A stretch of 64,000 nucleotides of DNA from Blastococcus saxobsidens. Its GTDB lineage: Bacteria > Actinomycetota > Actinomycetes > Mycobacteriales > Geodermatophilaceae. This document shows, piece after piece, positions 1 to 64,000 of the stretch. Position 1 is the stretch's first letter; every line of letters starts with the position of its first letter. Both the position numbers and the translations under genes were made by a program. Where the stretch lies: positions 1-64,000 of the forward strand of contig NZ_JAAGWG010000006.1 of the NCBI RefSeq assembly GCF_010682065.1. Direction: 5' to 3'. The notes beneath the pieces are model-generated. The model did no database searches and was not told the origin of the DNA. It saw only the letters and a list, made by a program, of their open reading frames with translations.

Positions 1-9
1 GAGCGCTCC

Positions 10-960
10 ATGACCGGCACCACCTCGTTCGACGACCTGCGCCTCGACGTCCGTACCTGGGGGGCTCCCGACGGCGTCCCGATCGTGCTGGTGCACGGCC
101 TGGGGCTGTCGGTCGAGTCCTGGGGCTCGGTGCCCGAGCGGCTCGCGGAGCGCCACCGCGTGGTCGCCTACGACCTCCGCGGGCACGGCCGCAGCGACCG
201 GTCGCCCCTGGACGACTACCGCCTGGAGGCACACCGGCGCGATCTCGACGCCGTCCTCGGCAGCACCGTCCCCGACGGGGGGACGGCCGTGGTGGTCGGG
301 CACAGCCTGGGCGGCGGGATCCTGCTCGCCCAGGCCGCCACCGGCGACCGGCGCATCGCCGCGGTGGTGCTCGCCGGTTCCGGGGGTTCCGGGGTGACGG
401 CCCCCGGGCTCCCGGCCGGCTACCTGCCCGGCCCGGTGCGGACGGCGTTCCGCGCCGCCTGGCTGCGGACGCTGCGCGCCGCGGCGCGCGGGGCCCGCTC
501 CGTGGCGCCGCTGCGCCCGCTGGCCGACCGGATGGTGCGGCGGATCGCCTTCGCGCCCGGCGAGCCCGCGGACCTGGTCGCCCGCGTCCGGGACGACGTC
601 GTCGCCACCGCGCCCCGGGCCCTCGCCGGCACCACGCTGGCCAGCGTCAGCCACGACGGCGTCCGGTACGCCGCCGCCGTCCGGGTGCCGACGCTGGTCC
701 TGCACGGCACGGCCGACCCGGAGGTGCCCGAGGACGAGGTGCACCGGCTGATGGACACCCTCGCCGACGCCGAACTCGTGGAGGTGCCCGGCGCCGGTCA
801 CATGCTCCCGCTGGTCGACCCGGCGCTCGTCGCCGAGCAGATCGACCGCTGGGCGACCTCCGCCCGGGCGCGGTCCGGTGGCGCGGAGGAGGCGTCCGCA
901 CGCCCCGAAGATGACGAGGTCATGGCATCCGGCCCCCAGGCGGCATCGCCGACCCCGTGA
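10..960 (+). CDS. alpha/beta hydrolase fold protein
   Basis: 316-residue alpha/beta hydrolase, probably a soluble esterase or lyase-type hydrolase of unknown substrate. Visible features are the oxyanion HG near residues 29-30, the nucleophile elbow GHSLGG at 97-102 with Ser99, the acid Asp236 in HGTADPEVP and the catalytic His264 in GAGHM. The triad is therefore complete. A helical cap lies between about 130 and 210. The Arg/Ser/Ala-rich tail after residue 285 is probably disordered. The ATG at base 10 is the first start seen, and the gene could begin further upstream outside the window. It ends 74 bases before a lipoprotein gene on the same strand. Fold assignment is secure; substrate is not inferable. 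Confidence 0.85.
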   Translation: MTGTTSFDDLRLDVRTWGAPDGVPIVLVHGLGLSVESWGSVPERLAERHRVVAYDLRGHGRSDRSPLDDYRLEAHRRDLDAVLGSTVPDGGTAVVVGHSLGGGILLAQAATGDRRIAAVVLAGSGGSGVTAPGLPAGYLPGPVRTAFRAAWLRTLRAAARGARSVAPLRPLADRMVRRIAFAPGEPADLVARVRDDVVATAPRALAGTTLASVSHDGVRYAAAVRVPTLVLHGTADPEVPEDEVHRLMDTLADAELVEVPGAGHMLPLVDPALVAEQIDRWATSARARSGGAEEASARPEDDEVMASGPQAASPTP

Positions 961-1034
961 CGGGCACCGGACCGACATCACTCCCGGATCGGCCTTCGCT
1001 CCCGGCCGCCGGAACCCGTCGAGAGGACAGCACC

Positions 1035-1541
1035 ATGGCCGTTCCCGAGCGCTCCCTCCGCAGCCCGGCAGCAGCGGGCCTCCTCCTGGCGTCGACGGGC
1101 GTCCTGGCCGGCTGCGGGCAGGACGACAGCACCGGGGCGGGGGCCGACGCGTCGGTCGGCGACGTCCAGCAGGAAGGGAGCACCGAGGCCTACGACGGCC
1201 CGTACACCACGCGCTTCGCCGCGGAGGTGCAGTCCTACGACGGGAAGACAGTGGCGCTGTCGGCCGACGTCAACCGGGTCCTCGGTCCCGCGGCCTTCTC
1301 GCTCGCCGGCACCGACGACACCACGATCCAGCCGCTGCTCGTCGTCGCGCCCGATGCGGACACCGAGGTGCGGACCGATCACACGGTGGCCGTGACCGGG
1401 ACCGTGCACCTCTCCTTCGACCTGGCCGCGGTCGAGCAGGAGACCGGAACCGATCTGGACGACGGGCTCCTGGAGAGGTTCGACGGGAAGCCGTACCTGA
1501 CGGCTGGGCGCGTCGAGGCGTCGGCGCCCGCAGACCGGTGA
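1035..1541 (+). CDS. small secreted lipoprotein, unknown function
   Basis: 168-residue predicted lipoprotein. The N-terminus has a short charged region, a hydrophobic stretch and a lipobox LAGC near residue 27, followed by an Asp/Ser/Gly-rich linker. The rest (about 50-168) looks like a small beta-rich soluble domain with no motif I recognise. The reading frame is open back to 957, but the ATG at 1035 follows GAGAGGACAG and places the signal peptide correctly, so I chose it. The stop overlaps the GTG start of the PAP2 gene (GTGA), which implies translational coupling and a shared envelope role. Function is unknown. Confidence 0.75.
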   Translation: MAVPERSLRSPAAAGLLLASTGVLAGCGQDDSTGAGADASVGDVQQEGSTEAYDGPYTTRFAAEVQSYDGKTVALSADVNRVLGPAAFSLAGTDDTTIQPLLVVAPDADTEVRTDHTVAVTGTVHLSFDLAAVEQETGTDLDDGLLERFDGKPYLTAGRVEASAPADR

Positions 1542-3013
1542 GCGGCCACCGGGCCGAAGAGGCCCTGGCCGGGCCCACCTCCGCCCAGGACGCCGGACCC
1601 GGCGCCCGCCGCTTCGGCGCCCGCGCGCTGCTCGGGCTGGCGGCGGTCGTGGTGGGAGCGCTGCCCTTCCTCGCCCTGTGGCTGCTGGTCCAGGGCCGTT
1701 GGAGCCCGCTGGCCGACCTCGACGGAGAGGTCGCGGCCGACCTGAACGCGGCGGTGGCCGGCTCCCCGGCCGTGGTCTCCGCCCTCCGGCTGATCACCGA
1801 CGCGGGAGGCACCGGGACGGCCGTGTGGGTGCTGACCCTCACCACCCTGGTCCTGGCCATCCGCGGGCAGCGACGGCTGGCGTACTTCGTCGCCGCCACG
1901 GGAGCCGGTCTGGCGGTCCTCGTGCCGCTCACCAAGGCCCTGGCCGATCGCGCCCGCCCGCTCGTGGCCGAGCCGGTGGTCGACACGCCGAGCAACGCCA
2001 GCTTCCCGAGCGGGCACGCCATGACCTCGCTGGACACCTGGGGGGTCCTCGTGCTCATCGCGCTGCCGGCCGTGCGCCGCCGGTGGCACCCGTGGCTGGT
2101 CGGGGGCGCCCTGCTGCTGGTGCTGGCCGTGGGCTTCACCCGGGTCGCGCTGGGGGTGCACTTCGTCTCCGACGTGCTGGCCGGCTACGCCCTGGGAGCC
2201 GCGTGGCTCGCCGCCATGACCGCCGCATTCCGCGGCTGGCAGCACGAGACCGCCGCGGTGTCCCGCGGCGGCCCGCACGACCCGCTGGAGCTGGGGCCCG
2301 ACGCCGCGCCGCACCTGGACGTGCGGCCGGAACCGGCCCGCACCGGGCGGGGCCGGATCGCGCTGCGGCTGGCCGCCCTCGCCGCGCTGCTGTGGGCGGC
2401 GCTGGCCGCCGCGGGCCTGGTCCTCACCGCGGCCTTCGGCGACTCCGCCCTGGTCCGGGCCGACCTCGTCGTCGTCCGGTGGTTCTCCGAGCACCGCACG
2501 GCCACCTGGACCACCCTCGCCGAGCTCGCCGGGGGCCTCGGCGACACGCGCACGATCATCGCCGGAGGCGTGAGCGCCGCCGTCCTGGGAGTGGCGGTGA
2601 CCCGGCGGTGGCGACCCGCCGTGTTCGTCGCCGTCGCCCTGGCCGGCGAGGTGCTCCTGTACTTCCTGATCGCCGAGACCGTGGACCGGGCCCGCCCGGC
2701 GGTCGCCGACCTCACCGAGGGCCTGCCCGTCGCGGCCAGCTGGCCCTCCGGCCACGTCGCCGCCGCCACGGTGCTCCACGGGGCGATCGCCGTCCTCGTC
2801 GTGCGGCTGGGGCGGTCCCGCTTGCGGTGGCTGGTGCTGGCGCTGCCGATGCTCGCGGTGCCCGCCGTGGCGCTGTCGCGCATCTACGTGGCGGCGCACC
2901 ACCCCACCGACGTCCTGGCCGGTGTGCTGCTCGGAGCCGTCTGGCTCCTGGGTTGCCGGCACCTGCTGCTGCGCGACCTGCGCACCGCGCCGCCCTCCAT
3001 GACGATTCGCTGA
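1538..3013 (+). CDS. tandem-domain PAP2 family membrane phosphatase
   Basis: 491-residue integral membrane protein with two complete PAP2 (type 2 phosphatidic acid phosphatase) units. Unit 1 has K133-x6-RP, PSGH at 157-160 and R202-x5-H208-x3-D212. Unit 2 has RP at 386-387, PSGH at 403-406 and SR-x5-H454-x3-D458, but the position equivalent to Lys133 is Ala379. Each unit carries several membrane helices. The family removes phosphate from lipid phosphates such as phosphatidate or undecaprenyl diphosphate; which one is used here is unknown. The GTG start overlaps the preceding stop by four bases. Most relatives have a single domain, so the duplication and the asymmetry in motif 1 are notable. 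Confidence 0.85.
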   Translation: MSGHRAEEALAGPTSAQDAGPGARRFGARALLGLAAVVVGALPFLALWLLVQGRWSPLADLDGEVAADLNAAVAGSPAVVSALRLITDAGGTGTAVWVLTLTTLVLAIRGQRRLAYFVAATGAGLAVLVPLTKALADRARPLVAEPVVDTPSNASFPSGHAMTSLDTWGVLVLIALPAVRRRWHPWLVGGALLLVLAVGFTRVALGVHFVSDVLAGYALGAAWLAAMTAAFRGWQHETAAVSRGGPHDPLELGPDAAPHLDVRPEPARTGRGRIALRLAALAALLWAALAAAGLVLTAAFGDSALVRADLVVVRWFSEHRTATWTTLAELAGGLGDTRTIIAGGVSAAVLGVAVTRRWRPAVFVAVALAGEVLLYFLIAETVDRARPAVADLTEGLPVAASWPSGHVAAATVLHGAIAVLVVRLGRSRLRWLVLALPMLAVPAVALSRIYVAAHHPTDVLAGVLLGAVWLLGCRHLLLRDLRTAPPSMTIR

Positions 3014-3118
3014 CTTCCGGCCGCGTCGCCCGCCGCGGGCGTGTGCGGAGGCCGCCGGCGGGCACCACCGGAGCCGGCGGTGGACGATCACCGGCCGGTT
3101 CCGACTCGGAGGTCCCGC

Positions 3119-4228
3119 ATGGGAGAGCCCAGCGCACGGCCGGCGCCGCCCCCAGGGCGCTACCGGCCGGCCGGCGCCGCACGGCTGGCGATCGTCTGCG
3201 CCGCCGCACTGGGCGTGGCGGCCGTGGGCTGGCTGGTGCTGGGGCTGCTGACACAGCTGGCCCTGGTCACCTGCTCGCTGCTGGCCGCGGTGCTGCTGAC
3301 CGCGCTCGCCGCCCCCTTCACCCGGCGGCTGCGGCGGATCGGCGCGCCGGCGGGGCTGGCCGCGGCCGGTGCGGTGCTGGCCCTCCTCGCCCTGCTCGCC
3401 GGGATCGGCACGCTGGTCTGGTTCCGCACCAGCTCACGGCTCACCGACCTGGCGCCGGCCATCACCGTCGGCATCGACCGGATCCGGGCCTGGCTGGTCG
3501 ACGGTCCGCTCGGGCTGGACCCGGAGCGCGTGGAGGGCATCCGCGACCGGATCGTCACCCAGCTGTTCGCGGCGGTCCCCGACCCGGTGTCCGGTGCGAC
3601 GATGGCGGTCACCGTGGTGAGCGCCCTGCTGCTCGTCCTCTTCATCGTCTTCTTCCTGCTCAAGGACGGCGCCGGCATGTGGGCCTGGATCGTGGAACGG
3701 GTCCCGGCCAGGCAGCGGGAGCGCATCGACGGCGCCGGTGACCGCGCCTGGTCCACGCTGAGCGCCTACGTGCTCGGCGTGGTCGCCGTCGCCGCGGTCG
3801 ACGCCGCCCTGATCGGACTGGGCCTGCTGATCGTCGGCGTGCCGCTGTGGCTCTCGCTGACGCTGCTCACGTTCTTCGGGGCGTTCGTGCCCTACTTCGG
3901 CGCGGTCCTCAGCGGAGCGGCTGCCGTGCTGGTCACGCTGGTCACCAACGGCGCTGCGGATGCGATCACCATCCTGATCGTGGTGCTGGTAGTCCAGCAG
4001 ATCGAGGGCAACCTCCTGCAGCCGCTGATCATGCGGCGGGCGGTGCAGCTGCACCCGGTCGTCACGCTGGTGGCGGTCACGTCCGGCACGCTGCTGTTCG
4101 GCATCCTCGGCGCGGTGGTCGCGGTGCCGCTGACCGCCGTCACCCACCACGTGGCGGAGTACCTCCGCACGCACCGCCCGGCCGCTTTGCCGCTGCCCGA
4201 GCCCGGCACGGCCGCCGTCGCCGGATGA
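3119..4228 (+). CDS. AI-2E family transporter (UPF0118 permease)
   Basis: 369-residue polytopic membrane protein of the AI-2E/PerM family. A pair of hydrophobic helices at the N-terminus (about 20-75) is followed by a soluble stretch of about 90 residues, then five or more helices that include the characteristic FFGAFVPYFGA and QQIEGNLLQP segments. Members act as exporters or ion antiporters; direct AI-2 transport is shown for few of them. The frame is open from 3041, but ATG 3119 follows GGAGG at a good distance and gives the usual length. It sits downstream of the PAP2 gene with about 100 bases between them. Confidence 0.85.
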   Translation: MGEPSARPAPPPGRYRPAGAARLAIVCAAALGVAAVGWLVLGLLTQLALVTCSLLAAVLLTALAAPFTRRLRRIGAPAGLAAAGAVLALLALLAGIGTLVWFRTSSRLTDLAPAITVGIDRIRAWLVDGPLGLDPERVEGIRDRIVTQLFAAVPDPVSGATMAVTVVSALLLVLFIVFFLLKDGAGMWAWIVERVPARQRERIDGAGDRAWSTLSAYVLGVVAVAAVDAALIGLGLLIVGVPLWLSLTLLTFFGAFVPYFGAVLSGAAAVLVTLVTNGAADAITILIVVLVVQQIEGNLLQPLIMRRAVQLHPVVTLVAVTSGTLLFGILGAVVAVPLTAVTHHVAEYLRTHRPAALPLPEPGTAAVAG

Positions 4229-4399
4229 GCGACGGGGACCGTCGGGGTGGCCGCCATGCGACGACTCCGTGACGTTCCGCGCCGGTCCCTCCCGGCGACC
4301 GGCGTGCGCTGACACCCTGGCTCCGGTACCCCGGACGGGGGCTCGACGAGCCGGGGGCCCAGCCGTGCGACAGCACGGGCACGACATCGAGGAGGAAGC

Positions 4400-4699
4400 G
4401 TGAGCTCGAGCCCCGTACCCAGGCCGGCACCGGACGGCGACTCCTTCACCGAGACCATCGACGGCCGCCTCGGCTCGATCCGGGCCGAGGGTCACCTGAC
4501 CGGGCGCGCCGCGGACATGGTGCGCGGCACGGTGGAGGTGCTGCGGCGCAGCGGCCACGACCGCGTCGTCGTGGACCTCAGAGAGGTCCGGCAGGTCGAC
4601 GACGACGGGCTGCGCGCCCTCCGCACGCTCGCGGACGGCATCCGCGACGACGGCGGACGGCTGACCCTGCTGCACCCGCCCCGCCCCCGGCAGGACTGA
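4400..4699 (+). CDS. STAS-domain protein (anti-sigma factor antagonist-like)
   Basis: 99-residue protein consisting of one STAS-like fold. The core VVVDLREVRQVDDDGLRAL matches the strand-loop-helix where SpoIIAA-type antagonists carry the phosphorylatable serine (usually DSSGL). Here the site reads Asp-Asp-Asp-Gly, so Ser/Thr phosphorylation at this position is not possible. The GTG start follows GGAGGAAGC. No anti-sigma kinase is adjacent; a MEDS-HATPase protein is encoded at 20.2 kb. It could be a constitutively active antagonist or a structural STAS protein. The fold is likely, the role is inference. Confidence 0.65.
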   Translation: MSSSPVPRPAPDGDSFTETIDGRLGSIRAEGHLTGRAADMVRGTVEVLRRSGHDRVVVDLREVRQVDDDGLRALRTLADGIRDDGGRLTLLHPPRPRQD

Positions 4700-4744
4700 G
4701 CGGAGGCGTCCTCCGCTCCCCGCCGGGGGTGCGAGCCGCCGGGC

Positions 4745-5152
4745 TCAGCCCAGGCTGCTGATCAGGTCCCGGCAGGCGGCCTCGCAGCGGCGGCACGCCT
4801 CCGCGCAGACGCGGCAGTGCTCGTGCATCTCCGCGTGGCTGCCGCACTCGTCCCCGCACGCCTTGCACGCGGCGGCGCAGGCCTCCAGGACCGCCCGCGT
4901 CAGGTTGGCGTCGTAGCCGGTGTGCCGGGACAGGACCCGACCGGTCGTGTCGCAGATGTCCGCGCAGTCGGTGTTGGTGCGGATGCACTTCGTCAGCTCG
5001 GCGACCATGTCCTCGCCGAGGCAGGCATCGGCGCAGGCGGTGCACGCCTGCGCGCACTCGACGCAGGCCTCGATGCACTCGAGCAGCTTCTGCCTGTCCA
5101 CCCCGCCGAGGTCCTTGGGATAGGTGTCCAGCATCTGTGCGGCGACCGTCAT
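4745..5152 (-). CDS. four-helix-bundle copper-storage protein (Csp3/DUF326-like)
   Basis: 135-residue cysteine-rich protein with 18 Cys (residues 26, 30, 33, 37, 40, 44, 56, 63, 67, 92, 96, 99, 103, 113, 116, 120, 123, 127) spaced CxxxC/CxxC along predicted helices. This is the pattern of the Csp family, where thiols line the inside of a four-helix bundle and bind many Cu(I) ions. There is no signal peptide, which matches cytosolic Csp3 rather than exported Csp1. The start ATG at 5152 has GGAGG upstream; the frame is open further upstream but without the family's sequence. No copper ATPase or CsoR lies next to it. Cytosolic Cu(I) storage is the expected role. Confidence 0.85.
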   Translation of the reverse strand: MTVAAQMLDTYPKDLGGVDRQKLLECIEACVECAQACTACADACLGEDMVAELTKCIRTNTDCADICDTTGRVLSRHTGYDANLTRAVLEACAAACKACGDECGSHAEMHEHCRVCAEACRRCEAACRDLISSLG

Positions 5153-5324
5153 GAGGGGTCCTCCCGGTACGTGGTCCCGGCCGCGGTCGCGGCGCGGGGG
5201 CTCTCGCCACCGGACGCCTACCCCCGGGGGCAGGGGCCCGCACCCGCGCCCGATGACGATCCCGTGACGAGCGGGGGAACCGTGCCCGGCGGCAGGGGCC
5301 GGGCAGGTCGGGAACGATGCGGGG

Positions 5325-6983
5325 GTGGGTGTGGAGACCGTGCTGCTGCTCGTCCTCGCGTCGGTGGCGGTCATCGTCGCCGTGCACGCCGTCGCCGACC
5401 GCTCGGGCATACCGGCGGCCGCGCTGCTGACCCTCGTGGGGCTGGGCTACGCGGTGCTCCCGGCGGACGAGATCGAGCTCGACCCCGAGGTGGTCCTCAC
5501 GCTGGTGCTGCCGCCGCTGCTCTACAGCGCGGCGCTGGAGTCCTCGCTCGTCGCCATCCGCCGCAACCTGCGCACCGTGGTGAGCCTCTCGGTGCTGCTG
5601 GTGCTGGTCACCGCCCTGGTCATCGGCACCGGGTTCGCGCTGTTCGTCACCGGCGCCACCCTGGCCGCCGGCATCGCGCTGGGCGCTGCCGTAGCCCCGC
5701 CGGATCCCGTCGCGGCGCTGGCGGTCGGCCGCAAGGTGGGCCTCCCACCCCGGCTGATCACCCTCATCCAGGGCGAGGGCCTGCTCAACGACGCCACCGC
5801 TCTGACCATCCTCACCGTGGCGGTGACCGCCGCCCAGGGCGACGGGTTCTCGACCCCGGCCGCGGTCGGTCAGTTCCTGCTGGCCGCGGTCGGCGGTGTG
5901 CTCGCCGGTCTGGCAGTCGCCTTCGGCGTGCGGCCGCTGCGCCGGCTGCGCCGCGACCCGCTGACCTCGAACGCCGTCAGCCTGGCGACCCCGTTCGTCG
6001 CCTACCTGCTCGGGGAGTTCCTGCACGTGTCCGGGGTGCTGGCCGTGGTCGTCGCCGGGCTGGTCATCGGGCACCACAACCCGGGATGGGCCTCCGGCGC
6101 CAGCCGACTGCAGACGAACGCGGTGTGGCGGTTGGTCGGCTTCCTGCTGGAGGGCTTCGTCTTCCTGCTCATCGGCCAGCAGCTGCCCGCGGTGATCGCC
6201 GGTCTGGACGGCTACGACACCGGCACGATCGTCACTGCGGCGCTGGTCACGGTCGGCGGCGTGCTGCTGGTCCGCCCGCTGTGGCTGCTGCTCACCGAGT
6301 TCCTGCCGCAGTCACTGCACACCCGGCTGGGCGGGTCCGGAGCCGGTGGGGAGCAGCCGGCACGGGGGCGGGCGGAGCGGCTCAGCGGCCGGGAGATCGT
6401 CGTCCTCAGCTGGGCGGGCACCCGGGGGGTGATCAGCCTCGCCGCGATCTTCACCCTCCCCGTCGTCACCGCCGACGGCGAACCGTTCCCCGACCGCGCG
6501 CTGCTGTTGTTCTGCGCGTTCCTCGCCGTGCTGGTGACCCTGGTCGGCCAGGGCGTCACCTTCGCCCCCCTGGTGCGCGCCCTCGGGTTGCGCGCCGACC
6601 GCGCCGACCAGGCCCGGCTGCGCAACGAGGCCCGGATCGCGTCGGCGGAGGCCGCTCTGCGGCGGCTGGACGAGCTCGCCGTCGACGAGCCCGACGACGT
6701 CGGCGGCGAGGCGCTCGACGTCCTGCGGTCCCAGCTGCGCGGGCGGCTGGAGGGCTACCGGAAGCGGATGGACCTGCTGTCGGCCGCCGAGCCCGGCGAG
6801 GTGCCGCTCGCGCCGCAGTACGAGGCGGCGCTGCGCTTCCGGCGGGCCGCACTGGACGCGCAGCGGCAGGAGCTGCTGCGCTGGCGGGACGCGGGCCGGC
6901 TGCCGGACGAGGGGCTGCGTGCGCTCACCCGGGAGCTCGACCACGAGGAGGGCCGGCTGCCCGTGCGGGCAGCCGGCCGCTGA
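5325..6983 (+). CDS. CPA1-family Na+/H+ antiporter
   Basis: 552-residue monovalent cation/proton antiporter. About twelve hydrophobic helices occupy residues 1-400, including the ion-binding region APPDPVAA near 125-132 and EGLLNDATAL near 148-157, both typical of NhaP/CPA1 proteins. The remaining 150 residues form a charged, helical cytoplasmic tail (RNEARIASAEAALRRLDEL onward), probably regulatory. The GTG start is preceded by a G-rich sequence (GGGG). It is convergent with the formate/nitrite channel gene, with only nine bases between the stops. The expected role is pH and Na+ homeostasis in the inner membrane. Confidence 0.88.
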   Translation: MGVETVLLLVLASVAVIVAVHAVADRSGIPAAALLTLVGLGYAVLPADEIELDPEVVLTLVLPPLLYSAALESSLVAIRRNLRTVVSLSVLLVLVTALVIGTGFALFVTGATLAAGIALGAAVAPPDPVAALAVGRKVGLPPRLITLIQGEGLLNDATALTILTVAVTAAQGDGFSTPAAVGQFLLAAVGGVLAGLAVAFGVRPLRRLRRDPLTSNAVSLATPFVAYLLGEFLHVSGVLAVVVAGLVIGHHNPGWASGASRLQTNAVWRLVGFLLEGFVFLLIGQQLPAVIAGLDGYDTGTIVTAALVTVGGVLLVRPLWLLLTEFLPQSLHTRLGGSGAGGEQPARGRAERLSGREIVVLSWAGTRGVISLAAIFTLPVVTADGEPFPDRALLLFCAFLAVLVTLVGQGVTFAPLVRALGLRADRADQARLRNEARIASAEAALRRLDELAVDEPDDVGGEALDVLRSQLRGRLEGYRKRMDLLSAAEPGEVPLAPQYEAALRFRRAALDAQRQELLRWRDAGRLPDEGLRALTRELDHEEGRLPVRAAGR

Positions 6984-6992
6984 AGCCCCACC

Positions 6993-7844
6993 TCAGGCCC
7001 GCTCGGCCGGCTCCGCGGTCGCCTCGGCCTCCGACGGGGCGGGCGCCTCCCGGAGGAAGAGGTACCAGTAGGACGTCGCCACGAAGACGACGGCACCCAC
7101 CAGGTTCCCCACCCCGGCCAGCAGCCAGTTGAGCCCGACGTCGCCCCAGCCGATGTCCGGGACGCCCGCGAAGATCGCAGCCGGCAGGAAGAACATGTTG
7201 GCCACCACGTGGTCGAAGCCCATCGCCACGAACGCCATGATCGGGAAGAAGATCGCCAGGATCTTGCCCGACACCGTGGTCGCCGCGAGCGACATCCAGA
7301 CGGCCAGGCAGACCAGCCAGTTGCAGCCGACCGCCCGCAGGAAGGTCTGCCAGGGCGTCTCGCCCAGCGCCTTGCCCTCGGCGATGCCGGCCAGCCGGTC
7401 GTGGGTCAGCGCGGCGCTGCCGGACGCGTCGGCGTCGCCGATGACACCGGTCTGGACGGCGAGGAAGAAGGCCACGAAGAGGGCGCCCGCCAGGTTGCCG
7501 AGCAGCACCAGGGAGAGGTTCCGGGCGACGTCGCCGATGCCCAGCTTGCCCTTCATGGCCCCCAGCGGGACCAGCAGCATGTTGCCCGTGGCCAGGTCGG
7601 AGCCGGCGATCAGCACGAGCACCAGCCCGAGGGTGAACGCGGCGCCGGTGAACAGCGTGGGCAACGTGCCCCAGGTGGCCGGGTCCAGGCCCGAGGAGAT
7701 GGTGATGGCCACCAGCGCCCCGAAGCCGATGTAGGCACCGGCGAGGAAGGCGCTGACCAGCACCCGGTCCCAGGTGCGGTGCACCTTCTTGGCACCGGTC
7801 GCGGCCGCGACCTGGGCCATCTCCTGCGGTTCGCGTGCGGCCAT
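6993..7844 (-). CDS. formate/nitrite transporter (FNT) family channel
   Basis: 283-residue FNT protein with six hydrophobic helices. Family features include the SDLATGNMLL segment in the second helix region and the late VVANMFFLPAAI segment that forms the symmetric pore half. Members are pentameric channels for formate, nitrite or hydrosulfide. No formate hydrogenlyase or nitrite reductase gene is in the window, so the anion is undecided. ATG 7844 follows GGGAGG at good distance; a longer frame exists upstream but without homology. Residues 255-283 form an acidic, Ala/Glu-rich tail. Confidence 0.85.
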   Translation of the reverse strand: MAAREPQEMAQVAAATGAKKVHRTWDRVLVSAFLAGAYIGFGALVAITISSGLDPATWGTLPTLFTGAAFTLGLVLVLIAGSDLATGNMLLVPLGAMKGKLGIGDVARNLSLVLLGNLAGALFVAFFLAVQTGVIGDADASGSAALTHDRLAGIAEGKALGETPWQTFLRAVGCNWLVCLAVWMSLAATTVSGKILAIFFPIMAFVAMGFDHVVANMFFLPAAIFAGVPDIGWGDVGLNWLLAGVGNLVGAVVFVATSYWYLFLREAPAPSEAEATAEPAERA

Positions 7845-7898
7845 GGGGCCTCCCTGGCTGAGGCCGGCGGCCTCTCGGCCGCCCGGCGTGAACGGACC

Positions 7899-7917
7899 CC
7901 CGGGTAGGTGACCCGGG
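7899..7917. repeat. inverted repeat upstream of the FNT gene
   Basis: Perfect 7-base arms CCCGGGT/ACCCGGG with a 5-base spacer, 55 bases upstream of the FNT start. It could be an operator for that gene or part of the terminator region of the dioxygenase operon. Confidence 0.45.
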
Positions 7918-7953
7918 AGACCGGCGCTCAACCGGAGACCGTCGCGGCGGACG

Positions 7954-7983
7954 CCCGCGCCCCGGGCGGGTCGGGGGCGCGGG
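7954..7983 (-). terminator. hairpin after the dioxygenase operon
   Basis: Perfect 10-base arms CCCGCGCCCC (7954-7963) and GGGGCGCGGG (7974-7983) around a 10-base loop, starting 10 bases after the stop of the intradiol dioxygenase gene. There is no T-tract, as is common for actinobacterial terminators. Confidence 0.65.
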
Positions 7984-7992
7984 TCCGCGGGC

Positions 7993-8856
7993 TCAGCCCT
8001 GGCGCTGCAGCACGAAGTCGTAGGTCGACTCCAGCCACGGCACCTCGATGGTGCCGCCGTCCGGCGTCGGGCCGGGCTCGCGCTCCTCGAAGGCGGTGAC
8101 CAGCTCCTGCTTGGTGCCGAAGACGACGTCGCTGTCCAGGTAGTCCGAGCCCTCCTGGAACAGGTGGGTGATCAGCGGCTCGAAACCGGGCACGTTGATG
8201 AGGAAGTGGATGTGCGCGGGGCGGAAGTAGCTGATCTCGGTCCGGCTGATCAGGTTCCCCACCGGCCCGTCCATCGGGATGGCGTATCCCAGGGGCGCGA
8301 TGGTGCGGACGCAGTAGCTGCCGTCCTCGCGGGTCGTGTACTTCGCCCGCAGCCGCGCCTCGTCGATGTCGGGGATCTGCGACTCGTAGGCGCCCTCGGT
8401 GTCGGCCTGCCAGACGTCGAGCACCGCGTTCGGCACCGGGTTGCCCTCCAGGTCGCGGAGCGTCCCGTGCAGGTAGAGCGGCACCCCCTCGAGCCCGTCG
8501 GACATGTCCTCGGCGTACCCGAGCTCCGGCGAGCCCTCGATGTGGAAGGGCCCCAGCACGGTGGCGGGGGTGGCCCGCGGGTCCAGCCGGTGGTTCATCT
8601 GGACGACGAGCATCGACAGACCCAGGACGTCGGAGGCGAGGATGAACTCCTCCCGCTTGTCGGTGCTGATCTGCCCGGTCGCGGTCAGCCACTGCACGGC
8701 GGCCATCCACTCGGCCTCGGTCAGCCGCACCTCGCGGGCGAAGTCGTGCAGGTGCCGCACGAGCGCGGTCATGAGCTCGGCCAGCCGCGGGTCGCCGGCG
8801 GTGGCCCACCGCTGCACGGCGAGTTCGGTGATGTTGTCCTCGGTGACCGGCTGCAC
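7993..8856 (-). CDS. intradiol ring-cleavage dioxygenase (catechol/hydroxyquinol 1,2-dioxygenase type)
   Basis: 287-residue non-haem Fe(III) dioxygenase that cleaves a catechol ring between the hydroxyls to a muconate. Residues 1-100 are the helical N-terminal dimerisation domain of catechol and hydroxyquinol dioxygenases. The catalytic domain holds the expected four iron ligands: Tyr157 (EGAYES), Tyr191 (PLGYAIP), His215 and His217 (RPAHIHF). The GTG start at 8856 follows AGGAGGAA; the open frame continues upstream but overlaps the MDR gene. No catB/catC genes accompany it, so the substrate may be a substituted catechol or hydroxyquinol. It is the last gene of a leftward cluster with MDR, citryl-CoA-lyase-like and CoA-transferase genes. 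Confidence 0.88.
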   Translation of the reverse strand: MQPVTEDNITELAVQRWATAGDPRLAELMTALVRHLHDFAREVRLTEAEWMAAVQWLTATGQISTDKREEFILASDVLGLSMLVVQMNHRLDPRATPATVLGPFHIEGSPELGYAEDMSDGLEGVPLYLHGTLRDLEGNPVPNAVLDVWQADTEGAYESQIPDIDEARLRAKYTTREDGSYCVRTIAPLGYAIPMDGPVGNLISRTEISYFRPAHIHFLINVPGFEPLITHLFQEGSDYLDSDVVFGTKQELVTAFEEREPGPTPDGGTIEVPWLESTYDFVLQRQG

Positions 8857-8932
8857 GGGAGTTCCTCCTGCCGTCCGCGCGCCGGGGGCCGGTCGCGCTG
8901 CCTCCTCCGCGACTGCCGCGGAGGTGTCGTTC

Positions 8933-9904
8933 CTAGGGCGTGAGCACCAGGCGCACGCCGGGGTCGCCGGTGGCCTGCCGCCGCCACGCCTCGGGGGCGT
9001 CGGCGAGCGGGACCTGCTCGTGGGCGACCGCGAGCGCTCCGGCCGCCGCGTGCGCCGCGACGGCGGTGACCGCGGCCCGGCGCTGCTCCACCGTGAGCGC
9101 GTTGTTCGTGTAGCCCAGCACCGCGGCGCTCTTCGCCCGGAGGACCGCGGAGGAGAACTCGGCGACGTCACCGGAGGCGCCACCGAGGTTGACCAGCCGG
9201 CCGCCGGGTGAGAGGACGCGGGAGGCGGCGGTCGCGGCCGTGCCGAACACCGGGTCCACGACCAGGTCCAGCCGCCCGGCGCAGGCCTCGGCGAGGCCCG
9301 CGGTGAAGGCGTCGACGTCGTCGTCCGGCGCGAGCACCACGTCGGCCCCCGCCGCGCGGGCCCGCTCCCGGGACCGCTCCGACCGCGCCACCGCCACCAC
9401 CCGTCCGGCGCCGAGCAGCCGGGCCGCGCCGACGGCGGCCTGGCCCACCGCGCCACCGGCGCCGAGCACCAGCACGTGCTCGCCGGGCCGGAGATCCCCG
9501 CGCCAGGTCAGGCACATCCAGGCGGCGACGCCGGAGAGGCCCAGCGCGGCCAGCGCGGCGTCGGGCACCTCGGCGGTCACCGGGACCAGGTCGTCGTCGG
9601 CGACCGAGCAGAGCTCGCCGAGGCTGCCGTCGCCCGGAGCCATCCCGGCGGAGGTCGCGAAGAACACCCGTGTGCCGGCGTCGAGGTGCGCGGAGCTCTC
9701 CACCACGCCGACACCCTGCACGCCGGGGACGTAGGGCACCTGCGGCCGGCCGAAGTAGGAGGTGCCCGAGGCGCAGAGCAGGTCCAGCGGGACGATCGGC
9801 GCGGCGGTCACGCGGACGACGCTGCGCCCCGGGACGGCTGCCGGGGCGGGGTGCTCGGCGACGACCGGGGTCTCCGCCGGTGTGCGCAGGACGACGGCGC
9901 GCAT
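8933..9904 (-). CDS. zinc-type MDR alcohol dehydrogenase/quinone oxidoreductase
   Basis: 323-residue medium-chain dehydrogenase/reductase. The N-terminal GroES-like domain is followed by a Rossmann fold with VLGAGGAVGQAA near residues 145-157. The cysteines and histidines that bind catalytic zinc are not evident, so a quinone-oxidoreductase-like (zinc-free) NADPH enzyme is more likely. ATG 9904 begins MRAVVLRT, the usual N-terminus of the family. It lies 10 bases downstream of the citryl-CoA-lyase-like gene and 76 bases upstream of the ring-cleavage dioxygenase, so it is probably co-transcribed and acts in the same pathway. Substrate unknown. Confidence 0.8.
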   Translation of the reverse strand: MRAVVLRTPAETPVVAEHPAPAAVPGRSVVRVTAAPIVPLDLLCASGTSYFGRPQVPYVPGVQGVGVVESSAHLDAGTRVFFATSAGMAPGDGSLGELCSVADDDLVPVTAEVPDAALAALGLSGVAAWMCLTWRGDLRPGEHVLVLGAGGAVGQAAVGAARLLGAGRVVAVARSERSRERARAAGADVVLAPDDDVDAFTAGLAEACAGRLDLVVDPVFGTAATAASRVLSPGGRLVNLGGASGDVAEFSSAVLRAKSAAVLGYTNNALTVEQRRAAVTAVAAHAAAGALAVAHEQVPLADAPEAWRRQATGDPGVRLVLTP

Positions 9905-9914
9905 GCCGGCGCCC

Positions 9915-10757
9915 TCAGGCCTGGCCGCCGTCGCCGCTGCCGGGCAGCGGCGCGGGGACGAACGGGTCCGGGGCGACCGGACGGTTGTTGAGGTCCACCG
10001 ACAGGAAGACGTCGTTGGCCACCGGGTGCCGGAGCTCCTCGGCGAGCTGACCGATCAGCCCGGCGGTGCGGGCCAGCAGCGCGAAGCCGCGCAGCAGCTC
10101 CATCGGCAGGCCGAGGTCGGCCAGTGCGGCACCGCAGACGCCGGCGCCGTTGAGGGGCAGCTGCTTGCCCAGCACCTGGGGGTGCACCCGGCCGATCGCG
10201 GCGAACAGCGAGAGGTGCGGGCCGTAGAGCCCCTCCTCGGTCGCGATCCGGAACAGCCGCGGCGTGCGCGGGTCGCCCTGCTTGTGCACGTGGTGGCCGA
10301 GGCCGGGCACGAACCGGCCGGCCGCGCGCTGTGCGGTGACCGTCTCGAGCGCGAGGGCGTCCCAACCGGCGTCGTCGGTGGGCAGCGCGTCCTCCACCCC
10401 GGCGAGCACGTCGTGCAGGAACCGGCCGCAGTCCTCGGTCACCCCGAGGAACCGCGAGCCCCCGCCGAGCAGGCCGGCGGCCAGCGCGCCCTGGATGGAG
10501 TCCGGGGCGGACAGGTAGGTGAGCCGGGTGACGATGGCGGTGGGCGTGAAGCCGTGGTCGGCGAGCGCGGCCAGCACCGCCTCGAACACCCGGGTCTCCC
10601 CCGGGCTCGGGCGGCGCTGGGTGGCCAGCCAGAACGCCAGCTCCCCGAAGCCGACCGAGCCCATCACGTCCTCCGCCAGGTCCGAGCCCAGCAGCGTGAT
10701 CCTCTCCAGGCTCGAGGCGCCCAGCGCCGTCGGGTAGACCGGCCGGTCGGCGGTCAC
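9915..10757 (-). CDS. citryl-CoA lyase-like protein (citrate synthase superfamily)
   Basis: 280-residue protein resembling the short citrate-synthase-like proteins annotated as citryl-CoA lyase. Visible motifs are the His-rich GLGHHVHKQGDPR near residues 170-182 and PLNGAG near 212-217. These correspond to regions bearing the CoA/oxaloacetate-binding histidines of citrate synthase. Such proteins are often encoded beside class III CoA-transferases, as here: the GTG start overlaps the CoA-transferase stop by four bases. A two-step activation and carbon-carbon cleavage (or condensation) of a dicarboxylic acid is therefore likely. The precise substrate is unknown. Confidence 0.72.
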   Translation of the reverse strand: MTADRPVYPTALGASSLERITLLGSDLAEDVMGSVGFGELAFWLATQRRPSPGETRVFEAVLAALADHGFTPTAIVTRLTYLSAPDSIQGALAAGLLGGGSRFLGVTEDCGRFLHDVLAGVEDALPTDDAGWDALALETVTAQRAAGRFVPGLGHHVHKQGDPRTPRLFRIATEEGLYGPHLSLFAAIGRVHPQVLGKQLPLNGAGVCGAALADLGLPMELLRGFALLARTAGLIGQLAEELRHPVANDVFLSVDLNNRPVAPDPFVPAPLPGSGDGGQA

Positions 10758-11956
10758 GGCTGCTCCTCCCCCGCGGGCTCCGCCAGCCACCGGCGGATCT
10801 CCTCGCCGTGCTCGTCCACCGTGGGCGGCGGCAGCCGGTAGGCCGCGGCGGTGTCGGAGAACCGGATGGGGTTGCGCACGGACGGGACGGCGGCGTCCCC
10901 CTCTCCCACGCGCACCACCGGGTCCAGGCCGATCTCCTCGGCGAAGGCCACGCCCTGGTCGATGGTGTTGATCGGCCCGCAGGGCACCCCGGCGCCGATG
11001 ATCTCGCGGAACCACTCCATCTTCGTGCGGGTGGCCAGCCGTTCGACCAGCAGCGGACGCAGGGCCTCCCGGTTGGCCGTGCGGTCCTCGTTGCGGCGGA
11101 ACCGCGGGTCCTCGACCAGGTCGGGGAGCCCCAGCACCTCGCACAGCTTGCGGAACTGGCCGTCGTTGCCGGCGGTGATGATCAGGTCCCCGTCCGAGCA
11201 CGGCAGCGGCTCGTAGGGGAACAGGCTGGGGTGGCTGTTGCCCATGCGGAAGGGCACCACCCCGCCGGCCACGAAGGCGCTGGTCTGGTTCACCAGGCCG
11301 GACAGCGCCGAGGACAGCAGGTTGACCTCGACGTGCTGGCCCCTGCCCGTCTCGTGCCGGAGGTTCAGCGCGGAGAGGACGCCGATGGTGGCGTGCAGCC
11401 CGGCCATGACGTCGAAGACGGCCACCCCGGCCCGGTACGGCTCGCCGTCGGGGTCGCCGGTCACGCTCATCAGCCCGGAGATGGCCTGGACGATCAGGTC
11501 GTAGCCGGGCAGGGCCCGGCCGCCCGGCCCGCTGCCGAACCCGCTGATGGAGGCGTACACGACGCCGGGGTTGGTGGCCGCCACGCTGTCGTAGTCCAGC
11601 CCGAAGCGGCCGAGGCCGCCGGGCTTGAAGTTCTCCACGACGACGTCGGCCCGCCGGGCGAGCTCCCGGGCGGCGGCGAGGTCGTCGGCGTCCTTGAGGT
11701 CGAGGGCGACCGACCGCTTGTTGCGGTTCACACCCAGGTAGTAGGTGGAGACGCCCTCACGGACCGGCGGCTGCCACGTCCGGGTGTCGTCGCCCCCGGG
11801 TCCCTCGACCTTGACCACCTCGGCCCCGAGGTCGGCGAGCAGCATCGTGGCGTAGGGACCTGCGAGGATCCGGGAGAAGTCGGCCACGAGCAGCCCGGAC
11901 AGCGGGCCGGGGCGTGCGCCCTCCGACGGCGGTGGCAGTGCTCCGGGTTCGCTCAT
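10754..11956 (-). CDS. CaiB/BaiF (class III) CoA-transferase
   Basis: 400-residue family III CoA-transferase. The N-terminus LLVADFSRILAGPYATMLL and the ADLGAEVVKVEGP segment are hallmarks, and an Asp in the GYDLIVQAISGLMS region corresponds to the catalytic aspartate of the formyl-CoA transferase fold. It moves CoA between carboxylic acids such as succinyl-CoA and a catabolic acid. ATG 11956 was chosen; an ATG at 11980 also exists, and the only SD-like element (GAGGAG) lies between the two, 13 bases from the chosen one. The partner gene downstream overlaps by four bases. It is transcribed divergently from the amidohydrolase gene. Confidence 0.85.
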   Translation of the reverse strand: MSEPGALPPPSEGARPGPLSGLLVADFSRILAGPYATMLLADLGAEVVKVEGPGGDDTRTWQPPVREGVSTYYLGVNRNKRSVALDLKDADDLAAARELARRADVVVENFKPGGLGRFGLDYDSVAATNPGVVYASISGFGSGPGGRALPGYDLIVQAISGLMSVTGDPDGEPYRAGVAVFDVMAGLHATIGVLSALNLRHETGRGQHVEVNLLSSALSGLVNQTSAFVAGGVVPFRMGNSHPSLFPYEPLPCSDGDLIITAGNDGQFRKLCEVLGLPDLVEDPRFRRNEDRTANREALRPLLVERLATRTKMEWFREIIGAGVPCGPINTIDQGVAFAEEIGLDPVVRVGEGDAAVPSVRNPIRFSDTAAAYRLPPPTVDEHGEEIRRWLAEPAGEEQP

Positions 11957-12037
11957 CGGTGGTCGACCACTCCTCGGCATCGGTTCGCGGACAGCCGTCC
12001 GCCGATCTGCCTGCGAGTCTCGGGCGCGTTCTCGAGG

Positions 12038-12090
12038 CTGTCAACCGCGGCGGAGCAGATTGATCCGGCCGACTCCGTTCTTGTTGACAG
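12038..12090. promoter_or_regulatory. divergent promoter region with inverted -35 boxes
   Basis: CTGTCAAC (12038-12045) and GTTGACAG (12083-12090) form an 8-base inverted repeat 37 bases apart. Each contains a consensus TTGACA -35 box, reading outward toward the CoA-transferase (minus) and the amidohydrolase (plus). Hexamers 17 bases further (GAGACT at 12021-12016 minus, GAAGGT at 12107-12112 plus) match only nAnnnT of the -10. The remainder of the 228-base gap shows nothing else. Confidence 0.45.
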
Positions 12091-12184
12091 CGCGCTCCCG
12101 ACGGCGGAAGGTGACCTGCGTCGCTTCCGTCGTCCGCTGTGCGGACGGTGGTCCGCGCAGCCGACGACGACGAGGAGGAGACGA

Positions 12185-13675
12185 ATGACCCACTCCGAGC
12201 CCACCCCGGTGGCCGGCCGCCCGGTGGTCCTGCGCGGCGGGACGGTCCTGACCATGGACGACGCCGCGACGGTGCTGACCGATGCCGACGTCCTGGTGGT
12301 CGACGACCGCATCGCCGCCGTCGGGCAGGCGCTGGACGTCCCCGAGGGCACCCAGGAGATCGACGCCCGCGGCGGGATCGTCATGCCCGGCATGATCGAC
12401 ACCCACCGGCACATGTGGCAGACGGCCATGCGCGGGTACGGCGCGGACTGGACGCTCACCCAGTACTTCGTCTGGTACTACCTCGAGCACGGCCGGAAGT
12501 TCCGCCCCCAGGACGTCGCCGCGGGCAACCGGCTCTCCGCCCTGGAGGCGATCGAGGCCGGTGTCACCACCACCGTCGACTGGTCGCACGGGCTGCAGTC
12601 GGTCGACCACGCCGAGGCCGCCGTCGAGGCGCTGCGCTCGGTGCCCGGCCGCTTCGTGCTGGCCTACGGCAACATCCAGGCCGCGCCGTGGGAGTGGACC
12701 GCCGACCCGGCCGTCCGCTCGTTCCTCGAGCGGCACCGCGACGCCGCCGACGACTCGCTGGGGCTGCAGCTGGCCTTCGACGTCACCGGCGACCCGGCCT
12801 TCCCGGAGAAGGCGGCCTTCGAGGTCGCCCGCGAGCTCGGGCTGTCGGTGACCACGCACGCCGGCGTCTGGGGCGCCACCAACGACGACGGCATCCGGCT
12901 CATGCACGAGCACGGCTTCATGACGCCGGAGACGGTGTACGTGCACGCGGCCAGCCTCAGCCCCGACTCCTACCACCGGATCGCCGCCACGGGCGGCTCG
13001 ATCTCGGTGTCCACCGAGTCGGAGCAGAGCGCCGGCCAGGGCTACCCGCCCACCTGGCAGGTGCGCTCGCACGACATCCCGGTGTCGCTGTCCATGGACA
13101 CCAGCGTGTGGTGGAGCGGCGACCTGTTCTCCGCGATGCGCACGACGCTCGGCGCCGACCGCTCCCGGGAGCACTTCGAGGCCCACCTCAAGGGCGACAC
13201 CGTCACCCACCTGGCGCTGCGTTCGGAGGACGTCGTCCGCTGGGCGACCCGCGGCGGGGCGGCCGCGCTGGGCCGCGAGGACCTGGGCAGCCTCGAGCCC
13301 GGCAAGAAGGCCGACGTCGTGCTGATCAAGAACGACGCCTCCCCGGTGTCCTTCCCGCTGCTCAACCCCTACGGGCACGTGGCGTTCCAGGCGCAGCGGG
13401 GCGACGTGCACACGGTGCTCGTCGACGGCCGGGTCGTGAAGCACGCGCACGCGCTGGTGGGCACCGACCTCGCGAGCGTGCGCCGCGAGATCGAGGACAC
13501 CGTCGAGCACCTGCGCAGCGAGCTGGGCGAGGAGGCCTGGGCCGGCGGCATGTCCCCGGACCTGCCCGACGCCCAGGTCCTGGACAACCCGTACCAGTAC
13601 ACCGACTACAAGTCCGAGGGCACGCACGCCGCCCGCGAGCAGGTCTTCGAGGACCACCTCCGGAACGAGCGCTGA
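12185..13675 (+). CDS. amidohydrolase (cytosine deaminase/ATZ-TRZ type)
   Basis: 496-residue metal-dependent hydrolase of the amidohydrolase superfamily. Metal ligands are visible: H74 and H76 in DTHRHMW, H225 in TTHAGV, H254 in YVHAAS and D305 in SMDTS. This pattern fits mononuclear Zn/Fe deaminases and chlorohydrolases of the ATZ/TRZ group. The N-terminal beta-sandwich (about 10-65) and C-terminal return strands (GKKADVVLI near 375) are intact. ATG 12185 follows GAGGAGGAGACGA, an excellent ribosome site. The likely chemistry is hydrolytic loss of an amino or other group from a heterocycle. An IclR regulator follows on the same strand and the CoA-transferase operon is divergent. Confidence 0.82.
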   Translation: MTHSEPTPVAGRPVVLRGGTVLTMDDAATVLTDADVLVVDDRIAAVGQALDVPEGTQEIDARGGIVMPGMIDTHRHMWQTAMRGYGADWTLTQYFVWYYLEHGRKFRPQDVAAGNRLSALEAIEAGVTTTVDWSHGLQSVDHAEAAVEALRSVPGRFVLAYGNIQAAPWEWTADPAVRSFLERHRDAADDSLGLQLAFDVTGDPAFPEKAAFEVARELGLSVTTHAGVWGATNDDGIRLMHEHGFMTPETVYVHAASLSPDSYHRIAATGGSISVSTESEQSAGQGYPPTWQVRSHDIPVSLSMDTSVWWSGDLFSAMRTTLGADRSREHFEAHLKGDTVTHLALRSEDVVRWATRGGAAALGREDLGSLEPGKKADVVLIKNDASPVSFPLLNPYGHVAFQAQRGDVHTVLVDGRVVKHAHALVGTDLASVRREIEDTVEHLRSELGEEAWAGGMSPDLPDAQVLDNPYQYTDYKSEGTHAAREQVFEDHLRNER

Positions 13676-13740
13676 ACCCCGGGGGCCGACGCGGCCTCCC
13701 TCCTCCGGGGCACCGCCTCGGGCGTCGGGCCCGGCGGTCT

Positions 13741-13768
13741 CGCACACTCCCAGCAGCGGGAGCGTGCG
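13741..13768 (+). terminator. hairpin between amidohydrolase and IclR genes
   Basis: CGCAC-A-CTCCC pairs with GGGAG-C-GTGCG around a 6-base loop (one internal A/C mismatch). It lies 66 bases past the amidohydrolase stop and 48 before the IclR start, so it may be a terminator or a regulator-binding palindrome. Confidence 0.5.
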
Positions 13769-13815
13769 GGATCGCCGGTCCCGGCCGGACCTGACCACCG
13801 ATCGAAGGGACCCAC

Positions 13816-14643
13816 ATGGCGGGGCGTGGCACCGGGCCCGACTTCGTCGAGGCCCTCGCCCGGGGGCTCGACGTGCTGGCCTGCTTCGACGCCGACCACC
13901 GGACCATGTCGCTCACCGAGGTGGCGACGGCGGCCGGCCTGGCCCGGCCCACCGCGCGCCGGCTGCTGCTGACCCTCGAGGAGCTCGGCTACGTCCGGTC
14001 GACCGACGGCGCCTTCTCCCTCACCCCCAAGGTGCTGGGCCTGGGCATGGCCTACGTCGGCTCCCTGGGGCTGTGGGACATCGCCCGCCCGCACATGGCC
14101 GAGCTCGTCGGCCGCACCGGCGAGTCGTCGTCCATGGCGCAGCTGGACGGCTCCGACATCGTCTACGTCGCCCGGGTGGCCGTGCCCAAGCTGATCGCGC
14201 TGCGGGTGGACATCGGCACCCGGTTCCCGGCGGCACAGACCTCGCAGGGGAAGGTGCTGCTCGCCGCCCTCGAGGCCGACGACCTGGCCGCCACCCTCGC
14301 CGAGCGCACCCGGTCGGGTCTGCCCGAGCCGATCCGCCGCACGCCGGCCCAGTTGTGCGACGAGCTCACCGAGGTGCGGGCGCGCGGCTGGGCGCTGGCC
14401 GACGAGGAGCTGGCCCCCGGCGTCCGCTCGGTCGCCGTCCCCGTCCGGGACGGGACCGGGGCGGTCCGCGCCGCCATGAACGTGACCGTGCACGCCGCCG
14501 AGACCAGCACCGAGCAGCTGCTCCGGGACCACCTCCCCCAGCTGCTGCGGACCGCCGGCGACATCAGCGCCGAGTGGGCGCTGTGGCAGTCCCGCCCCTA
14601 CCGGGAGCTGCCGGCCCGCACCCAGGGCTCCGCCGCCGGCTGA
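13816..14643 (+). CDS. IclR family transcriptional regulator
   Basis: 275-residue IclR regulator. Residues 10-75 form the winged helix-turn-helix (LTEVATAAGLARPTARRLL). Residues 90-260 are the effector-binding GAF-like domain with the family segments SQGKVLLAAL and GVRSVAVPVRD. IclR proteins bind as dimers or tetramers and usually sense a pathway aromatic or aliphatic acid. ATG 13816 has AAGGGA upstream. Its position downstream of the amidohydrolase and near the CoA-transferase/dioxygenase operon suggests it controls this catabolic island. Confidence 0.9.
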   Translation: MAGRGTGPDFVEALARGLDVLACFDADHRTMSLTEVATAAGLARPTARRLLLTLEELGYVRSTDGAFSLTPKVLGLGMAYVGSLGLWDIARPHMAELVGRTGESSSMAQLDGSDIVYVARVAVPKLIALRVDIGTRFPAAQTSQGKVLLAALEADDLAATLAERTRSGLPEPIRRTPAQLCDELTEVRARGWALADEELAPGVRSVAVPVRDGTGAVRAAMNVTVHAAETSTEQLLRDHLPQLLRTAGDISAEWALWQSRPYRELPARTQGSAAG

Positions 14644-14650
14644 GAAAACA

Positions 14651-14699
14651 CCCCCTGCCCCCCACCGCTCGCAGGCTCGCAGCGGGGCCCTGCAGGGGG
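14651..14699. terminator. hairpin between IclR and pdxY
   Basis: Outer arms CCCCCTGC (14651-14658) and GCAGGGGG (14692-14699) enclose an inner CCGCT/AGCGG stem. On the minus strand the structure is followed by GTGTTTTCTC, on the plus strand there is no T-tract. Probably terminates the IclR message. Confidence 0.6.
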
Positions 14700-14718
14700 C
14701 GTGTGCCAGGGTTCCGGC

Positions 14719-15570
<852 letters not shown>

Positions 15571-15597
15571 CCCGGCCGGCCGACCTCGTCCTGACGA

Positions 15598-16419
15598 TCA
15601 GAACCGGTCGAGGGTCGCCGCGATCCGGGTGATCGTGGCCTCCTCGACCGGCAGGTGCGGCAGCACCGCGGTCACCTCGTCCGGCTCCAGCCCGTTGTCC
15701 CCGAGCGCGGCCAGCAGCAGATCGGCCTCCTCCGGGCCCACGGGCACGGTGCAGCCCGACTCCTCCAGGGCCGTGCGGGCGAGGAACAGCGCTCCGGCCA
15801 GGCTGTCGTCCGGTACCGGCGCGGTCTCGGGGACCGCGGCCGCGCGGGTGGTCGCCTCGGCGGCCCGCACGAGCGAGAGCGGCAGGCCCTCGGCCTCCAC
15901 CTCGATCAGCGGGACGGCGCCCAGCGCGGCCAGCACCAGGTGCTCGGCGTCGATGCGCAGCGGCGCCTCCCAGCCGCCGGCCCGCACCACGTCCAGCAGG
16001 TTGCCGGGGTCCTCGCCGACGTCGTGCGCGAGCTCCGCCCAGTCGGCCGGGCGCGTGACCCGGGCCCGCTCGGCCGCCACCCGGCAGGTCTCGGTCACGA
16101 ATGGCACCAGCACCTCGTCGTCGAACCGCTCCGCCTGCACGCGTCCGTCGGCGCCCACCATGTTCAGCGCGTCCTGGAAGCTGCCCGGCCGGGCGTCGCC
16201 CAGCTCCAGCCGGCCGTCCTCCTCACCGGCCAGCGGCCGGCCGTGCGCGGCCCGCTCCCCCACGGTGAGCCCGGTGGCCACCAGCCGGCCGGCCCGCCGT
16301 TCGTGGTGCTGCGCATCGGACATCCCCACGGCCCAGGCGCAGCTCTCCGCGATCAGGGCGGCGCCGCGCTCGCGCAGCACCTCGCGGGTGAGCAGTCCCA
16401 TCCAGTCGACGTCGAACAC
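15598..16419 (-). CDS. hypothetical protein
   Basis: 273-residue acidic protein that I do not recognise. It is mostly helical by composition, rich in Glu, Ala and Leu, with no signal peptide or membrane segment and no clear catalytic motif. Codon third positions are strongly GC, supporting a real gene. GTG 16419 was chosen; GTG 16428 and an internal ATG ten codons later (near 16404) are alternatives and no convincing ribosome site decides. It lies 32 bases downstream of the cNMP-domain histidine kinase and is read in the same direction, so it may be a member of the same operon. Its 3' end is convergent with pdxY. Confidence 0.7.
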   Translation of the reverse strand: MFDVDWMGLLTREVLRERGAALIAESCAWAVGMSDAQHHERRAGRLVATGLTVGERAAHGRPLAGEEDGRLELGDARPGSFQDALNMVGADGRVQAERFDDEVLVPFVTETCRVAAERARVTRPADWAELAHDVGEDPGNLLDVVRAGGWEAPLRIDAEHLVLAALGAVPLIEVEAEGLPLSLVRAAEATTRAAAVPETAPVPDDSLAGALFLARTALEESGCTVPVGPEEADLLLAALGDNGLEPDEVTAVLPHLPVEEATITRIAATLDRF

Positions 16420-16451
16420 GCCCCCCACTGTCCCAGCGCCCCGCCCCGGAG

Positions 16452-17897
16452 TCAGGTGGCCGGTTCCGACAGCGGGAGCAGCACCCGGAAACGGGTGTCC
16501 CCCGGCGACGACGTCACCCGCAGGTCCCCGCCGTGCCGCTTGACCACGACCCGCCACGACACGTCGAGACCCAGGCCGGTCCCCTGCCCCACGGGCTTGG
16601 TCGTGAAGAAGGGCTCGAACACCCGCGACCGCAGCTCGGCCGGGATGCCGGGCCCCGTGTCGGCGATCTCGACCAGCGCGTGCTCGCCGTCGCGGGCCGT
16701 CCGGACGGTCAGGGTGCCCTCGCCGGCCATGGCGTCGAGGGCGTTGACGACGAGGTTGGTCCAGACCTGGTTGAGCTCGCCTGCGTAGGCGGGTACCTCC
16801 GGCAGGGTCCGGTCGTAGTCCTTGACCACCGTCACGCCGGGCGGGATCTTCCCGCCCAGCATCACCAGCGTCGCGTCCAGACCCGCGTGCAGGTCGGTGG
16901 GCTGGTGCGGCGTGCGGTCCATCTGCGAGTACTGCTTGGCCGCGTCCACCAGGGCGGAGATGCGGCGGGTGCTGTCGGCGATCTCCACCAGCAGCGTCTC
17001 GGTCTCGACGGTGTAGGCCAGCCAGCGCAGGGCGGGTTCGAGGAAGGACGGCGCGACGGCATCCGTCACGCGGTCGAGGTCCTCGGGCACGAGCCCGGCG
17101 GCGACGAACACCCCGGCCAGCTCCCAGGGCCGGGTCACCCCGTGCCCGTCCAGCCACTCCCCCAGCCGGTCCTCCAGGTCCGAGCGCTCCAGCGTGGAGA
17201 GCTCCTGGGAACCGCTGATGCGGGCGACGAACTCCTCCTGCAGCCCGGTCAGCGACCGCAGCACCTCGCCGTCGATCGTGCCCTCGGACAGCAGCGCCAG
17301 CTTGTGCCGCATGCCCGCGAACCGGTCGCGCAGCGCCTCGGTCGCGCGGGCCGCCGCGGCCGCCGGGTTGTTGAGCTCGTGGGTCAGCCCTGCGCTCAGC
17401 TTGCCCAGGGCCAGCAGCCGCTCCCGCTGCCCGACCAGCTCGGCGGAGTTCCGCTGCCCGACGAACATGCCCTCGAGCAGGTGAACGGCCATCGGGTACC
17501 ACTGCCGGAACACCTCGGCGAACGGCCCGGCCGGCAGGGCCAGGAACCGGCAGTCGGTGACCGCCCGGACCGTCGCAGGGTAGCGCTGCTCCAACCGGTC
17601 GCCGAAGTAGAACTGCACCGCGCCGGAGTAGACGCCGCGGTGCGACGTCCGGACCATCTCCACCTCGCCGCCGCCCACGAGGCGGAGCATCGTCATCGTC
17701 CCCTCGAGCAGGACGAAGAAGCAGTCGGCGGGCTCGCCCTCGACCGACACGTCGGTGCCGGCCGGGCAGTCGACGACGTCGCCGTTGCCGGCCACCCACG
17801 CCAGCTGCTCGTCGTCGAGGTCCTCGAAGAGGAAGAGCCCGCGCAGCTCGCCGGCCGGCAACCGGCGCGGCGATGCCTGCTGCCCCTGCGCGGTCAC
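16452..17897 (-). CDS. cNMP-domain sensor histidine kinase
   Basis: 481-residue soluble sensor kinase. Residues 20-140 form a CRP-type cyclic-nucleotide-binding fold, but the phosphate-binding cassette is divergent (FYFGDRLEQRYPATVRA in place of FGE...RSATV), so cNMP binding is uncertain. The dimerisation/phosphoacceptor box LSAGLTHELNNP places the phosphorylated His at 173. The HATPase domain has an N-box NLVVNALDAM, DTGPGIP and GQGTGLGLDV. There are no membrane segments. The GTG start overlaps the stop of the upstream response-regulator/FAD-reductase gene by four bases (GTGA), so that REC domain is the obvious phosphorylation partner. Confidence 0.88.
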   Translation of the reverse strand: MTAQGQQASPRRLPAGELRGLFLFEDLDDEQLAWVAGNGDVVDCPAGTDVSVEGEPADCFFVLLEGTMTMLRLVGGGEVEMVRTSHRGVYSGAVQFYFGDRLEQRYPATVRAVTDCRFLALPAGPFAEVFRQWYPMAVHLLEGMFVGQRNSAELVGQRERLLALGKLSAGLTHELNNPAAAAARATEALRDRFAGMRHKLALLSEGTIDGEVLRSLTGLQEEFVARISGSQELSTLERSDLEDRLGEWLDGHGVTRPWELAGVFVAAGLVPEDLDRVTDAVAPSFLEPALRWLAYTVETETLLVEIADSTRRISALVDAAKQYSQMDRTPHQPTDLHAGLDATLVMLGGKIPPGVTVVKDYDRTLPEVPAYAGELNQVWTNLVVNALDAMAGEGTLTVRTARDGEHALVEIADTGPGIPAELRSRVFEPFFTTKPVGQGTGLGLDVSWRVVVKRHGGDLRVTSSPGDTRFRVLLPLSEPAT

Positions 17898-19530
17898 CGC
17901 TCCCCCAGGTAGCGGTGCACCAGGGTGACCGCCATCGCGCCCTCACCGACCGCCGAGGCGACCCGCTTCACCGACTCCGCGCGCACGTCGCCGGCGACGA
18001 AGACGCCCGGCACGCTGGACTCCAGGTACCAGGGGTCCCGGTCCAGCGCCCACCCGGGCGGACGCCGACCGTCGTCGACCAGCCCGGGCCCGGTGGGGAT
18101 GAACCCCCGCCGGTCCCGGACGACCACCCCGTCCAGCCAGTGCGTGCGGGGCTCACCGCCGATGAACACGAAGAGGTGGCCGGCGTCGTAGGTGGTCCGC
18201 TCGCCGGTCCGGGCGTCCTGCAGCGTCACCTGCTCGAGGTGGTCCTCGCCGTGCGCCTCGGCGACGGTGGTGCAGGTGTGCACGTGGACGTTCTCGATCG
18301 CGGCCAGCTGCTCGATCAGGTAGTGCGACATCGACGCCTCCAGCGCCGGCCCGCGCACGAGCAGGTGGACCGAGCTCGCGTAGCGGGCGAAGAACACCGC
18401 CGCCTGCCCCGCCGAGTTCGCGCCCCCGACGATGAACACCTCCGTGCCCGCGCAGGCCGCCGCCTCGGTCATGGCCGAGCCGTAGTACACGCCCTTGCCG
18501 GTGAGGGCGTCGGCGCCGGGCACGCCGAGGCTCCGGTACGACACGCCGGTGGCCAGGACGACGGCGTGGGCTGCGATGGTGCTGCCGTCGTCGAACCGCA
18601 CGACCCGCTTGGGCCCGTGGGCCTCCAGCGCGACGCAGTCACGGGTCAGCAGCAGCTCGGCGCCGAACTTGCGCGCCTGGCGCCACCCGAGACACCGTTG
18701 GGGAAGCCGAGGTAGTTCTCGATCCGGCTGCTCTGACCGGCCTGCCCGCCGGTCGCCTCGCGCTCGACCAGCACGGTCCGCAGCCCCTCCGACGCGCCGT
18801 AGACGGCGGCACCGAGCCCGGCCGGCCCACCGCCCACGACCACCAGGTCGTAGAAGTCCGCCTCGGGCGCGGTGCTCAGCCCGACGACGGCGGCGAGCTC
18901 GCTCTCGGTGGGCGCCTTCAGCACGACGCCCTCCGGGGTGACGATCACCGGGACGTCGTCCGGGCCGGCGCCGGCGGCCTCCAGCAGGCGCTGGCCCTCA
19001 GGCTCGTCCACGCTGTACCAGCGGTAGGGCACGGCGTTGCGGGCGAGCAGGTCCCGGGCGCGGAACGACGGCGCCGACCACCGGTGCCCGACCAGTCGGA
19101 CGTCCGCCACCACCGCATCGGGGCTGTCCCGCCAGGTCTGGATCATCTGGTCGAGGACCGGGTAGAGCTTCTCCTCGGGCGGGTCCCAGGGCTTGAGCAG
19201 GTAGGAGTCGACGTCGACCAGGTTGATCGCCTGGATGGCGGCGTCGGTGTCGGCGTAGGCGGTCAGGAGTGCCCGCCGGGCCCGCGGGAACAGGTCCATG
19301 GCCTGCTCGAGGAACTCGATGCCGTTCATCTCCGGCATCCGGTAGTCGGCCAGGAGCACCGCGACGGTGTCGCCGCGCAGCTTCAGCTCCCGCAACGCCT
19401 CCATCGCCTCGCGTCCCGACGACGCGCGCAGCACGCGGAAGTCCTCGCCGTACTTCCGCCGGAGGTCGCGCGCGACGGCGCGGGAGACCCCGGGGTCGTC
19501 GTCGACGCTGAGGAGAACCGGTTTGCCCAT
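17894..19530 (-). pseudogene. fused response regulator/thioredoxin-reductase-like FAD protein, frameshifted
   Basis: Two adjacent frames encode one protein. The 5' part (19530 to about 18690) holds a receiver domain with phospho-Asp62 (LLADYRMPEMNG), a thioredoxin/glutaredoxin-like middle (about 135-215) and the FAD-binding VVVGGGPAGLGAA and GGQAGQSSRIENYLGFP. It then runs into a stop near 18646. The 3' part continues in another frame from QARKFGAE (about 18680) through the NADPH-binding GGANSAGQAA and the FAD motif VFVAGDVRAESVKR to the stop at 17894. About 22 bases appear missing at the break compared with the family. The CATCDG redox motif of true thioredoxin reductases is replaced by GVYYGSAM. 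ATG 19530 follows GGGAG. This is either a real inactivation or an assembly error. Confidence 0.8.
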
Positions 19531-19745
19531 CCTGACTCCCATCGGCGGCCGCGCTCCGCCCGCGTCGGGAACGGGTACGCGCGGACGGCGCCGCGAGCCG
19601 TTGTCGCGCTGCTCTCGTGCTGCCGCCCACGACGCTAGTCGGCCACGGCCCCCCGGCACAGCCGGTCACGAGAGCTACGGGCACTGGACGGCGTCCGTAG
19701 CGTTGTCCCGTCCCCGGAGCACGTCGTCCGTCCAGGAGGCCGGCC

Positions 19746-20090
19746 ATGTCAGCACCTGCCATCGAGCCTGCGGTGCCGCCCAGCGGGAGCGGTTGCGTCG
19801 AGTGCGAGAGCGACGGGGGCTGGTGGTTCCACCTCCGCCGGTGCGCGCAGTGCGGCCACATCGACTGCTGCGACTCCTCGCCGAGCCGGCACGCCCGCGC
19901 GCACGCGGCCTCCGCCGGCCACCCGGTCGTCCGCAGTTTCGAACCGGGTGAGGAGTGGTTCTGGGACTTCGACGCCGACCGGCCGGTGGCCGGCGCCCCG
20001 CTGGCCCCGCCGCAGCACCGCCCCCTCGACCAGCCCGCACCCGGGCCGCGCGGTCGCGTGCCCGACGACTGGACCGCCCGCCTGCACTGA
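19746..20090 (+). CDS. UBP-type zinc finger domain protein
   Basis: 114-residue protein whose N-terminal 60 residues are a bacterial ZnF-UBP domain. Candidate zinc ligands are C17, C20, C33, C36, C41, C42, H38, H49, H53 and H59, in the arrangement CVEC...CAQCGHIDCCDSS...H...H. In eukaryotes this fold binds the free C-terminal tail of ubiquitin. In bacteria its ligand is not known to me. The rest is Pro-rich and probably disordered apart from an aromatic WFWDFD patch. ATG 19746 follows AGGAGG. It is divergent from the response-regulator/FAD-reductase gene with 215 bases between them, and I believe this neighbourhood recurs in other genomes. Confidence 0.85.
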   Translation: MSAPAIEPAVPPSGSGCVECESDGGWWFHLRRCAQCGHIDCCDSSPSRHARAHAASAGHPVVRSFEPGEEWFWDFDADRPVAGAPLAPPQHRPLDQPAPGPRGRVPDDWTARLH

Positions 20091-20240
20091 GCGGGACACC
20101 CAGCACCCGTCGCCCCACGCCCGGCCCGCGGTGACTCGGAGGCCGCTGTTCCGCGCCGGCTCCGGTGGCTTGTTGCCGGCAGCGTGGTGGGCCCGAGCTG
20201 ACCTCGAGCCGTCCCTGGCCTACCGTGGCAGGGGAGCCCG

Positions 20241-21266
20241 GTGCACGCCGGGATCGAGCACACGGCGGGGGCGCGAGTGAACTGGACGACTGCGGGCGGG
20301 GTGGGTCACCCCCCGGCCGGGGGCTTCCCGCACGACGCCCTCCTCCACGACTCGGTCGACGAGCTCGTCGGCACCGTGCTGCCGTTCGTGCGCGACGGGC
20401 TGGACGCCGGTGACGCCGCGATCCTGGCCGTGCAGCCCGACGCCTCGGCGCTGCTGCGCGACGCCCTCGGCGACGACCCGCGGCTCGTCGTCCTGGACCA
20501 GGACCGGGTGTACGGGCCACGGACGCCCGCGGCCATCAGCTCGCTGCGCCGGCTGGCCAGGGAGCACGCACCGGGCGCCGGCCGCCGGGTCCGTGTCGTC
20601 GGCGAGATCGACTTCGGGCCGACCGCGCGCGACTGGCTGGAGTGGGAGCGCTACGAGTCGGTGATCAACGAGGCGCTGCGCGGCTGGGACCTGTGGGGGG
20701 TGTGCCTGTACGACACCTCGCGCCTCCCGGACCCCGTGCTGGAGTCCGCGCGCCGCACGCACGGCCAGCTGGTCAGCCCCACGCAGCGGACGCCCAACCC
20801 CGACTACACCGACCCCGCGACGTTCCTGCGCTCGCTGCCGATCCCCGACGAACCGCTGGAGCGCACCGCTCCCCGGCTCGAAGCGGGCGACGTCCGCGAC
20901 TTCATCGGGCTCCGGCACGCCGTCGCCGCCGAGCTCGCCGGGCTCCAGGCGCCCGCCGACCTGATCGAGGACTTCCTGCTCGCCGTCGACGAGATGACCT
21001 CGAACGCGGTGCGGCACGGCCTGCCACCGGTCAGCCTGCGGCTGTGGACCGCGCCGGACCGCGTCGTCTGCACCATCACCGACGGCGGCCCCGGCTGGGA
21101 CGACCCGTTCGCCGGGTACGGCCCGGCGCACGGGGAGGACCTCTCCCGGGGCGGCATGGGGCTGTGGCTGGCCCGGCAGCTGTGCGACCACGTCGACATC
21201 ACCGGCGGCGAGCACCACCCCGGCACCGGCACGATCAGCGTGCGCCTGACCACGCGCCTGCCCTGA
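20241..21266 (+). CDS. MEDS sensor domain / anti-sigma-type HATPase protein
   Basis: 341-residue two-domain regulator. Residues 30-195 resemble the MEDS (methanogen/methylotroph DcmR sensory) domain, with HDSVDELVGTVLPFVRDGL. Residues 215-341 are a GHKL ATPase of the RsbW/SpoIIAB kind, with N-box DEMTSNAVRHG, ITDGGPGW and GGMGLWLARQL. Such proteins phosphorylate or sequester STAS antagonists or sigma factors. GTG 20241 has GGGGAG upstream; GTG 20277 is an alternative. No sigma factor is adjacent; STAS proteins are encoded at 4.4 and 48.2 kb. A role in stress partner-switching is inference. Confidence 0.82.
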   Translation: MHAGIEHTAGARVNWTTAGGVGHPPAGGFPHDALLHDSVDELVGTVLPFVRDGLDAGDAAILAVQPDASALLRDALGDDPRLVVLDQDRVYGPRTPAAISSLRRLAREHAPGAGRRVRVVGEIDFGPTARDWLEWERYESVINEALRGWDLWGVCLYDTSRLPDPVLESARRTHGQLVSPTQRTPNPDYTDPATFLRSLPIPDEPLERTAPRLEAGDVRDFIGLRHAVAAELAGLQAPADLIEDFLLAVDEMTSNAVRHGLPPVSLRLWTAPDRVVCTITDGGPGWDDPFAGYGPAHGEDLSRGGMGLWLARQLCDHVDITGGEHHPGTGTISVRLTTRLP

Positions 21267-21279
21267 CCGGCGCGGGTCC

Positions 21280-21666
21280 TCAGCCGAACAGGTCGCCGAG
21301 GAAGGACTCATTCTTCTTCCGCTTGTAGCCGCCGGAGGAGTGCGAGCTGTGCGAGCTGTGCGAGGACCCCTGCACCTGGCGCAGCACCTCGCCGACGAGC
21401 CCGCCGAGCCCGGCCGCCGACGTCCCGCCCTGCGGAGCGCCGGAGTGCTCGCGCCCGTGCTCCCCGCGCCCGGCCGACGGCGGCGCCGCGGGCGGCCGGC
21501 GGTCGGCGGCGTCCTCGCCGTGCCAGGCGTTCTCGGCGTCGATCAGCCGGTCGAGCTCGCCCCGGTCGAGGAAGATGCCGCGGCACTCGGTGCACTGGTC
21601 GACGTGCACCCCGTTGCGCTCGTAGGTCCGCATGGTCCCGTGACACTTCGGGCAGGTCAGCTCCAT
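21280..21666 (-). CDS. TFIIB-type zinc ribbon protein
   Basis: 128-residue protein with a zf-TFIIB zinc ribbon in residues 1-45 (CPKCHGTM...DQCTECRGIFLDRGEL), giving four zinc cysteines. The centre is Pro/Gly/Ala-rich and the C-terminus has a Ser/His repeat (three SSH units) before a Lys-rich KRKKNESFLGDLFG tail. Family members are widespread and of unknown function, possibly nucleic-acid or protein binding. ATG 21666 was chosen because the conserved start MELTCPKC begins there; the frame is open further upstream and no strong ribosome site is visible. Its 3' end is convergent with the MEDS-HATPase gene. Confidence 0.82.
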   Translation of the reverse strand: MELTCPKCHGTMRTYERNGVHVDQCTECRGIFLDRGELDRLIDAENAWHGEDAADRRPPAAPPSAGRGEHGREHSGAPQGGTSAAGLGGLVGEVLRQVQGSSHSSHSSHSSGGYKRKKNESFLGDLFG

Positions 21667-21874
21667 GCCCGCGCAACGGGTCGACCGAGGAGGGAGTTCC
21701 CGTCCACCCCGGGGGGCGGCCCATTCCACCCAGTGGTGACCGCCGTCTCCCCCCGCACCCCCCGACGGCGATACTGGCTCAGGTCAGCCGGCGATCGATG
21801 GGAGCAACTGGTGGATCGGACCCGCATGCGCGACGGGGTGGCACCCCCGGTGACCCCCGCCCAGGAGGCCTGAC

Positions 21875-22681
21875 GTGGACAAGGTCGTCCCCTCCTCCCG
21901 GGAGGCCGTCGCCGACATCGCGCCCGGCTCGGTGCTCGCCGTCGGCGGATTCGGGCTCTGCGGCGTGCCCTTCTCGCTCATCGACGCGCTGCTCGAGCAG
22001 GGCGCCGACGGCCTCACCACGATCTCCAACAACTGCGGCGTCGACGACCAGGCGCTGGGCGTGCTGCTCTACGCCGGGCGGATCCGCAAGACGATCAGCT
22101 CCTTCGTCGGCGGCAACAAGGAGCTCGCCCGGCTGTACCTCACCGGTCAGCTGGAGGTCGAGCTCACCCCGCAGGGCACGCTCGCGGAGCGGCTGCGGGC
22201 CGGCGGCACCGGCATCCCGGCGTTCTACACGCCGACCGGCGTCGGCACGCTCGTGGCCGACGGCGGCATCCCGATCCGCTACGACGCCGACGGGAACGTG
22301 GTCGAGACCAGCCGGCCCAAGGAGGTCCGCGAGTTCGGCGGCCAGCAGTTCGTGCTGGAGACCGCGCTGACCGCCGACTTCGGGCTCGTGCACGCCCTCA
22401 AGGGCGACCGGCACGGCAACCTCTACTTCCACGAGTCGGCGCGGAACTTCAACCCGCTGGCCGGCATGGCCGGGCGGATCACCGTCGCCGAGGTCGAGGA
22501 GCTCGTCGAGCCCGGCGAGCTCACCCCCGAGCACGTGCACCTGCCCGGCGTCTTCGTCGACCGCGTCGTGGTCGTCGGGGGCGAGCGCAAGCCGATCGAG
22601 AAGCGCACGACCCGCCGGCGCACCGACGCGGCCCCGGCCGCGGCCGCCGGCGAGGAAGCCACCGAGGGAGCTGCCCGATGA
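21875..22681 (+). CDS. 3-oxoacid CoA-transferase subunit A
   Basis: 268-residue alpha subunit of a family I CoA-transferase. The glycine-rich [14 protein letters not shown] near residues 16-29 and the VGGNKEL segment are typical of ScoA/PcaI-type chains. With the B subunit it transfers CoA from succinyl-CoA to acetoacetate or 3-oxoadipate in the cytosol. GTG 21875 follows AGGAGG. The stop overlaps the B-subunit ATG by four bases. A C-terminal Ala/Arg/Glu-rich extension (about 235-268) is unusual. It lies some 6 kb from the pca cluster, so it could complete the beta-ketoadipate pathway or serve ketone-body metabolism; the sequence does not decide. Confidence 0.88.
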
Positions 22682-23346
22682 GCCTGACCCGCGACCAGCT
22701 CGCCGCCCGCGTGGCGCTCGAGCTCGAGGACGGCCAGTACGTGAACCTGGGCATCGGCATGCCGACCCTGGTCCCCAACCACGTCCCCGACGGCGTGCAC
22801 GTCGTCCTGCACTCGGAGAACGGCGTCCTGGGCGTCGGGCCCTACCCGCTCGAGGGCGAGGAGGACGCCGACCTGATCAACGCCGGCAAGGAGACCGTCA
22901 CGGTCCTCCCCGGGGCCAGCTACTTCGACTCCGCCGAGTCCTTCGGCATGATCCGCGGCAAGCACCTCGACGTCGCCGTCCTCGGCGCCATGCAGGTCAA
23001 CGTCCGCGGCGACCTGGCCAACTGGCTCATCCCCGGCAAGATGGTCAACGGCATGGGCGGGGCGATGGACCTCGTCCACGGCGCCCGCCGGGTGATCATC
23101 ATGATGGAGCACGTGGCCCGGGACGGGTCGCCGAAGATCGTCCAGGAGTGCACCCTGCCGCTCACCGGCAAGGCCTGCGTCGACCGCATCATCACCGACC
23201 TCGCCGTCATCGACGTCACCGAGGCCGGGTTCGTGCTGCGCGAGACCGCGCCGGGCGTGACCGTGGACGAGGTGGTCGCCGGCACCGGTGCGCCGCTCAC
23301 CGTCGCCGACGACCTCCGCGAGATGCCGCTGCCCGCCGCCGTCTGA
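22678..23346 (+). CDS. 3-oxoacid CoA-transferase subunit B
   Basis: 222-residue beta subunit of the same family I CoA-transferase. The catalytic glutamate is expected in [14 protein letters not shown] near residues 41-54, which is intact. [14 protein letters not shown] near the N-terminus and [12 protein letters not shown] near 121-132 are family signatures. ATG 22678 overlaps the A-subunit stop (ATGA), ensuring coupled synthesis of the two chains. It is followed by a strong bidirectional hairpin and a convergent MFS gene. Substrate is ambiguous between acetoacetate and 3-oxoadipate. Confidence 0.9.
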
Positions 23347-23366
23347 ACCGGCCGCCCGGAGCGGGC

Positions 23367-23411
23367 ACCGACGGCCCGGCCGCGCGCGATCGCGGCCGGG
23401 CCGTCGTCGGT
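23367..23411. terminator. bidirectional hairpin between scoB-like and MFS genes
   Basis: Perfect 14-base arms ACGGCCCGGCCGCG (23371-23384) and CGCGGCCGGGCCGT (23391-23404), extendable with ACCG/CGGT outside, between convergent genes. No T-tract on either side. Confidence 0.75.
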
Positions 23412-23417
23412 CCCGGC

Positions 23418-24599
23418 TCAGCCGAGGACGCGCGGCCGGCCGGCGACCACCCCGGCCGCCCCGTGTGCGACCGCGACGGCGACGAGCAGCGCCAGCGGCG
23501 CCGCCCACCCCCCGGTGGCGGAGTACAGGGCGCCGACCGCGAGCGGCGCCACCGCGCCCACGCCGTAGCCGACGAGCTGGGACATCCCCGACAGCCGGCG
23601 GACGACGCCGTCGTCGGCGGACCGGAGGACGACCAGGGCGAACGCGAGCGAGATGCCCGCGCCCTGCGCGACCCCGCCGACCGCCACCCACACCGGCCAC
23701 GCGGCCGGCCAGAGCAGGAGTCCCGCGGGGAGCACTCCCCAGGCCAGCGCCACCACCGCGGCCGGCCCCGACTGCCCGCGCCACCTGCCCAGCAGTGCGG
23801 GGACGACCAGTGCGCCCGGGATGCCCAGTACCTGGAACGCCGAGGCCGCGATCGCGGCGGTGCCCAGGTCGAGCGCGAGGTCCTCGACCAGCAGGCTCGG
23901 CAGCCAGGTGGTGACGGCGTAGTACAGCGCCGACTGCATCGCCAGCACCGCGGTGACCGCCCAGGCCACCGGCGACCGCCACACCGCGGCGGGCACCGCG
24001 GGCGGCGGCGCCGTCGCCCCGGGGACGACGGCGGCGACCTGTCGCGGGAAGACTCCGGCCCAGACCACGGCCGCGACGACCGCCAGCACGGCCCAGACGG
24101 CGAGCGCCGGCTCCCACCCGCCGAGGACGGCGATGGGCGCCGTGAACGCCGCGGTCAGCGCGGCCCCGGCCGCGAGCGCGGCGGTGTAGAGCCCGGTGAC
24201 GGTCCCCGCCCGCGGCCCGAACTCACGCTTGACCACCACCGGCAGGAGCACGTTCCCGACGGTCATCGCCGCCCCGACGAGGAAGGTGCCCGCGAAGAGC
24301 AGCGGCGGGCCGCCGAGGACGCGCAGCACCGTCCCGAGCGCGACCGCCACCATGCCCGCGAGCACCGCCGTCCCGGTGCCGACGCGACGGCCCAGCCAGG
24401 CGCCGGCCGGCGCCAGCGCGGCGAAGCACAGCACCGGCAGGGTGGTCAGCAGCCCGGCCGCCGCCGGCGAGAGATCGAGATCGGCGCGCAGCTGCGGGAG
24501 CACGGGACCGACTGCGGCGATCGCGCCGCGCAGGTTGAGGGCCACGAGGAGCACCGCGGCCAGGCGCAGGGCACCGCCGCGCGCGAGCGGACCGTTCAT
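23418..24599 (-). CDS. CynX/NimT-type MFS transporter
   Basis: 393-residue membrane protein with about twelve hydrophobic helices. The start LNLRGAIAAVGPVLPQLRADLDLS closely fits the CynX/NimT (cyanate or 2-nitroimidazole) MFS subfamily, where the N-R pair in the first helix is conserved. Probable proton-linked importer or exporter of a small anion or drug. Start ATG 24599. No cyanase gene is nearby. It is convergent with the CoA-transferase operon and divergent from a PaaX-type regulator 200 bases away, which could control it. Confidence 0.83.
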   Translation of the reverse strand: MNGPLARGGALRLAAVLLVALNLRGAIAAVGPVLPQLRADLDLSPAAAGLLTTLPVLCFAALAPAGAWLGRRVGTGTAVLAGMVAVALGTVLRVLGGPPLLFAGTFLVGAAMTVGNVLLPVVVKREFGPRAGTVTGLYTAALAAGAALTAAFTAPIAVLGGWEPALAVWAVLAVVAAVVWAGVFPRQVAAVVPGATAPPPAVPAAVWRSPVAWAVTAVLAMQSALYYAVTTWLPSLLVEDLALDLGTAAIAASAFQVLGIPGALVVPALLGRWRGQSGPAAVVALAWGVLPAGLLLWPAAWPVWVAVGGVAQGAGISLAFALVVLRSADDGVVRRLSGMSQLVGYGVGAVAPLAVGALYSATGGWAAPLALLVAVAVAHGAAGVVAGRPRVLG

Positions 24600-24799
24600 C
24601 CGGCCACCACCGATCTCCTCCTCCAGCCCGCCGGCCGAACTGTAGCGACGCCGCCGGCGCGGCCCCGGACCTGGCAGCGGAGCCGGTGGACCGGCAACGG
24701 CGCCGCCGGGGCCACGGCATGATGCCTGCCGGAGGACGACCGCGACCGCGCCGGAACGACACCGGTGGGCGCACGTCCCGGGACCGTTGCGAGGGCGGG

Positions 24800-25627
24800 A
24801 TGGCGGAGCGGGGCACCGGAGCGTCGCCGAAACCGCAGGACCTCCTGTTCGCCCTCGGTGGTGCGCTGGTGCTGGAGCACCTCGACGAGCCGGTGCCGAC
24901 CCGGGTCTTCCTCGAGGTGCTCGGCGGCCTGGGCATCGCTCCGGCGACCACGCGGGCGACCCTGAACCGGCTGACCGGACGGGGCTTCCTCGCCCGCGGC
25001 CAGGAGGGCCGGGTGGTCAGCTACGCCCTCACCGACGCGTCCCGGCGGCTCCTCGAGGACGGCCGGCAGCGGGTCCGGGCCCCCGCCCCCTTCCACCAGG
25101 ACAGCGACGAGTGGACCCTGCTGAGCTTCTCCCTGCCGGAGGCGCACCGGGACGTCCGGCACCGGCTGCGCTCGCGCCTGACCTGGCTCGGGTTCGGCTG
25201 CGTGCGGGACGGCCTGTGGATGGCACCCGGCCTGGTCGAGCTCGACCGGGTGCTGGCCCTTCCCGCGGCCGGCCCGGCCCTGCAGATCGACGGCTTCGCC
25301 GTCCGCCCCGCGCCGGGCACCGACGTCGGACGTCTCGTGCGCCGCGCCTGGGACCTGCCCGCCCTGCGCCGGGAGCACGAGGAGTTCATCGCCCGCTGGG
25401 AGGGCCCGCCGGCCTCCGACGTCGACCCGGTGGCCGCCTACACCCTGCTCGGCGCGCACTGGGTGCGGCTGCTGCGGCAGGACCCGGTCCTCCCGCAGGA
25501 CCACCTCGGCCCGGACTGGCCCGCCGCCCGGTCGGCGGACGTCTACCGGAGCGCCGCCGGCGAGCTGGAGCCCCGCGCGAGGGCGGCGTTCACCGAGCTC
25601 ATGGCCTGGGCCCGGACGCTGCGGTAG
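24800..25627 (+). CDS. PaaX family transcriptional regulator (paralogue 1)
   Basis: 275-residue PaaX-like repressor. Residues 10-75 are a winged helix (RVFLEVLGGLGIAPATTRATLNRLTGRG), the middle carries the family segment WTLLSFSLPE...RHRLRSRLTWLGFG, and the C-terminal domain ends near 270. Founding member PaaX senses phenylacetyl-CoA; many actinobacterial members have unknown effectors. ATG 24800 follows GAGGGCGGG. It is clearly related to the second PaaX protein at 26.9-27.8 kb. The epoxide hydrolase gene starts 52 bases downstream on the same strand. Confidence 0.85.
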   Translation: MAERGTGASPKPQDLLFALGGALVLEHLDEPVPTRVFLEVLGGLGIAPATTRATLNRLTGRGFLARGQEGRVVSYALTDASRRLLEDGRQRVRAPAPFHQDSDEWTLLSFSLPEAHRDVRHRLRSRLTWLGFGCVRDGLWMAPGLVELDRVLALPAAGPALQIDGFAVRPAPGTDVGRLVRRAWDLPALRREHEEFIARWEGPPASDVDPVAAYTLLGAHWVRLLRQDPVLPQDHLGPDWPAARSADVYRSAAGELEPRARAAFTELMAWARTLR

Positions 25628-25679
25628 CGGCTCCGCGACGGGGGCGGCGTCCCCTCGGCGATCTCGCTACGGTGACCCG

Positions 25680-26825
25680 GTGAGCACCTCCGGCGTCGTC
25701 CCCTTCACGATCTCCGTGCCCGACGAGGACGTCGAGGACCTCCGGCGCCGGCTGCGCGCCACCCGCTGGCCGGACCGGTCCACCGTCGGCGACTGGTCGC
25801 AGGGCGTTCCGCTGGAGTACCTCCGGGAGCTCTGCCGGTACTGGGCCGAGGAGTACGACTGGGCGGCCCGGCAGGCCCGGCTCAACGCGGTGGAGCAGTA
25901 CACGACCGACCTCGGTGGGGTCCCGGTCCACTTCCTGCACGCCCGGTCGCCCCGTCCGGACGCCCTGCCGCTGGTGCTCACCCACGGCTGGCCCGGCTCC
26001 GTGGCCGAGTTCTCCGCCGTGCTGGGTCCGCTGACCGACCCGGCCGCGCACGGCGGTGATCCCGGCGACGCGTTCACCGTGGTGGCGCCGTCCCTGCCCG
26101 GCTTCGGCTGGAGCGGGAAGCCGACCGAGCCGGGCTGGGGCATCGCTCGCGTCGCGGACGCCTGGGCCGAGCTGATGTCCCGGCTGGGCCACGAGCGGTT
26201 CGGCGCCCAGGGCGGCGACCTCGGGTCCTTCGTCTCGGCCAACCTGGCCGCCCGGCACCCCGACCGCCTGGTGGGCATCCACCTGAACATGGTGGTCACC
26301 CCGCCGCCGCCCGGGCAGACGGAGTTCACCGAGCGCGAGGAGCGCGCCCGCCGGGCCGAGGAGCGCTTCCGCACCGTCGACTCCGCGTACCACATGCAGC
26401 AGCGCACCCGGCCGCAGACGCTGGCCTACGGCCTGACTGACTCCCCCGCCGCGCAGTGCGCCTGGATCCTGGAGAAGTTCTGGTCGTGGGCCGACTGCGC
26501 CGGCGACCCGGTCGGGACCCTCGGCGCCGACCGGATCCTCGACCACGTGTCCACCTACTGGTTCACCGGCTCGGCCGGCTCCTCGGCGCGGATGTACTGG
26601 GAGATGGCGCAGGACCCGGCGAGCCGGCTGCCGACCGTCGGCGTCCCGACCGGGGTGTCGCTGTTCCCGCACGAGATCATGCAGCCGACGCAGGAGTGGG
26701 CCAGCGCCCAGTACACCGACCTGCGGTTGTGGCGCGAGCACGACCGGGGTGGTCACTTCGCCGCCATGGAGCAGCCCGACCTCCTCGTGCGCGACATCCG
26801 GGAGTTCTTCCGGCCTTTGCGCTGA
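25680..26825 (+). CDS. epoxide hydrolase (EHN type, alpha/beta hydrolase)
   Basis: 381-residue microsomal-type epoxide hydrolase. The N-terminal EHN domain (about 5-105, FTISVPDEDVEDLRRRLRATRWP) is followed by an alpha/beta hydrolase core with the oxyanion HGWPGS near 102-107. The nucleophile Asp is in QGGDLGSF near 178-185 and the late His in HDRGGHFAAMEQP near 355-367. It opens epoxides to vicinal diols. The lid tyrosine region is present (SAYHMQQ). GTG 25680 gives MSTSGVVPF. It is flanked by two PaaX regulators, suggesting induction by an aromatic or terpenoid CoA ester. Full-length and intact. Confidence 0.88.
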   Translation: MSTSGVVPFTISVPDEDVEDLRRRLRATRWPDRSTVGDWSQGVPLEYLRELCRYWAEEYDWAARQARLNAVEQYTTDLGGVPVHFLHARSPRPDALPLVLTHGWPGSVAEFSAVLGPLTDPAAHGGDPGDAFTVVAPSLPGFGWSGKPTEPGWGIARVADAWAELMSRLGHERFGAQGGDLGSFVSANLAARHPDRLVGIHLNMVVTPPPPGQTEFTEREERARRAEERFRTVDSAYHMQQRTRPQTLAYGLTDSPAAQCAWILEKFWSWADCAGDPVGTLGADRILDHVSTYWFTGSAGSSARMYWEMAQDPASRLPTVGVPTGVSLFPHEIMQPTQEWASAQYTDLRLWREHDRGGHFAAMEQPDLLVRDIREFFRPLR

Positions 26826-26858
26826 TCGCCCCGACCGGGACCCGATGGTGGACACCTT

Positions 26859-26890
26859 CGTGACGGGCGTCCGCGCGACGGTGCGTCACG
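26859..26890. terminator. inverted repeat between epoxide hydrolase and paaX paralogue 2
   Basis: CGTGACG (26859-26865) and CGTCACG (26884-26890), 18 bases apart, between convergent genes. A weak terminator candidate. Confidence 0.35.
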
Positions 26891-26898
26891 ACGCCGGT

Positions 26899-27780
26899 TC
26901 AGCCGGCGACGGACCGCCCCAGCTCGAGGTCCAGCGCCCGTTCGGCGGCCGGCAGGAGCGCCTCGTAGCAGCGCCGGTAGATCGCCGCGCTCTGCGCCGC
27001 GGGCCAGTCGGCGCACAGGTGCCGGGCCGGCAGCCCGGGGTCGGCGCGCAGCAGCTGGAGCCAGTCCGCCCCGAGCCCGGTGATCTGCCCCAGCGGGTCC
27101 GCCTCGTCCGGCCCGGCCCACCAGGTCGCGATGAACTCGTCGTGCCGCTCCCGGATCCGGTCCACCGGCCAGGCCCGGCGGATGAGCTCGTCCACGCGCA
27201 CCCCCGGTAGCGGCGCGGCGGCGAACCACTCGGCGAGCTCGGTGACCTCGTCCAGCCCGCCGGCGGCGAAGACCTCGGCCACGTCGACCGTGCCGGGCGC
27301 GATCCACACCCCGTCCCGCAGGCCGCCGAAGCCGGCCCAGGTGAGCGCGGCCCGAACGCGATGCCGCAGGTCACGGCGGCTCTCGGGCATCGAGTAGCTG
27401 AGCAGCGTCCAGGTGTCGTCGGGGTGCTCGAAGGGTGCGGCGGCCGCCACCCGCAGGCCCGCGCGGGTCACCAGCGCCTCGGTGTCGGGGCTCAGCCGGT
27501 AGTACGCCGCGCGGCCCACCTGCGTCCGCTCGAGCAGACCCTTGCGCGTCATCCGGGCCAGCGTGGCCCGGGCCGCGGCCTCGGCCACGCCGAGCCCTCC
27601 CAGCACGCGGAGGAAGACCGCCGAGGGGACGGGGTCGACCTCCTCGCGGTGGAGCACCACTCCGCCGAAGAAGCTGAAGATCAGCGCCTGCGGACGGTGC
27701 CCGCCGCTCGCCGCTGCCGGCGCCGCGCCGACGGCAGCGCCGTCCAGCCCCTGGAGCGCCCACCCGTTCCGTGCCGTCAT
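26899..27780 (-). CDS. PaaX family transcriptional regulator (paralogue 2)
   Basis: 293-residue PaaX-like repressor with the same architecture as the protein at 24.8 kb. It has a winged helix at about 35-100 (VFLRVLGGLGVAEAAARATLARMT), a central WTLLSYSMPE...ALTWAGFG segment and a C-terminal domain. Its N-terminus is about 20 residues longer (Ala/Gly-rich). It is divergent from the ABC/monooxygenase remnant, and the 157-base gap holds a consensus promoter with a TGACGTACGTCA palindrome on its -35, a natural binding site for this protein. The target operon is truncated, so it may now regulate only what remains. Confidence 0.87.
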   Translation of the reverse strand: MTARNGWALQGLDGAAVGAAPAAASGGHRPQALIFSFFGGVVLHREEVDPVPSAVFLRVLGGLGVAEAAARATLARMTRKGLLERTQVGRAAYYRLSPDTEALVTRAGLRVAAAAPFEHPDDTWTLLSYSMPESRRDLRHRVRAALTWAGFGGLRDGVWIAPGTVDVAEVFAAGGLDEVTELAEWFAAAPLPGVRVDELIRRAWPVDRIRERHDEFIATWWAGPDEADPLGQITGLGADWLQLLRADPGLPARHLCADWPAAQSAAIYRRCYEALLPAAERALDLELGRSVAG

Positions 27781-27831
27781 GCCCGCCTCCCGACGAGGCG
27801 TTGCGCCTCATGACAAACCTTAGACATCTTC

Positions 27832-27860
27832 TTGACGTACGTCACGGGTGCTTCTACCTT
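27832..27860 (+). promoter_or_regulatory. promoter with overlapping 12-base palindrome
   Basis: -35 TTGACG (27832-27837), 17-base spacer, -10 TACCTT (27855-27860), reading toward the truncated ABC gene. The perfect palindrome TGACGTACGTCA (27833-27844) overlaps the -35 box and is a likely PaaX-family operator. A GGAAGG ribosome site precedes GTG 27938. Confidence 0.6.
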
Positions 27861-27937
27861 TCCTGTGACTCCCGCCACGATGCGGTGGTCGCGCCCGCAG
27901 ACTGCGGCTCCGCCCGGACCCCGGCAGGAAGGTTTCC

Positions 27938-28145
27938 GTGCCCGATCCGATCCTCACCGTGGACGACCTCGCCGTCGCGTACGACGGCGCCGTCCAGGCA
28001 CTGCGCGGGGTCTCCCTGCGCGTCGACACGGGCTCCGTGGTGGCCGTGCTCGGCAGCAACGGCGCCGGCAAGACGACCCTGCTGCGCGCGATCTCCCGAT
28101 CGCTGGGCGGTGTCGGCGGCGCCGTCACGGCCGGCACCATCCGAT
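27938..28145 (+). pseudogene. truncated branched-chain-type ABC transporter ATPase (5' fragment)
   Basis: The first roughly 68 codons of an ABC ATPase of the LivF/LivG kind remain: ILTVDDLAVAYDGAVQALRG followed by the Walker A box GSNGAGKTTL at residues 41-50. Homology stops near 28145 after AGTIR. The signature LSGGQ, Walker B and H-loop are absent, so it cannot be an ATPase. The frame continues to 28339 through unrelated sequence. It has its own GTG start, GGAAGG ribosome site and a consensus promoter, so the message is probably still made. The rest was lost in a deletion that fused it to a flavin monooxygenase tail. Confidence 0.75.
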
Positions 28146-28149
28146 CCGG

Positions 28150-28707
28150 CACGACGGCCGTGACGGCCACCAGTGGTGGGTGCTCACCGCCACCGACCCC
28201 GACGCCCCGGCCCCCGCCGACCTCAAGGCCGAGGCCACCGCACTCGGTGCCGAGTTCCCCGCGCCGCTGCCCGGCCTCATCGCCGCCACCGAGCCGGAGA
28301 ACGTGCAGCGCTGGGTGCTGCGGGATCGACCGGCGCTGAAGCAGTGGTCGAAGGGCCGCGCCACCCTCGTGGGCGACGCCGCCCACCCGACGTCCCCCTA
28401 TGCCGCCTACGGCGCCGGCATGTCGATCGAGGACGGCTACTTCCTGGGCGTGGCGCTGCGCGGGGTCGAGCTCACCGACGCCACTGCCGTGGCCACCGCC
28501 CTGCAGTCCTACGAGGAGCCGCGCAAGCCGCACACCGCCAGGCAGGTGCAGATGGCGTGGATGCTCGGCAAGATCTTCCACCACGCGCCGGCGCCGCTGC
28601 GGCCCATCCGCGACTTCGTCTTCGACCACACGCCGTTCCTGCAGAAGATGGCCGGCGACTCCAACCCCCGCGAGATCAACAAGCAGCTCGCGCTGATCGA
28701 GGGCTGA
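28150..28707 (+). pseudogene. truncated FAD-dependent aromatic monooxygenase (3' fragment)
   Basis: About 180 codons of the C-terminal part of a group A flavoprotein monooxygenase are left. They begin at QWWVLTATDPDAP and include the FAD-contact motif GDAAHPTSPYAAYGAG and a helical tail to the stop at 28707. The N-terminal Rossmann GxGxxG and DG motifs are missing, so it cannot bind FAD normally. It is in a different frame from the ABC fragment just upstream and has no obvious start of its own. The quinol-monooxygenase-like gene begins three bases after its stop, the remnant of a catabolic operon. Confidence 0.75.
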
Positions 28708-28710
28708 GCG

Positions 28711-29013
28711 GTGCTCATCGTCATCGGCAGTGCCACTGCCGCACCCGGGCGCCGCGACGAACTGGTGGCGGCGGCCCGGGCCGTCACCGCAGCCACGAGC
28801 GGGGATCGCGGGTGCGTCACCTACTCGTTCTCCGCGGACCTCGGGACTCCCGACCGCATCCACAGCGTCGAGATCTGGGCCGACCGGGCTGCACTGGACG
28901 AGCACCTGACCCACGACCACACCCAGGAGTTCCTCCGGGTGGCACCCGGCCTGGTCACCGGCGCACCGATCATGTCCTTCTACGACGTGCCCACGGCCTC
29001 AGGGAGCCGCTGA
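28711..29013 (+). CDS. antibiotic biosynthesis monooxygenase (ABM/YgiN-like) domain protein
   Basis: 100-residue single-domain ABM protein (ferredoxin-like beta-alpha-beta fold, usually dimeric). Matching features are VIGSATAAPGRRDELVAAAR at the start, GCVTYSF and IWADRAALDEHLTHDHTQEF. Relatives oxidise quinols or hydroxylated aromatics without a cofactor, or act as haem- or peroxide-related enzymes. GTG 28711 lies three bases after the flavin monooxygenase remnant, implying the two were partners in oxidising an aromatic compound. Intact and probably still expressed from the promoter at 27.83 kb. Confidence 0.78.
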   Translation: MLIVIGSATAAPGRRDELVAAARAVTAATSGDRGCVTYSFSADLGTPDRIHSVEIWADRAALDEHLTHDHTQEFLRVAPGLVTGAPIMSFYDVPTASGSR

Positions 29014-29123
29014 CCTCCGCGATCGGCCCACCCTGACCGGTCGGCGTCCGGGTGCGACGGCCAGGGCGGGAGGTACCACCGTCGTGGACGAGCCGGCCCG
29101 GATGACACCACCGGGGGCGTCGG

Positions 29124-29528
29124 TCAGGCGGAGGTGCCGCCCAGGTCGTCCAGGATCGGACCGGCCACCTTGTAGGCGTGGTTGGCCGCGGGAACACCGG
29201 CGTAGACGGCGGAGTGCTGGATGACCGCGCCGATCTCCTCGTCGGAGAGGCCGTTGTTCTTCGCCGCCCGCACGTGCAGGGCGAACTCCTCCCAGTGCCG
29301 CAGCGCGATGGTGATCGACAGCGTCATCAGGCTGCGGTCGCGGCGGGACAGCTCCGGCCGCTGCCACACGTCGCCCCAGGCCACGCGGGTGATGAAGTCC
29401 TGGAAGCCGGCGGTGAACTCCGTCGTGCTCGCCACCGCGCGGTCCACGTGGGCGTCGCCCAGCACTTCCCGCCGGGTGCGCATGCCGGCCTCGCGGCGGG
29501 CGGCATCGGTGTCGGGCTGCTCGGTCAT
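29124..29528 (-). CDS. pcaC: 4-carboxymuconolactone decarboxylase
   Basis: 134-residue CMD-family enzyme that decarboxylates gamma-carboxymuconolactone to 3-oxoadipate enol-lactone in the protocatechuate branch. Family segments FTAGFQDFITRVAWGDVW, LSRRDRSLMTLSI and the catalytic region LHVRAAKNNGLSDEEI are present; length is typical. ATG 29528 overlaps the pcaD stop by four bases. In many actinobacteria PcaC is fused to PcaD as PcaL; here they are separate chains. Last gene of the leftward pcaHGBDC operon. Confidence 0.93.
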   Translation of the reverse strand: MTEQPDTDAARREAGMRTRREVLGDAHVDRAVASTTEFTAGFQDFITRVAWGDVWQRPELSRRDRSLMTLSITIALRHWEEFALHVRAAKNNGLSDEEIGAVIQHSAVYAGVPAANHAYKVAGPILDDLGGTSA

Positions 29529-30295
29529 CGGGTGCCTCCGTCGAAGTGGGCCAGCAGCGCGCCCGTGACCTCCACGGGGCGCTCCAGGTTGGCCAGGTGG
29601 GCGCCGGGCACGGTGAGCAGCGCGGCGCCGCGGATCCCGGCGGCGACGGCCGCCTGGTGCGGCGGCGGCAGCGCCGGGTCCTCGCTCCCGGAGACGACGA
29701 GGGTCGGCGCGGCGATGCGACCGAGGTCCTCGCGCAGGTCGATGCCGCCGACCACCTCGCAGCACGCGGCGTAGCCCTCGTCGTCGGCGCCGGCGATCAT
29801 CGCCTCGAGCCGGGCCACCAGGTCGCGGTGCTCGGCCGCGTACGCCGGCGTCAGCCACCGCTGCACCACCGTCGGCGCGAACTGCTCGGTGCCGCCGGCG
29901 CGGGCCTGGGCGGCCCGGTCGAGGAAGCCCTGCGGATCGACCTTCGACGAGCTGAACAGCACCGCCAGCCGGTCCACCCGCGCGGGCTCCCGGGCCGCCA
30001 TGCGCATCCCGACCATGCCGCCGAGGGAGACCCCGGCGACGTGCGCGCGCTCGGCGCCGATCCGGTCCAGCACGCCGAGGACGTCGTCGACCAGGTCGTC
30101 GATCGTGTACGGCCCGGCCGGCGCGGGCGACTCGCCGTGCCCGCGACCGTCGTAGGTGACCACCCGGAACCGCTGCGCGAGCGCGGGCACCTGCGGGTCC
30201 CACATGGCGCGGGTGGCACCCAGCGAGTTGGACAGGACGACGACCGGCGCCTCGGCCGGCCCGTCGACGTCGTACGAGACCTCGACCGCGCTCAT
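29525..30295 (-). CDS. pcaD: 3-oxoadipate enol-lactone hydrolase
   Basis: 256-residue alpha/beta hydrolase converting 3-oxoadipate enol-lactone to 3-oxoadipate. The start VVVLSNSLGATRAMWDPQVP is characteristic of PcaD. The nucleophile Ser is in AGVSLGGMVG near residue 88, the Asp is in SGSEDPALP near 204 and the His is in PGAHLANLE near 230. The start overlaps the pcaB stop and the stop overlaps the pcaC start, each by four bases, so the three proteins are translationally coupled. Complete and standard length. Confidence 0.93.
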   Translation of the reverse strand: MSAVEVSYDVDGPAEAPVVVLSNSLGATRAMWDPQVPALAQRFRVVTYDGRGHGESPAPAGPYTIDDLVDDVLGVLDRIGAERAHVAGVSLGGMVGMRMAAREPARVDRLAVLFSSSKVDPQGFLDRAAQARAGGTEQFAPTVVQRWLTPAYAAEHRDLVARLEAMIAGADDEGYAACCEVVGGIDLREDLGRIAAPTLVVSGSEDPALPPPHQAAVAAGIRGAALLTVPGAHLANLERPVEVTGALLAHFDGGTR

Positions 30296-31617
30296 CGCTC
30301 CCCCTCCGTCAGACGCACGTGCTCGGCCAGGACGGCGTCCACCTGCGCCCCGGCCTCCCCGACGTCGGGGCCGCCACCGAGCAGCGCGCCCAGGTCGACG
30401 TCGTCGCGGCCGGCGATCACGTCCGCCAGTGACCGGCCGGACGCCTCCGCCTCGCGGACCGCGGCCGCCGCCTCGTCGTGCGCGGGACCGTGCCCGAGCG
30501 CAGGCGCCAGGGCCGCGGCCAGCGCGCCGGCGAGCTCCGGGTCACGGGCGGCCATCACCGTCGCGGCCATGCGGGAGGTGTCCGGCCGGAGCCCGCTGAG
30601 GCTCTCGGTCAGCCAGGCCGCGGCCGAGCCCACCGACACCAGCAGGTCGGTGAGCGCCGGCCACTCGCTGTGCCAGGCGCCCGCGGCCCGCTCGTGCTCC
30701 TGCTCCATGGCGGCCAGCAGGGTGGCGACCAGGCCGGGTGCGCGCCGGGCGCAGGCCCGGGCCGAGATCGCGGCGACCGGATTGCGCTTGTGCGGCATCG
30801 CCGACGACCCGCCCCGGCCGGCACCGCCCTCGGCCACCTCGGCGACCTCGCTCTGCGCCATCAGCACGACGTCGACGGCGACGGTAGCGAGCACCCCGGC
30901 GGTCGCGCCGAGCGCACCGGCGAGGTCGGCGATGGGCAGCCGCACGGTGAACCACGGCACGGCGGGCGCGACCAGGCCGAGCTCCGCGGCCAGCGCCTCG
31001 CGCAGGAGCGTGCCCGAGCCGTCGGAGGCGACCAGGGTGCCGACCGCTCCTCCGTACTGGACCGGCAGCGAGGCCACGACCTCGGCCAGCCGGAGCCGGG
31101 CGCCGTCGAGGCCGCTGAGCCAGCCGGCCGCCTTGAGCCCGAAGGTGGTGGGCAGGGCCTGCTGCATCAGGGTGCGGCCCATGACGACGTCGTCGCGGTG
31201 GGCGCTGGCCAGCCCCGCCGCGGCCTCGGCGGCCGCGGCGAGGTCGCGGTCGATCGCGCTGATCGCCCGCCGGGCCAGCAGCACCAGCGCAGTGTCCAGG
31301 ACGTCCTGGCTGGTGGCGCCCACGTGCACGGCGACGGCGTCCCGCTCGCCCACCGCGTCCTGCAGCACCCGGACCAGCGGGGGCACCGGGTTGCCGGCGT
31401 CGGCCGCCCGCGCCACGACGGTGGCGAGGTCGAGCCCGGCCGGCCCGGCGCAGGCCCGCGTCACCGCGTCGGCGGCCGTGGTGGGCACCAGCCCGGTCGC
31501 CGCGGCCGCGCGGGCCAGCGCGGCCTCCACGTCCAGGAGTGCGTCGAACCAGGCGGAGTCGGAGACCGCGGTCGCCGCGCCACCGCGGGCGAACGTCCCG
31601 CTGAAGAGCGCTGTCAC
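30292..31617 (-). CDS. pcaB: 3-carboxy-cis,cis-muconate cycloisomerase
   Basis: 441-residue member of the fumarase/aspartase superfamily that cyclises 3-carboxymuconate to gamma-carboxymuconolactone. It shows HVGATSQDVLDTALVL near residue 100 (catalytic His/Thr region) and the superfamily signature GSSAMPHKRNP near 270-280. GTG 31617 gives MTALFSGTFARG. It works as a homotetramer in relatives. Downstream gene pcaD overlaps by four bases, upstream pcaG is 37 bases away. Confidence 0.92.
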   Translation of the reverse strand: MTALFSGTFARGGAATAVSDSAWFDALLDVEAALARAAAATGLVPTTAADAVTRACAGPAGLDLATVVARAADAGNPVPPLVRVLQDAVGERDAVAVHVGATSQDVLDTALVLLARRAISAIDRDLAAAAEAAAGLASAHRDDVVMGRTLMQQALPTTFGLKAAGWLSGLDGARLRLAEVVASLPVQYGGAVGTLVASDGSGTLLREALAAELGLVAPAVPWFTVRLPIADLAGALGATAGVLATVAVDVVLMAQSEVAEVAEGGAGRGGSSAMPHKRNPVAAISARACARRAPGLVATLLAAMEQEHERAAGAWHSEWPALTDLLVSVGSAAAWLTESLSGLRPDTSRMAATVMAARDPELAGALAAALAPALGHGPAHDEAAAAVREAEASGRSLADVIAGRDDVDLGALLGGGPDVGEAGAQVDAVLAEHVRLTEGER

Positions 31618-31654
31618 GCCGTGTTCCTACCGCGTCGGTGCCCCGCGCGTGCGG

Positions 31655-32311
31655 TCATACGGCGAAGAACACGGTCTCGCGCTCGCCCTGCAGGTGGATG
31701 TCGAGCCGGTAGCCGTCGTCGGTCGGCGTGGCGATCAGCGTGCCCCGCCGGTCCTCCGGCAGCCCGCGCAGGACGACGTCCTCGGCGTTGGCCTCGGCCT
31801 CGTCGGCGAAGTAGATCCGCAGGACGACCCGGTCGAGCAACCCGCGGGCGAACACCGACACGGCGATGTGCGGCGCCTGCAGGCCGCCCTCGCCGTCGGG
31901 CACCCGGCCCGGCTTGAGCGTGTGGACGGCGAACTCACCGGGGGGCTGCGCCGTCGCGACCCGCGCGAAGCCGCGGAAGCCCGGGTAGGACGAAGCACCC
32001 CGGGGGTCCTCCGGCGACGGGAACCCGCCGTCCGGGTCGGCCTGCCAGGTCTCCACCATCGCGTCCGGCACGACGTCGCCGTTGCCGTCGAAGATCCGGC
32101 CGCGGACCCAGATGCCGCCCTCGGCACCTTCCACGGCCGCCCACGTGCCGTCCGGCCAGGTCAGGCCGATCGCCAGGTAGGGGCCGACCGTGGCGCTGGG
32201 GCTGGTGCCCAGGCGCAGCGGCTCGGTCAGGAAGCCGGTGGTGCGGCTGCGGCCGGGGAGCGGCTGGTAGGGCTCGGTGACGTCCGGGACGTCCAGCGGG
32301 TTGACAGTCAT
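31655..32311 (-). CDS. pcaG: protocatechuate 3,4-dioxygenase alpha subunit
   Basis: 218-residue alpha chain of the intradiol enzyme that opens protocatechuate to 3-carboxy-cis,cis-muconate. The segments VRGRIFDGNGDVVPDAMVETWQ and SSYPGFRGFARV and the C-terminal LDIHLQGERETVFF are typical of PcaG, which lacks the iron-binding set found in the beta chain. ATG 32311. It follows pcaH after a 106-base spacer with an odd hairpin and precedes pcaB. Assembles with PcaH as (alpha-beta)n. Confidence 0.93.
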   Translation of the reverse strand: MTVNPLDVPDVTEPYQPLPGRSRTTGFLTEPLRLGTSPSATVGPYLAIGLTWPDGTWAAVEGAEGGIWVRGRIFDGNGDVVPDAMVETWQADPDGGFPSPEDPRGASSYPGFRGFARVATAQPPGEFAVHTLKPGRVPDGEGGLQAPHIAVSVFARGLLDRVVLRIYFADEAEANAEDVVLRGLPEDRRGTLIATPTDDGYRLDIHLQGERETVFFAV

Positions 32312-32417
32312 CAGGCCATTCCTCCAGCGCGATTCCGCGCCTCGTTCCGCTCCTCGGTCGCTGTCCCCCGCAAGCGGGAGGTGCCCCCAGCCAGTGGCAA
32401 TGCTCGCTCGGCTGTCA
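32312..32417 (-). other. pcaH-pcaG spacer with short hairpin
   Basis: 106 bases between two subunit genes that are usually almost adjacent. It contains CCCG-CAAG-CGGG (32367-32378) within a CCCCCGCAAGCGGGAGG context and is less codon-like than its flanks. It looks like an inserted intergenic repeat rather than coding sequence; other copies are not visible in this window. Confidence 0.4.
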
Positions 32418-33164
32418 TCACGCCACGTCTCCGTCGTCCTCGGTCTCGAACGGGGTCTGGTCGGTGCCGCGCAGCACGATGTCCCACTCGAAGGCCAGCG
32501 CCCAGTTGTCCACGGTCCGCTCGAGGCTGAACCGGCTGATGGCCCGGTGCCGCGCCGCGGCCGGGATCGAGTTGAAGATCGGGTCCTGGCCGAACAGCTG
32601 GTCGTCCGGGAAGTACATCTGGGTCACCAGCCGCTGGGTGAAGGCGCGGCCGAAGAGGCTGAAGTGGATGTGCGCCGGCCGCCACGCGTTGTGGTGGTTG
32701 CCCCACGGATAGGCGCCGGGCTTGATCGTCATGAACTCGTAGCGGCCCAGGCTGTCGGTCAGCACCCGGCCCAGCCCGTCGAAGTGCGGGTCCAGCGGCG
32801 CGGGGAAGACGTCGACGACGTGCCGGTAGCGGCCACCGGCGTTGGCCTGCCACACCTCGACCAGGGCGTTCGGGACGGGGCGGCCGTCGCTGTCGAGGAC
32901 CCGCCCGTAGACGAGGATCCGCTGGCCCACGGCCTCCCCGCCGTTGCGCAGGGTCAGGTCGGCGTCGGTCGGCACCACCCGGTCCTCGCCGAGCACCGGC
33001 CCGGTGATCTCGGTCAGGCGGTGCGGCAGGTCCACCGGCGTGCGCAGCGGGGCGCGGAGCCCGGTGCTGCGGTAGTCGGGGAACCCGACCGGCGTCCGTG
33101 TCGCGTCTGGTTCACGCAGGTACCGCGGTAGGTGCAGGCCACCGCCCGATGTGCTCCCGGTCAT
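32418..33164 (-). CDS. pcaH: protocatechuate 3,4-dioxygenase beta subunit
   Basis: 248-residue beta chain that carries the Fe(III). The ligands expected for PcaH are present: Tyr in GGRYRH, Tyr in [10 protein letters not shown], and both His in [12 protein letters not shown], with the adjacent Arg that stabilises the intermediate. ATG 33164 was chosen (MTGSTSGGG); a TTG at 33200 would add 12 residues, and an AAGGAG lies between the two about 15 bases from the ATG. First gene of the pca operon and divergent from the IclR regulator with a 71-base gap. Confidence 0.93.
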
Positions 33165-33235
33165 AGCCGGACGGTACGGCTCCTTGGCTACGCTGCCCAA
33201 GCCCAGAGTTCCACTGGACGGAGGACTCCCACCGC

Positions 33236-34012
33236 ATGGCCGGACGCAGCGCCGAACCGGGCAGGTCGGTGACCTCGCGCGCCCTGGGCATCCTCGACGC
33301 GTTCGGCAGCGATGCCCCCCGGCTGTCCCTGTCCGAGATCGCCGAACGCTCGGGCACCCCGCTCACCACCGCCCACCGTCTCCTCGGTGAGCTCACCGGC
33401 TGGGGCGCGCTGATCCGCCGGCCCGACGGCCGCTACGAGATCGGCCGCAAGCTCTGGGACCTCGGGCTGCTCGCCCCGGTGCAGCTGGAGCTGCGGCAGG
33501 TGGCCGCCCCCTTCATGCACGACCTGCACACCACCGTCCGTGACACGGTGCACCTCGCCGTGCGGGAGGGCCACCACGCGCTCTACGTCGAACGCATCTC
33601 CGGCCGGGAGTCGGTGCCCATGGTCAGCCAGGTCGGCAGCCGGCTGCCGCTGCACGCCACCGGCGTCGGCAAGGTGCTGCTCGCCGCCGCCCCGGACGAC
33701 GTCGTCGGGCAGGTCCTCGCCGACCTGCGACCGGTCACCCGGCACACCGTCGTCGACCCCGAGCGGCTGTCGCTGGAGCTGACCGAGATCCGCCGGCGCC
33801 GCTACGCCCGCACGCACGAGGAGATGTCGCCGGGCGCCGCGTCGATCGCCGTCCCGGTGCAGGTCGAGCGGACCGGCGGCCCCCTCGCGGTCGCCGCCCT
33901 GGGGGTCGTCGTGCCGCCGCACCGCCGGGACCTCGCCCGCATGGTCCCGGCCCTGGAGATGGCGGCCCGCGGGATCGGGCGCGAGCTGGCCAGGTCGCAC
34001 GAATTCCACTGA
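33236..34012 (+). CDS. IclR family regulator of the pca/pob genes
   Basis: 258-residue IclR regulator: winged helix at about 10-70 (LSLSEIAERSGTPLTTAHRLLGELT) and effector domain at 80-255 with LPLHATGVGKVLLAA and SPGAASIAVPV. Members of this group (PcaU, PcaR, PobR) respond to protocatechuate, 3-oxoadipate or 4-hydroxybenzoate. It lies between the divergent pcaH operon and pobA, so regulation of one or both is the simple inference. ATG 33236 follows GGAGG. The operator should be in the 71-base gap at 33165-33235, but I see no strong palindrome there. Confidence 0.9.
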   Translation: MAGRSAEPGRSVTSRALGILDAFGSDAPRLSLSEIAERSGTPLTTAHRLLGELTGWGALIRRPDGRYEIGRKLWDLGLLAPVQLELRQVAAPFMHDLHTTVRDTVHLAVREGHHALYVERISGRESVPMVSQVGSRLPLHATGVGKVLLAAAPDDVVGQVLADLRPVTRHTVVDPERLSLELTEIRRRRYARTHEEMSPGAASIAVPVQVERTGGPLAVAALGVVVPPHRRDLARMVPALEMAARGIGRELARSHEFH

Positions 34013-34063
34013 CCGGGAGCGCCCGGTTCCCGCAACGGCCCCCGTTCGCCCAGACTCGTCGGC

Positions 34064-35233
34064 GTGCGCACCCAGGTAGGCATCATCGGCGCCGGCCCGG
34101 CCGGCCTCCTGCTCTCCCGGCTGCTGGCGCGGCAGGGCATCGACTCGGTGGTCCTGGAGAACCGGTCCCGCGACTACGTCGAGGCCCGCATCCGCGCCGG
34201 GATCCTCGAGCAGCACACCGTCGACACCCTGACCGAGGCCGGGCTCGGCGACCGGCTGCGCCGCGAGGGACTCGAGCACCGCGGCATCCACCTCCAGTAC
34301 CCGGGCACCCGGCACACGCTGGACTTCCCGGAGCTGTGCGGCCGGACCGTGTGGGTCTACGGCCAGACCGAGGTGGTCAAGGACCTCATCGCCGCGCAGC
34401 TGGACGGTGGCCCGCCGCTGCTCTTCGACGTCTCCGACGTCACGCCGGAGGACGTGGACGGCGACTCGCCGCAAATCCGGTTCGCCGACGCCGACGGCGT
34501 CGCGCAGGTGCTCGAGTGCGACGTGATCGCCGGCACCGACGGCTTCCACGGCGTCTCCCGCCCGCTCGTGACCGCCGGCACGGCCGGGCAGCTGTGGGAG
34601 CGCACCTACCCCTACGCCTGGCTGGGCATCCTGGCCGACGCCGCGCCCTCCACCGACGAGCTGATCTACGCCTGGCACCCGGAGGGCTTCGCGCTCTACT
34701 CCATGCGCTCGCCCTCGGTGTCGCGCCTCTACCTGCAGGTCGACCCGTCGGACTCCATCGACAACTGGTCCGACGACCGCATCTGGGACAACCTCTCCCG
34801 CCGCCTGGGCATCGACGGCTGGGAGGTGTCGACCGGGCCGGTCACCGAGAAGTCGATCCTGCCCATGCGCTCGTTCGTCAGCGCGCCGATGCGCCGCGGT
34901 CGGCTCTTCCTCGCCGGGGACGCGGCGCACATCGTGCCACCGACCGGCGCCAAGGGCCTCAACCTCGCCGTCGCCGACGTCACGCTGCTGGCCACCGCAC
35001 TGGCCCGGCTGCTGCGGGAGAAGAACACCGACCTGGTCGACGCCTACTCCGACACCGCCCTGCGGCGGGTCTGGCGCTGCACCCACTTCTCCTGGTGGAT
35101 GACCTCGATGCTGCACACCTCCGGCGACGACTTCGACGCCCAGCTGCAGCTCTCCCAGCTGCGGCGGGTCTGCTCGTCGGAGGCCGCCGCCCGCGAGCTG
35201 GCCGAGAACTACACCGGGCTGCCCATCGAGTGA
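34064..35233 (+). CDS. pobA: 4-hydroxybenzoate 3-monooxygenase
   Basis: 389-residue FAD monooxygenase that hydroxylates 4-hydroxybenzoate to protocatechuate using NAD(P)H and oxygen. It has the N-terminal dinucleotide motif IIGAGPAGLLLS, the substrate-region EQHTVDTLTEAGL and the central DG motif GTDGFHG. The FAD ribityl motif is GDAAHIVPPTGAKGLNLA near 285-302. Length matches the Pseudomonas enzyme. GTG 34064 is 51 bases after the IclR gene, so both may be co-transcribed. It feeds the pcaHGBDC operon. Confidence 0.94.
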   Translation: MRTQVGIIGAGPAGLLLSRLLARQGIDSVVLENRSRDYVEARIRAGILEQHTVDTLTEAGLGDRLRREGLEHRGIHLQYPGTRHTLDFPELCGRTVWVYGQTEVVKDLIAAQLDGGPPLLFDVSDVTPEDVDGDSPQIRFADADGVAQVLECDVIAGTDGFHGVSRPLVTAGTAGQLWERTYPYAWLGILADAAPSTDELIYAWHPEGFALYSMRSPSVSRLYLQVDPSDSIDNWSDDRIWDNLSRRLGIDGWEVSTGPVTEKSILPMRSFVSAPMRRGRLFLAGDAAHIVPPTGAKGLNLAVADVTLLATALARLLREKNTDLVDAYSDTALRRVWRCTHFSWWMTSMLHTSGDDFDAQLQLSQLRRVCSSEAAARELAENYTGLPIE

Positions 35234-35278
35234 CCGCACGGGGCGGATCGGCACCCACCGACCGCCCGGTGCATCCAG

Positions 35279-35587
35279 ATGACGGCCAGCGGCCGAATGC
35301 CCTGCGTGGAGTCCTACGCCCCCGAGCAGGAGACGTACTGGGTGGTGCAGCCGCTGGTGGACGCCGGGCTGCGCCTCGAGGAGATCAGGGACCTCGTCGG
35401 CCGGCTGGGTTTCGAGGCAGTGGTCTCCGACAGCCGCAGCCTCGACGCGGCCGCGAGCAGCCTCGTCCTCGACCAGCCGGCCGACGTGCGAGCGGCCTGG
35501 GTCGAGACGATCAACCGGATGATCACCGCGCCCCGGCCGGCCCCCGACGCCGGCCCGCCACCGTTCAGGCCAGCGCCTCCAGCGTGA
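35279..35587 (+). CDS. hypothetical protein
   Basis: 102-residue protein of unknown function. Third codon positions are strongly GC and the composition is protein-like (a helical centre EEIRDLVGRLGFEAVVSDS followed by a Pro-rich end), so I treat it as real. ATG 35279 or ATG 35297 could start it; neither has a clear ribosome site. Its last 23 bases overlap the 3' end of the convergent polyol dehydrogenase gene. It follows pobA by 45 bases and may be co-transcribed. Confidence 0.55.
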   Translation: MTASGRMPCVESYAPEQETYWVVQPLVDAGLRLEEIRDLVGRLGFEAVVSDSRSLDAAASSLVLDQPADVRAAWVETINRMITAPRPAPDAGPPPFRPAPPA

Positions 35588-37028
35588 CCCGCACGCCGTC
35601 GCGCCGCATCGACGCCCAGGTCGACCGGTAGGCCTCGGTGAAGCGCTCGTCGTCGACCAGGTCGCCGAAGATCTCCCGGTCGGCGACGAAGGCCAGCGGG
35701 TCGGCGTCCCCGGCCGCGGCCGCGAGCCGCTCCGCGCGGGCGTCGACCAGCTGCAGCGGCCGACCCTCCTCGTCGACCCCCCCGGCCGATCGCGCCCACG
35801 CCGCCAGGACGGCGACGGACCGGCGGATCTCCCCACCGGCGTGCAGATTGTCCCGCAGCACCGGCAGCAGGAACTGCGGGATCCGGTCGGAGGCCTCGGC
35901 GCGGATGCGGTCGAGCGTGTCGGCGATCGCCGGGCTGGCGAACCGCTCGAGCAGCGTCGCCTTGTAGCGGTCCAGGTCGATCCCGGGCACCGGGCGCAGC
36001 GTGGGCGTCGCCTCCTCGTCGAGGTAGCCCTGCAGGAGCCGGCGGAACAGCGGGTCCGCGCAGGCCTCGTGGACGTACCGCAGCCCGGCGACGCGGCCGG
36101 GCTGCGCCAGCACCTGGTGCCCGGCGTTGAGCAGGCGGAGCTTCATCAGCTCGTAGGGCGCCACGTCGTCGACCAGCTGGACGCCGACGTCCTCCAGCGG
36201 CGGGCGCCCGCAGGCGAAGGAGTCCTCCTGCACCCACTGGGTCCAGGGTTCGCAGACCACCGGCCACCGGTCCTCCACCCCGAAGCGCCCGGCGAGGTCG
36301 GCCCGGTCGGCGTCGGTCGTCACCGGGGTGATCCGGTCGACCATCGAGTCGGGGAAGGGCACCTCCCGCTCGACCCACTCCCCCAGTTCGGGATCGCGGA
36401 GCCGGGCGAAGGCGGCGAAGCTGCCCCGGGCCAGCTGCCCGTTGCCCGGGATGTTGTCGCAGGAGACGACGGTGAACGGCGGCAGCCCGCGTTCCCGCCG
36501 GCGGACGAGCGCCTCGACGACCAGACCGAACGACGTCCGCAGCGCCGCGCCCGGTTGCAGGTCGTGGACGACGCCGGGATCGGCGCCGTCGAACTCCCCG
36601 GTGACGGCGGAGGCGTTGTACCCGCCCTCGGTGACGGTGAGCGTCACGACGCGGATCTCCGGGGAGGCCATCCGCTCCACGACCGCGTCGGGGTCGTCGG
36701 GGGCGAAGAGGTACTCGACGAGCGAGCCGATCACCCGCGCGTCCGCGGACCCGTCCGGATGACGGACCAGGAGGGTGTAGAGGCAGTCCTGCGCGGCCAT
36801 CACCTCGGCCATGCGCCGGTCGGCCGGCAGGACCCCGACGCCGCAGATGCCCCAGTCCAGCGCCTTGCCCTGCTGCATGAGGCCGTCCAGGTAGGCGGCC
36901 TGGTGCGAGCGGTGGAAGCCGCCCACCCCCAGGTGGACGATGCCGGCGCGCACGCGGCTCCGGTCGTAGGTGGGCACGGAGACCCGCCCGTCCAGCTCCT
37001 GGACGGTCCGGGCCGCGAGAGGCGTCAC
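35565..37028 (-). CDS. mannitol dehydrogenase family protein
   Basis: 487-residue long-chain polyol dehydrogenase (mannitol 2-dehydrogenase, fructuronate reductase or arabinitol dehydrogenase group). NAD(H)-binding HLGVGGFHRSHQAAYLD is near residues 33-50. The catalytic Lys and partners are in KLRLLNAGH near 290-298. The helical C-terminal domain is complete. GTG 37028 was chosen as giving family-like length; the frame extends to 37076. The specific sugar alcohol cannot be told. No sugar transporter is adjacent. Confidence 0.85.
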   Translation of the reverse strand: MTPLAARTVQELDGRVSVPTYDRSRVRAGIVHLGVGGFHRSHQAAYLDGLMQQGKALDWGICGVGVLPADRRMAEVMAAQDCLYTLLVRHPDGSADARVIGSLVEYLFAPDDPDAVVERMASPEIRVVTLTVTEGGYNASAVTGEFDGADPGVVHDLQPGAALRTSFGLVVEALVRRRERGLPPFTVVSCDNIPGNGQLARGSFAAFARLRDPELGEWVEREVPFPDSMVDRITPVTTDADRADLAGRFGVEDRWPVVCEPWTQWVQEDSFACGRPPLEDVGVQLVDDVAPYELMKLRLLNAGHQVLAQPGRVAGLRYVHEACADPLFRRLLQGYLDEEATPTLRPVPGIDLDRYKATLLERFASPAIADTLDRIRAEASDRIPQFLLPVLRDNLHAGGEIRRSVAVLAAWARSAGGVDEEGRPLQLVDARAERLAAAAGDADPLAFVADREIFGDLVDDERFTEAYRSTWASMRRDGVRVTLEALA

Positions 37029-37101
37029 TGTCCCAGCATGCCCACTGGCGGGCCGGCGGAACGGTCGGACGCGCAAAACCGCGCCGCTCCCGGCCCGGAG
37101 C

Positions 37102-37113
37102 TACCGGCCGGTA
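37102..37113. promoter_or_regulatory. 12-base palindrome upstream of acyl-CoA dehydrogenase genes
   Basis: TACCGGCCGGTA is a perfect palindrome 78 bases before the first acyl-CoA dehydrogenase start, in the divergent gap with the mannitol dehydrogenase gene. Operator candidate, perhaps TetR-type. Confidence 0.4.
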
Positions 37114-37190
37114 CTGGATGTGGGATCGTCCGACGTACACGTCGAGACGGCGCGCGCGACGACGAGTGCCGCCGTCAGGAATGAGGACCG

Positions 37191-38366
<1,176 letters not shown>

Positions 38367-38372
38367 TCTGAC

Positions 38373-39521
38373 GTGGACTTCACCTTCGACAGCGAGCAGA
38401 ACGACCTCCGCGAGGCCGTCCGCGGTCTCCTGGAGCGGGCCTACAGCGACAGCGAGGTGCGTCGCAAGGTCGCCGCCACCGACCCGGGCTTCGACGAGAA
38501 GACCTGGTCCCGGCTGGCCGAGATGGGCCTGCTGGGCCTGCCCTTCGCCGAGGAGCACGGCGGCATGGGCGCCGGCCCGATCGAGGTGGCGATCGTCGCC
38601 GAGGAGATCGGCCGGGTCATCGCCCCCGAGCCGTTCATCGAGGCCGTCGTGCTCGCCGGTGGCCTGATCGCCGCCGTCGGCACCGACGAGCAGAAGGGCG
38701 AACTGCTCGCCGGCGTCGCCGAGGGCACCAGCGTGCCCGCCTTCGCGCACGCCGAGATCGGCACCCGCTGGAGCACCTCGGCGTCGTCGGTCACGGCGAC
38801 CCAGGCCGGCGAGAGCTGGACGCTGTCCGGCGTCAAGGAGCCGGTGCCCAACGGCGCGCGCGCCGACGTCCTGGTCGTCTCCGCCGTCGTCGACGGCGGG
38901 ACCGGCCTGTTCCTCGTGCAGGGCGACGCCGCGGGCCTGACCCGCACCGGCTACCGCACGCACGACGGCACCCGCGCCGCCAACGTCCGGTTCGACGGCA
39001 CCCCGGCGACCCTGCTGGGCACCGGCGGGGACCAGACGGCCGCCATCGAGCGGGCGCTGGCCGAGGCCCGCATCGCCTACAGCCACGAGGCGATCGGCGC
39101 CATGGACACCGCGCTGCGGACCACCGCCGAGTACCTCAAGACCCGCAAGCAGTTCGGGGTCACCCTCAACCGGTTCCAGGCGCTCACCTTCCGCGCCGCG
39201 GACATGTACGTGTCCCTGGAGCTGGCCCGCAGCACCGCGCTGTGGGCGTCGATGGTGCAGGACGCCGGCGGCGACGTCGTCTCCGCCGCCGACCGCGCCC
39301 GGCTGCAGACCAGCCGCGCCGGGCGGCACATCGGCAAGGAGGCCATCCAGCTGCACGGTGGCATCGGTGTGACCGCGGAGTACTCCGTCGGGCACTACAC
39401 CAGCCGGCTCACCGCCATCGACCACCTGCTCGGTGACGGCGACTTCGCCGCCGCCCGGCTGGCCCGGACGGTGGCCGACCGGGAGACCGTCGACCCGCTG
39501 GGTGCACCGTACGCAGTCTGA
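38373..39521 (+). CDS. acyl-CoA dehydrogenase, chain 2
   Basis: 382-residue acyl-CoA dehydrogenase-like protein, more divergent than its neighbour. The N-terminal helical and C-terminal domains are recognisable (LKTRKQFGVTLNRFQALTFRAADMYV and IQLHGGIGVTAEYSVGHY), but the central FAD/substrate loop is altered and the C-terminal GGSNE-like motif is absent. This is the pattern of the partner chain in heteromeric FadE pairs. GTG 38373 starts six bases after chain 1, so expression is coupled. A strong hairpin follows. Confidence 0.87.
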   Translation: MDFTFDSEQNDLREAVRGLLERAYSDSEVRRKVAATDPGFDEKTWSRLAEMGLLGLPFAEEHGGMGAGPIEVAIVAEEIGRVIAPEPFIEAVVLAGGLIAAVGTDEQKGELLAGVAEGTSVPAFAHAEIGTRWSTSASSVTATQAGESWTLSGVKEPVPNGARADVLVVSAVVDGGTGLFLVQGDAAGLTRTGYRTHDGTRAANVRFDGTPATLLGTGGDQTAAIERALAEARIAYSHEAIGAMDTALRTTAEYLKTRKQFGVTLNRFQALTFRAADMYVSLELARSTALWASMVQDAGGDVVSAADRARLQTSRAGRHIGKEAIQLHGGIGVTAEYSVGHYTSRLTAIDHLLGDGDFAAARLARTVADRETVDPLGAPYAV

Positions 39522-39536
39522 TCCGTCCCGGATCCG

Positions 39537-39579
39537 CACCGCGGCGTCGTCCCCCGATCAGGGGGATGGCGCCGCGGTG
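39537..39579 (+). terminator. hairpin after the acyl-CoA dehydrogenase pair
   Basis: Arms CACCGCGGCG (39537-39546) and CGCCGCGGTG (39570-39579) with an inner CCCCC-GATCA-GGGGG stem, 15 bases past the stop. No T-tract. Confidence 0.75.
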
Positions 39580-39741
39580 GCATTTCCGGCACGCTCCGGT
39601 AACGGTCGGCCACCTGCCGCCCCAGGCGTCCCACCTGCAGCGACGCGCGCCCCGCCTCCGGGCGCGGGCGCCGGCCCGGTCCCAGGCTCGCGCCGTCCAC
39701 GATGGACCCGGCTCACCCCGGGACGTGCCCCGGAGGAAACC

Positions 39742-41049
39742 GTGCGCCTGAACCGACGACTGCTCGTGGGAGGTTCGGTCCTCGCCCTGCTGAGCGGCAC
39801 CGCCGCCTGCGGGATGCAGAGCATCGAACCGAAGATCCAGCTGCGCGACGCCCTGCGCGCGTTCGGCGACCAGTCCTCCGGCGCCGTGCGGCTGTCCGTC
39901 CCGAGCTCCGAGGACGACGTGCGCGCCTTCATCGAGGCCGTCGACGACACCTCCGGGGATGCCGACGTCCCCGACGACGTGCTGCGCACGCTGCTGTCGA
40001 CGTCGGTGGTCCACGGCTACGACTCCGGCGAGGACGACGAGGACCCGGCCGACGACGCGGTCCGCACCGTGGTCGAGATCGGCGACCTCACCGCCGTCGA
40101 GGTGCGCGCGATCGGCGAGACCGTCTACACCCGGGCCGACGTCGACGGGCTCCTGGACGAGTTCCCCGACCTGGCCGCCGACGTCGACTCCTTCCGCGCC
40201 GAGCTGGACGGCGTCGACGGTGCCCCCTCGTCGGTGCCGGAGGCGCTGCTCGCCCCGGCCCGCGCCCTGCTCGACGGCGGCTGGGTGTCGGTCGACGGCG
40301 AGGTCCTGCTCGCCCAGCTCGAGGAGCTGGGCGGGACGCCCTCGGCCGGGCAGGAGGCACAGCTGCAGTCCGATCTGCAGGAGCTCGCCGGGAAGGCGCT
40401 CCAGGACGCCGTGGTGGGAGTGGAGCGCACCGGTGAGGACGACGACCTGGGCGACCAACTCACGGTTCGGCTGAACCTGCGCAAGGGCTACGAGACCGTT
40501 CGCGACGGGCTGCCGGCGATCGTTCCCGACGACGTCGAGGACGAGGCGGTGCTGGCGGAGCTGCCGCCGGCGGACGAGGTGCCGGACAAGGACGTCGAGG
40601 TGTCCGTCTGGGTCCAGGACGGGGAGCTGACCCGGGCGGAGCTCGACGCCGCCCAGTTCCTCGACGACCCCGCCGGCCACCTGGTGCTGCGGCTCGACGC
40701 CCTCGAGGCGCAGCCGGTCACCGCGCCGTCGGACGCGGTGGCGGTCGACGTCGCGACCCTGCTGGAGAACGGCCTGGCGTCCTTCGTGCCGGGCGCCGAC
40801 GTCCCGCTGGACGCCCACACGATCGCCACCTGGGTCGACATGGACCTCGCCGGCCTCGCGGCCGAGCAGGGCACCGAGCCCTCCGTCGCCCTCCTGCCCG
40901 AGCTGCTGCCGTACTACGAGGGCATGACGCCGGACCTGCTGATCACCGCCGTCGGCCCGCGCATCGAGGTCACCACCGCCGGGGAGACGGCGTGCCTGAC
41001 GCCGTCACCGGACGGCATGGCCGAGGACGTCCTCGACGGTCCCTGCTGA
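39742..41049 (+). CDS. large secreted lipoprotein, unknown function
   Basis: 435-residue acidic predicted lipoprotein. Signal peptide with RLNRR, a hydrophobic run and a lipobox-like TAAC near residue 23. The mature part is Asp/Glu/Leu/Val-rich with no Cys until the end (CLTPSP and terminal DGPC), which could form a disulfide. The repeated ALL/ELPPADEVPD style suggests two related halves but I cannot assign a family; some LppX/LprG-like or DUF lipoproteins look similar. GTG 39742 follows GGAGGAAAC. It is monocistronic between two hairpins. Confidence 0.72.
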   Translation: MRLNRRLLVGGSVLALLSGTAACGMQSIEPKIQLRDALRAFGDQSSGAVRLSVPSSEDDVRAFIEAVDDTSGDADVPDDVLRTLLSTSVVHGYDSGEDDEDPADDAVRTVVEIGDLTAVEVRAIGETVYTRADVDGLLDEFPDLAADVDSFRAELDGVDGAPSSVPEALLAPARALLDGGWVSVDGEVLLAQLEELGGTPSAGQEAQLQSDLQELAGKALQDAVVGVERTGEDDDLGDQLTVRLNLRKGYETVRDGLPAIVPDDVEDEAVLAELPPADEVPDKDVEVSVWVQDGELTRAELDAAQFLDDPAGHLVLRLDALEAQPVTAPSDAVAVDVATLLENGLASFVPGADVPLDAHTIATWVDMDLAGLAAEQGTEPSVALLPELLPYYEGMTPDLLITAVGPRIEVTTAGETACLTPSPDGMAEDVLDGPC

Positions 41050-41064
41050 CCGCTGCACCACTTG

Positions 41065-41099
41065 CGGAGCCCCGTCCCCTTCCCGGGGGCGGGGCTCCG
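41065..41099. terminator. bidirectional hairpin between lipoprotein and SDR genes
   Basis: Perfect 10-base arms CGGAGCCCCG (41065-41074) and CGGGGCTCCG (41090-41099) with inner CCCC/GGGG, between convergent genes. Confidence 0.75.
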
Positions 41100-41111
41100 G
41101 TGCGTCCGGGG

Positions 41112-41897
41112 TCAGCTGCCGAGGCGGCCGACGACCAGCCGGTTCAGCCAGTCGGGGCTCACGGACGACGCGACCGCCAGCACGCGCGTCTGCCGGCCGA
41201 CCGTGCGGTGCGGCGAACGCGGCAGGCGGGTCCGCTCGTGCACGACCCGCCATGCGGCCTCGGCGACGTCGGCCGGCACCAGCCGGACCCCGAGGTTCGC
41301 CACCGACGCCATGCCCTGGCCGTCGCGGGTGACCATCTCGGTGTCGACGAACAGCGGGACCAGGCTGCGCACCCGGAGCCCCTCGGCCCGCCACTCCAGG
41401 TCCAGCGCCTCGGTCAGCGACTTGACCGCCGCCTTGGTGGCCCCGTAGGTCGCCAGCGTCGGCTGCCCGTAGAGCGCCGAGGCCGAGCAGAGGTTGAGCA
41501 GCATCCCGTGCCTGGCCCGGCGCAGGTAGGGGTGCCCGGCGAGCGCGCCGTTGACCACGCCGCCGACGTTGACGTCGACCTGGCGCCGGTGACCGGCGGC
41601 GTCGATGCCGGTGAAGGGCCCGGAGGCCAGCACCCCCGCGTTGTTGACCAGGACGTCGAGGGTGCCGTCCGGGCAGAAGCGCTCGAGCGCGCTCACCCAC
41701 TGCGCGGGGTCGCGCACGTCCAGCAGCCCGGGGACGGCGTCCGGCCGGCCGGCTGCGGCCCCGGCCACGGCCGCCTCGTCGACGTCGAAGAGCCCGACCC
41801 GCCAGCCGGCGGCGAGGAACCGCTCGGCGATCGAGCGGCCGATCCCCCGCCCGGCACCGGTGACGAGGATGCTGCCTGGCCGGGTTCGCATGATCAT
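41112..41897 (-). CDS. SDR family oxidoreductase
   Basis: 261-residue classical short-chain dehydrogenase. It has the cofactor motif TGAGRGIG near residues 14-21, NNAGV near 85, a catalytic Ser in LCSASALYG and Tyr-x3-Lys in TYGATKAAVKS. Asp after the second strand (FDVDEA) suggests NAD(H). Substrate unknown. Two in-frame ATGs (41897, 41891) are possible. A CCGGTAA/TTACCGG palindrome sits immediately upstream, so the gene is probably controlled by a TetR-like repressor or is nearly leaderless. Confidence 0.85.
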   Translation of the reverse strand: MIMRTRPGSILVTGAGRGIGRSIAERFLAAGWRVGLFDVDEAAVAGAAAGRPDAVPGLLDVRDPAQWVSALERFCPDGTLDVLVNNAGVLASGPFTGIDAAGHRRQVDVNVGGVVNGALAGHPYLRRARHGMLLNLCSASALYGQPTLATYGATKAAVKSLTEALDLEWRAEGLRVRSLVPLFVDTEMVTRDGQGMASVANLGVRLVPADVAEAAWRVVHERTRLPRSPHRTVGRQTRVLAVASSVSPDWLNRLVVGRLGS

Positions 41898-41914
41898 CCG
41901 GTAACTCTTACCGG
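41898..41914. promoter_or_regulatory. operator-like palindrome at the SDR start
   Basis: CCGGTAA-CTC-TTACCGG, perfect 7-base arms with a 3-base spacer, directly abutting the ATG at 41897. Its position would block initiation when bound. Confidence 0.5.
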
Positions 41915-41963
41915 AGCCCCACCCGGGCCGCAGGGCCCGGGGCCGTCCGCGTGGACGTCGCGA

Positions 41964-42809
41964 TCAGTCGGTGTCGACGTCGCCGAGCATGGCGCGGCGC
42001 AGCTCGTCGGCGTCGGCGCGCACCTGGTCCAGCACCGGCACCAGGTCGTCCTCGCGGAGCTGACCGCAGCTGAGCCGCACGATCGGCACCGTGTCGTAGT
42101 CCTCGGTGGTCAGCCGGGCCGCGACCTCGAACGCCGAGCGCAGCAGCCCGCCCTCCATCGAGGTGAAGTCGTCGACCTGGTTGAGCCGGCTGGTCATGCT
42201 GTGCGGGAAGCCCCACTGCTCCAGGGCGACGGCGGTGAGCCGCAGGCTGTTGATGCCGTAGCGCCGCAGCTCGGCCACCCGCCGGGCGGTGAAGTCGGGG
42301 TTGTCGTCGACGAGCTCGGCGTACCCCTCGCGGTCGTTGTGGTTCAGCAGCGCCGCGCCCATCTGGGCCAGCAGCCCGATGCAGAGCGCGTCCTGGGGGC
42401 GCTCGCCGAAGCGGGGGGCCAGCGCGGAGGAGGCCAGCGCGAGGCTGGTCGTGACGTCCCAGAAGTTCTCCGGCAGCCGCGACTCGTCGTCCAGCTCGGT
42501 CAGGGCCACGGTGGCCATGGTCCGCACCGTGGTGAAGCCGACGACGGTGACGGCGAACTGCAGCGAGGTGACCCGCCCGCGCATGCCGAAGTAGGCGGAG
42601 TTCGCGAGCTTCATGACCCGGCTGGCCAGGGCGACGTCGGAGGCCAGGATCCGGGACAGCACCTTGGCGCTGGTGTCGTCGGAGTTGGCGACCGACACGA
42701 TCTGGGCGGCGACGGGTCGCTGCGCGGCCATGGTGTCGATGCTGGCCAGCACCTTCTCGAGGTCGAACGCGTCGGTCTCGACGCGGGCCTGCAGCGGGGT
42801 GACGGTCAT
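41964..42809 (-). CDS. HDOD domain protein
   Basis: 281-residue HDOD protein. The domain covers about 20-220 with [21 protein letters not shown] and the [17 protein letters not shown] region. HDOD is an HD-like fold that usually lacks phosphodiesterase metal residues and serves in signalling scaffolds. ATG 42809 overlaps the stop of the upstream GGDEF/EAL gene by four bases, so the two proteins are made together and probably act in one c-di-GMP pathway, for example output or localisation control. No membrane segments. Confidence 0.87.
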
Positions 42810-44869
42810 CGGGTGCGATCTCCATGTGCGGCGAACCAGGCGGCGGCGTGCCCCCCGGTGAGGGGCTGGCTGAGGCTGAAGCCCTGCAGGTAGGTGGCGC
42901 CCATGCGGGTGAGCTCGGCGGCCTGCTCCGGGGTCTCCACCCCCTCGGCGACGGTGCTCAGGTTGAGGCTGCGCGCCAGTGCGATGACCGCCGTGGCGAT
43001 CTCCGTGTGACCGTGCGCCAGCTCCGCGACGAACGAGCGGTCCACCTTGAGGCAGTTCACCGGCAGGTGGCGCAGGTAGGCCAGCGAGGAGTAGCCGGTG
43101 CCGAAGTCGTCGATGGCCAGCTCCACCCCGAGGTCGCGCAGCTGGTGCAGGATCTCGCGGGCGGAGTCCGGATCCTTCATCAGCGCGGACTCGGTGATCT
43201 CGATGGAGATCCGCGACGGGCTCAGGCCGTGCCGCTCCAGCGCCGCGGACACCTGCGGGGGCAGGTTGCCGTCCAGCTGCAGCGCCGAGACGTTGACGTT
43301 GGCGCGCGCCGGTGCGGCCCAGCCCATGAGCCGGTCCCACTCGGCCAGCTGCCGGCAGGTCTCGTCCAGCACCAGCAGGCCCAGGCCGGCGATCAGGCCG
43401 CTCTCCTCGGCCAGCGGCACGAACACCGCGGGGCTGATCGGGCCGCGCTCGGCGTGGTCCCAGCGGGCCAGCGACTCGACCGCGACCGGGCTGCCGTCGA
43501 CGGTGCTGAAGATCGGCTGGTAGAGCAGCGTGATCTCGCGCTTCTCGATGGCGTCGCGCAGCTCGGCCACCAGCCGCAGCTTGTCGCGGGCGTCCTCGCG
43601 GGCCCGCTGGTCCAGGACGGTGATCCGGCCCTTGCCGCCGGCCTTGGCCTGGTACATGGCGATGTCGCAGTCGCGGATGAGCTCCTCGGCGGAGAGGTGC
43701 TCCTCGGTCTGCACGGTGACGCCGACGCTGGCGTAGGGGCGCACGTCCACGCCGCCGAGCCGCACCGGGCGGGCGAGCTCCACCGAGATCCGCTCGGCCA
43801 GCGCGACCGCGGCGTCCTGCTCGACGTTCTCGCAGACCACCACGAACTCGTCCCCGCCGAAACGGGCGACGAGGTCACCGGGGCGGACGACGGCGCTGAG
43901 CCGCGCGGCCACCTCGGTGAGCAGCTCGTCGCCGGCGGTGTGGCCCAGGGAGTCGTTGACGACCTTGAAGTTGTCCAGGTCGAGGAAGAGGCAGGCCAGA
44001 CCGCCGGTGCCGGGCACGAACCGGCCGGCGACGTACTGCGCCAGCAGCGTCCGGTTGGGCAGCCCGGTGAGCGGGTCGTGGTTGGCCTGGTGCGCCAGCC
44101 GGGCCTCGAAGGCCAGCCGGTCGGTGATGTCCTCGATGGTCCCGACGAAGCCGGCGCCGACCCCGGGGGTGAACAGGTGGGCGAACCGGATGATCGTGGT
44201 GCGCACCGTGCCGTCGTCGCGGAGCAGCCGGGCCTGGGTCTCGACCTCCTCGCCGTCCAGTGCGGCCGACACCTGCTCGATCACCGTGTCGAGGTCGTCC
44301 TCGTGCACCGTCTCGATCCAGCCGGTGCCGAGCAGCTGCTCCGCGCGCCGGCCGACGAGGGTGCAGAAGGCGTCGTTGACGTGCGCCAGCCGCATGCCCT
44401 GCTCGGAGAGCAGCGTGGGCACCGGCGAGCGCTCCGTCAGGGTGGAGAAGCGGCGCTCGTGGGCGTCGGCGGTCGCGCGCAGGGCGCGCTCCTGCTCGCT
44501 GGTGGTCGACAGGATGCGGATGGTCCACATCCGGTTGTTCGGCGACGGCGTCGTCGTGACCACCGCCTCCACCGTCGCCCCGCTGGCGGTGCGCACGGGC
44601 AGGGTCATGCGGGCCGCGCGCTCGCGGCGCAGCAGCAGCTTGAGCTCCCCGCCCCCGAGGGTCGGGAACAGGTGGTCGACCGGAAGCGCGCGCAGGTCGT
44701 CCAGGCCGTAGCCCAGCAGTTCGACGGCGCCGACGTTGCCCCACGTGATGCGGCTGCGGCCGCCGACCTTCTCGGCCACGACCAGCGCCAGGGTGTCGCT
44801 GACCGTCGCGCTGTAGAAGACCGACGAGACGATCTCCGGCGGGACCCGGTCGTCGTCGGGCACGCTCAT
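42806..44869 (-). CDS. PAS-GGDEF-EAL c-di-GMP turnover protein
   Basis: 687-residue soluble protein. Two PAS-like domains (about 10-125 and 140-260) precede a GGDEF domain (about 265-425) with an intact FGGDEF active site and the inhibitory RxxD site five residues before it (RPGDLVARF). An EAL domain (about 440-680) has ESL in place of EAL but intact [17 protein letters not shown] and EGVET. Both cyclase and phosphodiesterase activity are plausible. ATG 44869 was chosen; GTG 44881, closer to a GGGAGG, is an alternative. Operon with the HDOD gene; divergent from pntA. Confidence 0.9.
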
Positions 44870-45179
44870 GGTGACGGACACGGTCCTCCCCTCGGGCTGC
44901 TCGGCGACGGCACCGATCGGCGGCGTCACGGGTGTCTTCGGCCGGTCCTCCCCGTGGTCTTCACCCGAGAGCGCCCCACTCCCCCCGTTGGGGGGAGCCG
45001 CGAGCGCCCACCCGTTCCCACCGGACGGCGGACACCCCGACGGGCGTGCGGTGCCTCACATTCGCGCAGCCATCCCTCACCACGGACCGTTAGCAGGCAA
45101 GATCCACCGAGCACCGCGTACGACCCCACCACTGGCGGACCGGCGACGAGGCCCGTCCACCGAGGAACGGAGCGCCACG
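44870..45179. other. 310-base divergent gap before pntA
   Basis: The stretch separates the GGDEF/EAL gene from pntA. It holds a perfect hairpin, CTCCCCCC-GTT-GGGGGGAG (44979-44997), and the GGAACGGAGCG ribosome site of pntA. No convincing -35/-10 pair or further gene is seen. Confidence 0.6.
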
Positions 45180-46736
45180 ATGCACCTCGGAGTCCCCCGC
45201 GAGACCCGCGCCCGCGAGACCCGGGTCGCCGCCACGCCGGCCACCGTGCGGCAGCTGGTCGGGTTGGGCTACGACGTCGTCGTCGAGACCGGGGCGGGCG
45301 CGGCCAGCAGCTTCCCCGACGAGGCCTACGCCGAGGCCGGCGCACGGATCGGGGCCGCCGACGAGGCGTGGCAGGCCGACGTCGTGCTGCGGGTGAACGC
45401 CCCGGCCGCCGACGAGATCCCCCGGCTGCGCGACGGCGCCACGCTGATCAGCCTGCTGAGCCCGGCGCTCAACCCCGACCTGGTCGACGCGCTGGCGCAG
45501 CGGCCGATCACGGTGCTGGCGATGGACGCGGTGCCGCGCATCTCCCGCGCCCAGTCGATGGACGTGCTCAGCTCCATGGCCAACATCGCCGGCTACCGGG
45601 CCGTCGTCGAGGCCGCCCACGTGTTCGGCCGGTTCTTCACCGGCCAGGTCACCGCGGCCGGCAAGGTGCCCCCGGCCAAGGTCCTCGTCGCCGGCGCGGG
45701 CGTGGCCGGGCTGGCCGCCATCGGCGCGGCGAGCAGCCTGGGCGCCATCGTCCGCGCCACCGACGTGCGTCCCGAGGTGGCCGAGCAGGTGCGCTCCCTG
45801 GGTGGGGAGTACGTCGCCGTGCCGGCCGGCGACCAGGAGGTCAGCACGGACGGCTACGCCCGCGAGATGGGCGAGGACTTCAACCGGCGGGCCGCGGAGA
45901 TGTACGCCGAGCAGGCCCGCGACGTCGACATCATCATCACCACCGCCCTGATCCCCGGCCGCCCGGCGCCCCGGCTGGTCACCGAGGAGATGGTCGCCTC
46001 GATGCGCTCCGGCAGCGTGATCGTCGACATGGCCGCCGCGCAGGGCGGCAACGTGGCCGGGTCGGTCGCCGACGAGATCGTGGTGACCGGGAACGGCGTC
46101 TCGATCATCGGCTACACCGACCTGCCCGGCCGGCTGCCCGCGCAGGCCTCCCAGCTCTACGGCACCAACCTGGTCAACCTGCTGAAGCTGCTCACGCCGG
46201 GCAAGGACGGCCTGCTGGTCCTCGACCTCGACGACGTCGTCCAGCGGTCGATCACCGTCGTCCACGAGGGCGAGAAGACCTGGCCGCCGCCACCGGTCCA
46301 GGTGTCGGCCGCGCCGACGGCCGCCCTCCCCGCGCGGAGGGAACCCGCTCCCCCACCGGAGCCACCGAAGCCCGGACGGCGGTTCGCGCTCGTGGGTCTG
46401 GGCGCGGCGCTGCTGTTCCTGGTCACCGCCTTCTCGCCGAACGACCTGGTGCAGCACTTCACCGTGTTCGCCCTGGCCGTCGTCGTCGGCTTCTACGTGA
46501 TCGGCAAGGTGCACCACGCGCTGCACACCCCGCTGATGAGCGTCACCAACGCCATCTCCGGGATCATCGTGGTCGGCGCGCTGCTGCAGCTCGGCAGCGA
46601 CGACGGCGTCGTCCGGGCCCTGGCCTTCGTCGCCACCCTCGTGGCGAGCATCAACGTCTTCGGCGGCTTCGCCGTCACCCGCCGCATGCTGGGCATGTTC
46701 TCCCGCGGCCCGAACGTGAAGGGCGCGGCCCGATGA
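45180..46736 (+). CDS. pntA: NAD(P)+ transhydrogenase alpha subunit (fused)
   Basis: 518-residue alpha chain of the proton-translocating transhydrogenase. Residues 1-370 form the soluble NAD(H)-binding domain I ([20 protein letters not shown], then [20 protein letters not shown]). A Pro-rich linker (about 375-398) leads to three or four membrane helices (about 400-505). Many actinobacteria split these parts into two genes; here they are one, as in E. coli. With PntB it couples hydride transfer between NADH and NADP+ to proton flow. ATG 45180 after GGAACGGAGCG; the stop overlaps pntB by four bases. Confidence 0.92.
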
Positions 46737-48148
46737 CCGCCACCTCCGCCGCTTACGCGGCCTACATCGTCGCCGCCCTGCTCTTCATCCTGAGCCTCGC
46801 CGGGCTGTCGAAGCACGAGACCGCCAAGGCCGGGAACGCCTACGGCATCGCCGGCATGGCGATCGCCCTGGCGGCCACCGTCGCCGTGGCCACCGAGGAC
46901 ATCTCCATCGTCGGGCTCGTCCTGCTCGTGGTCGCCGTCGTGATCGGTGCGGCGATCGGCATCTGGCGGGCCCGCCAGGTCGAGATGACCGGCATGCCGG
47001 AGCTCATCGCCCTGCTGCACAGCTTCGTCGGCCTGGCCGCGGTGCTCGTGGGTTGGAACGGCTACCTGTCCGTCGAGGGGGTGGACCCCTCCGACGGCGG
47101 GCCGCTGCTGACCGGCGCGGAAGCGGGCATCCACTCCGGTGAGGTGGTGGTCGGCGTCTTCATCGGCGCGGTCACCTTCACCGGCTCGATCGTGGCCTTC
47201 CTGAAGCTGTCGGCCCGGATCAAGAGCAACCCGCTGATGCTGCCGGGCCACAACTGGCTGAACCTCGGCGCGCTGGTGCTCTTCGCCGTCCTCACCGTGG
47301 TGTTCGTGATCGAGCCGAACCTGCTGGTGCTGTCGGTGGTCACCGCGCTGGCGCTGGCGCTGGGCTGGCACCTGGTCGCCTCGATCGGCGGCGGGGACAT
47401 GCCGGTCGTCGTCTCGATGCTCAACAGCTACTCGGGCTGGGCCGCCGCCGCCTCGGGCTTCCTGCTGGGCAACGACCTGCTGATCATCACCGGCGCGCTG
47501 GTCGGCTCCTCGGGTGCCTACCTGTCCTACATCATGTGCAAGGCGATGAACCGGTCGTTCATCTCGGTCATCGCCGGCGGCTTCGGCAACGAGGGCAGCG
47601 CCGCGGCCTCCGACGTCGACTACGGCGAGCACACCGAGATCAGCGCCGAGGACACCGCCGAGCTGCTGCGGGATGCCGCGTCCGTGGTCATCACCCCCGG
47701 CTACGGCATGGCGGTGGCCCAGGCACAGGGCGCGGTGGCCGACCTGACCCGCAAGCTCACCGAGCGGGGGGTCGAGGTGCGCTTCGGCATCCACCCCGTC
47801 GCCGGCCGCCTGCCGGGCCACATGAACGTGCTGCTGGCCGAGGCCAAGGTGCCCTACGACGTCGTCCTGGAGATGGACGAGATCAACGACGACTTCGCCT
47901 CGACGTCGGTCGTGCTCGTCATCGGCGCCAACGACACGGTGAACCCGGCCGCGACCGAGGACCCGACCAGCCCGATCGCCGGCATGCCGGTGCTGACGGT
48001 GTGGGAGGCCGAGCGGGTGATCGTGTTCAAGCGGTCGATGAACACCGGGTACGCCGGCGTGCAGAACCCGCTGTTCTTCCGGGACAACAGCCGCATGCTC
48101 TTCGGGGACGCCCGTGAGCGCGTGGAGGACATCCTCCGCGCGCTCTGA
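46733..48148 (+). CDS. pntB: NAD(P)+ transhydrogenase beta subunit
   Basis: 471-residue beta chain: eight or nine membrane helices (about 5-265) forming most of the proton channel, followed by the NADP(H)-binding domain III. Domain III includes [13 protein letters not shown] near 313 and [20 protein letters not shown]. The final [17 protein letters not shown] segment is highly conserved. ATG 46733 overlaps the pntA stop (ATGA). An open frame extends far upstream in the same phase but is only a GC artefact. Supplies NADPH, useful for the many monooxygenases in this window. Confidence 0.94.
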
Positions 48149-48198
48149 CCGGGAAGGGGCGTTCGCCCCTGTTCCGGAACGCGGCGAGGGCCTACTCT

Positions 48199-49071
48199 GT
48201 GTACGTGCGCGTTCACGGAGCGGTTGCCGAAGTCCCGGTCGCGGGAGCGCACGACCACGTCTGCTGGGTCTACCGCGACGACACCGACCTCACCGCCGCC
48301 GCGATCGAGTTCCTCGCCGGTGGTCTGCTCCACGGCGAACGGCTGCTGTGCGTCGGCGACCGGGTGGTCGAGGGGCTGCGCCGCGGCCCCACCGCGCTCG
48401 GCGACATCGACGCGCTGATCGCCGACGGCCGCCTGCGGCTGCTCACCGTGGCCGACGCCTACGCCGCGACGGGCCCCTTCAGCGCGGAGAGCCAGCGCGC
48501 CTTCTACGACGACGCCACCCGGCGGGCAGTGGCCGACGGGTACACCGGCCTCCGGGTCTTCGCCGACGTGACCGCGCTGGCCGCCGACACCACGCTGCGG
48601 CCCGAACTCGTCCGCTGGGAGCACGTGGCCGACGAGTTCATCGCGCACGGCCCCGGCATGACCGCCATGTGCGCCTACCGCGAGGACCTGCCGGCCGCCG
48701 CGCTCGGCGACCTCGCCGGCGTGCACCCGCAGGTGCACGCGCCGACCGGCACCGCCCCGTTCCAGGTCTTCTTCGACGACCGGGGCCCCAGCCTCGTCGG
48801 CGACGTCGACACCGTGGGCGCCGAGCGGCTGGCCCGCATCCTCGCCGCCACTCCGGTCAGCGGCGGCGCCTGCGCCCTCGACCTGTCGGGGCTGGAGTTC
48901 GCCGACGTCGCCGCGTGCCGGGTGCTCGCCCGGTGGGCCCGCACGCTCGGCGAGCGCGGGGTCCGGCTGGAGCTCTGGAACGCCCCGCCGCTGCTCGAGC
49001 GCATGTGGCACGTGCTGGCGCTGGACGAGTGGGCGTCCGTCGCGTTCGACGCCGCCGATCGACCGGTGTGA
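48199..49071 (+). CDS. MEDS-STAS domain protein
   Basis: 290-residue regulator. Residues 15-175 resemble the MEDS sensory domain (DHVCWVYRDDTDLTAAAIEFLAGGL; LRVFADVTALA). Residues 195-285 resemble a STAS fold (CALDLSGLEFADVAACRVLARWA), although the usual phosphorylatable serine position is occupied by Val-Ala-Ala. GTG 48199 or GTG 48205 may start it. MEDS proteins often feed anti-sigma/anti-anti-sigma switches; the MEDS-HATPase at 20.2 kb is a possible partner. No sigma gene is adjacent. Confidence 0.78.
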   Translation: MYVRVHGAVAEVPVAGAHDHVCWVYRDDTDLTAAAIEFLAGGLLHGERLLCVGDRVVEGLRRGPTALGDIDALIADGRLRLLTVADAYAATGPFSAESQRAFYDDATRRAVADGYTGLRVFADVTALAADTTLRPELVRWEHVADEFIAHGPGMTAMCAYREDLPAAALGDLAGVHPQVHAPTGTAPFQVFFDDRGPSLVGDVDTVGAERLARILAATPVSGGACALDLSGLEFADVAACRVLARWARTLGERGVRLELWNAPPLLERMWHVLALDEWASVAFDAADRPV

Positions 49072-49237
49072 CCGGCGTCCGGGCGCGCCCGGTGGCGGCC
49101 CGGCATCCCGCACCGCACGGCGCCCTGACTGCCGGCGGTCCGGGAGCCGAGCTCCAGCGGTGGAGCACACGGCCGCTGGGTCACCCCCGGTCCCGCGCCG
49201 GGTTGCGTGCCCGGCCCCGGACGCGGACGGTGGCCAG

Positions 49238-49669
49238 GTGGATCCCTTCCGAGGTCTCGGCCTTCCCCGCATCCCGGGGTTCAGCGAGCTCATCACCCTG
49301 CTCCAGACCCAGACCGAGGCGCTGGCCCAGCTCCCCCGGACGCTGAGCGACCTCAACGGGACCGTCCGGCAGCTGACCGAGGCCACGACGAGCGCCCGCG
49401 ACACGATCGCGTCGGCCCAGCGGATCGCCGAGCGCCTCGAGTCCCTGGTCGAGGAGCTGGAGGAGCCGGTGCGGGCGCTCAAGCCGGGCCTGGAGCGGGT
49501 CGGCAAGGTGCTCGACGACCCGGCGGTGGACACCGTGCCGGAGACCCTGCGCCGGATCCACGACGACCTGATGCCGCTCATCTCCGGGCTGCGGCAGGCC
49601 CAGACCCGCGTGGGGTCGGTGACCGGCCTGCTGCGGCGGCGTCCCGCGGACGAGGACGACGGGTACTGA
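49238..49669 (+). CDS. hypothetical coiled-coil protein
   Basis: 143-residue protein, mostly amphipathic helix (about 15-130, LPRTLSDLNGTVRQLTEATT onward), likely a coiled coil or four-helix bundle reminiscent of phasin-like proteins. No signal peptide or catalytic motif. GTG 49238 was chosen since the region upstream in frame is low-complexity and lacks helices. The stop TGA lies inside the first unit of a 14-base triple repeat. Its convergent neighbour is another helical small protein. Function unknown. Confidence 0.65.
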   Translation: MDPFRGLGLPRIPGFSELITLLQTQTEALAQLPRTLSDLNGTVRQLTEATTSARDTIASAQRIAERLESLVEELEEPVRALKPGLERVGKVLDDPAVDTVPETLRRIHDDLMPLISGLRQAQTRVGSVTGLLRRRPADEDDGY

Positions 49670-49708
49670 GCGACGGCTACTGAGCGACGGCTACTGAGCG
49701 ACGGCTAC
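49664..49708. repeat. 14-base tandem repeat spanning two convergent stop codons
   Basis: TACTGAGCGACGGC occurs three times in a row (49664, 49678, 49692) plus a trailing TAC. The first unit contains the TGA of the plus gene and the last bases form the TAG of the minus gene. Probably replication slippage. Confidence 0.9.
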
Positions 49709-50112
49709 GGGGCCGACTGCTGGGCCGGCGGCTCCCCCTGGCCCGGCTCGCGACGGACGAAGTCACCGACCGCCTTCTCCAGCTGGGCCCAGGAGGCGCT
49801 CCACTCCTCCAGCGGGTCCAGGATCCGCTCGAAGACGGCGAGCTGCTGGTCGAAGGCGTCCAGCTGCGCCCGCATCGCGGCGATCGACTGCCGCTGCGCC
49901 CGGACCGTCTTCGCGACCGCTCCCACCTGCGCCGCGGACATGGCACCCGGCGGGCTCGGGAGGGCCGGCAGGTGCAGCTTCGACGGGACGGCACCGGCCA
50001 GGGAGCGGGCCCGATCGCTGAACCCCCGCAGCTGGCCGACGAACTCGTCGATCGACCGCCCGACGATCCCGCCCGACGGTGTGCTGCGGTCGGCGTCGCC
50101 CGCCTCGGTCAT
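49705..50112 (-). CDS. hypothetical helical protein
   Basis: 135-residue protein with a predicted helical centre (about 60-115, VGAVAKTVRAQRQSIAAMRA onward) and low-complexity ends. Reminiscent of the convergent coiled-coil protein at 49.2 kb, and the two may interact. ATG 50112. No recognised family. The TAG stop is contributed by the tandem repeat, so the C-terminus may vary between strains. Confidence 0.65.
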   Translation of the reverse strand: MTEAGDADRSTPSGGIVGRSIDEFVGQLRGFSDRARSLAGAVPSKLHLPALPSPPGAMSAAQVGAVAKTVRAQRQSIAAMRAQLDAFDQQLAVFERILDPLEEWSASWAQLEKAVGDFVRREPGQGEPPAQQSAP

Positions 50113-50186
50113 CGCTCCCCCTCCGGTCCGGTCACCGACCCGACCTTAGGCAGCCGGACACCCGGCCGGCGACCGCGACGTGCCGG

Positions 50187-50504
50187 TCAGACGGCGGTGG
50201 GACCGGCCTGCGCCGCGCTCCAGCTGACGACGAGGCCGTCGCGCTGGCCGAACCGCTGGAGGTGGTCACCGAGCACGTGCTGCACGCGGGCGAGCCCCTC
50301 GGGCGTCCCTGACTCGGCCACCAGGGTGAGCACCCCGTCCCCGACGACGATCGAGCCGGTGCCGTGCTCGAAGAACGCAGCGGTGGAGGTGCCGGCCTGG
50401 GAGGAGAACTCGACCTTGCGGCCGAGGTGCGACACCAGCTGCTTGGCGTAGCGGCCCGGGACGCCGGTGCGGACGGCGGCGGTGGCGCGCAGCGGTGCGG
50501 TCAT
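50187..50504 (-). CDS. DUF2218 family protein
   Basis: 105-residue small protein matching the DUF2218 pattern: RYAKQLVSHLGRKVEF near residues 18-33, then a strand-rich middle and the closing HVLGDHLQRFGQRDGLVVSW. Family members are often found near iron or siderophore genes, but their function is unknown and no such gene is here. ATG 50504 follows AGGAGGACCGATCCC. Probably monocistronic. Confidence 0.82.
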   Translation of the reverse strand: MTAPLRATAAVRTGVPGRYAKQLVSHLGRKVEFSSQAGTSTAAFFEHGTGSIVVGDGVLTLVAESGTPEGLARVQHVLGDHLQRFGQRDGLVVSWSAAQAGPTAV

Positions 50505-50691
50505 GGGATCGGTCCTCCTCCGTCGCCGACCTGGCGACTTAGGGTCACCTTACTCCGAGGTGGCGGGCGCGGCGGACCCCTGATTGGGCCTCCGACACGT
50601 CGCCGCGCCTGCCGGGCCCGCGCCGTCCGCCGGGCGAGACTGGTCCCACGGGCGGTCGTTCCTCGGGCCGCCGGAACTCCTGAGGACCTCC

Positions 50692-51891
50692 GTGCGCCCC
50701 ACTGCCGCCCAGCCCTTCGCCCTGCTCCCGGTCGCGCTGCTGTGCGCCGCGACGCTCGCCGGCTGCAGCTCCACGCCCACGCGGTCGGCCTCCAGCTCCG
50801 CGGACACCGCGACGAGCTCCGCCTCCCCGGCGACGGGCGGGTCCGAGGCCGGCGCCGGCGACCCCCGGGTGGACGCGGCACTGCAGCAGCTGGACGCGGA
50901 GGCACGGATCCGGCAGCTCTTCGTCGCCGGCGTCCCGCTGGAGGACCTCGGGCGCGGCGAGGCGATCGCGACCAGCGGCGTGGGCGGGATGTTCCTGCAC
51001 GGGCGCACGACCGCCCCGGTCGAGGAGCTGGCCGCCACGACCGGCGGGTGGCAGGAGGCCGCGGCCGGCCCGGGCCTGTGGGTCGCCGCCGACCAGGAGG
51101 GCGGCCTGGTGCAGACGCTGAAGGGCCCGGGCTTCGATGTGCTGCCGACCGCCGTGGAACAGGGCCGGCTCCCCGCCGACGGGCTCGCCGCGCTCGCCGA
51201 CGAGCTGGGCGCCGCCATGAGCGCCGCGGGCCTCAACGTCAACCTGGCGCCGGTCGCCGACGTGGTGCCCGCCGGGTCCGAGCCGGGCAACGAGCCGATC
51301 GGTGCGGTCGACCGGCAGTACGGGAGCACCGCCGCCGAGGTCGCCCGCGCCGCCGCCGCCGTCGCCGACGGCCTGGCCGCGCACGACGTGGTGCCGACGC
51401 TGAAGCACTTTCCCGGGCTGGGCCGGGTCCAGCAGAACACCGACACGAGCAGCGACGTCGTCGATCCGGCGACGGGCCGCGCCGACGAGCAGGTGACCGC
51501 CTTCGCCGACGCCCTGTCCCGCACGGCGGAGGACCCGTTCGTGATGATGTCCTCGGCGACCTATCCGCAGCTGGACCCGGCGAACCAGGCCGCCTTCTCG
51601 CAGCCGGTGGTCACCGGCCTGCTGCGCGAGGAGCTCGGGTTCGACGGCGTGGTCATCTCCGACGACCTCGCCAACGCCGAGGCCGTCGAGGGCATCCCAC
51701 CGGGCGAGCGGGCGATCCGCTTCCTGGCGGCTGGCGGCACGCTGGTGCTCAGCGTCGACGGCACGCTGGTGCCGGAGATGGTCGAGGCCGTCGCGGCGCG
51801 CAGCGAGCGGGACCCGGCGTTCGCCGCCGTCGTCGAGGACGCCGTCCGCACCGCCCTGACGGCCAAGGCCGAGGCCGGCCTCCTGGGCTGA
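50692..51891 (+). CDS. glycoside hydrolase family 3 lipoprotein (LpqI/NagZ-like)
   Basis: 399-residue lipoprotein. The signal peptide ends at the lipobox LAGC near residue 24 and is followed by a Ser/Thr linker. The GH3 barrel contains VAADQEGGLVQ near 125-135, LNVNLAPVADV, KHFPGLGRVQQNTD near 238-251 and the nucleophile Asp in VVISDDLAN near 322. This matches mycobacterial LpqI, a beta-N-acetylglucosaminidase that trims muropeptides outside the membrane. GTG 50692 follows GAGGACCTCC. Likely role is peptidoglycan recycling. Confidence 0.88.
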   Translation: MRPTAAQPFALLPVALLCAATLAGCSSTPTRSASSSADTATSSASPATGGSEAGAGDPRVDAALQQLDAEARIRQLFVAGVPLEDLGRGEAIATSGVGGMFLHGRTTAPVEELAATTGGWQEAAAGPGLWVAADQEGGLVQTLKGPGFDVLPTAVEQGRLPADGLAALADELGAAMSAAGLNVNLAPVADVVPAGSEPGNEPIGAVDRQYGSTAAEVARAAAAVADGLAAHDVVPTLKHFPGLGRVQQNTDTSSDVVDPATGRADEQVTAFADALSRTAEDPFVMMSSATYPQLDPANQAAFSQPVVTGLLREELGFDGVVISDDLANAEAVEGIPPGERAIRFLAAGGTLVLSVDGTLVPEMVEAVAARSERDPAFAAVVEDAVRTALTAKAEAGLLG

Positions 51892-51937
51892 CCGCCGGGC
51901 CGCCAGTGGCAGACACCACCTGGTCCCCGATGCCAGG

Positions 51938-52570
51938 ATGCCGCCCGTGGACACCTTCGCCGAGATCGCCGACGAGCGTCGTGGTCTCGCCGACCTCATG
52001 GCGGGACTGACGAGCGAGCAGCAGGCGGCGCAGAGCCTCTGCAGCGCCTGGCGCGTCCACGACGTGGTGGCGCACCTGGTGATGCCCCTGGAGGTGGGCA
52101 TGCCGAGGTTCGCCCTGGCGATGCTCCTCTGCCGCGGCAACTTCGACCGGGCGAACGTCCGGCTGACCCGCGAGCTGGCGCGTCGGCCGTTCGAGGAGCT
52201 CACCGAGCTGCTGCGCCGCAAGGCCGACTCGCGGTTCACCCCTCCCGGGCTGGGCCCCGAGGCGCCGCTCACCGACCTGCTCGTGCACGGCCTGGACATC
52301 CGCCGACCGCTGGGACTGACCCGCGAGGTCCCCGAGCAGCGGTTGCGCACGGCGCTGGCCTTCGTGGCCACTGCCGGCGGCGGTGGCCCGGTCGCCGAGG
52401 GCCGGCTGGACGGGTTGCGCTTCGAGGCGACCGACGTCGACTGGGCCCACGGCAGCGGTCCTTCCGTGCGCGGCGGCGCCGAGGACCTGCTGCTGGCGAT
52501 CACCGGCCGCTCGGTCGCACTCGACCAGCTCACCGGCGACGGCGTCCCGACGTTGCGGAGCCGGCCGTGA
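51938..52570 (+). CDS. maleylpyruvate isomerase/TIGR03083-type (DinB-like) protein
   Basis: 210-residue protein of the mycothiol-associated DinB-like four-helix group. The N-terminal EIADERRGLADLMAGLTSEQ and SAWRVHDVVAHLV, with a conserved His, match the maleylpyruvate isomerase N-domain pattern. A later DLLVHGLDIRRPLGL adds another His. These proteins are often metal-binding mycothiol transferases, most uncharacterised. ATG 51938 or GTG 51947 could start it. Ends at a strong bidirectional hairpin. Confidence 0.78.
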   Translation: MPPVDTFAEIADERRGLADLMAGLTSEQQAAQSLCSAWRVHDVVAHLVMPLEVGMPRFALAMLLCRGNFDRANVRLTRELARRPFEELTELLRRKADSRFTPPGLGPEAPLTDLLVHGLDIRRPLGLTREVPEQRLRTALAFVATAGGGGPVAEGRLDGLRFEATDVDWAHGSGPSVRGGAEDLLLAITGRSVALDQLTGDGVPTLRSRP

Positions 52571-52613
52571 CATGAGCGAGGCCCCACCCGGATCGGGTGG
52601 GGCCTCACTCATG
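52571..52613. terminator. bidirectional hairpin
   Basis: GAGGCCCCACCCG (52578-52590) pairs perfectly with CGGGTGGGGCCTC (52594-52606); after one mismatch CATGAG/CTCATG extends it by six more pairs. It lies between convergent genes. Confidence 0.85.
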
Positions 52614-52652
52614 TTCCGGTGCTGTCGACCGGGCCTTCACCCGGTCGACCGC

Positions 52653-53468
52653 CTAGTACCAGCCCTTGGCCTGCGAGTGGCTCCAGGCGCCACAGGGTGA
52701 GCCGAAGCGGTTCTCGATGTAGATCAGCCCGGCGTCGATCTGCCGGTAGCCGTCCGACGTCTTGGCGATGCCGGTGCCGGCCCAGGTCGAGTCCAGGAAC
52801 TGCGGGATGCCGTAGGCAGTGCTGGTCGGGTTCTGCGCGTTGGGGTTCCAGCCGCTCTCCTTGCCCCAGAGACGCTCGAGGCAGCCGAACTCGCTCGCGC
52901 TGCCGACCTTGCTCATCGCGTACTCCTTGTAGGAGCCGGCCGGCGCGGCGGGCGCGCTCGAGCCGCGGCCCGGGCGGGCGGCGGCGGCCTGCGCCTCGGC
53001 GGTGCGCCGGGCCTCCTCCTCGGCGACGACGCGGGCGGCCTCCTCGGCGGCGCGGCGGGCCTCCTCCTCGGCGGCGATGCGGGCGGCCTCCTCGGCGGCG
53101 CGGCGGTCCAGCTCGGCCTGGTCGGCGGCGGCCTGGGCCTGCGCGGCCGCGTCCTGCTCGGCCTGGCGCTCGCTGCGGCTCGCCGCCAGCTCACCGAGGG
53201 AGTCGACCGCGGTGGCGGCGCTCTCGGCGACCGGCGGCTGCTCCGCGGTGAGGCCCAGCTGCTCGGCGACGCTGACCGACTCCAGCTGCGGCTCGGCCTG
53301 CGCGGCCGGCTCGTTCACGGTGAGGACGTTGACCATCAGGCCGCCCGCGGCGGCCACCGCCAGCAGCAGGGCCGGACGCCGGGCGGGCCCACCGGCGCGG
53401 CGGCCGGTGCCCGGGCGTGCGGTGCCCGGCCGTGCGGAGCGGGTCAGCGAGGGAAGGCGAAGGTTCAT
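52653..53468 (-). CDS. secreted transglycosylase SLT-domain protein
   Basis: 271-residue exported cell-wall hydrolase. A Sec-type signal (about 25-58: ALLLAVAAAGGLMVNV) precedes an Ala/Glu/Arg-rich coiled region with repeated EEAARIAAEEEARRAAEEAA-type heptads (about 95-170). A C-terminal SLT/lysozyme-like domain contains the catalytic Glu in LWGKESGWNP and YGIPQFLDSTW. It should cleave glycan strands of peptidoglycan. ATG 53468. Its leader carries a c-di-AMP riboswitch, linking expression to the second messenger of osmotic and cell-wall status, as reported for actinobacterial rpf and related genes. Confidence 0.88.
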   Translation of the reverse strand: MNLRLPSLTRSARPGTARPGTGRRAGGPARRPALLLAVAAAGGLMVNVLTVNEPAAQAEPQLESVSVAEQLGLTAEQPPVAESAATAVDSLGELAASRSERQAEQDAAAQAQAAADQAELDRRAAEEAARIAAEEEARRAAEEAARVVAEEEARRTAEAQAAAARPGRGSSAPAAPAGSYKEYAMSKVGSASEFGCLERLWGKESGWNPNAQNPTSTAYGIPQFLDSTWAGTGIAKTSDGYRQIDAGLIYIENRFGSPCGAWSHSQAKGWY

Positions 53469-53679
53469 GGAAGGGAACTGCTCCAGATGCAGGGCACAGC
53501 GGTCCGACGGCGTTCGACGCGGCGGACTGCTGCGAAGTGGTCGAGTGGCAGCGGGTGTCGGGCGAGGGCCCGGGCACTCAGCGCGGGGAAGGCGCGCGCG
53601 AGGCTCCGTACCGGCTGTCGTTCGGTGCAAGGTGGGCCCGCAGGCTCGCCATGCGGCGGCGCTCCGTTTCTCCTGTCTC

Positions 53680-53835
53680 GCCGCCTACCGGGTTAGCTGA
53701 CGGGTTCGGGCCGGAGAAGTGTGGCCCTACTCGCACCGGGTCGTGCCCGGTGCGCGATTCACCCCAGTACTGCGGTGGGTCCCCGGTTCGCCGGAAGCCC
53801 GAGGGCTGCAGCGATTCGGCGGCGCCCGGCGGACC
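53680..53835 (-). ncRNA. c-di-AMP riboswitch (ydaO/yuaA type)
   Basis: Read on the minus strand, the leader shows the conserved ydaO order: GCCGAATCG, GAACCGGGGACCCAC, GGGGTGAATC, a CACCGGGC/GCCCGGTG-type variable stem, GTAGGGCC, then the diagnostic CCGAACCCGTCAGCTAACC followed by GGTAGGCGG. These blocks bind two c-di-AMP molecules in known members. It lies about 210 bases upstream of the transglycosylase ATG. In the family, c-di-AMP generally switches the gene off, by termination or another mechanism; I see no classical T-tract terminator here. Confidence 0.88.
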
Positions 53836-53873
53836 TCCCCGGCCGGGGAGAGAACGACCTGCCGGACCCGGCC

Positions 53874-53903
53874 ACCGTAGCCGTCGTTACCGAGCCGTGA
53901 CAA
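53874..53903 (-). promoter_or_regulatory. promoter of the transglycosylase leader
   Basis: Minus strand: -35 TTGTCA (53903-53898), 18-base spacer, -10 TACGGT (53879-53874). Transcription would begin near 53867, just before the riboswitch. Confidence 0.5.
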
Positions 53904-54084
53904 TGCCTGCGGCGGATGTGTGGGCTGCCTCATCGGGCCCCCGGTCCGCCGCGGGCCCGCCGGCCATGACGTTTCGCTGACAAGCCCGCCGCTCCCGGGT
54001 CGGATGGCGGCCGGCCGGGCAGGGTCGGTGCGGAGCAGCCGGCATCCCCGCCGGCGGGAGCTCCACACCTCGGACGGAGAACCC

Positions 54085-54978
54085 GTGAAGCGCTGGATCG
54101 CCCGGATCGCCGCCGCCCTCGGCACGGCGCTGGTGCTGCTGCTCGTCTACGGCGTGGCGATCGAGCCGCGGTTCGTCCTGAACGAGGAGCGCCAGCAGGT
54201 CCCGCTGCCCGGGCTGGGCCAGGAACTGGCCGGCACCGCGGTCGCGGTGGTCTCGGACATGCAGATCGGCATGTGGTGGTCCAACGAGGGCATGGTCGAG
54301 CGCGCCGTCGAGACCATCGTCGAGGCCGACCCGGACGTCGCCCTGCTGGCCGGCGACTTCGTCTACAGCACCGACCCTGACGTCGGCACCCAGGTCGACC
54401 GGGTGGTGGAGCTGATCACCCCGCTGGTCGAGGCCGACATCCCGACCTTCGCCGTCCTGGGCAACCACGACTACGCCGTCTCGGCGGAGGACGAGCTGAC
54501 CACCGCGCTCGAGGACGCCGGCGTGCCGGTGCTGGCCAACGAGGCGGTGCCCGTGCCGTCGACCGGCTCCGGCCCGGAGGCCGGCCGGCTGCACGTCGTG
54601 GGCCTCGGACCAGCGGTCCCGGACCGGGTGGACGTCGACGCCGCGTTCGACGGCGTGCCCGACGACGCGCCCCGCGTGGTCGTGATGCACAACCCGACCA
54701 CCTTCGACCGGCTGCCGGCCGGCACCGCTCCCCTGGCGGTGGCCGGGCACACCCACTGCGGGCAGGTGGCGCTGCCCGGCGCTCCACGGTGGTCCTACAT
54801 GGGCCTCACCGAGGAGGAGGCGATCGTCGCCGACGGCTGGGCGCCGGACGCTTACGGCGCCGAGGGCAACCGCATGTTCGTCACCTGCGGCATCGGGTTC
54901 AGCCTGGCCCCCGTCCGGATCAACGCCCCACCGCAGGTGGTGTTCTTCGAGCTCGTCCCCGGCGAGGTGGACGGCTGA
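54085..54978 (+). CDS. metallophosphoesterase, membrane-anchored
   Basis: 297-residue calcineurin-like phosphoesterase with one N-terminal membrane helix (about 5-27). Metal-site blocks are GDFVY, GNHDY, MHNP and GHTHCGQ. The first block, normally D-x-H, reads SDMQIG, so the motif I His is replaced by Gln. The active site faces outside the membrane if the helix is an anchor. GTG 54085 has CGGAGAACCC upstream. Substrate unknown; related YkuE-type proteins act on lipids or nucleotides. Divergent from the riboswitch-controlled transglycosylase. Confidence 0.83.
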   Translation: MKRWIARIAAALGTALVLLLVYGVAIEPRFVLNEERQQVPLPGLGQELAGTAVAVVSDMQIGMWWSNEGMVERAVETIVEADPDVALLAGDFVYSTDPDVGTQVDRVVELITPLVEADIPTFAVLGNHDYAVSAEDELTTALEDAGVPVLANEAVPVPSTGSGPEAGRLHVVGLGPAVPDRVDVDAAFDGVPDDAPRVVVMHNPTTFDRLPAGTAPLAVAGHTHCGQVALPGAPRWSYMGLTEEEAIVADGWAPDAYGAEGNRMFVTCGIGFSLAPVRINAPPQVVFFELVPGEVDG

Positions 54979-55009
54979 CCCGCCCGGCCGCGTACGACCG
55001 CCGGTGGGG

Positions 55010-55675
55010 TCAGGGCAGCCGCCAGACCGTGGTCCGGCGGATGTCGGGCCCTTCGGTGTCGGGGACGTCGTAGACGGCCAGCGCGGTCAACCGGTCCTCC
55101 GGCAGGTAGATGCGGCCCGGGTCGCCGATGAGCACCTCGGTGCCGCGGGCACGTGCGCGCTCCAGGAACGGCAGCACCCGTCCGGTCATCTCCCGGTCGT
55201 AGCAGACGTCGCCGGCCACGATCACGGCCACGTCCGGCGGCTCGCCGCCCAGCACGTCCCCGACCGGCGTGATGCCGGCGACGCCGTTGCGCTCGGCGTT
55301 CACGGTGATCGCGGTCAGCGCGAACGGGTCCACGTCGCTGGCCAGCACCGAGGTGGCGCCGGCACGCACCGCCGCGACGGCCACCAGCCCGCTGCCCGCG
55401 CCGAGGTCCAGCACCGACCGCCCCGCCACCAGCCCGGGGTGGTCCAGGAGGTAGCGCGCCAGCGCCTGGCCGCCGGGCCAGGCCGCGGCCCAGAACGGCG
55501 GATCGGTGGAGGTGCGACCCTGCTCGGTCTCCATCGCCTCCCACAGGGCGACGACGTCGGCGGCGACGAGCAGCTCCACCTCGGGGACCAGCTCCGGGCG
55601 GACCGGGCGGGTGTGGGCGCGCACGAACTCGGGCGGCACGGGGCTCTCGGCGGGCACCCGGGCAGTCAACCGCAC
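55010..55675 (-). CDS. class I SAM methyltransferase (lysine methyltransferase-like)
   Basis: 221-residue SAM-dependent methyltransferase. The layout WEAMETEQGRTSTDPPFWAAAW, then VLDLGAGSGLVAVAA near residues 90-104 and ASDVDPFA, is that of the METTL/ETFB-lysine or nicotinamide methyltransferase-like group. DVCYD near 153 sits at the post-strand-4 catalytic position. The GTG start at 55675 has no strong ribosome site. It is 27 bases downstream of the tandem GNAT gene, same direction. Protein or small-molecule target is unknown. Confidence 0.8.
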   Translation of the reverse strand: MRLTARVPAESPVPPEFVRAHTRPVRPELVPEVELLVAADVVALWEAMETEQGRTSTDPPFWAAAWPGGQALARYLLDHPGLVAGRSVLDLGAGSGLVAVAAVRAGATSVLASDVDPFALTAITVNAERNGVAGITPVGDVLGGEPPDVAVIVAGDVCYDREMTGRVLPFLERARARGTEVLIGDPGRIYLPEDRLTALAVYDVPDTEGPDIRRTTVWRLP

Positions 55676-55702
55676 GGTCGGCGCGGGTGCGCGAGCCCAG
55701 GG

Positions 55703-56716
55703 TCAGAGCCGCAGCGACCAGGAGGAAAGGTGCCCCGCGGGCACGAACCCGAGGGCCTCGTTGACCGCCACCATGGGGGTGTTGCTGTCGGAGTTGTACG
55801 TGCTGATCCGGCGGACCTCGGGGAACTGCGCGGCCAGGTCGCGGAGCACCGCGGCCTTCACGCGGGCGCCCAGCCGGTGCCCGCGGTGCTCGCGCAGGAC
55901 CAGCGTGCCGGCCTGCGAGGCACGCCCGGGCTGCGCCAGCGGGACCTGGAGGTCGGTGAAGGCGACCAGCCGGCCGTCGGCGGTCACCGCCCCGGCGGAG
56001 AGCACCGTCCGCCCGCGGGCGACGTGCGACCGCTCGTACTCGCGGATCCGCTCGCCGTCCCACTCCTCCTCCTCGACGGGCAGGTCGCCGTGCGGCGCAT
56101 CGGTGGTCATCCGCCGCTCCAGGAGCGCGCGGTCCTCCAGCAGCTCGTCCGGCGTCCGGTCGCGCCAGGTGCGGATCTCGTAACCGGCGCCCGCCCGGGC
56201 GGACTCGGCCTCCAGGGCGGACAGCCGGTCGGCGTCCACCGGCAGGACCAGGTCCCGCCGGGTCTCCACCAGGTCGCAGGTCCAGCCGTGCCGTTCGGCG
56301 AAGGCCCGCCCCGGCGACGACGGGAGGGCCTCGTCCACCTCGCTGATGAACAGTGTGCGGCCGCGCTCCGCGGCGTACGCGCGCCCCTCCGCGAGCAGCC
56401 GGGTGCCGAGCCCGCGGCGGCGGTGCACGGGGTGCACCGCGACGTCGAGGAAGGCAACTGCCGGGTTGTCCCTGAGCGGGAGCAGCACCCGCAGCGCCCC
56501 CACGACGGCGTCGCCGGTCACCGCTGCCCGGTGCAGGCCGTCCCGCGAGCCGCCCGGCGCCACGAGTTCCCGCCCCAGGGCGACGTGCTCCTGCGCGGGA
56601 CGCGGTGGGTCCTCGGGACGGTCGTCGCGCTGCACGGCCGCCCACACCTCGCACCAGGCTGGGAACAGGTCGTCGTCGGGGCCGAGGTCGACGATGCGGG
56701 CCGGCGGGGCGGTCAC
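55703..56716 (-). CDS. tandem GNAT acetyltransferase
   Basis: 337-residue protein with two GNAT folds. The first (about 5-160) has an acetyl-CoA loop VHRRRGLGTRLLAEG (Q/RxxGxG/A). The second (about 170-337) has LREHRGHRLGARVKAAVL and TYNSDSNTPMVAVNEALGF. This resembles actinobacterial tandem GNATs related to mycothiol synthase in layout, but the MshD hallmarks are not obvious. GTG 56716. Upstream lies a region of overlapping hairpins. Substrate unknown. Confidence 0.83.
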   Translation of the reverse strand: MTAPPARIVDLGPDDDLFPAWCEVWAAVQRDDRPEDPPRPAQEHVALGRELVAPGGSRDGLHRAAVTGDAVVGALRVLLPLRDNPAVAFLDVAVHPVHRRRGLGTRLLAEGRAYAAERGRTLFISEVDEALPSSPGRAFAERHGWTCDLVETRRDLVLPVDADRLSALEAESARAGAGYEIRTWRDRTPDELLEDRALLERRMTTDAPHGDLPVEEEEWDGERIREYERSHVARGRTVLSAGAVTADGRLVAFTDLQVPLAQPGRASQAGTLVLREHRGHRLGARVKAAVLRDLAAQFPEVRRISTYNSDSNTPMVAVNEALGFVPAGHLSSWSLRL

Positions 56717-56749
56717 CCCCTGGTTCTACCGCCCGCCGCAACCGCTTTT

Positions 56750-56827
56750 CGCCTGCGCATGCGGGCGTCGAACGCCCGCATGCGCAGGCGGGCGGGAATC
56801 CGGACCCGGGTTCCCGCCCGCCTGCGC
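56750..56827. repeat. two overlapping, mutually exclusive stem-loops
   Basis: Stem A pairs 56750-56768 with 56772-56790, 19 perfect base pairs around a 3-base loop. Stem B pairs 56782-56798 with 56811-56827, 17 perfect base pairs around a 12-base loop. GCGCAGGCG (56782-56790) belongs to both, so only one can form fully at a time. The element lies between the end of the SDR gene and the start of the GNAT gene (both minus). Terminator or attenuator candidate. Confidence 0.8.
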
Positions 56828-56847
56828 ACCGGGGCGCGCGGCGAGGC

Positions 56848-57693
56848 CTACGCGGCGGTCGGCGGCTTCGCCGGGGCGGCCCGCCGGGCGATGAGCTTCC
56901 AGTAGCTGCCGGGCAGCAGCCGGACCAGGACGTCGGGCACCTTCGCGCTCCAGCCGATCAGCAGCCGCGGGCGCCGCTTCTCGATGGCCGTCACGATCTG
57001 CGCCGCGGCCTGCTCCGGCGGCATGCGCAGCAGCTTGGCGAACTGCTTGCGGCCCACCTCGTACTCCTCGGGCGAGACGCCGGAGCCGGTGCGCGCGCTC
57101 TCGGCGATCCGGGTCCGGATCCCGCCGGGGTGCACCACCGTCACGCCGACGTCGTCCTGGGCCAGCTCGTGCCGCAACGACTCGCTGAACCCGCGGACGG
57201 CGAACTTGCTGGCGGAGTAGGCCGCCTGCCCGGCGGGGGCGAAGATGCCGAAGACGCTGGAGACGTTGACGACGTGCGCCCCGGGGTGCCTCTTGAGCAC
57301 CGGCACCAGCGCGTGGGTGAGGCGGACGACGGCGCGGAAGTTGATCGCCATCACCCAGTCGAACTCCTCGAGGGTGACCTGGTCGAACCGCCCGCCGAGG
57401 GCCACGCCCGCGTTGTTGACCAGCAGGGTCGTCTCGGGGTGCTCGGCGACCAGCGTCGCGGCCAGTGCCGCGGTGGCCTCGTCGTCGGAGAGGTCCACGA
57501 CGTGGGTGGCGACCCGCAGCGCGGGCTGGGCGGCCCGGATGCGGCCGGCCACGTCGTCGAGCCGCTCGGCGTCCCGGTCGACGAGCACCAGGTTGCTGCC
57601 CCGCTGCGCCAGGTCGAGGGCCAGCGCCTCGCCGATGCCGCTCGCGGCCCCGGTGACGACGGCCGTCCCACCGGCGAACGTGTAGTCCCGCAT
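56848..57693 (-). CDS. SDR family oxidoreductase (partner of BVMO)
   Basis: 281-residue classical SDR: TGAASGIGEALAL near residues 14-26, NNAGVALGG near 94, catalytic Ser in NVSSVFG and Tyr-x3-Lys in YSASKFAVRGFS. Asp in LVDRDAERL suggests NAD(H). The C-terminal basic/hydrophobic segment (LVRLLPGSYWKLIARR) could bind membrane. ATG 57693 overlaps the monooxygenase stop (TGATG). Similar SDRs accompany flavin monooxygenases in the mycobacterial mymA operon. The likely role is reduction or oxidation of a ketone/alcohol that the monooxygenase uses. Confidence 0.88.
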   Translation of the reverse strand: MRDYTFAGGTAVVTGAASGIGEALALDLAQRGSNLVLVDRDAERLDDVAGRIRAAQPALRVATHVVDLSDDEATAALAATLVAEHPETTLLVNNAGVALGGRFDQVTLEEFDWVMAINFRAVVRLTHALVPVLKRHPGAHVVNVSSVFGIFAPAGQAAYSASKFAVRGFSESLRHELAQDDVGVTVVHPGGIRTRIAESARTGSGVSPEEYEVGRKQFAKLLRMPPEQAAAQIVTAIEKRRPRLLIGWSAKVPDVLVRLLPGSYWKLIARRAAPAKPPTAA

Positions 57694-59177
57694 CACGCCA
57701 CCGCCTGCTGCGCGCCGGCGGCGGCGGGCTGCCGCTGGAAGGTCATGCCCTCGTCCTCCAGCGAGCCGCGCTTCATCATGCGGACGTCGAGGATGTAGTT
57801 CTGGTGCAGCTTCCACGGGGTGCGGCCGCCCTGCTTGGGCAGCCCGTCGAGGCTGCGCTGCACGTAGCCCGACGCCAGGTCGAGGAAGGGCGCGTCGGCG
57901 CCCTCCGGCGGGGCCACCGGGGTCGCCGTTCCGTAGCCGTGGGCGTCGAGGTGGTCCAGCAGCCGGCAGACGTAGCGGTTGACCAGGTCTGCCTTCAGCG
58001 TCCAGGAGGCGTTGGTGTAGCCGATGACCATGGAGAAGTTGGGGACGCCGGAGAGCATCATCCCCTTGTAGGAGACCGTCTCGGAGAGCTCCACCCGCTC
58101 GCCGTCCAGGGACAGCGTCATGCCGCCGGCGGGCAGCAGGTTCAGCCCGGTCGCGGCGACCACGACGTCGGCCTCGAGGGTCGCGCCCGACGCCAGCTCG
58201 ATGCCGGTCTCGGTGAAGGTGGCGATCCGGTCGGTGACGATGTCCGCCCGGCCCTTGCGCAGGGTGCGGAACAGGTCGCCGTCGGGCACCAGGCAGAGCC
58301 GCTGGTCCCACGGGTCGTACGGCGGGTTGAAGTGCGTGTCGACGTCGAAACCGGGCAGCTGCTTGGCCGTCAGCCGGCGGATCAGGGCGCGCACCAGCGC
58401 CGGGCGCCGGCGGCTCAGCTGGTAGAGCGCGGTGGAGGTGAGCACGTTCTTCCAGCGCACGATCGGATACGAGATCCGGTCGGGCAGCCGGTTCCGCAGC
58501 GCCTTGGCCAGCGGGTCGCGGCCGGGCAGCGACAGGATGTAGCTGGGCGTCCGCTGCAGCATGGTGACCTTCTCGGCCTGCTCGGCCAGGTTGGGCACCA
58601 GGGTGACGGCGGTGGCCCCGCTGCCGATGACGACGACCTTCCTGCCGGTGAGGTCGAGGTCCTCGGGCCAGTGCTGCGGGTGGATCAGCTGCCCGCCGAA
58701 GCGCTCCTCGCCCTCGAACGTCGGGCGGAAGCCCTCGTCGTAGCGGTAGTAGCCGGCGCAGGTGTGCAGCCACGAGCAGGTGAGCGTGGACGTCTCGCCG
58801 GTGTCGGTGCGCTCGACCGTCACCGTCCAGCGGCTGTCCGCGCTCGACCAGTCCGCAGAGAGCACGCGGGAGTGGTAGCGGATCTTGTCGGTGACGCCGA
58901 ACTCGCGGGCGGTGTCCTCGATGTAGCGGCGGATGTCGGCGCCGTCGGCGATGGACTTGGACTCCTTCCACGGCCGGAAGGAGTAGCCGAGGGTGAACAT
59001 GTCGGAGTCCGAGCGGATGCCCGGGTAGCGGAACAGGTCCCAGGTGCCGCCCATCGCGGCGCGCGACTCCAGCACGGCGTAGGTGGTGCCAGGGCGCTCG
59101 GTCTCCAGGGAGCAGGCCGCCCCGATGCCGGAGAGCCCGGCACCGACGACCAGGACGTCCAGGTGCTCGCTCGTCAT
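57693..59177 (-). CDS. ethA: EthA-like Baeyer-Villiger monooxygenase
   Basis: 494-residue flavin-containing monooxygenase, very close in sequence to M. tuberculosis EthA. It has FAD motif VGAGLSGIGAAC near residues 10-21, SRAAMGGTWDLFRYPGIRSD, and the BVMO fingerprint FGGQLIHPQHWP near 160-171. The NADPH motif VVIGSGATAVTLVP is near 184-197. It oxidises ketones to esters and, in mycobacteria, activates ethionamide. ATG 59177. A TetR gene resembling EthR is divergent, with a near-perfect operator between. Co-transcribed with the SDR. C-terminal Ala/Gln tail is variable. Confidence 0.92.
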   Translation of the reverse strand: MTSEHLDVLVVGAGLSGIGAACSLETERPGTTYAVLESRAAMGGTWDLFRYPGIRSDSDMFTLGYSFRPWKESKSIADGADIRRYIEDTAREFGVTDKIRYHSRVLSADWSSADSRWTVTVERTDTGETSTLTCSWLHTCAGYYRYDEGFRPTFEGEERFGGQLIHPQHWPEDLDLTGRKVVVIGSGATAVTLVPNLAEQAEKVTMLQRTPSYILSLPGRDPLAKALRNRLPDRISYPIVRWKNVLTSTALYQLSRRRPALVRALIRRLTAKQLPGFDVDTHFNPPYDPWDQRLCLVPDGDLFRTLRKGRADIVTDRIATFTETGIELASGATLEADVVVAATGLNLLPAGGMTLSLDGERVELSETVSYKGMMLSGVPNFSMVIGYTNASWTLKADLVNRYVCRLLDHLDAHGYGTATPVAPPEGADAPFLDLASGYVQRSLDGLPKQGGRTPWKLHQNYILDVRMMKRGSLEDEGMTFQRQPAAAGAQQAVA

Positions 59178-59254
59178 GTGCGCATGCTCCGCTTCGCTCG
59201 TCCGGCCGCGGCCGGTCTGGTCCGGGCCCGCAGCACTCTGCTCGCCCGACGTTA

Positions 59255-59289
59255 TCGACACCGTGTTGAACGCGTCAACACAGTGTCGA
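59255..59289. promoter_or_regulatory. EthR-type operator
   Basis: Inverted repeat TCGACACCGTGTTGA (59255-59269) and TCAACACAGTGTCGA (59275-59289), 14 of 15 positions matching, spacer ACGCG. It lies between ethA and ethR and carries the TGTCGA/TCGACA elements seen in the mycobacterial ethA-ethR operator. Confidence 0.8.
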
Positions 59290-59342
59290 GTTACGGCCGG
59301 CCAGCGGTTATCCTTCGCGCTGTGTCGACTGCGAGGGGTGAC

Positions 59343-59975
59343 GTGCCCAGCGCCGGACGCGGCCGACGGCCCGCCCGGCCGTCCGGCGACGACCGCGAGC
59401 TGGCGATCCTCACCACGGCCGAACGGCTCCTCGGCGAGCGGCCGCTGAGCGCCATCTCCGTCGACGACCTGGCGCGCGGGGCGGGCATCTCCCGGCCGAC
59501 GTTCTACTTCTACTTCTCCTCGAAGGACGCCGTCCTGCTCTCGCTGCTCGACCGCGTGGTCGGCGAGGCCGACGCCGCGATGGCCGAGGTGTTCGGCACG
59601 CCCGCGGCCACCTCCCGCGAGGGCTGGGAGCGGGCCATCGCCGCGTACTACAGGACGTTCCGCGCGCACCGGGCGCTCACCGTCGCGTGGGCCGAGGCGC
59701 GCTCGACCAGCGCGGAGGTGCGCGCCCTGTGGTCCTCGGTGTTCGAGCGCTGGGTGCAGCAGTGCGCCGCGGCCATCGACGCCGAACGGGCGCGTGGGGC
59801 CGCGCCCGCCGGCCTGCCCTCCCGCGACCTCGCCGTCGCCCTCACCTCGATGAACGAGCGCGTGCTCTACGCGACCTTCAGCGGTGACGGGCCCTCGGTG
59901 GCCGAGGCCGACGTCGTCGGTGTCCTCCTGGGCATCTGGCTGTCGGCCATCTACCGGAGCGCCCCGGCCGCCTGA
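59343..59975 (+). CDS. ethR: EthR-like TetR family repressor
   Basis: 210-residue TetR regulator strongly resembling M. tuberculosis EthR. It shares RPARPSGDDRELAILTTAE, the helix-turn-helix ISVDDLARGAGISRPTFYFYF near 38-58 and SSKDAVLLSLLDRVV. The ligand-binding core ends with NERVLYATFSGDGPSV and a Trp in LLGIWLSAIY. It should repress the divergent BVMO gene and be released by a hydrophobic ligand. I chose GTG 59343, which follows GAGGGGTGAC; GTG 59322 would add seven residues but lacks a ribosome site. Confidence 0.9.
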   Translation: MPSAGRGRRPARPSGDDRELAILTTAERLLGERPLSAISVDDLARGAGISRPTFYFYFSSKDAVLLSLLDRVVGEADAAMAEVFGTPAATSREGWERAIAAYYRTFRAHRALTVAWAEARSTSAEVRALWSSVFERWVQQCAAAIDAERARGAAPAGLPSRDLAVALTSMNERVLYATFSGDGPSVAEADVVGVLLGIWLSAIYRSAPAA

Positions 59976-59995
59976 CGGGCGAGGTCAGAGCGCGA

Positions 59996-60916
59996 TCACA
60001 CCGCGAGAGTGGCCACCGTGCCGCCGGTGAGGCTGCCGAACCACAGCCGTCCGTCGGCCTCCCGGACGCCGGTGAGCATCTCGAAGCCGGGGATCTCCCC
60101 GCTGATCCGGTGCACCTCGCGGCCCGACCCGTCGACCGCGAGGACGCCCAGCGTGCGCCCGGGCCTGGGCTGCAGCCACCGCGGCAGCCGGCTGAGCAGG
60201 ACCCGCAGCGGTGCCGGAAGACGGTGGATGGCGGCCAGCGAGGTCACCCGCGGGCTCGGCAGCGTGATCCACACCAGCCCGTCGGACCCCAGGGCGATGT
60301 TGTCCGGGTGCCCGGGGAGGTCGTCGACCAGGTCCTCCGCGACCCCCGACCGCTCCCCCGTCAGCCACACGCGCCGGACCCGGGCCGCGCCGGTCTCCGC
60401 CACGGCGACCCACGACCCGTCCGCGGCCAGCGCCACCCCGTTGGCGAATTCCAGGCCGTCGAGGAGCAGCGTCACCGCTCCCTCGGGAGTGCGGCGGAAC
60501 AGCCGCCCGCTCGCCGTCCGCTGCACCAGGTCCGCCCGCCAGTCGGGGATGCGGAAGCGTTGCGAGGAGTCGGTGAAGTAGATCGTCCCGTCGGCGGCCA
60601 CCGCGGCGTTGTTGACCGCCTCCAGCGGCGCGCCCGCGACCCGGTCCACCAGGGTGCGCACCGCGCCGTCGGCGAGCGTCACCGCCAGCAGGCCGGCGTC
60701 GGAGGCGCAGACCAGCAGCTCGTCCTCGCCCAGGAACTCCAGACCCAGGGGCCGGCCCGGCACGCGGGCGATCGTCTCGACCGGGCCCCCGGGACCGCCG
60801 ACGCGCACGATCCGGCCGTCGGCGAGGCCGCTGTAGACCCGGCCCTCGCCGTCGACGAGGACGTCCTCGGGACCCTCCCCGACCGCGACCACCGTCGTCC
60901 CGCTGAAGTCCCGCAC
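59996..60916 (-). CDS. SMP-30/strictosidine-synthase-like six-bladed propeller protein
   Basis: 306-residue beta-propeller protein. Repeated strands include GPEDVLVDGEGRVYSGLADG, LEFLGEDELLVC, AVNNAAVAADGTIYFTDSS near 105-123 and GHPDNIALGSDGLVWI near 208. The EGPE, NN and PDN positions match metal ligands of SMP-30/gluconolactonase and related lactonases. Substrate could be a sugar or fatty lactone. GTG 60916 follows GGAGGAG. Convergent with ethR. A lactonase next to a lactone-forming Baeyer-Villiger enzyme is suggestive. Confidence 0.82.
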   Translation of the reverse strand: MRDFSGTTVVAVGEGPEDVLVDGEGRVYSGLADGRIVRVGGPGGPVETIARVPGRPLGLEFLGEDELLVCASDAGLLAVTLADGAVRTLVDRVAGAPLEAVNNAAVAADGTIYFTDSSQRFRIPDWRADLVQRTASGRLFRRTPEGAVTLLLDGLEFANGVALAADGSWVAVAETGAARVRRVWLTGERSGVAEDLVDDLPGHPDNIALGSDGLVWITLPSPRVTSLAAIHRLPAPLRVLLSRLPRWLQPRPGRTLGVLAVDGSGREVHRISGEIPGFEMLTGVREADGRLWFGSLTGGTVATLAV

Positions 60917-60976
60917 GTCGCTCCTCCGCCCCCCGCGGCCGCTCCGCAGGTCAGCGGCAGTGTGCACGACGCGCGC

Positions 60977-60993
60977 GACCCCCCTGCGGGGTC
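60977..60993 (-). terminator. short hairpin at the end of the Usp gene
   Basis: GACCCC (60977-60982) and GGGGTC (60988-60993) around CCTGC. It overlaps the last base pairs of the universal stress protein stop codon. Confidence 0.5.
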
Positions 60994-61504
60994 ACTCTGC
61001 GGCGACCACCGGCTCGCCCTGCGCCTCGGTGAACTCGCGGCCGCCGTGGCCGCTGCGGATCACCGTCACCGGGCACGGCGCGTGGTGGACGAGCTGGTCG
61101 CTGACCGAGCCGAGCAGCAGCCCGGCGAAGCCGCCCTTGCCGCGCGCGCCCACGACGAGCAGGTTGGCCCCCTCGGCGGCGCCGAGCATGGCCTGCACCG
61201 GCGCGCGGTGGACCGCGTGACAGTGCACCCGCACGGCCGGGTCCAGCCCCGCGGCCGCCACGTGCGCGGTCAGCTCGTCAAGGACCGCCTTCTCCCAGTC
61301 GGCCAGCGGCGGCACGTAGCCGACCTCCCACGAACTCGGCTGCGGCGCCGTGGTCATGGACCAGGCGCGGACCACGTGCAGATCGAGGTCGGCACGCCGG
61401 GCCAGCCGCCCCGCCCACAGGAGTGCCTCCTGAGCGCACTTCGACCCGTCGTGCCCCACGACGACACCGCCGTCGATCTGCACGACCTCGCTGACCTCGT
61501 CCAC
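60992..61504 (-). CDS. universal stress protein (UspA family)
   Basis: 170-residue single Usp domain. The N-terminal VVVGHDGSKCAQEALLWA and the ATP-binding loop GARGKGGFAGLLLGSVS (G-x2-G-x9-G-S form) near 130-146 indicate the ATP-binding subclass. Soluble, usually a dimer, induced in dormancy, hypoxia or stress in actinobacteria. GTG 61504 has GAGGTCAGC upstream. Monocistronic by spacing. Partner unknown. Confidence 0.9.
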   Translation of the reverse strand: MDEVSEVVQIDGGVVVGHDGSKCAQEALLWAGRLARRADLDLHVVRAWSMTTAPQPSSWEVGYVPPLADWEKAVLDELTAHVAAAGLDPAVRVHCHAVHRAPVQAMLGAAEGANLLVVGARGKGGFAGLLLGSVSDQLVHHAPCPVTVIRSGHGGREFTEAQGEPVVAAE

Positions 61505-61610
61505 AGCTGACCTCCTCGGAACCGTCCGCCGGCGCCGACCACCGGTGCGGTCAGCGTCTCATTCCCCCCCGGCGAGCGTGCCACCGGCCGCGCCGGGAAT
61601 CCGGTCCCGG

Positions 61611-62435
61611 TCAGACCCGGGCGGACTCCGCACCGCCGGCGAGCGCGAAGTCGTCCGGGTCGGGCACGCCCACCGCGCGCAGCGCCTCACCCAGCCGGTC
61701 GGTCAGCTCGCGCAGCGCCGCCCGGGCCTCGTCGCGCCGGCGCTGCAGGTCGGCCACCTCCGCGGCCAACCGGTCCCGGTCGCGCACGGTCTCCGCCGCC
61801 GCCTGCTCGCGGAGCCCGACGGCCTCGGCGGCCAGCCGGTCCCGCTCCTCGGCCGCCTCGCTCAGCAGCGCGGCCGCACCCTCGCGGGCCTGGGCCAGCA
61901 GCGCGGCGGCCTGCGCCCGGTCGTGCTGCGCGGCAACCCGGAGCTGGTCGGCGGAGTGGACGGCCATCTCCTTGATCTCGTGCGCCTTGCGCAGCCGGGC
62001 GTCGGCCTCCAGCCGGGCGTCGGCGACCAGCCGGGCCGCCTCCGCGTCGGCGGCCTCCAGCACCTGCGTGGCCTGGGCCTCGGCCAGGCGCAGCACCTCC
62101 CCCACCCGGTCGGTCACCGAGGGGCGGGTGGCCGGCTGCTCGTCGAGCATCCGGCGGAAGATCGCCAGGTCCGCCGCGTAGGACGCCATCCGGTCCAGCA
62201 GGTGCTCGCGCTCCCGCTGCGCCGTCGCGAGCTCCGCCTCGGCCCAGGCGACGTAGTTGTCCACCTCGAGCCGGTCGTAGCCGCGCACCGCGCCGCGGAA
62301 GGCGGGTCGGTGGTCGAGCAGCGTGTCCAGGTCGCCGGTCAGCCGCGGGGGCACCGCGGGCGGCCGCCCGTCCGGTGGCGCCGCGCCGTCCACCACTCGG
62401 TTGTCGGCGAACTCGACCTGCCGGACCTTCCGCAT
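61611..62435 (-). CDS. DivIVA-like coiled-coil protein
   Basis: 274-residue protein. A short N-terminal DivIVA-like motif (FRGAVRGYDRLEVDNYVAWAEAEL near 47-70) is followed by a long Ala/Glu/Arg-rich coiled coil (about 70-250) with many ARLEADAR-type heptads and an acidic tail. DivIVA proteins bind curved membrane and organise polar growth or septation in actinobacteria. The start ATG 62435 has GGGGGG upstream. Shorter than Wag31, so probably a paralogue such as a SepIVA-type protein. No membrane helix. Confidence 0.8.
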   Translation of the reverse strand: MRKVRQVEFADNRVVDGAAPPDGRPPAVPPRLTGDLDTLLDHRPAFRGAVRGYDRLEVDNYVAWAEAELATAQREREHLLDRMASYAADLAIFRRMLDEQPATRPSVTDRVGEVLRLAEAQATQVLEAADAEAARLVADARLEADARLRKAHEIKEMAVHSADQLRVAAQHDRAQAAALLAQAREGAAALLSEAAEERDRLAAEAVGLREQAAAETVRDRDRLAAEVADLQRRRDEARAALRELTDRLGEALRAVGVPDPDDFALAGGAESARV

Positions 62436-62643
62436 GTGCCCCCCTGGGAAGTAGGTGCCTCCGAATCTGCCAGAGGCCGTACACCCAGTGAGCCGCCGTG
62501 ACAGGTCCGTGACCATCCGACCCGGCCGCTGGGGGACGCCGCGTCGGCGCGTGCAAGATCCGCTACGGAACGCTGCCGTCGCCCTCCTCGCTCCGAGGGG
62601 CGCGGCTGGGGCATAGAACGGGACCCGGCCGAGTTCCATGAGA

Positions 62644-62661
62644 TAGTTGCACTCTCAACTA
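62644..62661 (+). promoter_or_regulatory. operator-like palindrome upstream of the LLM gene
   Basis: TAGTTG-CACTCT-CAACTA, perfect 6-base arms, 15 bases before the ATG and just before the CGGAGG ribosome site. The shape is typical of MarR-family operators. The regulator is not in the window. Confidence 0.6.
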
Positions 62662-62676
62662 GCCACGGAGGCGGAC

Positions 62677-63822
62677 ATGCAGTTCGGCATCTTCACGGTC
62701 AGCGACATCACCCAGGACCCGACCAACGGCCGCACGCCCACCGAGGCCGAGCGCCTCAAGGCGGTCCTGACCATCGCGCAGAAGGCCGAGGAGGTCGGGC
62801 TCGACGTCTTCGCGCTCGGCGAGCACCACAACCCCCCGTTCTTCTCCTCCTCCCCCACGACGACGCTCGCCTGGATCGCCGCCCGGACGGAGAAGCTCCA
62901 CCTCTCCACGTCCACGACGCTGATCACCACCAACGACCCGGTGAAGATCGCCGAGGACTACGCGATGCTCCAGCACCTGGCCGAGGGCCGCGTCGACCTG
63001 ATGATGGGCCGCGGCAACACCGGTCCGGTCTACCCGTGGTTCGGCCAGGACATCCGCAACGGCATCGAGCTCGCGGTGGAGAACTACGCGCTGCTGCGCC
63101 GGCTCTGGACCGAGGACGTCGTCGACTGGCAGGGCAAGTACCGCACCCCGCTGCAGGGCTTCACCTCCACCCCGCGCCCGCTCGACGGCGTGCCGCCGTT
63201 CGTCTGGCACGGGTCGATCCGCAGCCCGCAGATCGCCGAGCAGGCCGCGTACTACGGCGACGGCTTCTTCCACAACCACATCTTCTGGCCGAAGGAGCAC
63301 ACCCAGAAGATGGTCGAGTTCTACCGCCGCCGCTACGAGCACTACGGCCACGGCGCCGCCGACCAGGCCGTCGTCGGTCTGGGGGGTCAGGTGTTCATGC
63401 GGAAGAACAGCCAGGACGCCGTGGCCGAGTTCCGGCCGTACTTCGACAACGCGCCGGTCTACGGCCACGGCCCGTCGCTGGAGGACTTCAGCCGGGAGAC
63501 GCCGCTGACCGTCGGCAGCCCGCAGCAGGTCATCGAGCGGACCCTGGGCTTCCGCGACTACGTCGGGGACTACCAGCGCCAGCTGTTCCTCATCGACCAC
63601 GCCGGGCTGCCGCTGAAGACGGTCCTCGAGCAGCTCGACATCCTCGGCGAGGAGGTCGTCCCGGTGCTCCGCCGCGAGTTCGCCGCCCTCAAGCCGGCGC
63701 ACGTGCCCGACGCCCCGACCCACGCCTCGCGGGTGGCCGCGGCCGGCGGCGCGAAGGACGCGACGGTCCACGCCGGCGGCGACGAGGTCACCGGCAGGAC
63801 GGCGGAGGCGGCGGCCCGATGA
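62677..63822 (+). CDS. CE1758-type FMN-dependent luciferase-like monooxygenase
   Basis: 381-residue flavin-dependent LLM-class oxidoreductase (TIM barrel). Features are MQFGIFTVSDIT at the start, GLDVFALGEHHNPPFFSSSP near 40-59 and RVDLMMGRGNTGPVYPWFG near 106-124. The long helix-rich C-terminus ends with an Ala/Gly-rich tail. It uses FMNH2 supplied by the reductase encoded just downstream (four-base overlap). ATG 62677 follows GGAGGCGGAC. Likely oxidation of an unidentified organic compound, controlled through the TAGTTG/CAACTA operator. Confidence 0.88.
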   Translation: MQFGIFTVSDITQDPTNGRTPTEAERLKAVLTIAQKAEEVGLDVFALGEHHNPPFFSSSPTTTLAWIAARTEKLHLSTSTTLITTNDPVKIAEDYAMLQHLAEGRVDLMMGRGNTGPVYPWFGQDIRNGIELAVENYALLRRLWTEDVVDWQGKYRTPLQGFTSTPRPLDGVPPFVWHGSIRSPQIAEQAAYYGDGFFHNHIFWPKEHTQKMVEFYRRRYEHYGHGAADQAVVGLGGQVFMRKNSQDAVAEFRPYFDNAPVYGHGPSLEDFSRETPLTVGSPQQVIERTLGFRDYVGDYQRQLFLIDHAGLPLKTVLEQLDILGEEVVPVLRREFAALKPAHVPDAPTHASRVAAAGGAKDATVHAGGDEVTGRTAEAAAR

Positions 63823-64000
63823 GCACGCGGACCCTGGCCGTGGTGAGCGCCGGGCTCGGCGTCCCGTCGTCCACCCGGCTGCTCGCCGACCGGCTGACGG
63901 CGGCGACGGTGGACGCCCTGCGCGAGCGGGGCGTCACCGCCACCGTCGAGGTGGTGGAGCTGCGGCAGCACGCCCGAGACCTGGCCGACAACCTGCTGAC
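63819..64000 (+). CDS. CE1759-type FMN reductase (partial, runs off window)
   Basis: First 60 residues of an NADPH-dependent FMN reductase. TLAVVSAGLGVPSSTRLLAD at the start is the flavodoxin-like phosphate-binding segment of this family. The ATG overlaps the monooxygenase stop (ATGA). It supplies reduced FMN to the luciferase-like enzyme upstream. The 3' end lies outside the window. Confidence 0.82.
   Translation, partial: MSTRTLAVVSAGLGVPSSTRLLADRLTAATVDALRERGVTATVEVVELRQHARDLADNLL

What the first reader, a model, noticed from the sequence alone, without database searches (positions are those of the whole stretch)
16452..20090. Redox two-component module: cNMP-domain kinase, REC-thioredoxin-FAD reductase and bacterial UBP zinc finger
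The kinase and the REC-FAD gene overlap by four bases, so the natural phosphorylation target is an enzyme rather than a transcription factor: phosphorylation of D62 would gate a flavin reductase. A UBP zinc finger, best known as a ubiquitin-tail binder, is encoded divergently next door. Seen: domains and overlaps. Inference: the three form one pathway in which a redox signal, not transcription, is the output. I believe similar neighbourhoods exist elsewhere but know no described function.
Basis: partly seen in the sequence, partly recalled or inferred. Interest (0 to 1): 0.75.

Follow-up and report, generated by a model that had tools for sequence, protein, structure and literature searches.

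The report
Kinase-controlled flavin reductase, broken here
In an actinobacterium close to Blastococcus, a sensor-kinase gene overlaps the gene for a flavin enzyme that carries a signal-receiver domain, and the same pairing recurs in several bacterial phyla, in part of them with a small zinc-finger gene alongside; the kinase would switch the enzyme directly instead of acting through gene expression, but in this genome the enzyme gene has a frame-shifting deletion and is likely not working.

Summary
The domains, the 4-base overlap and the UBP finger are real, but the window's REC-flavoenzyme is not one open frame: a 22-base deletion at about 18682, absent from 8 of 8 relatives, splits it. Elsewhere the unit is conserved. 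In 196 genomes of the class, 86 of 97 kinase matches lie beside a REC-flavoenzyme; 58 of 80 cross-phylum loci have an adjacent kinase. Among actinomycete loci the receiver's Asp/Thr/Lys set is intact in 86 of 89 proteins beside a kinase and in 2 of 30 selected orphans. That supports phosphotransfer, though losses are few independent events and selection favoured divergent orphans. The enzyme is not a thioredoxin reductase: 203 of 203 relatives lack its first redox cysteine, and the glutaredoxin-fold domain has no CxxC. A UBP gene lies within 1 kb in 21 of 80, 15 of 80 and 7 of 8 loci (class, cross-phylum, own genus/family), and directly upstream of at least 11 of 19 cNMP-flavoenzyme fusions. 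The finger lacks the arginine recalled as holding ubiquitin's tail. Signal, substrate and direction of control are unknown. REC-reductase architecture is in print; ten searches of an open-licence library found no description of the three-gene unit.

The parts
16452..17897 (-). Histidine kinase, 481 aa, GTG start
   Evidence: H-box His173 (codon 17379-17381) conserved in 83 of 83 aligned kinases
17505..17768 (-). cNMP-binding-like domain of the kinase (residues 44-131)
   Evidence: Pfam PF00027 E 1.2e-11; at the recalled PBC Glu position Glu in 3 of 83, at the Arg position Tyr in 80 of 83
16467..16778 (-). HATPase_c domain of the kinase (residues 374-477)
   Evidence: Pfam PF02518 E 1.5e-24
17894..17897 (-). 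GTGA overlap: stop TGA of the upstream frame and kinase start GTG
   Evidence: read from sequence; a -4 offset in 38 of 78 pairs in the class sample, starts chosen nearest to the upstream stop
18646..19542 (-). First piece of the broken REC-flavoenzyme gene: receiver, glutaredoxin-fold domain, first part of the FAD domain (likely start Met at 19530)
19174..19512 (-). Receiver (REC) domain; phosphoacceptor D62 codon at 19345-19347
   Evidence: Pfam PF00072 E 1.1e-14; residues checked
18865..19119 (-). Glutaredoxin/mycoredoxin-fold domain without active-site cysteines (approximate limits)
   Evidence: Pfam Glutaredoxin only E 0.079; family profile matches Mrx1 2lqo E 2.4e-9; model of a relative's domain and fold search; no CxxC at the site in 203 of 203
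18682..18683 (-). Junction of a 22-base deletion that shifts the frame (placement may differ by a base)
   Evidence: alignment with 8 relatives, each longer by 22 bases here
17894..18683 (-). Second piece of the broken gene: rest of the FAD/NAD(P)-binding domain, in a different frame; first internal start codon 18601
19543..19745 (.). Intergenic region between the divergent reductase and UBP genes
   Evidence: coordinates; divergent layout also in 7 of 8 relatives
19746..20090 (+). UBP-type zinc-finger protein, 114 aa
   Evidence: Pfam PF02148 E 1e-12; PDB relative 2ida E 2.4e-19; the Cys and His expected to bind zinc conserved in 64 or 65 of 66

Best explanation
A histidine kinase gene overlaps the reading frame of a receiver-glutaredoxin-flavoenzyme gene and has a UBP zinc-finger gene nearby; the kinase likely phosphorylates the receiver's D62 so as to gate a predicted NAD(P)H:flavin oxidoreductase, and in this genome that enzyme gene is split by a 22-base deletion and so would not make a working protein. 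Proposed working order in intact relatives: an unknown cytoplasmic signal acts on the kinase's cNMP-like domain (inferred). The kinase autophosphorylates on H173 (inferred from family) and passes the phosphate to the receiver (inferred, supported by the match between receiver residues and kinase presence). The receiver changes the neighbouring cysteine-free glutaredoxin-fold domain, which would serve as a docking and transmission piece rather than a thiol carrier (inferred). That in turn permits or blocks electron flow from NAD(P)H through FAD to an acceptor that is not a thioredoxin disulfide (inferred from the missing cysteines). The UBP protein is the most likely partner or acceptor-side adaptor of the flavoenzyme itself, because it also travels with versions that have no kinase beside them (inferred). 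The same output module is wired in a second way when a cNMP domain is fused to it in place of the receiver (shown).
For: Pairing: 86 of 97 kinase rows in 196 class genomes lie beside a REC-flavoenzyme (the window, 80 fetched loci, 5 by coordinates or later loci). 58 of 80 cross-phylum loci have an adjacent kinase, 39 downstream and 19 upstream. Receiver residues: intact in 86 of 89 with a kinase adjacent, 3 of 3 with one elsewhere in the locus, 2 of 30 selected orphans; both of those 2 have a kinase about 17-24 kb away on the same contig. A duplicate (64-65% identical to the query) without a kinase has Met in place of the receiver Lys (L225). UBP: counts; the only other family that recurs directly beside the pair, the rest being generic and scattered. 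Not a thiol reductase. Model: TrxR fold; the Lactococcus enzyme scores TMt 0.92 in the entry titled FR conformation (5mh4) and 0.62 in the one titled FO (5mjk). Precedent for cysteine-independent docking of a thioredoxin fold on response regulators: PMC9584953, abstract and one Results section read. Deletion.
Against: No phosphotransfer, cofactor or turnover was measured. The receiver-loss contrast rests on few independent events: 23 orphans form one clade, plus L225 and partial losses in two Ktedonobacteria. The orphans were picked by me from listed rows without an adjacent kinase, most of them 40-46% identical to a query with an intact receiver, which favours degenerate receivers. Nine of 12 orphans outside the actinomycete sample, mostly cyanobacterial, keep an intact receiver with no kinase in the fetched locus, so adjacency is not required. 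11 of 97 kinase rows are not beside the enzyme. UBP is absent from 59 of 80 class units and 65 of 80 cross-phylum loci. The class searches scored only the best 7 or 8 candidates per genome, so absences are soft. The window copy itself is broken, so nothing is shown for this strain.
Confidence: 0.6

Rival explanations
1. The flavoenzyme is a redox sensor, not an output: the flavin or NAD(P)H state changes the receiver's readiness to take or keep phosphate, and the kinase's real output is another response regulator or the UBP protein.
For: No acceptor-site cysteines. A family that I read as NarL-type regulators (by eye, not by a search) lies 0.2-4.5 kb from the enzyme in 8 locus groups.
Against: Flavoenzymes with degraded receivers and no adjacent kinase form a clade of their own, so the flavoenzyme has a job without the kinase. 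No regulator family recurs directly beside the pair.
Confidence: 0.2
2. An ordinary thioredoxin-reductase-like system: the annotation 'thioredoxin-disulfide reductase' is right and a cysteine elsewhere does the work (for example the Cys a few residues beyond the lost CxxC).
For: The FAD domain aligns with thioredoxin reductases over about 320 residues. A cysteine at that place is present in 159 of 203.
Against: First redox Cys position is Gly in 195 of 203 and Cys in none; the other Cys is replaced in 44 of 203, by Met, Tyr, Val, Leu, His, Thr and others.
Confidence: 0.08
3. The window's frameshift is a sequencing or assembly error and the unit is intact and working in this strain.
For: Draft genome of 77 contigs. 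The kinase is still 81-92% identical to same-genus copies, and both pieces of the enzyme gene are otherwise open, as expected without long decay.
Against: The gap is a clean 22 bases, not a single-base slip; a recent real deletion would look the same.
Confidence: 0.35
4. The UBP gene is a chance neighbour in the window and not part of the system.
For: Absent from 59 of 80 class units and from L185 in the same genus. UBP domains also occur elsewhere, for example fused to an antiporter in this genome.
Against: Within 1 kb in 21 of 80, 15 of 80 and 7 of 8 loci, on either side and either strand, and directly upstream of at least 11 of 19 cNMP-fused relatives. With at most 4 zf-UBP matches per listed genome, chance adjacency would be under about 1% per locus (my arithmetic).
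Confidence: 0.12

Closest known systems
'Fused response regulator/thioredoxin-disulfide reductase' (UniRef name; REC-TrxR architecture, called 'Mycobacterium-like' in PMC5847659)
   Same: Same domain order and family; close relatives of the query carry this name or 'FAD-dependent oxidoreductase'. Passages of PMC5847659 mention REC with thioredoxin reductase.
   Different: No CxxC, so the enzyme name is misleading; the two passages seen do not discuss kinase or UBP partners.
'Cyclic nucleotide-binding domain-containing thioredoxin-disulfide reductase' (cNMP-Grx-FAD fusion)
   Same: Same middle and FAD domains, same UBP neighbour in at least 11 of 19.
   Different: Sensor fused in cis; no receiver; no kinase match in the six fetched loci L199-L204; separate clade (6 of 6 together, support 1.0).
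Low-molecular-weight thioredoxin reductase / AhpF
   Same: FAD- and NAD(P)-binding fold; AhpF is the top full-length fold match and, from recall, also has thioredoxin-fold domains in front.
   Different: Redox-active cysteines absent in both domains.
TrxR-like ferredoxin-NADP reductase
   Same: TrxR fold (several in the hit list); recalled to lack the CxxC as well.
   Different: Matches cover the FAD domain only and score lower than TrxR.
Mycoredoxin-1 / glutaredoxin
   Same: Fold of the middle domain; invariant Pro at the place of the recalled cis-Pro.
   Different: No active-site CxxC.
Bacterial UBP-finger protein of PDB 2ida and eukaryotic ZnF-UBP (USP5, USP13, HDAC6)
   Same: Zinc-finger family and ligands.
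   Different: No Arg at either candidate pocket position in 66 of 66 bacterial sequences aligned here.

Membership tests
Two-component system | Kinase with phosphorylatable His and HATPase | tested here: met
   H173 in 83 of 83; PF02518 E 1.5e-24, PF00512 below cut-off
Two-component system | Receiver with acidic pair, Asp, Thr/Ser, Lys | tested here: met
   D11 D12 D62 T90 K113 in the window; survey
Two-component system | Kinase and regulator genetically paired | tested here: met
   86 of 97 kinase rows; 58 of 80 cross-phylum loci
Two-component system | Phosphotransfer from kinase to receiver | not testable with these tools
   needs purified proteins
Low-Mr thioredoxin reductase | FAD/NAD(P)-binding two-domain fold | tested here: met
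   (intact relatives); in the window only as two frames
Low-Mr thioredoxin reductase | CxxC redox centre in the NAD(P) domain | tested here: not met
   0 of 203 with Cys at the first position; alignment
Glutaredoxin/mycoredoxin | Thioredoxin-type fold | tested here: met
   (Foldseek E no better than 2.1e-3)
Glutaredoxin/mycoredoxin | Active-site Cys (CxxC or CxxS) | tested here: not met
   CxxC at the site in 0 of 203; first position Cys in 1 of 203
Canonical cAMP/cGMP-binding domain | Glu and Arg of the phosphate-binding cassette (motif recalled) | tested here: not met
   Glu in 3 of 83, Tyr at the Arg place in 80 of 83; placement rests on recall and on the alignment
Ubiquitin-binding ZnF-UBP | Zinc ligands | tested here: met
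Ubiquitin-binding ZnF-UBP | Arg that holds the ubiquitin C-terminus (recalled: USP5 R221, HDAC6 R1155) | tested here: not met
   0 of 66 at positions 38 and 43, the two possible alignments
Fused response regulator/thioredoxin-disulfide reductase (database family) | REC plus Pyr_redox_2 in one chain, homologous over full length | tested here: inconclusive
   met by relatives; in the window only across two frames

The most novel reading that the evidence does not exclude
A widespread, undescribed bacterial switch in which phosphorylation of a receiver domain turns a cysteine-free flavin reductase on or off through a dead glutaredoxin domain used purely as a mechanical coupler, with a ubiquitin-type zinc finger repurposed as the enzyme's dedicated partner; the same output module is controlled either by a fused cNMP-like sensor or by a kinase carrying such a sensor, and secondary loss of the kinase leaves a degenerate receiver behind.
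Probability: 0.35. Interest if true: 0.82.

Novelty: new variant of a known kind. Interest (0 to 1): 0.6.

Why it matters
Many response regulators act on genes (general knowledge). The labels in databases ('thioredoxin-disulfide reductase', 'ubiquitin' finger, 'cyclic nucleotide-binding') each name a feature that fails a residue-level test here, so current annotation may point experiments the wrong way. The recurrent UBP gene gives a concrete route to what bacterial UBP fingers do.

Tried and rejected
Thioredoxin reductase reading: rejected on the missing CxxC. Of 203 proteins, three (L059, L061, L064) have a CxxC a few residues beyond the TrxR site and seven others have one elsewhere in the chain.

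Search for further common partners: ORF clustering (80 aa or more, families in at least 5 locus groups) over 178 sources gave, beside the flavoenzyme, the kinase and UBP, an antisense artefact (88 of 91 members overlap the kinase on the other strand) and scattered families that I read by eye as short-chain dehydrogenases, ABC ATPases, NarL-type regulators, aldo/keto reductases and others. No metabolic context emerged.

The library holds open-licence papers only. Burroughs, Iyer and Aravind 2011, on prokaryotic treble-clef fingers (seen only as a reference), is not held and may discuss bacterial UBP neighbourhoods; so 'not described' holds for these searches alone. Passages only were seen of PMC5847659, PMC4506424, PMC6599016 and PMC13421787; abstract, outline and one section of PMC9584953.

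Slips and dropped rows: an attempt to include the genome's own TrxR-like gene in an alignment took a wrong frame and was not used. In the residue survey L198-L204 (no receiver), L051.0 and L087.1 (second pieces of loci whose other piece was kept) were dropped before counting. Exceptions among kinase-adjacent proteins are L015 and L020 (contig-cut) and L185 (start placed too far upstream). L096 and L110 entries are 12- and 106-residue artefacts, left in the denominators. The 30 orphans are those I chose to fetch (L195-L197, L205-L220, L222-L229, L241-L243), not every orphan row.
Full report
WHAT IS THERE. The kinase (16452-17897, minus) has a cNMP-binding-like domain, a HisKA match below the Pfam cut-off and a HATPase. 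Its GTG start overlaps the TGA of the frame upstream by four bases. Upstream lies a receiver domain with the acidic pair, D62, T90 and K113, a middle domain that Pfam barely sees (Glutaredoxin E 0.079) and a Pyr_redox_2 FAD domain. Divergently placed, 203 bases from that frame's start codon at 19542, is a UBP finger of 114 residues. The nearest named relatives of the kinase are from Blastococcus (92% and below), so the genome is Blastococcus or close to it.

THE GENE IS BROKEN IN THIS GENOME. The receiver frame stops at 18646, and the rest of the FAD/NAD(P) domain is in another frame. A Streptomyces relative of 558 residues (L003, annotated record) matches as two pieces, 8-290 and 296-556. Eight copies from the genus and family (L185-L192) match through without a stop and are 22 bases longer at one point. 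The own genome gave no second copy: its only further match covers part of the FAD domain at 36% (not examined further). Seven of the 22 same-genus relatives sampled carry a copy of the 66-68% class. It is thus an accessory unit that is either freshly damaged here or mis-assembled.

THE UNIT IS REAL ELSEWHERE. I searched 196 genomes of the class with an intact REC-flavoenzyme, the window kinase and the zf-UBP model (the protein searches scored at most 7 or 8 candidates per genome, and the match lists are cut). The kinase search listed 97 matches in 81 of 196 genomes. Of these, 86 lie beside a REC-flavoenzyme on the same strand: the window itself, 80 by fetched loci L013-L092 (78 within 400 bases by the test, the others being L063 with a gap of about 0.5 kb and L087 with a split enzyme gene), and five by coordinates or later loci (G177:C167, G008:C119, G158:C196, G156:C19 twice). 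The eleven others are G186:C306, G158:C171, G156:C57, G062:C14, G159:C23, G043, G071:C157, G125:C6, G049:C9, G018 and G071:C270 (G159:C23 from coordinates only); three of them run into a contig end and several are fragments. In 38 of 78 pairs the genes overlap by four bases (starts chosen nearest to the upstream stop). There the kinase is directly downstream in 39, directly upstream in 19 (mainly Bacteroidota), elsewhere in the locus in 8 and not in the locus in 14. Annotated plasmid records show the same pair in Streptomyces, Tsukamurella, Deinococcus, Caballeronia, Nostoc and Gloeothece (where the kinase is labelled 'ATP-binding protein').

A NATURAL CONTROL FOR PHOSPHOTRANSFER. Many actinomycetes have REC-like flavoenzymes without an adjacent kinase. 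I scored the residues a receiver needs (acidic pair, D62, Thr/Ser90, Lys113). In the actinomycete sample the full set is present in 86 of 89 proteins with an adjacent kinase (the three others are cut by a contig end or have a misplaced start). It is present in 3 of 3 with a kinase elsewhere in the locus, in 2 of 30 without, and in 0 of 1 more with short flanks. The two intact orphans, L226 and L227, have a kinase about 17-24 kb away on the same contig. A Fisher test on 86/3 against 2/28 gives 1e-21, but it overstates the case. The rows are related: 23 orphans form one clade with support 0.98. And I picked the orphans, mostly from rows 40-46% identical to a query with an intact receiver, which favours degenerate ones. 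L225 is an informative separate case: a close duplicate (64-65% identical to the query) with an adjacent UBP gene, no kinase, and Met in place of the receiver Lys. Outside this sample the contrast is weaker: 57 of 58 with an adjacent kinase, 7 of 8 with one in the locus, 9 of 12 without (mostly cyanobacterial), 2 of 2 with short flanks; plasmid records 7 of 7. Adjacency is therefore not required, and unseen kinases may serve those orphans.

WHAT THE ENZYME IS NOT. Thioredoxin reductases have a CxxC in the NAD(P) domain. The aligned place starts Tyr-Gly: the first Cys position is Gly in 195 of 203 and Cys in none. The middle domain matches mycoredoxin-1 by profile (2lqo, E 2.4e-9). The model of a relative's domain (mean pLDDT 90) matches glutaredoxin-like proteins, with Foldseek E-values no better than 2.1e-3. 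It has no CxxC at the site in 203 of 203. The full-length model of a same-genus relative (L188; mean pLDDT 88, pTM 0.69) matches TrxR structures. The Lactococcus enzyme scores TMt 0.92 in its FR entry (5mh4) and 0.62 in its FO entry (5mjk); most other listed TrxR entries fall near 0.63 or near 0.9. This agrees with an enzyme that does not need the domain rotation of TrxR, but it is a property of a predicted model. TrxR-like ferredoxin-NADP reductases are, from recall, known cysteine-free cousins. A thioredoxin fold that meets a response regulator need not use thiols: Salmonella thioredoxin docks on response regulators even without its cysteines (PMC9584953, section read). I propose the same docking role here, fused in one chain.

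TWO WIRINGS OF ONE OUTPUT MODULE. The Grx-FAD module also occurs fused to a cNMP domain and, once seen, without either (L198). In the class sample 19 of 23 listed matches to such a fusion (E at or below 1e-110) cover the cNMP part. At least 11 of the 19 have a zf-UBP match directly upstream on the same strand (the list was cut, so this is a lower bound). So the UBP gene goes with the flavoenzyme, not only with the kinase.

THE UBP FINGER. It lies within 1 kb of the unit in 21 of 80 class loci (20 on the same strand, 17 after and 3 before; 1 after on the opposite strand), 15 of 80 cross-phylum loci (all after, same strand), 7 of 8 genus/family loci (all divergent, as in the window) and 2 of 24 kinase-less loci. 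Re-association in different layouts argues for a working link; its absence from most units argues against an obligatory one. The Cys and His expected to bind zinc are conserved in 64 or 65 of 66 sequences, but the Arg that, from recall, holds ubiquitin's C-terminus is absent in 66 of 66 at both candidate positions. This genome's other UBP finger is the C-terminus of a Kef-type antiporter (Na_H_Exchanger, TrkA_N, zf-UBP; 'Kef-type' is my reading).

THE KINASE'S SENSOR. The PBC Glu and Arg that define cAMP/cGMP pockets (recalled) are replaced in nearly all of 83 kinases, whereas the cNMP-fused flavoenzyme L200 keeps a Gly-Glu there. The ligand is unknown.

VERDICT. A well-conserved kinase/flavoenzyme pair with a recurrent UBP partner; architecture known by name, unit and mechanism not described in what I could search; signal, substrate and direction of control unknown; copy in this window frameshifted.

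Noticed in passing
window 53668-53831 (-): c-di-AMP riboswitch (ydaO/yuaA leader), 67.8 bits against a cut-off of 38; the only Rfam match in the window at gathering thresholds.
   Followed up: no
window 20241-21266 (+): RsbA-family anti-sigma regulator (MEDS sensor plus HATPase) just downstream of the UBP gene, above the NCBIfam cut-off; matched near the unit in two of eight relatives, L185 and L188.
   Followed up: partly
G000:C16:61668-61862 (L002): Second UBP finger of this genome, at the C-terminus of a Na+/H+-exchanger-type antiporter with a TrkA_N domain. A number of other UBP hits lie in open frames of 500-700 residues, perhaps the same fusion.
   Followed up: partly
L195-L197, L205-L224: Actinomycete clade of flavoenzymes with degenerate pseudo-receivers and no adjacent kinase; function unknown.
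   Followed up: partly
L087 (G191): Another REC-flavoenzyme split into two frames (8-310 and 310-555), so such breaks are not unique to the window.
   Followed up: no
L227 (G159:C23): A REC-flavoenzyme flanked by two UBP genes, one on each side and on opposite strands.
   Followed up: no
L103, L111, L125, L136: Two or three kinase matches of this type downstream of one REC-flavoenzyme on the same strand.
   Followed up: no
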